From a virus: 29,208 nucleotides of DNA. Position 1 is the stretch's first letter, and each line of letters begins with the position of its first letter. The DNA lies in the IMG/VR virus record IMGVR_UViG_3300034374_005164, positions 1-29,208 of that record. One strand, 5' to 3'. Below, one piece after another: positions 1 through 29,208 of this stretch. The notes beneath the pieces were generated by a model. That model was not told the origin of the DNA and did not search any database. It saw only the letters and a program-made list of their open reading frames with translations. Position numbers and translations under genes: made by a program.

Positions 1-2
1 CA

Positions 3-386
3 TACTTCCCCTTCAACAAGATAACGGACAAAGACCTAATACTATCAAAGAAAAGCGGTGGTAAAGTCAATAAAAACATTAGTATAGCTAGGACTATCCA
101 CAGGGTAGCGTTGGTAAGACTAGGAATGACAAGAGAGTTTATAGCAGAGCAAACTAAATGCAACACCTCTACCACACACTATTCACTAAAGACGTTTGAA
201 GGTGCTAGGTTCAAGAAAAGAGAGCTATATGATACCCTGCTGTCAGACGTTATGAAAAACCAAGAATACATTAGTGAAGATACAATAGCAGACATGACAC
301 AAGAGTTCACAAAGTTCCTTGACGATAATAATGTACAAGGATTTGTAAAGGCCAAGTTTCAGTCCATACTCCATAAATACGTTTAA
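3..386 (+). CDS. Partial protein with possible HTH DNA-binding region (5' end outside window)
   Basis: The frame is open from the first bases, so the true start lies upstream; the TTG at 111 is unlikely to be the start. The visible 127 residues contain an early helical stretch (SIARTIHRVALVRLGMTREF, then IAEQTKCNTSTTHYSLKTFE) that looks like a helix-turn-helix. It loosely recalls the C-terminal DNA-binding domain of DnaA, in which two helices precede a conserved S/T-T-V-x-H-A turn, but the resemblance is weak. The rest is charged and probably helical. It precedes a promoter and the next transcription unit. Coding is fairly certain; function is a guess, and a replication initiator or regulator are both possible. 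Confidence 0.6.
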   Translation, partial: YFPFNKITDKDLILSKKSGGKVNKNISIARTIHRVALVRLGMTREFIAEQTKCNTSTTHYSLKTFEGARFKKRELYDTLLSDVMKNQEYISEDTIADMTQEFTKFLDDNNVQGFVKAKFQSILHKYV

Positions 387-392
387 TTCAAG

Positions 393-408
393 ATTTAGTA
401 TTTTTGCA
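393..408 (+). promoter_or_regulatory. Bacteroidota-type promoter, -7 box
   Basis: ATTTAGTATTTTTGCA contains TAttTTTG at 399-406, which matches the Bacteroidota -7 consensus TAnnTTTG. It ends 20 nt before the ATG at 429. No clear -33 TTTG is present at normal spacing. It belongs to the six-member 16-base motif family seen across this window, with one mismatch at the fifth base. Confidence 0.65.
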
Positions 409-428
409 TTGAATTTAAATAAATCAAA

Positions 429-1184
429 ATGCCAAGACCAAAATCAAATGGCCTCCCTAATGCGGGAGACAGAGACTTGAAGTTTATCCTTGCCGATAAG
501 TCAAGACCTGCAAACTACCTATTCCCTAGTGAACACCTCGTCTTTGACCCTGTATCAAAGAAACAACGCACCGCAAGATACGTGCAAGGCGTTCCTGACA
601 TCTGGAAAGACAAGCAGCCTAAAGACGTTACACGAACAGCTATACACTTCGTTGATGGTGATCTATTCGTTCCTAAAGACGATACATCCCTTCAAGAGTT
701 AATGCTTGCTATCATGAATGAGAAGGGCGATATGTGTACATTTAAGATTGATAATCCAGAGGAAGAAGCTAAGGTGTCTAACGAGAAGCGTAGACTCATC
801 TCTCAAGCAACGGGACTTATCGCCTCTAAGGAGACAAAGCCTTCAGGAAAAGAGGAGCTATTGACTGTTGCTCGTTACTATGGTATTGATACAAGCTCCT
901 TTGAACTTGTACTTCAAGCATTGTGGACTATCGCAGAGAAAGAACCTGAGAAGTTCATTGACTGCTTCAACAACCCTTCAGTTAAAATGAAGAGCTTAAT
1001 GGCTCAAGGTAAAGATATAGGACTGTTCTTATTTGATGATGATACTCAGGTAAAGAACGCACGTACAGGCGACCCTATATGTCATGTGCCTATGGGTGTA
1101 GACCCTATGGATGCACTCACCTCTCATGCTCTTAGCAGCAAGGGTAAAATGCTCATAGAGTATGTGGAGAACGAAATAAAGTAA
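429..1184 (+). CDS. Conserved phage protein of unknown function
   Basis: A 251-residue soluble protein, probably alpha/beta. The N-terminal third has a signature I associate with uncharacterised phage proteins: YLFPSEHL, a run ending RYVQGVPDIWKDKQ, then IHFVDGDLFVPKDDTSLQEL. This could be a small structural or clamp-like domain, but I cannot name a family. There is no signal peptide or membrane segment. It forms a one-gene transcription unit, with a TTTGCA-class promoter 20 nt upstream and a strong intrinsic terminator 20 nt downstream. That suggests expression separate from the replication genes. A minor virion protein is possible. An overlapping frame at 490-702 is a shadow. Confidence 0.8.
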   Translation: MPRPKSNGLPNAGDRDLKFILADKSRPANYLFPSEHLVFDPVSKKQRTARYVQGVPDIWKDKQPKDVTRTAIHFVDGDLFVPKDDTSLQELMLAIMNEKGDMCTFKIDNPEEEAKVSNEKRRLISQATGLIASKETKPSGKEELLTVARYYGIDTSSFELVLQALWTIAEKEPEKFIDCFNNPSVKMKSLMAQGKDIGLFLFDDDTQVKNARTGDPICHVPMGVDPMDALTSHALSSKGKMLIEYVENEIK

Positions 1185-1204
1185 GATTGTAATAAATAAA
1201 TGTT

Positions 1205-1241
1205 AAAGCCCTTGTGTATTCCATGAGGGCTTTTTATTTTT
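1205..1241 (+). terminator. Intrinsic terminator after the 429-1184 gene
   Basis: The arms AAAGCCCT (1205-1212) and AGGGCTTT (1226-1233) pair. Four further inner pairs (TGTG with CATG, two of them G-U) close a 5-nt loop. A T-rich tract follows to 1241. It insulates the upstream gene from the DUF5675 gene. Confidence 0.85.
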
Positions 1242-1265
1242 GGCTCAGTTAGTAAAACTTGAATT

Positions 1266-1676
1266 ATGAAAATAGTAAAACTAGACAGGACGCAAAGAGA
1301 AGATAAGCAGACACTAGGCGTTATGCTACATGAGAGTAAAACTCTTTGCTATACTTTAGAGCTACCTTGGTTAGATAATCAAAAAGGCATTAGCTGCATC
1401 CCTGAAGGAGAGTACGAGGTAGTCAGTAGGAAAACACCTTCATCACAGTTCAAATACAAGCACTACCATATATTAGACGTTCCAGATAGAAGTTGGATTC
1501 TTATACATGGTGGAAACTACCACACACAGATAAAGGGCTGTATATTGGTTGGCTCTGAATGGGAGGATTTAAATGGTGATGGTTATATGGACGTTGTCAA
1601 CTCCCGTAAAACACTTGAATCTCTTACTGATTTTTTAGGGGAGAGCTTTAGATTAAAAATTTCTAATTGCTTCTAA
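1266..1676 (+). CDS. DUF5675 family protein
   Basis: At 136 residues this is full length for the family. It shows the family signature in order: QTLGVML near residue 15, CYTLELPWLDNQKGISCIPEG (28-48), FHVLDVP-like HYHILDVPDRSWILIHGGNYH (67-86), GCILVGSE (91-98) and DLNGDGYMDVVNSR (101-114). Conserved His81, His86 and Cys92 sit in the pattern of an active or metal site. The family is common in phages and in Bacteroidota mobile elements and its function is not settled; lysis or cell-wall roles have been suggested because of its contexts. No classical promoter is visible; AACTTGAA just upstream is a poor -7 match. A 149-bp non-coding gap follows. Confidence 0.88.
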   Translation: MKIVKLDRTQREDKQTLGVMLHESKTLCYTLELPWLDNQKGISCIPEGEYEVVSRKTPSSQFKYKHYHILDVPDRSWILIHGGNYHTQIKGCILVGSEWEDLNGDGYMDVVNSRKTLESLTDFLGESFRLKISNCF

Positions 1677-1683
1677 TGCCATA

Positions 1684-1764
1684 CACATATTGTTATACTT
1701 TGTATCATTTCAATCAGCTTGAAGCTGACGTAGCGACTATGAAGCATAACAACGATATATGTGC
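1684..1764. other. Imperfect long inverted repeat in non-coding gap
   Basis: CACATATTGTTAT (1684-1696) can pair with the ATAACA and ATATGTG blocks at 1747-1764, leaving about five bases (ACGAT) bulged on the right arm. An inner hairpin, CAGCTTGAAGCTG, lies inside. The right arm overlaps the 25-bp direct repeat. The shape, with imperfect arms and bulged bases, is like an integron attC site or a structured RNA, but conserved GTTRRRY core boxes are not complete. A further hairpin, GGTTG-ctttaaa-CAACC, follows at 1773-1789. Confidence 0.4.
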
Positions 1765-1771
1765 AACTAAA
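1747..1771 (+). repeat. 25-bp exact direct repeat, copy 1
   Basis: This 25-bp stretch starts TAACAACGATATATG and is identical to 6388-6412. It lies in the non-coding gap between the DUF5675 and MazG-like genes and forms the right arm of the long imperfect hairpin. The bases preceding it (GCA) differ from those before copy 2 (GCC), so the repeat unit starts at T. Confidence 0.9.
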
Positions 1772-1825
1772 TGGTTGCTTTAAACAACCTTAACAATAAT
1801 AGCTAATACTGTAAAAACAAATCAA

Positions 1826-2128
1826 ATGGAATTGATACGGAAGATTGAACATTGGGCTGAAGATAGAAACCTCATTGAAGGTTCTAATTCTACAAAGCAG
1901 TTCTTGAAGCTAGGAGAGGAAATGGGTGAGCTCGCTTCAGGTCTTGCTAAGGGAAGACATGATGTGGTTAAGGACTCTATCGGAGATATGGTGGTGGTTC
2001 TAACCATCCTAGCTAGACAAGAGGGCTTAGAGATTTTGGACTGCGTTGATCAAGCCTACAATGAGATTAAAGATAGGAAAGGTAGAATGGTTGATGGTGT
2101 GTTCGTCAAAGAAAGCGATCTAAAATGA
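1826..2128 (+). CDS. MazG-like nucleotide pyrophosphohydrolase
   Basis: A 100-residue all-alpha protein of the MazG-like NTP-PPase superfamily, which hydrolyses nucleoside triphosphates to monophosphates and pyrophosphate with Mg2+. The metal-binding motif is visible as LGEEMGELASGL (29-40; Glu31, Glu32, Glu35), followed by DSIGDMVVVL (50-59; Asp50 and Asp54 as the second acidic pair). The phage-type variant lacks the exact ExxD form. Phage enzymes of this kind are thought to adjust host nucleotide pools or (p)ppGpp. The stop overlaps the next ATG as ATGA, so translation is probably coupled to the DUF1599-type gene. The start at ATG 1826 has an A-rich leader and no Shine-Dalgarno motif. Confidence 0.88.
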   Translation: MELIRKIEHWAEDRNLIEGSNSTKQFLKLGEEMGELASGLAKGRHDVVKDSIGDMVVVLTILARQEGLEILDCVDQAYNEIKDRKGRMVDGVFVKESDLK

Positions 2129-2772
2129 TAAACGAAGAAAGACCAAAGAGGGAAGAGCTTACACAATATCAACAAGCCGTTAAAGACCATATAGCCGAAG
2201 CCCCTGAAGAGTTGAGGGAGTATGTGTGGGAGAGGCTGAAGGATATTGATATGGAGTGGGCTAGTATGGCGCGTTGGGAAGTGGGGCAAGATCCTATCTA
2301 TAAATGTGGTTTTAAATGGAGTGAAACAAAAGAGCGTGCTAGGTTTTGGAATAATGTAGCAAATAAAAAGTGGAAAAAGGCTATGCAAACCGACTTCTGG
2401 AAGCAGCACACAGCTATTACGAAGCTCAAAGAGTGTGTCACTAAGGAATTAGACGAAGAGTACGAAGAGCTAACAGATGATGAGCGACTGAACTTTGATT
2501 TTGATGTCACGTATTCTGAGAAGATTTCCTTAATGTATGATTCATTAAAAGAGCTTCAGTTAAAGAAGAACGCTGACTATGGTGACTCTGTGTTTTTAGA
2601 CATCAATGTTTTCGGGGAAAGTATATCCGCAAAGCAAGGCGTACTAGCACGTATAGCAGATAAAATCAAAAGACTTGAATCAAAAGACCTCAAGGTAGAC
2701 GAATCAAAGAAAGATACAATCAAAGACTTGATAGGTTATCTTGTTGCCCTACTTATAATTGAACAGAAATGA
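2125..2772 (+). CDS. DUF1599 / nucleotide-modification-associated domain protein
   Basis: A 215-residue protein with two parts. Residues 1-125 are charged and helical with many Trp (for example EYVWERLKDIDMEWASMARWE), and I do not recognise them. Residues 140-214 match the DUF1599 pattern, also called nucleotide modification associated domain 1: KKNADYGDS (147-155), GVLARIADKIKRL (172-184) and DTIKDLIGYLVALLI (197-211). This domain is an all-alpha relative of MazG/dUTPase-type folds, and in phages it is linked to base modification or nucleotide handling. It is coupled by ATGA overlap to the MazG-like gene before it and to a tiny membrane protein after it, suggesting a nucleotide-pool module. 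Confidence 0.75.
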   Translation: MINEERPKREELTQYQQAVKDHIAEAPEELREYVWERLKDIDMEWASMARWEVGQDPIYKCGFKWSETKERARFWNNVANKKWKKAMQTDFWKQHTAITKLKECVTKELDEEYEELTDDERLNFDFDVTYSEKISLMYDSLKELQLKKNADYGDSVFLDINVFGESISAKQGVLARIADKIKRLESKDLKVDESKKDTIKDLIGYLVALLIIEQK

Positions 2773-2882
2773 TAAATACCGACATTAACTACGGAAGCAA
2801 TAACAATCAGCCCAGAAACACAGTATGGTGGGTATTGGGCGTAATAACAATTTTCTTAATACTTCGCGCATGGATGGGCTAG
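2769..2882 (+). CDS. Tiny 37-aa single-pass membrane protein
   Basis: The ATG at 2769 overlaps the previous stop as ATGA, the same coupling used throughout this operon. The product has a polar Asn-rich N terminus (MINTDINYGSNNNQPRN) and then one hydrophobic segment, VWWVLGVITIFLILRAWMG, which is long enough to span a membrane. Its 3' end overlaps the next gene's likely start at 2870. No family is recognised. Being so short it could be chance, but the exact coupling and the clean transmembrane segment argue for a real gene. Confidence 0.5.
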   Translation: MINTDINYGSNNNQPRNTVWWVLGVITIFLILRAWMG

Positions 2883-3022
2883 AGATTACATACTATCAGT
2901 TAATGGGTGCAAACTCATGGTATGGACACATAAAAGGCAACCCCAGAATGGGTGCTTTTGGGTCGAGTAAAGAAGAGGTGAAGGCTAATATCATTGATGT
3001 GTATCAAGACTGTCTGACATGA
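2870..3022 (+). CDS. Small hypothetical phage protein
   Basis: The probable start is ATG 2870, giving 50 residues (MDGLEITYYQLMGANSWYGH...). A start at 2825 is possible but would lie wholly inside the tiny membrane-protein frame. The sequence alternates aromatic and small residues (SWYGHIKGNPRMGAFGSS), then has a helix, KEEVKANIIDVYQDCL. It ends in ATGA overlap with the next gene. The pattern resembles small proteins that carry a single beta sheet plus helix. No family is assigned. Confidence 0.6.
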   Translation: MDGLEITYYQLMGANSWYGHIKGNPRMGAFGSSKEEVKANIIDVYQDCLT

Positions 3023-3252
3023 GCATATTCTACTGCGAAGAGGTTGAATGTACATGGAAAGAGAAAAAGCCTAAAGGTTTTGGTAAAACACCTAAGTCAA
3101 TGACTACTTGGTTTACTTGGAAGGCTGATGCTGTTACGGATGATATTTCACCCTATATATCTGACAAGGTGAATCATAGGCTAAACATCAATAAAAGCAT
3201 TGAACTTTTTGAACTAAAGGCTATACCAAAAACAAAAATCATAGAGTTATGA
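3019..3252 (+). CDS. Hypothetical phage protein
   Basis: A 77-residue protein linked by ATGA overlaps on both sides, so it belongs to the same translationally coupled chain. It is mixed charged with an aromatic cluster (KSMTTWFTWKADA) and two N-terminal Cys (CEEVEC). No domain, signal peptide or membrane helix is recognised. Its position between the nucleotide-metabolism pair and the SSB/resolvase genes suggests an accessory early function. Confidence 0.65.
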   Translation: MSIFYCEEVECTWKEKKPKGFGKTPKSMTTWFTWKADAVTDDISPYISDKVNHRLNINKSIELFELKAIPKTKIIEL

Positions 3253-3518
3253 GGAACAATAAGTTTGAAAAGAACTACCTATATCAAATGATGCAGACAC
3301 CCAAACAGTTAATGCAGTACAAGATAATCAAAGACTTTAGCTTCTCTGATAAGAGACAGTTGGTGGAGTTGTTTGACGAGGCTATCTACGCATTAAACGA
3401 GGGCAAGGGCAAGATAGAGTTCAAGCATCTTAATTATAAGGTGATAGAGCTTTTAAGGCAGTCTGGATACAAAGTGGAGTCAACTGGCAATGGTGATATG
3501 TACTATATTTTTCCTTAA
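3249..3518 (+). CDS. Hypothetical phage protein
   Basis: An 89-residue, basic and mostly helical protein. The N-terminal part (KNYLYQMMQTPKQLMQYKIIKDF) is amphipathic. The C-terminal part, ELLRQSGYKVESTGNGDMYYIFP, has a helix-turn then beta-hairpin look that resembles small winged or ribbon domains found in phage early proteins. This is the last gene of the ATGA-coupled chain. A new promoter overlaps its stop codon, so the next gene may be separately transcribed. Function unknown. Confidence 0.65.
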   Translation: MRNNKFEKNYLYQMMQTPKQLMQYKIIKDFSFSDKRQLVELFDEAIYALNEGKGKIEFKHLNYKVIELLRQSGYKVESTGNGDMYYIFP

Positions 3519-3523
3519 CTTTG
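3516..3523 (+). promoter_or_regulatory. Promoter -7 box (TAACTTTG)
   Basis: TAACTTTG followed by AAAAAAC matches the Bacteroidota -7 consensus. It lies 15 nt upstream of the ATG at 3539. The AAAA just after TTTG is also seen at 6151-6162, unlike the TTTGCA class. Confidence 0.6.
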
Positions 3524-3538
3524 AAAAAACAAAATATC

Positions 3539-3700
3539 ATGCAAGTACAGTTACTTACAACAGAAGGCAGCAGAGAGGTTGATATGTACCTCGACAATAA
3601 GTTTGTCAATACATACGATGTGAAAGATGTTGAGCATTTGAAGTCTCAGCTAGAGATGGAAAATAAAAATTTAGAGGTAGATATTGTATATAACGACTAA
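3539..3700 (+). CDS. Small 53-aa hypothetical protein
   Basis: An ORF of 53 residues beginning MQVQLLTTEGSREVDMYLDN and ending LEVDIVYND. It begins 15 nt after a good -7 box, which supports the start. The sequence predicts a beta hairpin, then a helix (VEHLKSQLEMENK) and a final strand. No family is recognised. The next gene starts 37 nt downstream, after a weak -7-like TATCTTAG at 3707-3714. Confidence 0.55.
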   Translation: MQVQLLTTEGSREVDMYLDNKFVNTYDVKDVEHLKSQLEMENKNLEVDIVYND

Positions 3701-3737
3701 TATATCTATCTTAGCACTTTAATTAAAACCAATACAA

Positions 3738-4067
3738 ATGTCAAAAGACAACAGCCACTTCCCTAGAGGGATTTTCTTTAATGGTAGGTTAGACAGCCAA
3801 CCTGATTTTGTTATCGGCCAGCTAAACATTGCCGATAGAGAAGAGTTTATTAAATGGGTTATGGAGCAGCCCGTCACTTCTAAGGGCGGTGTGCCTATCC
3901 AGATTACTGAGAACTTCAGAAAAGAGGATGGCAAGAAGTTCACCTCTATGCGCCTTGACAAGTACGCCCTTGATTGGGACAGAAAGCAAGCTGAAAAGAG
4001 AGGTGGGAACACTTCAGGTGGAGCAAATGCGCCACAAATGGATGATTCAGGTTCATTACCATTTTAA
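3738..4067 (+). CDS. SSB-like single-stranded DNA-binding protein
   Basis: A 109-residue protein with a predicted beta-rich core and a disordered Gly/Asn-rich linker (GGNTSGGANAPQ), ending in the acidic-hydrophobic tail MDDSGSLPF. Such a tail (D-D-x-x-LPF) is typical of bacterial and phage SSBs, where it docks replication and repair enzymes. The core (FNGRLDSQPDFVIGQLNI...ITENFRKEDGKKFTSMRLDKY) is not an obvious E. coli-type OB fold, so it may be a divergent phage SSB or another replication factor that borrows the tail. Its stop overlaps the RusA-like gene start (TAATG), consistent with a replication/recombination role. Confidence 0.65.
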   Translation: MSKDNSHFPRGIFFNGRLDSQPDFVIGQLNIADREEFIKWVMEQPVTSKGGVPIQITENFRKEDGKKFTSMRLDKYALDWDRKQAEKRGGNTSGGANAPQMDDSGSLPF

Positions 4068-4432
4068 TGGTTCATTCCATTATCGTTTCCTTACCTAAGC
4101 CCACTAGCTTAAATGAGTATTATGCGGGTAAGCATTGGTCGTCTAGGTCTAGGTCAACGAAACAAATTAGGGGGATTGTTAAGGTTCTTTTGTTAGAGCA
4201 AGGGCAACCCCCTTTTTCAGTTGACACATATTCAATATCCTTACGTTCTAATGGTAGGACTGATATAGATAATAGGATAATGGCTATCAAATGGTTAAAC
4301 GATTGCATGGAGAAAGATTTGAAGTGGGTGAGAAGTGATAACCCGAAGGTCTTTAAGAGATTTGAGATAGAGCAGGTAGACGAATTAGAGAAAGATGAGT
4401 TTCAAGCAAAAATAACTTTTTATGGACGGTAG
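4067..4432 (+). CDS. rusA: RusA-like Holliday-junction resolvase
   Basis: A 121-residue protein with the RusA architecture: an N-terminal strand (MVHSIIVSLPKPTSLNEYY), a central basic helix (SRSRSTKQIRGIV), then the catalytic block RTDIDNRIMAIKWLNDCMEK. Asp66 and Asp68 match the paired catalytic aspartates of RusA; Asp79 or Asp84 could be the third. The usual Lys four residues after the second Asp is Met72 here, with Lys75 nearby. RusA dimers cut four-way DNA junctions; in phages they resolve replication intermediates before packaging. It starts inside the stop of the SSB-like gene and overlaps the next gene by 11 nt. Confidence 0.8.
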   Translation: MVHSIIVSLPKPTSLNEYYAGKHWSSRSRSTKQIRGIVKVLLLEQGQPPFSVDTYSISLRSNGRTDIDNRIMAIKWLNDCMEKDLKWVRSDNPKVFKRFEIEQVDELEKDEFQAKITFYGR

Positions 4433-4604
4433 CATCCGACAGGTAGAGGAAGATTCAAATATCATGCACGATATGATAAATGAATACTATGAAGGTCACG
4501 ACTACGACAAAGATGGTTTGGTGACAAATGATGTTATGGCTTACATTGCCCTAACTAAGTTGAGAGACTATGTAACTGACTTAATAGGTGACGAAGATGA
4601 GTAA
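4422..4604 (+). CDS. Small acidic hypothetical protein
   Basis: A 60-residue strongly acidic protein. DYDKDGLVTNDVMAYIALTKL looks like an EF-hand loop-helix (D-x-D-x-D/G pattern: D-Y-D-K-D-G) but no second hand is seen. It overlaps the RusA-like gene at its 5' end and the next gene at its 3' end. Function unknown; acidic small proteins near phage recombination genes sometimes act as DNA mimics or inhibitors, which is speculation here. Confidence 0.6.
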   Translation: MDGSIRQVEEDSNIMHDMINEYYEGHDYDKDGLVTNDVMAYIALTKLRDYVTDLIGDEDE

Positions 4605-4893
4605 CAAAGATTTTGACGACCTGCTAGATGAGCTAGAAGATAAGTCTGAAGCGTATGACTGGGAGAAGCCCTCTGTATTTGAGGATAAAACAAAGCTCAG
4701 AAGGTTTCACAAGGCACTAGAGCGCATAGCTAAGATGAGGGCTGCCGAGACATCTTGCCCTAGTTCATTTAAGAGTGAGCAAGAGTATAAGGTTCATAAG
4801 CAAGAATTGAACGAAAGGGAAATTGTTGAGCTATTAAAGGTGAGAGACTGTAACCCTGAAATGATAGATAGTTTAATTGAAAAAATTGATTAG
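4597..4893 (+). CDS. Hypothetical helical phage protein
   Basis: The start is taken at ATG 4597 (98 residues), overlapping the previous stop; an upstream GTG at 4588 would add three residues. The protein is highly charged and helical (DFDDLLDELEDKSEAYDWE, then HKALERIAKMRAAETSCPSSF and a C-terminal helix), so probably a coiled-coil or adaptor-like protein. It abuts the exonuclease gene directly (TAG then ATG), implying co-translation. No family is recognised. Confidence 0.65.
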   Translation: MSNKDFDDLLDELEDKSEAYDWEKPSVFEDKTKLRRFHKALERIAKMRAAETSCPSSFKSEQEYKVHKQELNEREIVELLKVRDCNPEMIDSLIEKID

Positions 4894-5955
4894 ATGGGAG
4901 AGCAAAGCCATAAAGGAAAGCTAATAGAATCTTACATAAGAGAACACCTTGAGGAATTAAATAGGGAAGATAAACCTTTAGGGGTTAAGACCCTATCAAG
5001 GAACTTCTTGAAAAATGTCTTAGGTGTAAATAAGCCAACAGAAAAAGAGGTTGATGCAATAAGAAGCATTGTCAGAGGGTATTTAGGCAGAAGCGGCTCT
5101 GCAACAGTTAAGCAAAGATTCCATATTCGAAATCGGAATACTTCTGAAACACAGCCAGTGCAGTTTGTAAACACACCATATCGACAAGCTAAGGTTTTAG
5201 TATTTGATATTGAGACATCCCCTTTAATGGTTTATACTTGGGGTATATGGAATCAAAATATACCAACTGACAATATACTAAAAGATTGGATGATACTCAC
5301 ATGGTCGGCTAAATGGCTGTTTGAGGATAAGATGTATTCAGCGAGGATAAAGCCTTCTGAGATTAAGAGAAATGACGATAAAAGGGTTGTTAAAGCCCTT
5401 TGGAGTTTGATAGATGAAGCTGATATAGTCATAGCTCACAACGGGAATAAGTTTGACATCAAAAGGATGAACACCCGTTTCTTAAAGCATGGATTGAATC
5501 TACCTTCACCTTATCAGTCAATAGACACCTTGCTTCACGCTCGGAAGAAGTTTAATATAATCTCTAATAGGCTAGACTATATTGCTAGTAATTTCTTGGG
5601 TATAGAGGGTAAGATGGAGACTGAGAAAGGTCTATGGAAGAAGGCTATTGAGGGCGATAGGGAAGCATTGCATACAATGGATGTGTATTGCCAACAAGAC
5701 GTAAGGGTATTGGAAGATGTGTATTTGCATTTAAGACCTTATATACAGCCTCATCCTAACATTGGTCTATTGGAATCTTCTGACAAGCCTCAATGTCCTT
5801 GCTGCGGCTCTACTGATCTTAAACCGATAGGAGACTATAATACCTATGTGAACACTTATATGAGCTTTAGGTGTCCTAATGGAAGCATTAGCAGGTCAAG
5901 GGTAAATGCAACTCCCAAGTCAGTTAGGGATAATTTGAATGTGAGTACCCCGTGA
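4894..5955 (+). CDS. DEDDy 3'-5' exonuclease (RNase H-like fold) with degenerate zinc finger
   Basis: A 353-residue protein. Residues 1-90 are a charged helical N-terminal region of unknown role. The DnaQ-like exonuclease core runs from about 98 to 285: Exo I VFDIETSP (Asp105, Glu107), Exo II IVIAHNGNKFDIKRM (Asp188) and Exo III YCQQDVRVLEDV (Tyr265, Asp269), giving the DEDDy set. It resembles the YprB/RNase H-like phage exonucleases. After the core, CPCCG (Cys301-304) begins a zinc ribbon, but the second half has only Cys327 (RCPNGS), so metal binding may be lost or altered. It would degrade single-stranded DNA or RNA ends in replication, repair or host-nucleic-acid turnover. Confidence 0.85.
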   Translation: MGEQSHKGKLIESYIREHLEELNREDKPLGVKTLSRNFLKNVLGVNKPTEKEVDAIRSIVRGYLGRSGSATVKQRFHIRNRNTSETQPVQFVNTPYRQAKVLVFDIETSPLMVYTWGIWNQNIPTDNILKDWMILTWSAKWLFEDKMYSARIKPSEIKRNDDKRVVKALWSLIDEADIVIAHNGNKFDIKRMNTRFLKHGLNLPSPYQSIDTLLHARKKFNIISNRLDYIASNFLGIEGKMETEKGLWKKAIEGDREALHTMDVYCQQDVRVLEDVYLHLRPYIQPHPNIGLLESSDKPQCPCCGSTDLKPIGDYNTYVNTYMSFRCPNGSISRSRVNATPKSVRDNLNVSTP

Positions 5956-5988
5956 TAAACGATTTCACATATTGGGAAGATTCTTGGA

Positions 5989-6114
5989 ATGGAGAAGGTG
6001 AAGAGGAAGAAAAAGGAAGAAGTAGAAGAGGTACTATTTTGCGAAGTAAAGCCCGTAGAGTGTAGTGCTAAATGCTTGAGGACAAGGCAATGTTCTGAGC
6101 GACATTGCAAATAA
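5989..6114 (+). CDS. Small 41-aa cysteine-rich protein
   Basis: A 41-residue frame with a Lys/Glu-rich N terminus (MEKVKRKKKEEVEEVLF) and a C-terminal cluster with five Cys, CEVKPVECSAKCLRTRQCSE...C, suggestive of a metal-binding knuckle. A competing frame starting at GTG 5952 lies on the same stretch, so only one is likely real; the cysteine spacing favours this one. The start lies 33 nt after the exonuclease stop. Confidence 0.4.
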   Translation: MEKVKRKKKEEVEEVLFCEVKPVECSAKCLRTRQCSERHCK

Positions 6115-6150
6115 AACTCAAAAGCTATATATGGTAGGTAACACTTAGGC

Positions 6151-6158
6151 TAACTTTG
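6151..6158 (+). promoter_or_regulatory. Promoter -7 box (TAACTTTG)
   Basis: TAACTTTG followed by AAAATA. The predicted transcription start falls just after it, which makes the in-frame TTG at 6156 a poor translation start and favours ATG 6204 for the downstream gene. A related TAAACTTTG occurs at 6190-6198. Confidence 0.55.
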
Positions 6159-6166
6159 AAAATAAA

Positions 6167-6181
6167 AAATCGTGACGATTT
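6167..6181. promoter_or_regulatory. 15-bp perfect palindrome, putative operator
   Basis: AAATCGT-G-ACGATTT has 7-bp arms about a single central base. It lies immediately downstream of the TAACTTTG box, about where a repressor would block transcript initiation. It is inside the leader of the zinc-ribbon gene. Confidence 0.5.
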
Positions 6182-6203
6182 GCCACAACTAAACTTTGAA
6201 AAA

Positions 6204-6380
6204 ATGAAGAAATTAAGCTATGTTTTTCATTTAGTGTTAGGCACGGTTAAAAAAGCCTTGAGACATAATAGATGCGATAGTTGTGGATTTACAAAAGATG
6301 AAGTTTATGTAACTGAACACTTTACAGAAGCAGGTTTTATAGAATGTATGAAATGCTACAATAACAGAACTAACTCTTAA
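6204..6380 (+). CDS. Small zinc-ribbon protein
   Basis: A 58-residue protein. After a short hydrophobic/basic N-terminal helix (MKKLSYVFHLVLGTVKKAL) it has two CxxC knuckles, CDSCG and CMKC, separated by 22 residues (CDSCGFTKDEVYVTEHF...ECMKC), a classical zinc-ribbon spacing. ATG 6204 is preferred over the TTG at 6156, because the latter falls inside the -7 promoter box. The zinc ribbon suggests nucleic-acid or protein binding, perhaps a transcription factor-like role. It ends 7 nt before repeat copy 2. Confidence 0.65.
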   Translation: MKKLSYVFHLVLGTVKKALRHNRCDSCGFTKDEVYVTEHFTEAGFIECMKCYNNRTNS

Positions 6381-6387
6381 TTGTGCC

Positions 6388-6412
6388 TAACAACGATATA
6401 TGTGCAACTAAA
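6388..6412 (+). repeat. 25-bp exact direct repeat, copy 2
   Basis: Identical over 25 bases to 1747-1771. Here it follows the zinc-ribbon stop codon, is preceded by GCC (GCCTAACAAC) and supplies the stop codon (6408-6410) of the minus-strand regulator. The box GTGCCTAAC (6383-6391) is the inverted complement of GTTAGGCAC at 6236-6244. Confidence 0.9.
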
Positions 6413-7067
6413 ACCTCACTTCTTCTCTTATTTTATTGGTTGTAGCCTTATTTACCGCTACCTTGTGATACCACTTATCTACATTTGCCTCTTCCTCGTA
6501 GTATATAACACCATCTTTAGTCATAGGCTTAATCAGCTTATCGTCTTTTAAGTTGTTCTTTACTAGATTACCATTTTTATTGCGATAGAAAGGTGTGCTG
6601 TCCACTTTGCTTTCCACCTCACCCGTCATTCTGCTATACCTATCTAGGTACTCAAGGAACTTCTCACACAAGTCAACAGCCTTCTTTGTGTATCTGTATC
6701 TTTCCCTTATTCTCCTTTTTTCAGTATGCTTATGTACACTCTCTCCTTTACCAGATACTTTAGACACCTTTATCTCACTCTCTCCAAATGCTTTTACTAT
6801 GTATCCATTTGATGAAAGGAAGAATAGTATCTTTTTTGCGTAAACAGCAGACACAGGAGTTTTCTTCTGTATGGTGTTACCACTAAAAAACTCAAAGTCG
6901 TACATAGATATTAGAACCTCTACCGCGCTAGGCTGTATGTTGTCTTTACGCTCACTTATCACAGCGTTTATTGCCTTTGCCCAACCTGATATATGTTCTA
7001 CTTTTCTATCCTCCTTTATTTTTAATTTGGAGTCTAGTGTTTTGTATTTGTTTTGAACTCTTGCCAT
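6408..7067 (-). CDS. Winged-helix-like transcriptional regulator
   Basis: A 219-residue basic protein. Residues 47-93 look like a MarR/winged-helix core (AVEVLISMYDFEFF, then TPVSAVYAKKILFFLSSNG with YIVKA), followed by a KVSKVSGKGES wing-like stretch and a helix, YRYTKKAVDLCEKFLEYLD (124-142). The C-terminal part is Lys/Asn rich. It is the only minus-strand gene before the structural block, and its promoter faces that of the first structural gene across a 48-bp gap with a perfect palindrome. This suggests a phage regulator that controls itself and the structural genes. A DNA-binding role is inferred from fold and placement, not from a family match. Confidence 0.6.
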   Translation of the reverse strand: MARVQNKYKTLDSKLKIKEDRKVEHISGWAKAINAVISERKDNIQPSAVEVLISMYDFEFFSGNTIQKKTPVSAVYAKKILFFLSSNGYIVKAFGESEIKVSKVSGKGESVHKHTEKRRIRERYRYTKKAVDLCEKFLEYLDRYSRMTGEVESKVDSTPFYRNKNGNLVKNNLKDDKLIKPMTKDGVIYYEEEANVDKWYHKVAVNKATTNKIREEVRF

Positions 7068-7071
7068 AACC

Positions 7072-7079
7072 CAAAGTTA
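7072..7079 (-). promoter_or_regulatory. Minus-strand promoter -7 box
   Basis: On the minus strand this reads TAACTTTG, then GGTT and the ATG of the regulator at 7067. The start codon is only four bases from the box, so the transcript would be leaderless or nearly so. Confidence 0.6.
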
Positions 7080-7082
7080 CAA

Positions 7083-7104
7083 ATTTCGTACTTTTGCAAA
7101 AGTA
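7083..7104. promoter_or_regulatory. Promoter with perfect 16-bp palindrome (divergent control site)
   Basis: TACTTTTGCAAAAGTA (7089-7104) is a perfect 16-bp palindrome containing TAnnTTTG on each strand. On the plus strand it belongs to the ATTTCKTAnnTTTGCA class (7083-7098) and lies 17 nt before the ATG at 7116. The site between the divergent regulator and the structural block is a strong candidate operator. Confidence 0.65.
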
Positions 7105-7115
7105 AAGCATCAAAC

Positions 7116-7676
7116 ATGGCTACAACGGGAACTAATAACTTAGCGGATAACGCTTCTTTTCATCAAAACACAGCAGGGTATACTCGGCATCTGAATTTAG
7201 ATACCAATAATTCCTTATTCACTAATCCCGTGAATGGGTTGAGCATTGAAAGTATAGCTGACTCTGGGGATGGGGTGATGGCTGTTGAGTTTGATTCAGG
7301 AGATGATCTTAGCGAGGTAATGAAGTTCTCTCACTTAGTCCTTAGAAATACAACTGATAATGCTAACAATGGTACGTTTGAGGTTATATCTGTGGATAAT
7401 GATACAAAGATAATCTCAGTAAAAAATGACAGGGCATCTATTACAGCACAGGCAGAAGTGGGTGGTGTGGGTGATGTCATTCCTTTACAGGGTGCTAACT
7501 ACATTAAGGTTTTAGAGAACGATACAACTTTTTCTTCATTGGTTGAGCATACTGATTTCATTGGTGGTGATGAGGATGCTTTAGAGGGTCTTACGTTATC
7601 TAAGAATGATTTTGAGTTTGGGTTTTTCACGGAGATTGTTCTTAGTGCAGGAAAGTTAAGGGTTGCTTTACTGTAA
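7116..7676 (+). CDS. Virion or structural-operon protein, beta-rich
   Basis: The start is ATG 7116 (186 residues); the frame is open further upstream but that would run through the promoter. The protein is low in Lys and rich in Asn, Asp, Ser and Thr, with alternating strands (GTFEVISVDNDTKIISVK, YIKVLENDTTFSSLV). There are no Cys and no signal peptide. The C-terminal end, EIVLSAGKLRVALL, looks like a closing strand. Composition and context fit a minor virion or decoration protein, but no family is recognised. It is the first gene of the structural block and is driven by the palindromic promoter. Confidence 0.6.
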   Translation: MATTGTNNLADNASFHQNTAGYTRHLNLDTNNSLFTNPVNGLSIESIADSGDGVMAVEFDSGDDLSEVMKFSHLVLRNTTDNANNGTFEVISVDNDTKIISVKNDRASITAQAEVGGVGDVIPLQGANYIKVLENDTTFSSLVEHTDFIGGDEDALEGLTLSKNDFEFGFFTEIVLSAGKLRVALL

Positions 7677-7705
7677 TTATTTTTTTATACCATAATGTAA
7701 AGTCA

Positions 7706-7713
7706 TACATTTG
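7706..7713 (+). promoter_or_regulatory. Promoter -7 box (TACATTTG)
   Basis: TACATTTG followed by TGGT, with the ATG of the 7718 gene four bases after the box, again implying a near-leaderless transcript. The element at 8034-8041 has the same TTTGTGGT extension. Confidence 0.5.
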
Positions 7714-7717
7714 TGGT

Positions 7718-7987
7718 ATGTATGATGATACTCCCTTTAACGAAGACCCAAGAATACAATCTTTCTTGGATTCAGCAGAGGCTATTTGCCAAGATGCAGA
7801 TGGCGATATAGGCTTTTACGGAATTGTTCTAAAGCGTTTTTTTGATGGTGATGGGTATAGTATAGAATACTCTATTGTTGATGCCACCGCATCTCAGAAC
7901 GAGAAGATGACGTGCATAGAGCATATCATCAAAGAAGATTCAGAGCTATTGCCCATTAAAGATAAAACCCATTTCTTTGTAAGCTAA
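7718..7987 (+). CDS. Hypothetical phage protein
   Basis: An 89-residue acidic protein (DDTPFNEDPRIQSFL, then ICQDADGDIGFYGIVLKRFF and an YSIEYSIVDA strand), possibly alpha/beta. The start is set by the promoter box directly upstream; no alternative in-frame ATG is close. It has its own promoter and is followed by another promoter before the next gene, so it may be transcribed singly. No family is recognised. Confidence 0.55.
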   Translation: MYDDTPFNEDPRIQSFLDSAEAICQDADGDIGFYGIVLKRFFDGDGYSIEYSIVDATASQNEKMTCIEHIIKEDSELLPIKDKTHFFVS

Positions 7988-8033
7988 CGGTTAATAAAGC
8001 ATAATAGCCAATAAGCGTACCTTTTGTTTTTAG

Positions 8034-8041
8034 TAACTTTG
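8034..8041 (+). promoter_or_regulatory. Promoter -7 box (TAACTTTG)
   Basis: TAACTTTG followed by TGGTAATC, 20 nt upstream of ATG 8062. It shares the TTTGTGGTA extension with the 7706 box. It would drive the packaging-gene run from 8062 to about 11369. Confidence 0.55.
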
Positions 8042-8061
8042 TGGTAATCAAATGAACTACA

Positions 8062-8340
8062 ATGTTGACTAAAGTATCGCGTGTTCTACGCAGCTTAACC
8101 GTTGGAGCTATAAAGGACGGTTTCAGATGGGTTGTTGGAAACACAAGCACCCTCAAGGACGAAGAAGGAGAATACTTCAAGGTTATTATATCAAGCATTA
8201 TAAGGCATGACGAGCAAGGTATACCCTATTGGGTTATATACGTCAAGAAGATAGATGACTTAGATGCAGGTGAGTTTATATGGAAGGTTCATCGCAAGGG
8301 AGATCAAAGTGTAACTGAAGAATTTGAACTAGACATATGA
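8062..8340 (+). CDS. Hypothetical phage protein
   Basis: A 92-residue protein with a basic N-terminal helix (TKVSRVLRSLTVGAIKDGF) and then beta strands (FKVIISSIIRHDEQGIPYWVIYVKKIDDLD). The ATGA at its end overlaps the GroES-like gene, so the two are translationally coupled. No domain is recognised. Its consistent link to the chaperonin-like gene suggests it works with capsid assembly or packaging, but this is inference. Confidence 0.6.
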   Translation: MLTKVSRVLRSLTVGAIKDGFRWVVGNTSTLKDEEGEYFKVIISSIIRHDEQGIPYWVIYVKKIDDLDAGEFIWKVHRKGDQSVTEEFELDI

Positions 8341-8933
8341 GATCGGCAGGAAGTTTAATAGTAGAGATAAAGAAAGACTTTAAGGATGAGATTCAATTAC
8401 AAAATGGTAAAATACTCTACCTTGACCCCTCTTACTATAAGTTTGAAAACAGAGTCATGGAAGGTAAGCTCACTTCCGTACCACCTAAACTTTCAGACAT
8501 CTTTAGAGAAGGAGATAGAGTATTCTTTCACCACTCATTAGTCATAGGCACGAACAGTCAAAGACCCGTAGTTGATTGGGATAAAAGGCTATTTAGGTTG
8601 GACTACACAAAAGATTTGTCTTTCAACTGCTTAGTCTATTTAATTGAGAGGGATGGTGAGTTCATTACTGTCAATGACTTTATCTTCATAGAGCCTATCA
8701 AAGAGGAGAAGTTGGAAAAGATAGGCAGTATATACATTCCTCAAACTAAAGAGGATGAAATACCCAAAAAGGGTCGTATAGTATACTCTAACGACTTCGC
8801 CCATGAGGAGCTTGGTGTTAATGTGGGCGATGAGGTGTATATTACAGAGAAGGGTAGATACCCAATGACTATTGATGGACAAGAGTTGTGGCGTATGCGT
8901 TCTACTAGAAATATACTTGCGATAGATGGGTAG
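8337..8933 (+). CDS. GroES-like protein with two Cpn10-type halves
   Basis: A 198-residue protein, about twice the length of GroES. The C-terminal half (about 112-196) follows the Cpn10 order: VNDFIFIEPIKEEKLEKIG, SIYIP, KKGRIVYSN, VNVGDEVYI, then YPMTIDGQELWRMRS and NILAI, which closely matches GroES strands KVGDKVL, IDGEEYLILR and DILAI. The N-terminal half (about 6-104) has a weaker version: KILYLDP, VMEGKLTSVPP, FREGDRVFFHH, LFRLDY and LVYLIERDG. Phage co-chaperonins such as T4 gp31 replace GroES to fold the capsid protein in GroEL, so this may serve capsid folding; it sits just before the terminase genes. The tandem form would need structural confirmation. Confidence 0.75.
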   Translation: MRSAGSLIVEIKKDFKDEIQLQNGKILYLDPSYYKFENRVMEGKLTSVPPKLSDIFREGDRVFFHHSLVIGTNSQRPVVDWDKRLFRLDYTKDLSFNCLVYLIERDGEFITVNDFIFIEPIKEEKLEKIGSIYIPQTKEDEIPKKGRIVYSNDFAHEELGVNVGDEVYITEKGRYPMTIDGQELWRMRSTRNILAIDG

Positions 8934-9210
8934 ACCGAGGAAAGATGTTTTTATTCCAGAGAGTGCTACTAAAGACGCATTAAGAGCTTCTAGGAGTATG
9001 TATGATGCTTTCCTTGCCAATATATCAAAAGGTATAGACGAGGATGCTACGGGGTCTGATAGGCTCAATGAACTGAAGGCTATATCTTATGCTGTGAATG
9101 AACTTCCCAACCTTATAAAAGGTATCAACACTCTTCAGAAGATGATTGAGCAAAAGGATTACGATAAAGAGAGAGATATTGTTGAAGGGGAGAGCGAAAA
9201 ATTTATGTAA
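8926..9210 (+). CDS. Putative small terminase subunit
   Basis: A 94-residue protein directly upstream of the large terminase, with start overlapping the previous stop and its own stop overlapping the terminase ATG (TAATG). It opens with MGRPRKD, a short basic DNA-binding-like stretch, then long helices (ATKDALRASRSMYDAFLANI, ELKAISYAVNELPNLIKGI) and an acidic end. The size, helical character and place fit a small terminase that recognises packaging DNA, though no motif proves it. It could also be an unrelated packaging accessory. Confidence 0.5.
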   Translation: MGRPRKDVFIPESATKDALRASRSMYDAFLANISKGIDEDATGSDRLNELKAISYAVNELPNLIKGINTLQKMIEQKDYDKERDIVEGESEKFM

Positions 9211-11369
9211 TGTCTTTCTACGACAAGGATAATCAAATCATAAACATATCACCGTATGAGGGTGATGTCAATGGAGAGATTATAAATCTTCAAGGGCTGA
9301 AGGTGCAGTTACCTCAGAAGCCCTCTGACAAGTACATACTCAATAGCGACAAGCCTATTTTAGAACAGAAGTGGGCAAGAATATCTATACCTGAAGAGAT
9401 TGATGTTATTGATTCATGGGAAGAGTTTAAGCAGTACCCGCAGGATGTTCAGGATAGGCTTAACGAGTATATTGAAGAAGAGTGGCGTAGGCGTAAAGAT
9501 GGGCTTTGGGTATACATAAAGGGCAGGGCGTATTATCTAACGGGGGATTATTATATGTTCCTTCAATGGGGTAAGCAAGCAGACTTTGACCTTAATGATG
9601 GATACCCTTTGTTTTATGAAAACCAATGGGAGTTAGAGGTTCATGCTGAGGCGTGTTTTCTAATACCTTGGTGCTGTGGGCAGATAGTAGGAAAGAACAG
9701 GCGTTACGGTTGGACTTCTTTGGTTCGCAATAAAACCCTATGTAAGACATCTGGTGGCTTGGGTAAGGGTAAGACTTCAGGTATGACCTCTAAGAATGAG
9801 GATGATGCCAAAGAGGTTCTTTATGAGAAGTTGCTATACACCTATCAGAACTGGCCTTTCTTTTTCAGAATATCATACCATGAGTCAGGTAGTGGGATAA
9901 TCTTCGACAGGAAGAAGCAGCAAATAACTCTTAGCAGGAACAATAAGAAGAAGTCAAATGCTCATGGTGGAAGGATAAGGTACGGTGCAACGAAGAACAA
10001 TACTTTTGATGGTTGGGCTTTATTTATTCTATTGGCTGATGAGATTGCTAAGTTCACTCGTCCTGTTACGTTAAAGAAGTTTTGGGACAAGCATAAGCCG
10101 ACACTATACGATAGGATAAGGGTTAGGGGTTTTGCTTTTTTAGGCACTACTGCTGAAGAGGTTAAAGACCATGAGAAGGAAGGTGCTGAGGATTACAAGA
10201 AGCTATACTCTCAATCTGACATATCTAAGAGTGTTGGAGGAGAGACAAAGAGTGGTCTTATAAAATACTTTTGCTCTGCCCGTAACTCTCTCGTTATAGA
10301 TGAGTATGGGTTGTCAGTTGTCAATGACCCTAAGAAAGATGAGGAGGTTTACGACCATGATGGGAACAGGATACTAGAGGGTTCTAAGACAATTATAGCT
10401 AGAGAGATTAAAAAGCGTGGTAATGATACCCATGCGATAAATGAGTATAGGAGATTATTCCCTTCAACTGAAACGGATATGTTCAGGACGATGGGTAGTA
10501 ATTCTTTGAATACAGAGAAAATATATACTCAGATACAATATAATGAGGAGCAATCGCTATTGGGTGCTACTCCGTTTAGGCAAGGTCTTTTTGAATGGAC
10601 AGGTGAGAGGTATAGAAGCAACGTAACATTTGTGGATAATTCTAGGGGGCAATGGAGGATAGCTTTGTTCTTAGATGAGGAAGACCAGAACAAAAAGATT
10701 ACTGTAAATGGTTTAGATGCTCCTGCTAATGGTTGGCTAGGGGGCGGTGGTGTTGACCCTTATAAGGCAGACCAAACATCTGATGGCAGGGGTTCGTCTG
10801 GCTCATGTCATATCGTGACTAGGTACAATATGAAGTACCCTTCAAACGTATGTATCGCTAGGTATAATGGTAGACCTGAGACATTGTATTTATGCTCTGA
10901 GCAACTGCTTATGGCTCATATATATTTTGGTGTTCCCTGCTTAATAGAGAGGGAGGTAGACACTATGATACGTCATTGGGAAGACTTGGGGTACAAGAAC
11001 TATCTTATAAAAAGCCCACCACACTTAACGCCAAAAGGTTCTAGGAATATAGGTAAGTCGGGAATAAATACTTCGGGTGCTAATGTCAGGGAGGCATTGC
11101 TTTTAGCCTTGCAGACCTATGTAAATGAAAGTATAGGTATGTTGAGTAGTGGTAAGATGGGTAGCTTTTACTTCAATGAGACGTTGTATGACCTTGCGAA
11201 CTTCGATATAAATAACGCAACGATACATGATGACTCAATGAGTTTAGGTATTGCTTTGCTAGGTCTTCAGACGTATAAAGAGTTGAAACCTGTAAAGACA
11301 CAGATAACCAATTTGGTTAGGCGTTTTGACAATAGTGGCACTAGCAGTCGGTTCGTTAAGCCTTCTTAG
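9210..11369 (+). CDS. terL: Large terminase subunit (packaging ATPase and nuclease)
   Basis: A 719-residue TerL with the standard two domains. The ATPase has Walker A GGLGKGKT (182-189) and Walker B ILLADEI (Asp277, Glu278), preceded by the adenine/Q-like N-terminal region. The RNase H-like nuclease has GVDPYKADQTS (Asp516), EREVDTMIRHWEDLG and NATIHDDSMSLGIAL (Asp674, Asp675). It would pump and cut DNA at the portal. The size is at the upper end but normal for podovirus-like phages of Bacteroidota. The next gene, the portal, has its own promoter immediately after the stop. Confidence 0.92.
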   Translation: MSFYDKDNQIINISPYEGDVNGEIINLQGLKVQLPQKPSDKYILNSDKPILEQKWARISIPEEIDVIDSWEEFKQYPQDVQDRLNEYIEEEWRRRKDGLWVYIKGRAYYLTGDYYMFLQWGKQADFDLNDGYPLFYENQWELEVHAEACFLIPWCCGQIVGKNRRYGWTSLVRNKTLCKTSGGLGKGKTSGMTSKNEDDAKEVLYEKLLYTYQNWPFFFRISYHESGSGIIFDRKKQQITLSRNNKKKSNAHGGRIRYGATKNNTFDGWALFILLADEIAKFTRPVTLKKFWDKHKPTLYDRIRVRGFAFLGTTAEEVKDHEKEGAEDYKKLYSQSDISKSVGGETKSGLIKYFCSARNSLVIDEYGLSVVNDPKKDEEVYDHDGNRILEGSKTIIAREIKKRGNDTHAINEYRRLFPSTETDMFRTMGSNSLNTEKIYTQIQYNEEQSLLGATPFRQGLFEWTGERYRSNVTFVDNSRGQWRIALFLDEEDQNKKITVNGLDAPANGWLGGGGVDPYKADQTSDGRGSSGSCHIVTRYNMKYPSNVCIARYNGRPETLYLCSEQLLMAHIYFGVPCLIEREVDTMIRHWEDLGYKNYLIKSPPHLTPKGSRNIGKSGINTSGANVREALLLALQTYVNESIGMLSSGKMGSFYFNETLYDLANFDINNATIHDDSMSLGIALLGLQTYKELKPVKTQITNLVRRFDNSGTSSRFVKPS

Positions 11370-11371
11370 TA

Positions 11372-11387
11372 TTTTCTTAACTTTGCA
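11372..11387 (+). promoter_or_regulatory. Promoter -7 box of the TTTGCA class
   Basis: TTTTCTTAACTTTGCA contains TAACTTTG (11378-11385). It starts 2 nt after the terminase stop and lies 27 nt upstream of the portal ATG at 11415. Confidence 0.65.
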
Positions 11388-11414
11388 TCACTACTTTGCT
11401 CGAAACGGGCTTAT

Positions 11415-13826
11415 ATGAATGATGCGAAAAAAATAGGTTCTTTTCCCTCTCCACTTTTACCTAAAGAGGAGAAAAAGAAAGATAGCTACGGACTTCAGGT
11501 TGGTCGTGCTATTGAAGGAAGTTGGTTTGACAATCAATCATATAACTTCTCAAAGCAGCAAAAGGACATTCAAGAGAGGCGTTCATACGCTTACGGAAAG
11601 CAAAACATTGATAGGTATAAGGCAAGGATAAATCCTAGTGGTGATAACTCTTATTACAACTTAGACTTCTCTCCTGTTGCCATTGCTCCTAAGTTTGTTA
11701 GTTCTATTGTTAGCGCAATATACGATAATAAGTTTGAGATAGAGGTAAAGGCTATTGACCCTTTGGCGTTATCTCAAAAGGAGGCTTACAAGAATGACCT
11801 TATTGGTAAGATTATCAATAAGCCTTACCTCGATGAGCTTAAAGAGCAGTTTGGAATTGATATGCTTCAGGGTCAGGAGTTGCCTGAAACTGTTGAGGAG
11901 GTAGACCTTCACATGAATCTTAATTTCAAGCAGTCTGTGGAGATTGCTGCTGAGATTGCTATACGTTATGCGTTTAAGATAAACGATTATGACGAAGAGA
12001 TTAAGAGGAAGATAATTGAGGATATTGTTGTTATTGGCAAGGGTGTATCTCTTGACATAACTGACCCTATTGATGGCATTAAGCTAGAGTACATTGACCC
12101 TGAGTATTGGGTTCATTCTGCTACGCGAAGGCAAGACTTTAAGGATTGCTTTTACATGGGTCATATTGAGTATATGACTATTGCTAAGTTGCGTAGGCAA
12201 GCTGCATCTAGGGGTGCTGAGTGGGCGAATAACGAGAAAGACTTAGAGAAAATAGCTAAGATGTACGTTGGGGAGCTTGGCAACCCAACTACATTTGATT
12301 ACACCTACAATAACAATGTGGGTTATTATCCTTATGATGATTACTTGATACCTGTCTTACGCTTTGAGTATAAGGTGTCGGATATGGATAAGTATGAGGA
12401 GAAGGATACTAAGTACGGAACAACGACATTTAAGAAAAAGCCTTCAGGGTATAAGCCACCAAAGAAGTCAAAGTACAATAGAAAGCAGTACGAAGATAAA
12501 TACGAAGATATTTATGCGGGGTACTATGTACTAAAGACTGATAAGATATATGGTTGGGGAAGGTTAGACAATCAGGTTCGTCCTGACGATGCTTTAAGAA
12601 AGTGTGAGTTTAGCTATACTGCTTATGCTCCTGAGTTATATAAAAATGACACATCATCTATCATAGGTAAGATAATGCCTTACCTCGATGCCATACAGCT
12701 ATCGTGGTTAAAGATGCAGGTTGTCATGCAAAACTCAGCACCAGATGGGTATGCTATCGACCTTAGTGCTTTAGATGCTGTTGACTTGGGTAATGGTGCG
12801 TTAGACCCAATGACCATTGAGGATATACGTCAGGCTACGGGTAGATTGTTTTATCGTTCAATGAACGAAGACCAATCGAGGAATAGTGTGCCTGTCATGC
12901 CTATGCGTAATCAGTTAGACGTTAGTCCTTTCATAAATCAGATTGAGTTTAACTTGAGGATGATTCGTGAAATTTCAGGTGTAGTGCCTGAGATGGATGG
13001 TCAAACAAAGAGAGATCAGCTTGTAGGTGTGACTGAAATATCTATTCAGTCAGCGAAGAACTCTATAAGCTACATAGATAATAGCATTAGGAGTATCACT
13101 CGCAGGGTTGCTGAGAAGAGCATCATGCGTATTCAAGACCTACCTAAAGGAAGTGCATTATACAAAGAGTATATGGAGGCTGTTGGTCAAGCTAACATGG
13201 CTGTTGTTGATGCTATGGGCGACCTATCTATTCATAAGTTCGGAATAGACATTTCTGTTGGTAGGAATGATGTGGAGAGATTATCTTTTGAGAGGGATGT
13301 TACCGCAATGGTTAATGCAGGAATGATAACACCTGATGAGAGGTACTTTATCCTTCGTATTACCAACACCAATTACGCTGCTGCATATCTTAAAATGACC
13401 AGAGAGAAGCGTGAGGCTCGTAAGTTGGAAGAGGATAAGGCTCGTATTCGTGAGCAGTCTATGGCAAATGCTCAAGCGGCTCAAGCGGCTGAACAGGCTA
13501 AGGCAATGGCAGCACAAGCAATAGCTCAGTATGAGTTACAGAAAGAGATTCAGCTTCTTAATCAGGTGAAGATGCCTGAGATGAACTTACAGTTTCAGTA
13601 TGACGCACAGCTTCAGCAGATAAAGAATACAGGTTCTTACAATCAGGCTCAGGTATCAGCTATGGCTAAGGCTGCTGTGGAGGCTGAGAAGGAAGATAGG
13701 AAAGACCAGAGAAGTGAGAAGGAAGCTACTCAACAAGGGGAGATAGCGTACAGGAAGGAGAAGAATCTACCGCCAAAAGACTTTACTGAGGAAGAGATGT
13801 TTAAGTTCGAGGGTGGTGGAGTATAA
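11415..13826 (+). CDS. Portal protein
   Basis: An 803-residue protein that fits a podovirus-type portal. The N-terminal part has RRSYAYGKQNIDRYK and a block containing YYNLDFSPVAIAPKFV, typical of portals near the terminase in Bacteroidota phages. The middle includes charged segments and IEFNLRMIREISGVVPEMDG. The C-terminal 120 residues (about 680-800) are Ala/Gln/Glu-rich and predicted coiled coil, the barrel/crown-like end. Portals form dodecamers at one capsid vertex that thread DNA and dock the terminase. The gene follows terL with its own promoter. The N-terminal 30 residues (KEEKKKD) look disordered. Confidence 0.88.
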   Translation: MNDAKKIGSFPSPLLPKEEKKKDSYGLQVGRAIEGSWFDNQSYNFSKQQKDIQERRSYAYGKQNIDRYKARINPSGDNSYYNLDFSPVAIAPKFVSSIVSAIYDNKFEIEVKAIDPLALSQKEAYKNDLIGKIINKPYLDELKEQFGIDMLQGQELPETVEEVDLHMNLNFKQSVEIAAEIAIRYAFKINDYDEEIKRKIIEDIVVIGKGVSLDITDPIDGIKLEYIDPEYWVHSATRRQDFKDCFYMGHIEYMTIAKLRRQAASRGAEWANNEKDLEKIAKMYVGELGNPTTFDYTYNNNVGYYPYDDYLIPVLRFEYKVSDMDKYEEKDTKYGTTTFKKKPSGYKPPKKSKYNRKQYEDKYEDIYAGYYVLKTDKIYGWGRLDNQVRPDDALRKCEFSYTAYAPELYKNDTSSIIGKIMPYLDAIQLSWLKMQVVMQNSAPDGYAIDLSALDAVDLGNGALDPMTIEDIRQATGRLFYRSMNEDQSRNSVPVMPMRNQLDVSPFINQIEFNLRMIREISGVVPEMDGQTKRDQLVGVTEISIQSAKNSISYIDNSIRSITRRVAEKSIMRIQDLPKGSALYKEYMEAVGQANMAVVDAMGDLSIHKFGIDISVGRNDVERLSFERDVTAMVNAGMITPDERYFILRITNTNYAAAYLKMTREKREARKLEEDKARIREQSMANAQAAQAAEQAKAMAAQAIAQYELQKEIQLLNQVKMPEMNLQFQYDAQLQQIKNTGSYNQAQVSAMAKAAVEAEKEDRKDQRSEKEATQQGEIAYRKEKNLPPKDFTEEEMFKFEGGGV

Positions 13827-14115
13827 TAAACCTGACAATAGACCTAAACTCGTTAATACTTACAATGTGAAAAGAAGTACAGCTTATTATAAGAATAATC
13901 CAAAAGCCAAGGCTAAGAAAGATGCTTATAATAAGAAGTATCACGATACAGATGAGCGCAGGGCTTATAGGGCTGAACTTTCAAGGGAAAGGAGGAAGAG
14001 AGGATTGATGGGTACTGCTAAGGGGAAGGGTAAGGATATAAGCCATAAGAAAGGCGGCGGTGTTACTGTTGAATCTTCTAGTGTCAATAGAGCTAGAAAC
14101 AGAGGTAAGAAGTAA
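13813..14115 (+). CDS. Small basic phage structural-region protein
   Basis: A 100-residue, Lys/Arg-rich protein overlapping the portal stop; the frame starts at GTG 13813 or 13816. The N-terminal region (KRSTAYYKNNPKAKAKKDAYNKKYH) is followed by ERRKRGLMGTAKGKGKDISHKKGGGVTVESSSVNRARN. The D-I-S-H...S-S-V-N-R pattern resembles the tail end of HNH-like sequences in small podovirus proteins but lacks a convincing catalytic core. Conserved near portals in several phages, it may bind DNA in the virion. Function unknown. Confidence 0.6.
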   Translation: MVEYNKPDNRPKLVNTYNVKRSTAYYKNNPKAKAKKDAYNKKYHDTDERRAYRAELSRERRKRGLMGTAKGKGKDISHKKGGGVTVESSSVNRARNRGKK

Positions 14116-15296
14116 TGATAAGAGCTAGATATAGAGCAACGAATACTACTGTTCAAGCGTATAGTGCGGGCAATGCCTTCATTGGCCTTTTAGACCTCTT
14201 CCCTAACGCTGCGGCTGCGTATTCTTTGCGTAAGCTCAGGGCGGCTTATAGCGGCAGCGCGGTGAGGGTTAGAAGGAGTAGTGATAATACAGAGCAAGAC
14301 ATTGGGTTTACTGCACAAGGTGAGTTGGATACAGCTTCTTTGTTGAGTTTTGTAAATAGTGGGGAGGTATTTACAAATCCCGACATTACAAGTGCAACAG
14401 GTTGGACAATTGGAAGCAATACAACATATAATGCAGTAACAGAGGCATTTGATTTGAATAATGAAAATGGCTTGACAGTTCGTCAAAGTAAGAGTGTAAG
14501 TGGTAGAACATATGCAATTACAATTGTGCTTGATAGTGTTACAATTGGAGGAATTAAAATTTATGCAGGAGGCGCACAAAGCGCAGTCATATCAACAGCA
14601 GGAACACATACATTAAATATTGTAGCAGGTTCATCTAATAATTTTTTAGGTATAAACCCTGATGGAATCGTTACTTGTACAATAAGTAGTTTTTCAGCAA
14701 TTGATACCACAGCAGATGGACTTGTATCTACTTGGTACGACCAATCATTGAGCAACGATGCCACCCAAAGCACGGCAGCTAATCAACCGAAGATAGTATC
14801 TAGCGGAGCGGTGATTACTGAGGGGACAAGCGCGAAGCCTGCTGTTGATTTTACAGATAACTCACACTATATGCAGAGCGGTACTCTCAGCGGCTTTGGA
14901 AATATATACACTGTTGCAATGGCTAATAATTTTACGGATGCCTTCTATGCTTATGGCCTGAAAACCACCAGCCAACACAATAGCTTAAGAAACAATGGAA
15001 GTACAACTTTTTTAAGGGGTACTTCAGACATCTCATTTAGCCAATCACTTCCAACGGGTCAAACTCTTTGGTTTGCCGTTCAAGACACTACAAGCAGCGT
15101 CCATATTGATGGCGTTTCAAAAGTTAGCGGCTCAAACGGAAGTTCATTAGTCGATAAAATAACTTTGAGCTCTCGAGATGGCGGCATCTCTGGCGGTAAT
15201 GTTATGCAAGAGTTTATACTTTTCGATAGTAACCAAAGCAGCAACCGCACGGGAATTGAGACAAACATCAACACCTTCTACTCTATCTACCCATGA
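14115..15296 (+). CDS. Lectin/ConA-like virion appendage protein with inserted domain
   Basis: A 393-residue protein. Residues 25-80 (AYSLRKLRAAYSGSAVRVRRSSDN, then DIGFTAQGELD) and 203-240 (DGLVSTWYDQSLSNDATQSTAANQPKIV) form a signature common in phage tail and Bacteroidota surface proteins with a concanavalin/arabinofuranosidase-B-like glycan-binding module. The two parts usually adjoin; here about residues 82-200 intervene and look like a separate beta-sandwich (GLTVRQSKSVSGRTYAITIVL). The inserted DNA (about 14355-14710) is more AT-rich than the flanks. The rest (205-393) reads as a beta-sandwich (NIYTVAMANN...VHIDGVSKVSGS). It probably contributes to host recognition. Its ATG overlaps the previous stop. 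Confidence 0.7.
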   Translation: MIRARYRATNTTVQAYSAGNAFIGLLDLFPNAAAAYSLRKLRAAYSGSAVRVRRSSDNTEQDIGFTAQGELDTASLLSFVNSGEVFTNPDITSATGWTIGSNTTYNAVTEAFDLNNENGLTVRQSKSVSGRTYAITIVLDSVTIGGIKIYAGGAQSAVISTAGTHTLNIVAGSSNNFLGINPDGIVTCTISSFSAIDTTADGLVSTWYDQSLSNDATQSTAANQPKIVSSGAVITEGTSAKPAVDFTDNSHYMQSGTLSGFGNIYTVAMANNFTDAFYAYGLKTTSQHNSLRNNGSTTFLRGTSDISFSQSLPTGQTLWFAVQDTTSSVHIDGVSKVSGSNGSSLVDKITLSSRDGGISGGNVMQEFILFDSNQSSNRTGIETNINTFYSIYP

Positions 15297-15523
15297 GCCA
15301 CTACGTAGGTACTAAATCTTCATGCGAGGCTTACGATTTCAAAGTAAGCAATCAACTAGGCTTTACGGGAAGTATAACCGCCCGTTGGTCAGATGTTCGC
15401 AGGCACCCTGCGAAGAGCTTGTTTAGAGTTGCGGCTCATGGAAGTATCACGCCCGATGAAAGCTCTGGACTAAAGCTCGTTGATACTTTAACAAATGATT
15501 GGTTTGAAGATGAGCAACTTTAA
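15293..15523 (+). CDS. Small hypothetical protein of the tail region
   Basis: A 76-residue protein whose ATG overlaps the previous stop (ATGA). It contains KVSNQLGFTGSITARWSDVRRHPAKSLFRVA, then HGSITPDESSGLKLVDTLTNDWF. No family or membrane segment is seen. It overlaps the start of the next, membrane-associated gene and may be a chaperone or structural partner of the appendage protein. Confidence 0.6.
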   Translation: MSHYVGTKSSCEAYDFKVSNQLGFTGSITARWSDVRRHPAKSLFRVAAHGSITPDESSGLKLVDTLTNDWFEDEQL

Positions 15524-15719
15524 GGAATGGATTACTACGATTTTTGGCTTTGTATTCATGGCCTTCGCTGTCGGTGGTTACTATTTTCAATGGCCTATCT
15601 CAGAGAGTGTTTATTTAGCTTCAGCGCAGTTTATAATGGGATTCTTGCTGCTATTTGCGGATAGGCACAAGCTTGTTGAGTGGGTTCAAAAGATGATAGA
15701 AAAGAGATTGAACGGTTAA
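15510..15719 (+). CDS. Holin-like two-transmembrane protein
   Basis: The start is taken at ATG 15510 (69 residues; an ATG at 15495 would add five). Two hydrophobic segments are visible: WITTIFGFVFMAFAVGGYY and the segment beginning VYLASAQFIMGFLLLFAD, with a short turn between and a basic C-terminal tail (KMIEKRLNG). Two-helix proteins of this length with a charged tail are typical phage holins that permeabilise the inner membrane at lysis. There is no adjacent endolysin; the DUF5675 gene is far away. A virion membrane protein is the alternative. Confidence 0.6.
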   Translation: MSNFKEWITTIFGFVFMAFAVGGYYFQWPISESVYLASAQFIMGFLLLFADRHKLVEWVQKMIEKRLNG

Positions 15720-15730
15720 AGAATTAGGCA

Positions 15731-15976
15731 ATGGCAAAGAAACCGAGAAAAGCTGATATGTCATGCAACAAGCCTCGCAAGTCTTGGAGGGCAGGAAAGA
15801 AGAAAGTTGTCAAGGCGTGTGAAGGTGGTAAGGAGAAGATTGTTCATTATGGTGATGCCAACATGACTATAAAGAAGGACAATCCTGCAAGGAGGAAGTC
15901 ATTTAGAGCAAGGCATTCTTGCGATGAAAAGAAATCTAAGCTAAGTGCGGGCTATTGGTCTTGCAAGGCTTGGTAA
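15731..15976 (+). CDS. Small basic Cys-containing phage protein
   Basis: An 81-residue strongly basic protein with MSCNKPRKSWRAGKKKVVKACEGGKEKIVHYGD, RRKSFRARHSCD and SAGYWSCKAW. This arrangement (KACEGGKEKI, a nine-to-ten-residue stretch, then KSFRARH and YW...KAW) recurs in small conserved proteins of marine phages (pelagiphage- and cyanophage-type), where the role is unknown. It could bind nucleic acid or stabilise the head. AGGCA before the ATG is a weak Shine-Dalgarno-like stretch. Confidence 0.65.
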   Translation: MAKKPRKADMSCNKPRKSWRAGKKKVVKACEGGKEKIVHYGDANMTIKKDNPARRKSFRARHSCDEKKSKLSAGYWSCKAW

Positions 15977-15989
15977 TAAATAAAGGTAT

Positions 15990-16280
15990 ATGTCGAGCAT
16001 AGGCAACATAAAAAACTACGAGGTAAAGCAAGTTCCTAGCGGTGATGATAAGCTACTAGGTACTGACTCAACAGATGGTGCTACACGGAACTTTGTTATA
16101 AGCTCCTTAGGGAATGCTGTAATAGTAATTCCTGTATATGCCACATTTGCTTTATTAGAGGCAGATATAAATAACTTACAGAAGGGAAAGATTTATTTCG
16201 TTGAGGATGATCAAGGCTCTCCCAATTGGTTTGGTTTTGACGGTACTAATTTAAACTGGTTTGTAACACAGCAAGTATAA
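15990..16280 (+). CDS. Small virion appendage/fibre-associated protein
   Basis: A 96-residue protein. KLLGTDSTDGATRNFVISSLGN is a motif shared with phage fibre N-terminal regions that attach to the virion, and the rest (FALLEADINNLQKGKIYFVEDD, then WFGFDGTNLNWFV) resembles a small fibre-trimerising or glycan-facing domain. Its stop overlaps the ATG of the SGNH-hydrolase gene (TAATG), so they are likely co-translated and work as one appendage. It may be an adaptor to the tail. Confidence 0.6.
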   Translation: MSSIGNIKNYEVKQVPSGDDKLLGTDSTDGATRNFVISSLGNAVIVIPVYATFALLEADINNLQKGKIYFVEDDQGSPNWFGFDGTNLNWFVTQQV

Positions 16281-18802
16281 TGGCAAGGATATTAAACACA
16301 AAGACCCAAGATATAAAGAGTGCTATCCAACTAGAGGGTAGACCTTGGGCAAACACTATTCGTAATGAAAGTGGTGGTATACAACTTGAATGGGATTCAG
16401 ACGACTCAGTTTGGCAAGTACCCGTATCTGAACAGAGAACCTTTTCAGCAGGTAGTATTGACATAAAGGCAGGTAGGGCTATATGGATTGAGTCCATTGT
16501 TATTTCAAGCGATCAAGCAGGATTTATTGAGGGTTTTTTCCGTTATAATGATGGTGCTGATTGGGTAGGTACTGAGGATGTGAATGTGGGTGGTGCTACG
16601 GATGGAACTATTCGTATAGCTACTAACGGCAGTCCTGTTACCTTAAATGTAAATAGGCTTTACTCGGAGTTCTTCAATATAACCATTACGAGGTTTGTGC
16701 CATCTCCTGTACATCCTAGCGTTACTGTTGCTGCTCAGGATTTTTATGTTAGACCAACTCCTATTGAGCCTAACTTAGCGGTTACTGTATTTGGTATGGA
16801 GATTACCAATGACTTAAACTTTGGTGCTTCCAAGCGTTTAGGTTTTGCGGGTGATTCTCTTTCATGGTCGTTAATTGGTGATTACAGAACGCAGGATTTA
16901 GGGTATAACCTTACGGGTTCTAATGATAACTTCCCGCCTAACTTTGGAAACAACCTTGCAGCCTTCAGGCTTGTAAATGCTTTGCGTGAAGGGGGTGAGG
17001 ACATACGATTAGTCAATAAGGGCTTTGGCGGTTCTACCTTGTTGAAAGAGCAATGGTATATGCTCAAGACGGGTGCATACACATATCCTTGGAACATCTT
17101 TATATTACAGGCAGGGGCGAACGATTCAAGTAATGTCCAGACACCTTTGTATCAGTTGACCTTTAAGAATCGCATGAGAGACTTTTGCTCTAGGCGTTTG
17201 GAAGATGGGCATACTTATCAGGATGCGGGTGTGACTAAACCTTATCCGATGGTATTCTGTACTGCTCCTAGCTTAGATGATAAGTCAAAAGGACTCAATA
17301 GCAGAAATAACTTAGATGTTAGAGTTCCTATTGATGGGGAGTCGTATGATACTGAGTTTAGTACAACAACAGGTTCGGGAGATACAGCTATTAACTTCAC
17401 CACTAAAACCAATAGATACTACAAAGTATCGGGTGATAACGACATTGTGCTAGAGCTTTCAGGCGGTGTTGATGGTGAGTTTTACCGAGTAGACTTTTGG
17501 GATGACTCAAGAATATACACGGGTACTACGGGTGCTTCGTATTCTTTTGTTCACACATTAGACTCCTACAACAGCACAATTGCACCTAATGGTATTGTTT
17601 CGATAGATGCTATGACTTCTATATTCTTCAAGGCTGAGAATAACAGCAATGGGGTGTTGGAGTACAAGGAGGTTGATAGGGTTAATTTGGTAGGCAGGTC
17701 TATGTCTAATGGAGATGTTTTATTTGACCCTGTATCGACAGACACTTCTTTAAGGCAGAGTCATTTTATAGCTAGTCGTAACACAGCAAATTCTGGACGA
17801 ACTAAGATTACTGCACCTGCTATGAATAATATCTCTCAAATAGATACAATAGGTACGGTAAGTATTTTTGCGGGTTATGTGAGGTTGAACCTTGCGAACA
17901 ACACTATTACAAGTGATGACTTACCTTCTTCTTTATCTATTGATACAAATGATGTGTGGGTAAGGCTCTATAATATGGGAGATAGTGCTGCGGGAAGTAC
18001 AGAGAGTTGGGAAGACTCTAATGGCTTCTATAAGGTTATTGGGTATCAAAAAACAGGTGGTGCTTTAGATTCTATTGACATACTCTTTGATGCTAGAGAT
18101 GGTAATGGAAGAGACTTTTCTGGAACATACGACACAAACTCAGGTAGGGTAGAAATCATAAAGACTCGTGATTACACTCCAATGTTTGAAACGGGAGATG
18201 TTAATGCGAGTGCTAGCAACTGCTTTTATTTTGAGGCAGGTGATGTTACAGTAGGTGAATATATTTATAGGTGGCAGTTACAGAATGGAGCAACAACCTT
18301 CAACTTACTTAGAGGCAAGGGTATTGTGTTTAGCTGTTACCAACAAGGTAAGACAATCTTTATGAATGAGATTGTTAGTGGTGACATAGTAAACACGGGA
18401 GATGTAAAGGGTGCTGCAAACGCAACTGCTTTCTACGCTGATGCTAACGAGGTTGGTAAGACAAGAATGGGTATTGTAAACAGTAATGTAAGTTCTGTTG
18501 TAAATGAGTACTCAGAAAATGATAATGTTCATTTGATTGACTTGAATGATTACACAGACATTAAAGATGTTAGTGAAACAACAGGTAAGAGGCTGTATTA
18601 CAACTCTACAACTGAAGTAACAGGCAGTGCTTACACTTGGAAAGTTGGTGATTTAATTGAAGATCCTACTTTTAAGAGAGTAGGAGATACAGGTACTAAT
18701 GAATGTGTTGTAGGTTCAAGGATTCACCGATCTCCAAAGGGGCATGAACTGATGTTTGATAATATGAACTCAGTAGTAAGCAACATAACAATACCTAGTT
18801 AA
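16280..18802 (+). CDS. Large virion SGNH-hydrolase-type appendage (esterase/deacetylase-like)
   Basis: An 840-residue protein with the SGNH hydrolase blocks in order: block I LGFAGDSLSWS (nucleophile Ser193), block II VNKGFGGST, block III LQAGANDSS (Gly279, Asn281) and block V SRIHRSPKGHELMF (His816). About 530 residues lie between blocks III and V, far more than in simple SGNH enzymes, and include beta-rich material. The usual DxxH aspartate before His816 is Ser813, so a Ser-His dyad or a different acid is implied. Residues 1-180 have beta-rich, fibre-like character. Likely an esterase or deacetylase acting on host surface polysaccharide. It is in the fibre region, preceded by a fibre-motif gene. 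Confidence 0.75.
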   Translation: MARILNTKTQDIKSAIQLEGRPWANTIRNESGGIQLEWDSDDSVWQVPVSEQRTFSAGSIDIKAGRAIWIESIVISSDQAGFIEGFFRYNDGADWVGTEDVNVGGATDGTIRIATNGSPVTLNVNRLYSEFFNITITRFVPSPVHPSVTVAAQDFYVRPTPIEPNLAVTVFGMEITNDLNFGASKRLGFAGDSLSWSLIGDYRTQDLGYNLTGSNDNFPPNFGNNLAAFRLVNALREGGEDIRLVNKGFGGSTLLKEQWYMLKTGAYTYPWNIFILQAGANDSSNVQTPLYQLTFKNRMRDFCSRRLEDGHTYQDAGVTKPYPMVFCTAPSLDDKSKGLNSRNNLDVRVPIDGESYDTEFSTTTGSGDTAINFTTKTNRYYKVSGDNDIVLELSGGVDGEFYRVDFWDDSRIYTGTTGASYSFVHTLDSYNSTIAPNGIVSIDAMTSIFFKAENNSNGVLEYKEVDRVNLVGRSMSNGDVLFDPVSTDTSLRQSHFIASRNTANSGRTKITAPAMNNISQIDTIGTVSIFAGYVRLNLANNTITSDDLPSSLSIDTNDVWVRLYNMGDSAAGSTESWEDSNGFYKVIGYQKTGGALDSIDILFDARDGNGRDFSGTYDTNSGRVEIIKTRDYTPMFETGDVNASASNCFYFEAGDVTVGEYIYRWQLQNGATTFNLLRGKGIVFSCYQQGKTIFMNEIVSGDIVNTGDVKGAANATAFYADANEVGKTRMGIVNSNVSSVVNEYSENDNVHLIDLNDYTDIKDVSETTGKRLYYNSTTEVTGSAYTWKVGDLIEDPTFKRVGDTGTNECVVGSRIHRSPKGHELMFDNMNSVVSNITIPS

Positions 18803-18803
18803 G

Positions 18804-18929
18804 ATGGAAGAGAAGGATGAAAGTAAAGACATTGATGAATCTATGAATGATTTCATTGAGTCTTTAGATAAGGATGAAGAGCCGAGCTGTTCTATTGATA
18901 ATCAAGACTGTGAGGCTTGTGGCAGTTGA
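18804..18929 (+). CDS. Small 41-aa acidic cysteine-rich protein
   Basis: A 41-residue protein starting one base after the SGNH stop, acidic through DKDEEPS and ending CSIDNQDCEACGS. Similar C-terminal tails (CxxDxxxCEACGS/CESCGS) appear in tiny conserved phage proteins, by my recollection, so it may bind metal. It has no clear leader. The hairpin-rich intergenic gap follows. Confidence 0.6.
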   Translation: MEEKDESKDIDESMNDFIESLDKDEEPSCSIDNQDCEACGS

Positions 18930-18940
18930 TGTTAAAAGAT

Positions 18941-19038
18941 TCAACTAAGCTCAGTTGAGTAATATACTTCCTTTTAGTCAGTATATTTTATATGGCAAAG
19001 TTCGGCAGTAAAAATGACATATACAAGTGTTTTTACTG
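18941..19038. other. Three consecutive inverted repeats upstream of the scaffold promoter
   Basis: TCAACT-aagctc-AGTTGA (18941-18958), AATATAC-13 nt-GTATATT (18961-18987) and CAGTAAAAA-15 nt-TTTTTACTG (19006-19038). The last has 9-bp perfect arms. None has a clear T-tract following, so they are not plain terminators. They may be regulator sites or RNA structures near the scaffold/capsid promoter at 19058. Confidence 0.55.
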
Positions 19039-19057
19039 AAAATAACCTTACTTTAAC

Positions 19058-19073
19058 ATTTCTTATCTTTGCA
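19058..19073 (+). promoter_or_regulatory. Promoter -7 box of the TTTGCA class (scaffold and capsid)
   Basis: ATTTCTTATCTTTGCA contains TATCTTTG (19064-19071), 17 nt before the ATG at 19091. It is a full match to the 16-base motif. It probably drives scaffold, capsid and the first decoration gene as far as the terminator at 22092. Confidence 0.7.
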
Positions 19074-19090
19074 GAGAAAAATCAAATCAA

Positions 19091-20182
19091 ATGGGATTAA
19101 GTATAGTAACAGGGGGTAATTCTCCAACTGAGACTACTCAGGAAAGTTCTTTGACAACAGAAGTAAACGAACAAACTCAAGAAGTTCAAGAGCAAGTTGA
19201 AACTGCACTATCCGAGCAGCAAACGCAAGGTGAAGAGCAGCCACAGCAAGCAGAACAACAAGAGGTAAGTCAAGAGAGTGATAGTGGACAAGCACCTACA
19301 TTAGATGATGACTCCGTACTTAGCTACTTAGAAAGTAAGATAGGTAGAAAGGTATCACTTGACGAGCTAAAGAATCCCGTTGCACCTACGCAAGAGAGTG
19401 TATATGCAAACGATGAATTAGCCTCTATTGACAAGTTCGTAAAGGAAACTGGTCGGACAGTTCAAGATTATTATACCATGAAGTCGTTAGACTTCGAGGG
19501 TATTGATGATATTGACCTTGTTCGCAAATACTTGAAATTATCTGACCCTGAATTAACGTCCGAAGAGATTGATGCTGACATTCAGACTCGCTACAAACTA
19601 GGTGGTGAGTATGAAGGCTACTCCGAAAGGGAAGTGTTAGCCGCTAAAGCAAACCTCAAGCGTGACTTGAAGAAGATTAAGTCAGAAATAAATACCGTCA
19701 AGGAAACCTACTTAAAGCCTATTGAAAAGGCTTCTACTAACAACAGCCCATCCGAAACGGAAATAGCTGCGTTAAGAGAAGGTGTATCAAATGCTGCTGA
19801 ACAGATAGGTGAAATTGAATTTGGGGATAAAGTAAAGTGGAAGTACGGTGTTACTGATGATGCTCGTAAAGAGGCAATGGAAGCAGTACAAAGCATGACA
19901 CCTGAACAGCTATCAATCTATTCCGATGAAAAAGGAAATATAGATTACCAAGCTGCGGTAGGTACAGAGCTAATAGTTCAAAATTACTCAGCGATTGCAG
20001 AGGGAATTTGGAGCGCTGCCCAAGATGCACTAAGAGCAGAAACAGTAAAAGACCGTAAGAACATTAACATCCCTGAGCAAACAGCCCAAGCTAATACTAA
20101 TGTTGATACCGACAAACAGGCGATTATAAATCACTTAAGGAATCAGCATAAGAGAACTGGTCTGTCAATACAAACTGGATAA
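19091..20182 (+). CDS. Scaffold-like protein
   Basis: A 363-residue, acidic, Gln/Glu-rich protein placed directly before the major capsid gene. Residues 1-75 are low complexity and disordered (TEVNEQTQEVQEQVETALSE, QQTQGEEQPQQ). The rest is helical and charged (ELASIDKFVKETGRTVQDYYTMK, LKRDLKKIKSEINTVKETYL), predicted coiled coil. The C-terminal basic end (IINHLRNQHKRTGLS) resembles the capsid-binding tail of scaffolding proteins. It would guide capsid assembly and then leave. The name rests on position and composition, not on a family match. Confidence 0.75.
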   Translation: MGLSIVTGGNSPTETTQESSLTTEVNEQTQEVQEQVETALSEQQTQGEEQPQQAEQQEVSQESDSGQAPTLDDDSVLSYLESKIGRKVSLDELKNPVAPTQESVYANDELASIDKFVKETGRTVQDYYTMKSLDFEGIDDIDLVRKYLKLSDPELTSEEIDADIQTRYKLGGEYEGYSEREVLAAKANLKRDLKKIKSEINTVKETYLKPIEKASTNNSPSETEIAALREGVSNAAEQIGEIEFGDKVKWKYGVTDDARKEAMEAVQSMTPEQLSIYSDEKGNIDYQAAVGTELIVQNYSAIAEGIWSAAQDALRAETVKDRKNINIPEQTAQANTNVDTDKQAIINHLRNQHKRTGLSIQTG

Positions 20183-20202
20183 ACAACTAAAAAGACTAAA
20201 AA

Positions 20203-21543
20203 ATGTCTGTACAAGCCCCTAATGATTTTTCGGGACAAAACTCGTTTAGAGAGGGAGCATCCCCCTCAAAATATATCTCACTTGGTCAATACATCAATGA
20301 GGTAGATATGCCTGATAACCGTGAACGTCTAGTGATGACTTACGGTGATCAAGCGATTTCAACCATTTACGGACTCTGCTATATGGTGGGTGCTGTAAAG
20401 CAAGGTGGAACGAATGATACTATGCAATGGTGGGAAGACACTCGTCTTCACAATACTGCTGATGGTGTTAATGATACTACTGCTGCATTAGGTAGCACTA
20501 CTACTATTACCATTAACCTTGCTAACCACAAGGTTCGTGTGAACGATAACCTTATTGTTTTCAAGGGTGATTACGCCATCCGTGCTAAGGCACTTACAGT
20601 TGGGGTATCTAGCTTCACTCTTGACCCTGTATCTACATGGCCTGTTGCCTTTGCTCAAGGAGAAACTATCTCTGCATCTATTGTAGGTAACGACTACGCT
20701 CAGGGTACAGAGCAGCCAACTGAATTTATTCAGAGCAACGTAGTTAAGCGTGAGAACACATACGTTATCGTAAAAGATAGATTTGTTACTACTGGCTCTC
20801 AGATGACTAACAAGTCATGGGTTAAGTTGCCTAGTGGTGGTGATGCTTTCTATTGGAAGGGAGAAATGGATACTCGTAAGCGTTTCCTAGACTTCATTGA
20901 GATGGCTCTTATCACAGGTGAGTCTTACTCTAACTCTACATTGACTACTTCTAATCTTAATGGTGTAGAGGGTTACTTCTCTGCATTGGAGAATCGCGGT
21001 ACTCGTATGGGTTATGTGACTTCTGTTGAAGACCTTGAAGACTTGGGAGAGGTTCTTGACCAAGAGGGAGGTTCAACTGAATATGCTTGCTACGCTCGTA
21101 CTAAGCAGATGAACTACATTAGCCGATTGGCTGCTGCCTTGAATCAGGGTGGAATGAGCTACGGAATGTTCAACAACAGTCCTGAAATGGCTATGAACCT
21201 TGACTTCACATCGTTGAAGCATGGTGGTCGTGAGTATCATTGGCACACTTGGAAGCTCTTGAATGACAAGCAGCTATTAGGAAAGCCCGGTCAAGACATC
21301 TATAAGTGGGTAGGTGTACCTATGGATACTATCAAGGATTCTAAGACGGGTGTTGAAGCTCCATTGCTTGAGATTAACTACAAGACATTGGATGGATACT
21401 CTCGTGAGATTGAGACTTGGGTGAATGGTGCTGCTAATGGTGTCTACAATGACTCTAGTGGTTTCGATGGAAAGCGTTGGGATATGCGCGCAGAGCAGTC
21501 TATGGCTACTCGTGCTGCTAACCGTCACATTCTTGGTAAGTAA
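20203..21543 (+). CDS. Major capsid protein (HK97-fold)
   Basis: A 446-residue protein with the capsid features: an N-terminal arm (FREGASPSKYISLGQYIN), then the body (RERLVMTYGDQAIST), an inserted beta-rich stretch (ITINLANHKVRVNDNLIVF...), and a helix region (KRFLDFIEMALITGES), the C-terminal part with GREYHWHTWKLLND. Codon usage is more biased than in neighbours (many CGT, GGT and CTT codons), as for highly expressed genes. It follows the scaffold gene by 20 nt and is followed by tandem decoration-like genes. It would form the icosahedral shell. Confidence 0.9.
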   Translation: MSVQAPNDFSGQNSFREGASPSKYISLGQYINEVDMPDNRERLVMTYGDQAISTIYGLCYMVGAVKQGGTNDTMQWWEDTRLHNTADGVNDTTAALGSTTTITINLANHKVRVNDNLIVFKGDYAIRAKALTVGVSSFTLDPVSTWPVAFAQGETISASIVGNDYAQGTEQPTEFIQSNVVKRENTYVIVKDRFVTTGSQMTNKSWVKLPSGGDAFYWKGEMDTRKRFLDFIEMALITGESYSNSTLTTSNLNGVEGYFSALENRGTRMGYVTSVEDLEDLGEVLDQEGGSTEYACYARTKQMNYISRLAAALNQGGMSYGMFNNSPEMAMNLDFTSLKHGGREYHWHTWKLLNDKQLLGKPGQDIYKWVGVPMDTIKDSKTGVEAPLLEINYKTLDGYSREIETWVNGAANGVYNDSSGFDGKRWDMRAEQSMATRAANRHILGK

Positions 21544-21565
21544 TAACTAAAAAAACAAGAAAGAA

Positions 21566-22084
21566 ATGTTAAATTTAGCGATTAATAGAGGGGGTGTGCA
21601 AGAAATCACTCCCTCTGGTTCGTTGCCACTTGAAGTTGTAATTAACGGGTCTAGCTACTCAACAGCTTTTGATACCAATGTAGCAACCACCATTGATAAC
21701 TGGATTGCTGCTCATGCAGAGGCGGTATCAAAAAAACATTCAGTTTACGCTGCTGATGGTACTACCACTCTTGACCTTTACAACGTAGATGTCATTAGAA
21801 CGCTTACTGCACCTAATGCAACGATTGGTTCTCGTGCTGAGATAACTAATGCGGGTTCTATCCCATTAGATGACTCTACTCGTAGGCTTGTGTCTGCAAC
21901 AGTTGTGGTGGACTTAAATGAGGATGTCCCTGCGGGATATGATGTAGCTACCTTTACCTTTGCATCTGCAAGTGAAGCAAAGCGAGGTCTTGAGGCTCTT
22001 GATGAATTTGTTATTAACGCTAGTCTTCGTGCTACTGGAAATAACAGAGAAATTGAAGTTCCTTGTTTGGTCGTACTTTCCTAA
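21566..22084 (+). CDS. Decoration-like virion protein, copy A of tandem paralogues
   Basis: A 172-residue beta-rich protein with a strand-loop motif (EVVINGSSYSTAFDTNVATTIDNWIAAH), TLDLYNVDVIRTLTAPNATI and a C-terminal AKRGLEALDEFVINA. The same layout occurs in the following gene (INGISYS...TIDNFI, LNNVSSIRTISANNATI), so the two are tandem paralogues. Placed directly after the capsid gene, it is likely a capsid decoration or head-tail joining protein. A hairpin terminator with a TTCG loop follows. Confidence 0.65.
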   Translation: MLNLAINRGGVQEITPSGSLPLEVVINGSSYSTAFDTNVATTIDNWIAAHAEAVSKKHSVYAADGTTTLDLYNVDVIRTLTAPNATIGSRAEITNAGSIPLDDSTRRLVSATVVVDLNEDVPAGYDVATFTFASASEAKRGLEALDEFVINASLRATGNNREIEVPCLVVLS

Positions 22085-22091
22085 GTAATAT

Positions 22092-22115
22092 AGCCCTCTT
22101 CGGAGGGCTTAATTC
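22092..22115 (+). terminator. Hairpin terminator with TTCG tetraloop
   Basis: AGCCCTC (22092-22098), TTCG loop, GAGGGCT (22103-22109), followed by a short T-rich stretch TTAATTC. The T-tract is poor, so it may attenuate rather than stop transcription before the paralogous gene at 22123. Confidence 0.6.
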
Positions 22116-22122
22116 TTAATTG

Positions 22123-22713
22123 ATGAGAAAGATATACGTAGAGCTTAATGCGAATAAAACAATACGTTTTACTCCAACGAGTTATACAGTAAATGATACT
22201 GTTGAATTAACAATTAATGGTATCTCTTACTCTGTTCAGGGGACGGGTACTCTTTCCACTACGATAGATAATTTCATATTAGCTAATAAAAGAGCTATTG
22301 GAGATTTTCATAATTGCTTTATTGAGGATAATGGTTCGTATATTGATTTAAACAACGTATCTTCAATAAGAACAATATCCGCAAATAACGCGACTATAAC
22401 ACCGCCTTTTGAAACCGAGGATAGGTGTTCTATTAATGTTGACTTATTTGGTACTGATGTTTTAAATGAAAATATTGAGTTCTTTATTTCAGATAAAAAC
22501 AATCTTGGCTCTGTTTCTTTAGAGTTTTCTAGTTCAGAAAAAGCCTTGAACGGACTATCTTTAATTAAAGATGCTTCTACTAGAAATGGCACTTATCCAT
22601 ATAACTTAAATGGAGCTTATAAGGCTTCATTATATGATGGCGCAATAACAACGGAAGATGGCGTTTTATTAACGACAGAAGATAACGTAGTAATAATAAC
22701 AGAGCAAGCATAA
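22123..22713 (+). CDS. Decoration-like virion protein, copy B of tandem paralogues
   Basis: A 196-residue protein, paralogous to the 21566 gene over about 120 residues: VELTINGISYSVQGTGTL, TIDNFILANKRAIGD, IDLNNVSSIRTISANNATI and SSSEKALNGLSLI. It is longer, with an extra C-terminal repeat, TTEDGVLLTTEDNVVIITE, a low-complexity tail seen in some phage fibres. ATG 22123 is preferred over the TTG at 22120. Its stop overlaps the next ATG (TAATG). Likely a capsid-surface protein or fibre attachment unit. Confidence 0.65.
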   Translation: MRKIYVELNANKTIRFTPTSYTVNDTVELTINGISYSVQGTGTLSTTIDNFILANKRAIGDFHNCFIEDNGSYIDLNNVSSIRTISANNATITPPFETEDRCSINVDLFGTDVLNENIEFFISDKNNLGSVSLEFSSSEKALNGLSLIKDASTRNGTYPYNLNGAYKASLYDGAITTEDGVLLTTEDNVVIITEQA

Positions 22714-23651
22714 TGGCTAAAGTAAAAATATCGGAATTAACTGCTATGGATGCAGTTAATGTGTCGGCAAATGATTCGTTTGCGATAGTTGATGTTAGTG
22801 AAGATGTTACCAATAAAATAACATATACGGAGTTAAAGTCCAAGTTTTCTGGCGCAACAAATTCTTTTTCAGAAAACTCCTATGCCGTAGGTACACAGAA
22901 TGATGTAAGTGGAGCATCTTCATTTGCATCTGGTTCACAGAATGATGTAAGTGGCTCAGGTTCACTTGCATCTGGAATATCTAATGATATTAATGGAAAT
23001 ACTTCACTTGCATCTGGTACATCGAATATTGTTTACAGTGATTATTCAATAGCAGGTGGGAGATCAAATAATCTTAATCTTGCCACTCATTCTTTCGCTT
23101 TTGGGAAAGATAATAGTGTTCAGAGTAGTCAAGAGGCTCTTGCAGTAGGGTTAAATAATAGGATTGAATCAGGCTCACATAGGTCTATTGCAACAGGCAG
23201 GGATTCTAGGACTTTCTTACGTGGTCAGCGTTCACACGCTATTGACTCTTTTACGAATATTGGTGATGCTCAGTATACTGATGTCACGTTAAAAGCATTA
23301 ACAACAGATGCTACACCAACTGAATTAAGTATTGATGCTTCTGCAGATTCATTTCTCGTGGAGCAAGATACAGCAATGTTTCTTACGGTAGCTGTAACTG
23401 GTTTTACTGAAGATGGTGCGGATGCTGCTCATTATATACGCAAGGTAGCTATTAAAAATGAGGGTGGTACTACTTCACTTATTGGTAGTGTATCTACTAT
23501 TGGAACAGATGTAGAGACTCAAGCGGGATATGATGTGAGCTTGACTGCTGATGATACAACTGATACTTTAGCTATTATTGTAACTGGTGATGCAAGTAAA
23601 AACATGAGGTGGGTAGCTTATTGTCACGGTACTTTGATTGGTATGCCTTGA
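22713..23651 (+). CDS. Virion fibre with YadA-type head repeats
   Basis: A 312-residue protein. Residues 1-46 (ISELTAMDAVNVSANDSFAIVD, VTNKITYTELKSKF) look like a virion-attachment module. Residues 56-165 hold about eight tandem 14-15-residue repeats of the form S-x-A-x-G-x-x-N-x-V-x-G, such as SYAVGTQNDVSGA and SLASGISNDING, the left-handed beta-roll pattern of YadA-head adhesins. Residues 171-312 resemble a phage fibre C-terminal domain (SIDASADSFLVEQDTAMFL, LTADDTTDTLAIIVTGD). The protein is probably trimeric and binds host surface. Nucleotide repeats underlie the beta-roll. Confidence 0.7.
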   Translation: MAKVKISELTAMDAVNVSANDSFAIVDVSEDVTNKITYTELKSKFSGATNSFSENSYAVGTQNDVSGASSFASGSQNDVSGSGSLASGISNDINGNTSLASGTSNIVYSDYSIAGGRSNNLNLATHSFAFGKDNSVQSSQEALAVGLNNRIESGSHRSIATGRDSRTFLRGQRSHAIDSFTNIGDAQYTDVTLKALTTDATPTELSIDASADSFLVEQDTAMFLTVAVTGFTEDGADAAHYIRKVAIKNEGGTTSLIGSVSTIGTDVETQAGYDVSLTADDTTDTLAIIVTGDASKNMRWVAYCHGTLIGMP

Positions 23652-23672
23652 TAATTAAGCTAAACTAATTTT

Positions 23673-23705
23673 AGCCCTGCTGAAAAGTGGGGCTTTTTTG
23701 TTTTC
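23673..23705 (+). terminator. Intrinsic terminator
   Basis: AGCCCTGCT (23673-23681), GAAA loop, AGTGGGGCT (23686-23694), a 9-bp stem with two G-U pairs, followed by TTTTTTGTTTTC. It ends the fibre transcription unit, 21 nt after its stop. Confidence 0.85.
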
Positions 23706-23753
23706 GTGAACTACCCACCCACGCTAAAAAGCGATGAGTGGGCTTTTGCTCAC

Positions 23754-23769
23754 ATTTCGTAAATTTGCA
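23754..23769 (+). promoter_or_regulatory. Promoter -7 box of the TTTGCA class
   Basis: ATTTCGTAAATTTGCA contains TAAATTTG (23760-23767). ATG 23773 is 3 nt downstream of the motif, so the transcript would start at or next to the start codon. An imperfect hairpin (CCCACCCACGC with GCGATGAGTGGG, 23714-23742) lies just upstream. Confidence 0.6.
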
Positions 23770-23772
23770 TAC

Positions 23773-24519
23773 ATGATACTAGCATCCGTAAATAGTGTGT
23801 ATTCCTTAGTGAAGGATATAGCTAACGCAAACCAAAGAGGCTTTATAACGCCATCTCAGTTTAATGAATTTGCTATAAACGCACAACAGCAAGTTTTCCA
23901 AGAGATTCTTTCATCCTATGATGCTGAGTTGATAAAGAGGAAAAGAGGCGTTAGCCACAGCAAAGGAGCGTTCAATTCACTTGAGCAGATACAGGATATG
24001 CTAAGACCTTTGTTGAAGTATAATGTGTCATTAATGAATGTATCGGCTAATGTGTTCAGCCTACCCTCAGACTACTCATATCACATATCTACGCAAGTAG
24101 AGGGTGTTACTGCTAGTGTAACGCCACCAGAGAAGGCTAATGTATCTATAAATAGCTTTTTAGCTGCACCTAAGATAACATCACCTATATGTGTACTGCA
24201 AGGTAGTCAGGTGACATTATACCCCGCTACAATAGATTCAGGTGATGATGTTACCATGACTTACTATAAGTATCCTCAAGGTAGTGTACCTGCTACGGGC
24301 TTAGCATCTACATCAAACCCAAGTTGGAGCTTTACAACGGTGAGCAATGTGGCGATATACAATCCAACAAATAGTATAGATTTTGAACTACCAAAGGCAT
24401 TGGAATATAGATTAGCTGAAAAGATACTTATAATGTCGGGTATCAATATGCGTGACCCTGAGATGGTGGGCTATGCTCAGTTTCAAGAGCAGATAGAGGC
24501 GCAACGGGACTCTTTATAA
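23773..24519 (+). CDS. Head-tail adaptor-like protein
   Basis: The start is taken at ATG 23773 (248 residues); an in-frame ATG at 23734 is upstream of the promoter box and unlikely. The protein is helical N-terminally (VNSVYSLVKDIANANQRGFI, FNEFAINAQQQVFQEIL) with a beta-rich middle (NVFSLPSDYSYHIS) and a helical C terminus (LEYRLAEKILIMSGINMRDP). Layout and neighbourhood, just before a large connector-like gene, fit an adaptor of the gp4/head-completion kind that sits below the portal. No family motif proves this. Confidence 0.6.
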   Translation: MILASVNSVYSLVKDIANANQRGFITPSQFNEFAINAQQQVFQEILSSYDAELIKRKRGVSHSKGAFNSLEQIQDMLRPLLKYNVSLMNVSANVFSLPSDYSYHISTQVEGVTASVTPPEKANVSINSFLAAPKITSPICVLQGSQVTLYPATIDSGDDVTMTYYKYPQGSVPATGLASTSNPSWSFTTVSNVAIYNPTNSIDFELPKALEYRLAEKILIMSGINMRDPEMVGYAQFQEQIEAQRDSL

Positions 24520-24524
24520 AGACT

Positions 24525-27500
24525 ATGGCTAGTACAAGCATAACGAACACACCAAGGTATCTGAACGCTGATTCTGATGAGCGTTTGTTGTCTCCTGAAG
24601 AAATGTCTGATGCCCTTAATGTTCGCGGTATATCGGGGGAAGAGGGTAAGGGATTTGTCCTTAAAACGATTAGGGGAAATCAACTAATTAACCATACCCT
24701 ACCTACGGGGGGTAATACTGTTATAGGTGCTATACCCGTTGAAGAGACAAACAAGATTTACTATTTTGTTTCAAACTCAGTTTCAAACTCAAATGACGAG
24801 CACTCTATTTTGGAGTATGATAGTATTGCTAATACTATACAAGAGGTTATTCGAGATAGTGTCTTAAACTTTCAGACAACAAATTTAATTCAGGGTAGGG
24901 GAATGATATTAGAGAATGGTGATACTCTAATATATTTCACAGACAACCTAAATCCTGTACGTAAGATTAACGTACAAACAGCACTTTCAGGCTACCCATC
25001 ACCATTGACAGAGGAATATATTGAGGTATTAAAATACCCGCCCGTCAACAAGCCTACATTTGAGTTTGATACTGTAACAGACCAGTCTATAAACAATGTA
25101 GCGGGGAAGATGTTTCAGTTCTCTTATAGATACATTTATGATGATGGGGAGGTAAGTGCTTACTCACCTTATTCAGATGTAGCTATATCAGACTACTATC
25201 TTCAGAATAGTGTGTATACTTCTTCTCAGATTGACAGCAACAACAACGTCATAAATCTAACCCTTGATACGGGTAGTGGTATATGCACCCATATAGAGGT
25301 TATATTCAGAGAGGGTAATACAGGTGAGTGGAAGAGGATAAGGAGAATTGCCAATAACTCAGGGGTATCAACTTTAGAATTGACATTTGATAATAATGGA
25401 AACTATCAGGTAGCAGATACCAATGATACGAATAAGCTGTTTGACAATGTACCTATCACAGCTAAGGCTATTGATATTATTGGTAATAAGTTGGTGTTGG
25501 GCAACTATGTTGATGGATATAGTAATGTAGAGGAGGTTGCTACGTCAACAGATATTAGTATTGTCCCTAGATATTATCAAAGGAAAGACTATACAAATGC
25601 CGCAACCATACCCGCTAGTATCGTAGTTAGCCCTATACTTGGTAACAATGTAGGCACAATAACCTTTGACTTCTCATCATATACGGTGAATGAGGGTGAT
25701 TACATACTACTAAGTTGTTCTCCTGTTTTGGGGTATATACCATCCACCTTCCCTCCAGTAGGGGAAGCATCCATTGGCATCATTCAAGCTGAGTATGTGG
25801 TTCAGGGTGGTGATACTATTGCTGATATTCTTGATGCTTTTGATACGATATTAAGTAATAATCCTACATTTGGAGATATAGCTGTTGTTCCTTATTTAAC
25901 CTACTCTTCAGGTACAGATTTATTTGTGACCGTTAGACCTCGACCAGATCAGAATGTTACAGCAGTTGGCACACCTCTCCTAAACAACTCTATTGTATCG
26001 CAAGGTGGTGGTGGGCTATCTATAAACTCTTTTAAGTCGGGTGCTAATCATCCAGTAGGTATTGTCTACTACGATAGAGGTAATAGAAGCTCAACTGTAC
26101 AGAAGCCATTACAAGAAGGTGTTTATGTGAAGTTCTTCTCTGAAAGAGAGGGCGACCCAATAGAAGGTTTTGGTGTTACAGGCCTCGATATGAGGATTGG
26201 TACTACACCTCCCGAATGGGCTACGCATTACAAAATAGTTTACGCGGGTAACACTACTGTTGGAGAGTTTCTTCAGTACACCTCTCTAGGGGCTTACGCT
26301 GCTGCAAACACAGATACAGCGAGTGTAGCTGATGCAAAGATATATTTATCGTTTAGGGGCTTTAAGGGGAAAGCAGATAGCTATAAGGAAAGACTTGGTG
26401 CTGAGATAGATTATAACTTTCAAGAGGGAGACAGGCTAAGGATAATAAGCTACTATGATGCAGATGCGGCAGATAGAGTTTATGCTAATGGATACCTAGA
26501 CTTTAAGATATTAGGCTTAGAGACATACGACCCAAGTAACAGCCCCTTAATTGTAGGTACTGCTTCTGAGGCAGAAGAGTATAATAGAACAGGTGTATTC
26601 CTTCTTGTTGAGGATAGCGGTTTAGATGGATGGTCTTTCTCTGATTTATCAGGTCAAAATAATTGGTATGATGGGGCTGGTGGAGATAATACAGGTAATG
26701 GAGCTTACTTTGAGATATATAGACCCTATGCCTCACCTGAAAATGAGGTGTATTATGAAATTGGTCAAGAGTATAGCATATTAAATGCAGGAACAGTATC
26801 TAGGACACATGAAGGAAATATAAGGAATCAAGGCTCTATTATAAGCTATACCATAACAAATGTCAATGACTCCACATCACCCACATACGTTGATGTTGGT
26901 CTTAATATAGACAATGTAAACCTAGTCAATGGTGATGAAATAAATGTATCGGGAACAGGGAGTGTAGCAAGAGGAATAATAAGGCAAACAGAGTTTTTGA
27001 CATCTAGTTCAACTCGAATATATTTTGATTTTGAATCTTTTGATGGGGTTGTAAATGGTGATGTTGTAGCTTTGAACGAGACAACGGCAGCCATAAGGAT
27101 TAGTGGTGGAGATGTGTGGATGAAACCTAGATTGCTTAGGATAAACAACACAGCAAACACACTAGATAACTACATTGATGTAGCTGAAGATTACTATGCC
27201 AATGATTTCCTACCAACAAACTCTTGGGGTAAAGGTAGACCAAATGCTTTCTCTGAAAACTCTAAACAAGTAAATAGATACCAAACTATTACTTGGTCTG
27301 ACTCTTTCTTTACCGACACTAATGACAACGGCTTTAGCTCTTTCAATACAGCACTAGTCAACTTCAAAGAGTTTCAAAATGGGTACGGCTCTATACAGCT
27401 TCTAAGGCGTAGAGGCAATGATTTGGTGTGCTACCAAGAAGATAGGGTGTCAAACATATTGGTCAATAAAGACATTCTCTTTACACCTGACGGCTCTTCA

Positions 27501-28535
27501 ACAGTATCTATTAGCAACAACTTTGTATCTGAGCCAAATTACTACTCAGGTGATTATGGGATAGGGCTAAATCCAGAGTCTTTTGCTGAAGCCGATGGTA
27601 GGCACTATTGGGCATCTGCAAAGAGAGGTAATATATTACGCCTAGGGGGTGATGGCATAACGCCTATATCCGAGTATGGAATGAGATCATACTTCGATGG
27701 TGTGTTTAGCAGTTTCCTACCTTCTATTGCGACAGCAAAGATTTTTAGTGGATTCGATAGGGATAATCAAGAGTATTATGTGAGCATACCAACGGGTATT
27801 GACACTATTACTATATGCTTCTCTGAGCAAGCTAAGAAATGGATTTCAAGGTGGAGCTTTAAGCCTGAGTTCTATTCAGGTGTAAATATGAAGTTCATCA
27901 CATTTGATGAGGGTAAGCTATACCTTCATGATGCTAACTCTCTTCACTCTAACTTTTATGGTGTTCAGTACAATGCTAGTTTTTCTATAACTGCTAATGC
28001 AAACCCTCAAGTTATAAAGACATATAGGGCTTGTGAGTTGCAGTCGAACAAAGCATGGGACTGTACTGTTGTTCAGACTAATTTAGTCTCGTCAAGTATT
28101 CCAGAGGCTAACTTTGAGGAGAAAGAAGGGTTCTATCACGCTGAGTTTCTAAGGACAACGGGTGGAAGCTCAGGGAATAAAGAAGCTCCATTTGTGGGAC
28201 TAGGAACTGTGTCAGCTATCAATGGTAATGTAGTTACAATATCAGGCTTTAACAAAAGCTCTGTTGATGTTATGATAGGAGATACTTTTTATCAGTCGGG
28301 GAGTGGAGCTGCTATTGGTACGGTTACAGCAATCGGGGATGGTGAGTTAGTGTTAAGCTCTGTTTTAGGTCTTTCTGTTAACGACTTCGTTTATCTAATA
28401 AAAGATTTAGCTATACAGGGCGATGCTATAAAAGGCTATTATGCTAAGATGACATTCACTCAAGATGATTCTTCCTACTCTGAGATATTCGCTGTTAGAA
28501 ACTTTGTGAATTATTCTCCAATATCAATTAAGTGA
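24525..28535 (+). CDS. Large connector/DNA-stabilisation-like tail protein
   Basis: A 1336-residue beta-rich protein beginning TPRYLNADSDERLLSPEEMSD, then ALNVRGISGEEGKG, an N-terminal signature shared by phage stabilisation proteins of the P22 gp10 and crAss-like type. The body contains TTNLIQGRGMILENGDTLIYF, FSYRYIYDDGEVSAYSPYSD, then RQGN/NRYQ-type beta-propeller-like segments (FNTALVNFKEF, GLNPESFAEADGRHYWASAK). The C terminus ends DAIKGYYAKMTFTQDDSS and EIFAVRNFV. It would plug or gate the head-tail channel. The length is larger than gp10 (about 470 residues) but fits the longer Bacteroidota-phage forms. It follows the adaptor gene by 5 nt. Confidence 0.75.
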   Translation: MASTSITNTPRYLNADSDERLLSPEEMSDALNVRGISGEEGKGFVLKTIRGNQLINHTLPTGGNTVIGAIPVEETNKIYYFVSNSVSNSNDEHSILEYDSIANTIQEVIRDSVLNFQTTNLIQGRGMILENGDTLIYFTDNLNPVRKINVQTALSGYPSPLTEEYIEVLKYPPVNKPTFEFDTVTDQSINNVAGKMFQFSYRYIYDDGEVSAYSPYSDVAISDYYLQNSVYTSSQIDSNNNVINLTLDTGSGICTHIEVIFREGNTGEWKRIRRIANNSGVSTLELTFDNNGNYQVADTNDTNKLFDNVPITAKAIDIIGNKLVLGNYVDGYSNVEEVATSTDISIVPRYYQRKDYTNAATIPASIVVSPILGNNVGTITFDFSSYTVNEGDYILLSCSPVLGYIPSTFPPVGEASIGIIQAEYVVQGGDTIADILDAFDTILSNNPTFGDIAVVPYLTYSSGTDLFVTVRPRPDQNVTAVGTPLLNNSIVSQGGGGLSINSFKSGANHPVGIVYYDRGNRSSTVQKPLQEGVYVKFFSEREGDPIEGFGVTGLDMRIGTTPPEWATHYKIVYAGNTTVGEFLQYTSLGAYAAANTDTASVADAKIYLSFRGFKGKADSYKERLGAEIDYNFQEGDRLRIISYYDADAADRVYANGYLDFKILGLETYDPSNSPLIVGTASEAEEYNRTGVFLLVEDSGLDGWSFSDLSGQNNWYDGAGGDNTGNGAYFEIYRPYASPENEVYYEIGQEYSILNAGTVSRTHEGNIRNQGSIISYTITNVNDSTSPTYVDVGLNIDNVNLVNGDEINVSGTGSVARGIIRQTEFLTSSSTRIYFDFESFDGVVNGDVVALNETTAAIRISGGDVWMKPRLLRINNTANTLDNYIDVAEDYYANDFLPTNSWGKGRPNAFSENSKQVNRYQTITWSDSFFTDTNDNGFSSFNTALVNFKEFQNGYGSIQLLRRRGNDLVCYQEDRVSNILVNKDILFTPDGSSTVSISNNFVSEPNYYSGDYGIGLNPESFAEADGRHYWASAKRGNILRLGGDGITPISEYGMRSYFDGVFSSFLPSIATAKIFSGFDRDNQEYYVSIPTGIDTITICFSEQAKKWISRWSFKPEFYSGVNMKFITFDEGKLYLHDANSLHSNFYGVQYNASFSITANANPQVIKTYRACELQSNKAWDCTVVQTNLVSSSIPEANFEEKEGFYHAEFLRTTGGSSGNKEAPFVGLGTVSAINGNVVTISGFNKSSVDVMIGDTFYQSGSGAAIGTVTAIGDGELVLSSVLGLSVNDFVYLIKDLAIQGDAIKGYYAKMTFTQDDSSYSEIFAVRNFVNYSPISIK

Positions 28536-28549
28536 GAAAGCCCCTTGCT

Positions 28550-29053
28550 TTAAATGTGCTTCCACTGCTTACCTGATCGAATTCTATAAACTTGCGATTG
28601 GGCTACCCCATAAATCTTCGCAATCTCCTCCTGCGTAATGCCTTGATGTCCATACTTAATACGTTCAGCGCACTCTCTTGTTAGTTTTGAAACGGGGTGT
28701 TTCTCCCCTCTTGCAGGGGATATCAATCCAATATCATAAGCGTGTATCGTATTCTCAGATTGCGTACAATACTCTAGATTTTCAAGGCGGTTGTCGGTCT
28801 TAATCCCACTCTTGTGATTAACCTGCAAATCTGATTCACTAACAAATGCGAGCATTACTAGTCTATGGACTCTATAATCTTTCTTTTCTCCTCCTTTACA
28901 CAATACTACCTGCACATATCCACTACTGTCACATCTAGGTTTAAGAACCCTTTCTTTTCCAAACTTCAGGCTTTTCACTCTCCCCAAGTTAGACACTTGA
29001 TAAAGCCCTTCGTAATTAGGTATGTCTTTCCAATGTTCTATATTTGATTTCAT
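28550..29053 (-). CDS. Free-standing NUMOD4/HNH homing endonuclease
   Basis: A 167-residue protein of the homing-endonuclease type. The N terminus has the NUMOD4 motif WKDIPNYEGLYQVSNLGRV (8-26), followed by an HNH nuclease (His63 in VHRLVMLAF, VNHKSGIKTDNRLENLE at 78-94 with Asn79, His80). The C terminus (GEKHPVSKLTRECAERIKYG, then QEEIAKIYGVAQSQVYRIRSG) is a helix-turn-helix DNA-binding domain. It would cut DNA at a specific target to spread itself. It lies on the minus strand between two plus-strand structural genes, not inside an intron. Two TAnnTTTG boxes lie upstream on the minus strand. Confidence 0.88.
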   Translation of the reverse strand: MKSNIEHWKDIPNYEGLYQVSNLGRVKSLKFGKERVLKPRCDSSGYVQVVLCKGGEKKDYRVHRLVMLAFVSESDLQVNHKSGIKTDNRLENLEYCTQSENTIHAYDIGLISPARGEKHPVSKLTRECAERIKYGHQGITQEEIAKIYGVAQSQVYRIRSGKQWKHI

Positions 29054-29074
29054 CTATTTGCTTTAATTCCAAGC

Positions 29075-29097
29075 CAAATATATACATTCCAAATGTA
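29075..29097 (-). promoter_or_regulatory. Two minus-strand -7 boxes for the homing endonuclease
   Basis: On the minus strand TATATTTG (29075-29082) and TACATTTG (29090-29097) both fit TAnnTTTG and lie 21 and 36 nt upstream of the ATG at 29053. Either could drive the HNH gene. Confidence 0.5.
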
Positions 29098-29115
29098 ATT
29101 TGCAATGCTTTTTGT

Positions 29116-29131
29116 ATTTCTTAACTTTGCA
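29116..29131 (+). promoter_or_regulatory. Promoter -7 box of the TTTGCA class
   Basis: ATTTCTTAACTTTGCA contains TAACTTTG (29122-29129), 14 nt upstream of the ATG at 29146. Confidence 0.7.
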
Positions 29132-29145
29132 AAATAACTACTCTT

Positions 29146-29208
29146 ATGCCATTACCTGTAATAGACCCCGTAACCCTTGCTGCAGTAGCACAAGGCGTTA
29201 TCGGTGGA
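29146..29208 (+). CDS. Start of a structural gene cut by the window end
   Basis: Only the first 21 codons are visible (MPLPVIDPVTLAAVAQGVIG and one more Gly). The hydrophobic Ala/Gly-rich start resembles internal virion (ejection) proteins that follow the stabilisation gene in podoviruses, which is inference from position. A TTTGCA-class promoter 14 nt upstream supports the start. Confidence 0.5.
   Translation, partial: MPLPVIDPVTLAAVAQGVIGG

Follow-up and report, generated by a model that had tools for sequence, protein, structure and literature searches.

A tandem GroES-like protein encoded ahead of the packaging genes in a phage genome fragment

The viral DNA analyzed in this study, a stretch of 29,208 nucleotides referred to below as the window, encodes a 198-aa protein with two GroES-like halves. 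Each half carries a loop with a hydrophobic core, neither has room for a roof, and the gene occupies a fixed place 5' of the gene for the terminase large subunit (terL). We think it likely that this protein acts with host GroEL as a two-domain co-chaperonin lacking a roof, and that it probably serves capsid or packaging proteins. The gene and its parts are as follows.

8337-8933, plus strand: tandem GroES-like (two-domain Cpn10) protein, 198 aa (ORF with an ATG start; PHROG, AF2 and Foldseek matches)
8337-8654, plus strand: N-terminal GroES-like half, residues 1-106, divergent (hhalign, AF2 of the half alone, conservation)
8403-8423, plus strand: candidate N-half mobile-loop core NGKILYL, residues 23-29 (loop alignment)
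8667-8930, plus strand: C-terminal GroES half, residues 111-198, bearing G164-D165 (Pfam Cpn10, hhalign, PDB profiles)
8724-8741, plus strand: C-half mobile-loop core GSIYIP, residues 130-135 (alignment to Thermus GroES, loop comparison)

The C-terminal half was identified by standard searches. Residues 111-196 match Pfam Cpn10 with E=1.4e-5 and a score of 25.5 bits, above the 21.1-bit cut-off, and profile-profile comparison by hhalign matched this half to GroES with a probability of 98.3% (E=1.4e-14). A profile search of PDB returned Thermus GroES (E=5e-8) and Cpn20 (E=4e-6). Pfam matches to MazE antitoxin (0.028) and TrkA_C (0.19), as well as a PDB match to EmrA (0.061), were judged to be due to chance. 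The reverse strand of 8337-8933 contains one overlapping open frame only, which is unsupported.

Pfam gave no match for the N-terminal half. A protein in which the C half alone is a GroES domain, joined to an unrelated small beta domain, would account for this silence, and also for a weak direct comparison of the two halves (36% by hhalign) and a modest structural match of the N half on its own. We consider such a composition very improbable. An N-half profile, built from 65 aligned family members and cut at residue 106, matched GroES over residues 1-66 with 95.2% probability (E=2.6e-8), far above the controls (at most 4.8% for 30 column-shuffled GroES profiles and 0.25% for reversed GroES). 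Even the direct comparison of the halves scored 24.7, with a shuffle maximum of 13.4. The N half matched phage single-domain GroES at 93%, far above the 17% obtained with four bacterial GroES alone, and the N half of one relative matches the GroES family phrog_3188 (E=3e-4). Family-wide, P49, G59 and D60 of this half are invariant, and H65 and H66 are nearly so.

Structure prediction pointed in the same direction. The AF2 model of the whole protein, based on an alignment of 65 homologues, had a pLDDT of 90.6 and a pTM of 0.85, and the 34 Foldseek matches at or above a probability of 0.95 were co-chaperonins without exception. The tandem Cpn20 chain 7ekq_R spanned both halves (214 columns) with a query TM of 0.54, whereas single-domain chains reached at most 0.37; thus, both halves and their rough arrangement match Cpn20. 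When folded alone, the N half was modeled with a pLDDT of 89.7, and its best PDB match was E. coli GroES (1aon_O; probability 0.77, E 0.24, TM ~0.5). The next-best match had a probability of 0.13, leaving GroES as the sole credible, though modest, match; PAZ and alcohol dehydrogenase domains, with probabilities of at most 0.13, were rejected. The predicted GroES-type beta-barrel is therefore strong for the whole protein and modest for the lone N half, and GroES/Cpn10 profiles recognize the C half by Pfam and the N half by profile-profile comparison only. Judged by these profiles and models, the N half is a divergent GroES domain, and the protein has two such domains in one chain, as Cpn20 does. 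A sequence-only reading of this DNA had proposed two Cpn10-type halves, with residues 6-104 as a weaker second copy, and had placed the protein closer to chloroplast Cpn20 than to the single-domain gp31 of phage T4. The description as a weaker second copy proved apt, and the two Cpn10-type halves and the likeness to Cpn20 were supported.

The family is already known and annotated, and is not new. Residues 1-196 of 198 align with positions 1-198 of 200 of phrog_13932, annotated as co-chaperonin GroES (E=2e-24), which also covers relatives in Cellulophaga, Maribacter, Flavobacterium and Manatee Spring phages. Public records name the homologue co-chaperonin GroES or Cpn10 in phi38:1, Calle, phi13:2, elemo and Panino, and Cpn10 is listed among the core genes of Pervagoviridae (PMC8776804). 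Full-length homologues of the same size occur in phi38:1, phi40:1 and Calle (Pervagoviridae) and in phi13:2 (Pachyviridae), where the gene likewise precedes terL and portal, but the window protein is only ~23% identical to the Cellulophaga homologues. No two-domain description of the Cellulophaga proteins was found in the annotations or literature searched, and a limited literature search likewise found no description of the tandem build, the linkage to terL or the coexistence with phage GroEL/GroES.

The window phage itself is isolated. A tblastn search of phage records with the tandem protein gave no match at E 0.01 and only Cellulophaga phages at E 10. Neither the window protein nor its terL, used alone as a query against viral contigs, retrieved anything beyond identical IMG/VR copies; apart from these, the nearest homologues are ~35% identical. 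Relatives were therefore collected via terL synteny and profiles, and one Manatee Spring relative retrieved 540 related viral stretches.

The neighborhood of the gene in the window consists of the following features.

8062-8340, plus strand: 92-aa ORF 5' of the GroES-like gene, overlapping its start by 4 nt (ATGA)
8926-9210, plus strand: 94-aa ORF between the GroES-like gene and terL, a small-terminase candidate, overlapping both neighbors
9210-11369, plus strand: terminase large subunit (phrog_6681, E=2.7e-109)
11415-13826, plus strand: portal protein (phrog_6547, E=1e-112)
20203-21543, plus strand: probable major capsid protein, 446 aa, a possible client (phrog_13704, virion structural protein, E=2.7e-89)

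The capsid assignment also draws on Calle, in which a gene of equal length 3' of portal is annotated as structural protein/major capsid protein. Since overlaps chain the 92-aa ORF, the GroES-like ORF, the 94-aa ORF and terL, the GroES-like gene is very likely part of a packaging operon that continues through portal and, later, the probable capsid gene. The placement directly 5' of the packaging genes, which the sequence-only reading had also pointed out, is thus borne out. The 94-aa ORF appears to be helical, and small ORFs occupy this position in 99 loci. TerL is longer in Calle, Panino and elemo, and its N-terminal extension there looks similar to the ORF (profile match 60%, E=8.5e-5; shuffle maximum 0.55%), which makes the ORF a candidate small terminase that would be fused to the large one in these relatives. 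On the other side of the gene, a 219-aa ORF on the minus strand (6408-7067), with no Pfam match, lies between replication-type and packaging genes, and the change of strand here may correspond to the border between two modules.

In a survey of 80 terL loci, which were fetched by terL alone, all 62 informative loci carry the tandem gene 5' of terL and in the same orientation, with a gap of 197-3428 nt. The 18 loci without it all end within 2.5 kb 5' of terL. Outside this pattern, Tenacibaculum phage Gundel has no tandem gene 5' of terL and no Cpn10 match genome-wide. Such strict linkage would be expected of structural or packaging genes sooner than of chaperone genes, and it favors the main rival of the co-chaperonin reading. 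In this rival, the GroES fold has taken on a new function in head assembly or packaging, e.g., as an adaptor that forms a ring, an aid to the scaffold or a partner of terminase, and no longer works with a chaperonin. We regard this rival, which also draws on the distribution of GroEL and on loop lengths, as unlikely. In the annotation of Calle, several neighbors are named structural whereas the tandem gene is named chaperonin Cpn10, which speaks against repurposing at the level of annotation only.

GroEL is encoded by 17 of the searched relatives (7 and 10 records). Each of these 17 also has a separate short Cpn10-matching frame away from the tandem gene, usually near groEL, and the tandem protein in them is therefore an extra co-chaperonin. 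Retention of the tandem gene where the phage already encodes GroEL and a single-domain GroES is a point in favor of the repurposed factor. Among known phages, Calle and phi38:1 have both additions, while phi13:2 has a single-domain GroES (3088-3336 of our locus L198, corresponding to NC_021803.1 30087-30335; phi13:2 is also our locus L097) besides the tandem protein and no GroEL, so that it encodes two lids but lacks its own cage. The longer contigs of window-like phages (48-72 kb: G003-G006, G011 and G013; completeness not estimated) contain no GroEL and no second GroES, the tandem protein being their sole Cpn10 match, which suggests that the chaperonin partner in window-like phages would be that of the host. 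The lack of GroEL in the window is uninformative because the window is a 29-kb fragment.

The loops in both halves resemble the mobile loops with which co-chaperonins would contact GroEL. In the C half, alignment to Thermus GroES shows GSIYIP as the counterpart of GGIVLT of GroES, and this loop, 23 residues long in the window protein, has the lowest AF2 confidence (block mean 71). In the N half, NGKILYL fits the pattern [G/S]-G-[I/L]-E-L-Y of relatives, and both are putative GroEL-binding motifs by sequence. Several members have textbook-like loops, e.g., VVSAGGLYLG, EVSEGGIIM and KTKSGILLL. In 53 distinct window-like members fetched by terL, the C-half loop has 21-29 residues; 52 of them carry the hydrophobic motif in this loop, and 52 have the N-half motif; this conservation, which includes loops such as SAGGLYLG and SEGGIIM, argues against a factor with no chaperonin role.

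The main GroEL-encoding lineage (P0005) differs in this respect. All 47 of its distinct members retain the N-half motif, but their C-half loop is cut to 16 residues and lacks the motif. The motif test is loose and demands a length of 20, so the difference in length is the robust part of this contrast. Loop shortening goes with the presence of GroEL, but the P0005 lineage is one clade, and Calle and phi38:1 encode GroEL and yet have a long C-half loop; hence, this association reflects few independent events. The P0005 pattern, which combines a short C-half loop with a separate canonical GroES, is consistent with repurposing and counts against the co-chaperonin reading, since it shows that a complete set of loops is not needed for the tandem protein to be retained and that the protein may serve a different purpose. 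Also against this reading, the N half is strongly diverged, and AF2 gave its loop the form of an ordered hairpin (pLDDT ~95), not of a mobile segment.

The roof hairpin, which is typical of GroES and not essential, does not fit in either half: the segment from the second strand to the GD motif has ~9-11 residues, compared with ~19 in GroES. T4 gp31 also lacks roof loops (PMC6318259), and a roof is therefore not required for function.

Three known types of co-chaperonin provide a framework for these features. Cpn20 of chloroplasts and apicoplasts likewise has two GroES domains head to tail. Both domains of Cpn20 retain a roof as well as mobile loops (PMC3542282), whereas the window protein has no room for a roof, and Cpn20 is a eukaryotic organelle protein rather than a phage protein; the phage fusion probably arose independently. 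Gp31 is also a phage-encoded co-chaperonin with a roofless lid, and it is known to act in head-protein folding (PMC6318259), a function only proposed for the window protein; gp31 is a single-domain homoheptamer, whereas the window protein has two domains and its gene adjoins terL. Finally, single-domain viral GroES proteins (phrog_3188; those of elemo, phi38:1 and ctfjg026 are encoded near groEL) have the same fold, and their canonical mobile loop of the SGLIL type resembles the tandem N half, but they have one domain, and their genes show linkage to groEL rather than terL.

Under the co-chaperonin reading, the protein would act as two head-to-tail GroES domains produced alongside packaging and head proteins. 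In window-like phages, its loops would bind host GroEL and the protein would form a wider, roofless lid on the cage, like that of gp31, and the capped cage would fold a phage head or packaging protein. Several subunits would have to combine. By analogy with Cpn20, these may be three or four copies (6 or 8 domains) or, alternatively, a mixed seven-domain ring with single-domain GroES supplied by the host or, in relatives, by the phage. Tandem Cpn20 functions with GroEL and can substitute for GroES, acting with seven-fold chaperonins either alone or mixed with Cpn10 (PMC5780408; PMC3542282), and chloroplast tandem subunits together with single-domain partners can make an ordinary seven-domain ring (PMC5780408).

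The sequence-only reading had suggested that the capsid protein needs its own lid and that ring symmetry with GroEL is unusual. Either may be the case, but the first would not be the whole story, because relatives already have GroEL and a single-domain GroES; in addition, there is no obvious reason why the predicted capsid protein, with 446 aa and a mass of ~49 kDa, should exceed what a normal cage can hold. A more specific scenario, which we view as rather doubtful, is that these phages reinvented the chloroplast arrangement: the tandem protein would build mixed seven-domain lids with the single-domain GroES of the host or phage, and in lineages bearing GroEL and GroES the second mobile loop would have decayed, leaving a subunit that closes the ring or serves specific clients in capsid assembly. 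We attach very little credence to the idea that the protein is a competitor that caps and blocks host GroEL without forming a productive lid. Retention of putative GroEL-binding loops in an otherwise strongly diverged protein would suit such a role, but the gene lies in the late head and packaging module and not among early takeover genes, and no precedent was found.

Other genes in the window provide information on the virion. The C-terminal part of a 1336-aa protein (24525-28535) matches the crAss-like phage muzzle family (PF25731, E=2.6e-24; PF25729, E=2e-6), which suggests a crAss-related podovirus tail. Two sub-threshold matches were also noted: an 840-aa protein (16280-18802) resembling GDSL lipase/acylhydrolase (E=6.5e-4) is a possible virion-borne esterase or tail fiber, and a repetitive protein (22713-23651) matching a beta-roll ice-binding model (E=5.6e-5) is probably a fiber-like repeat. 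A NUMOD4/HNH homing-type endonuclease is encoded on the minus strand (28550-29053) just past the virion gene block.

It was the study of phage head assembly that led to the discovery of GroEL and GroES, and chloroplast Cpn20 poses the standing question of how a seven-fold chaperonin can operate with an even-numbered lid. The data described here point to a natural tandem lid in a common lineage of aquatic phages, some members of which have their own GroEL and single-domain GroES. These phages would offer a bacterial system for the genetics of lid stoichiometry, loop number and capsid-specific folding.
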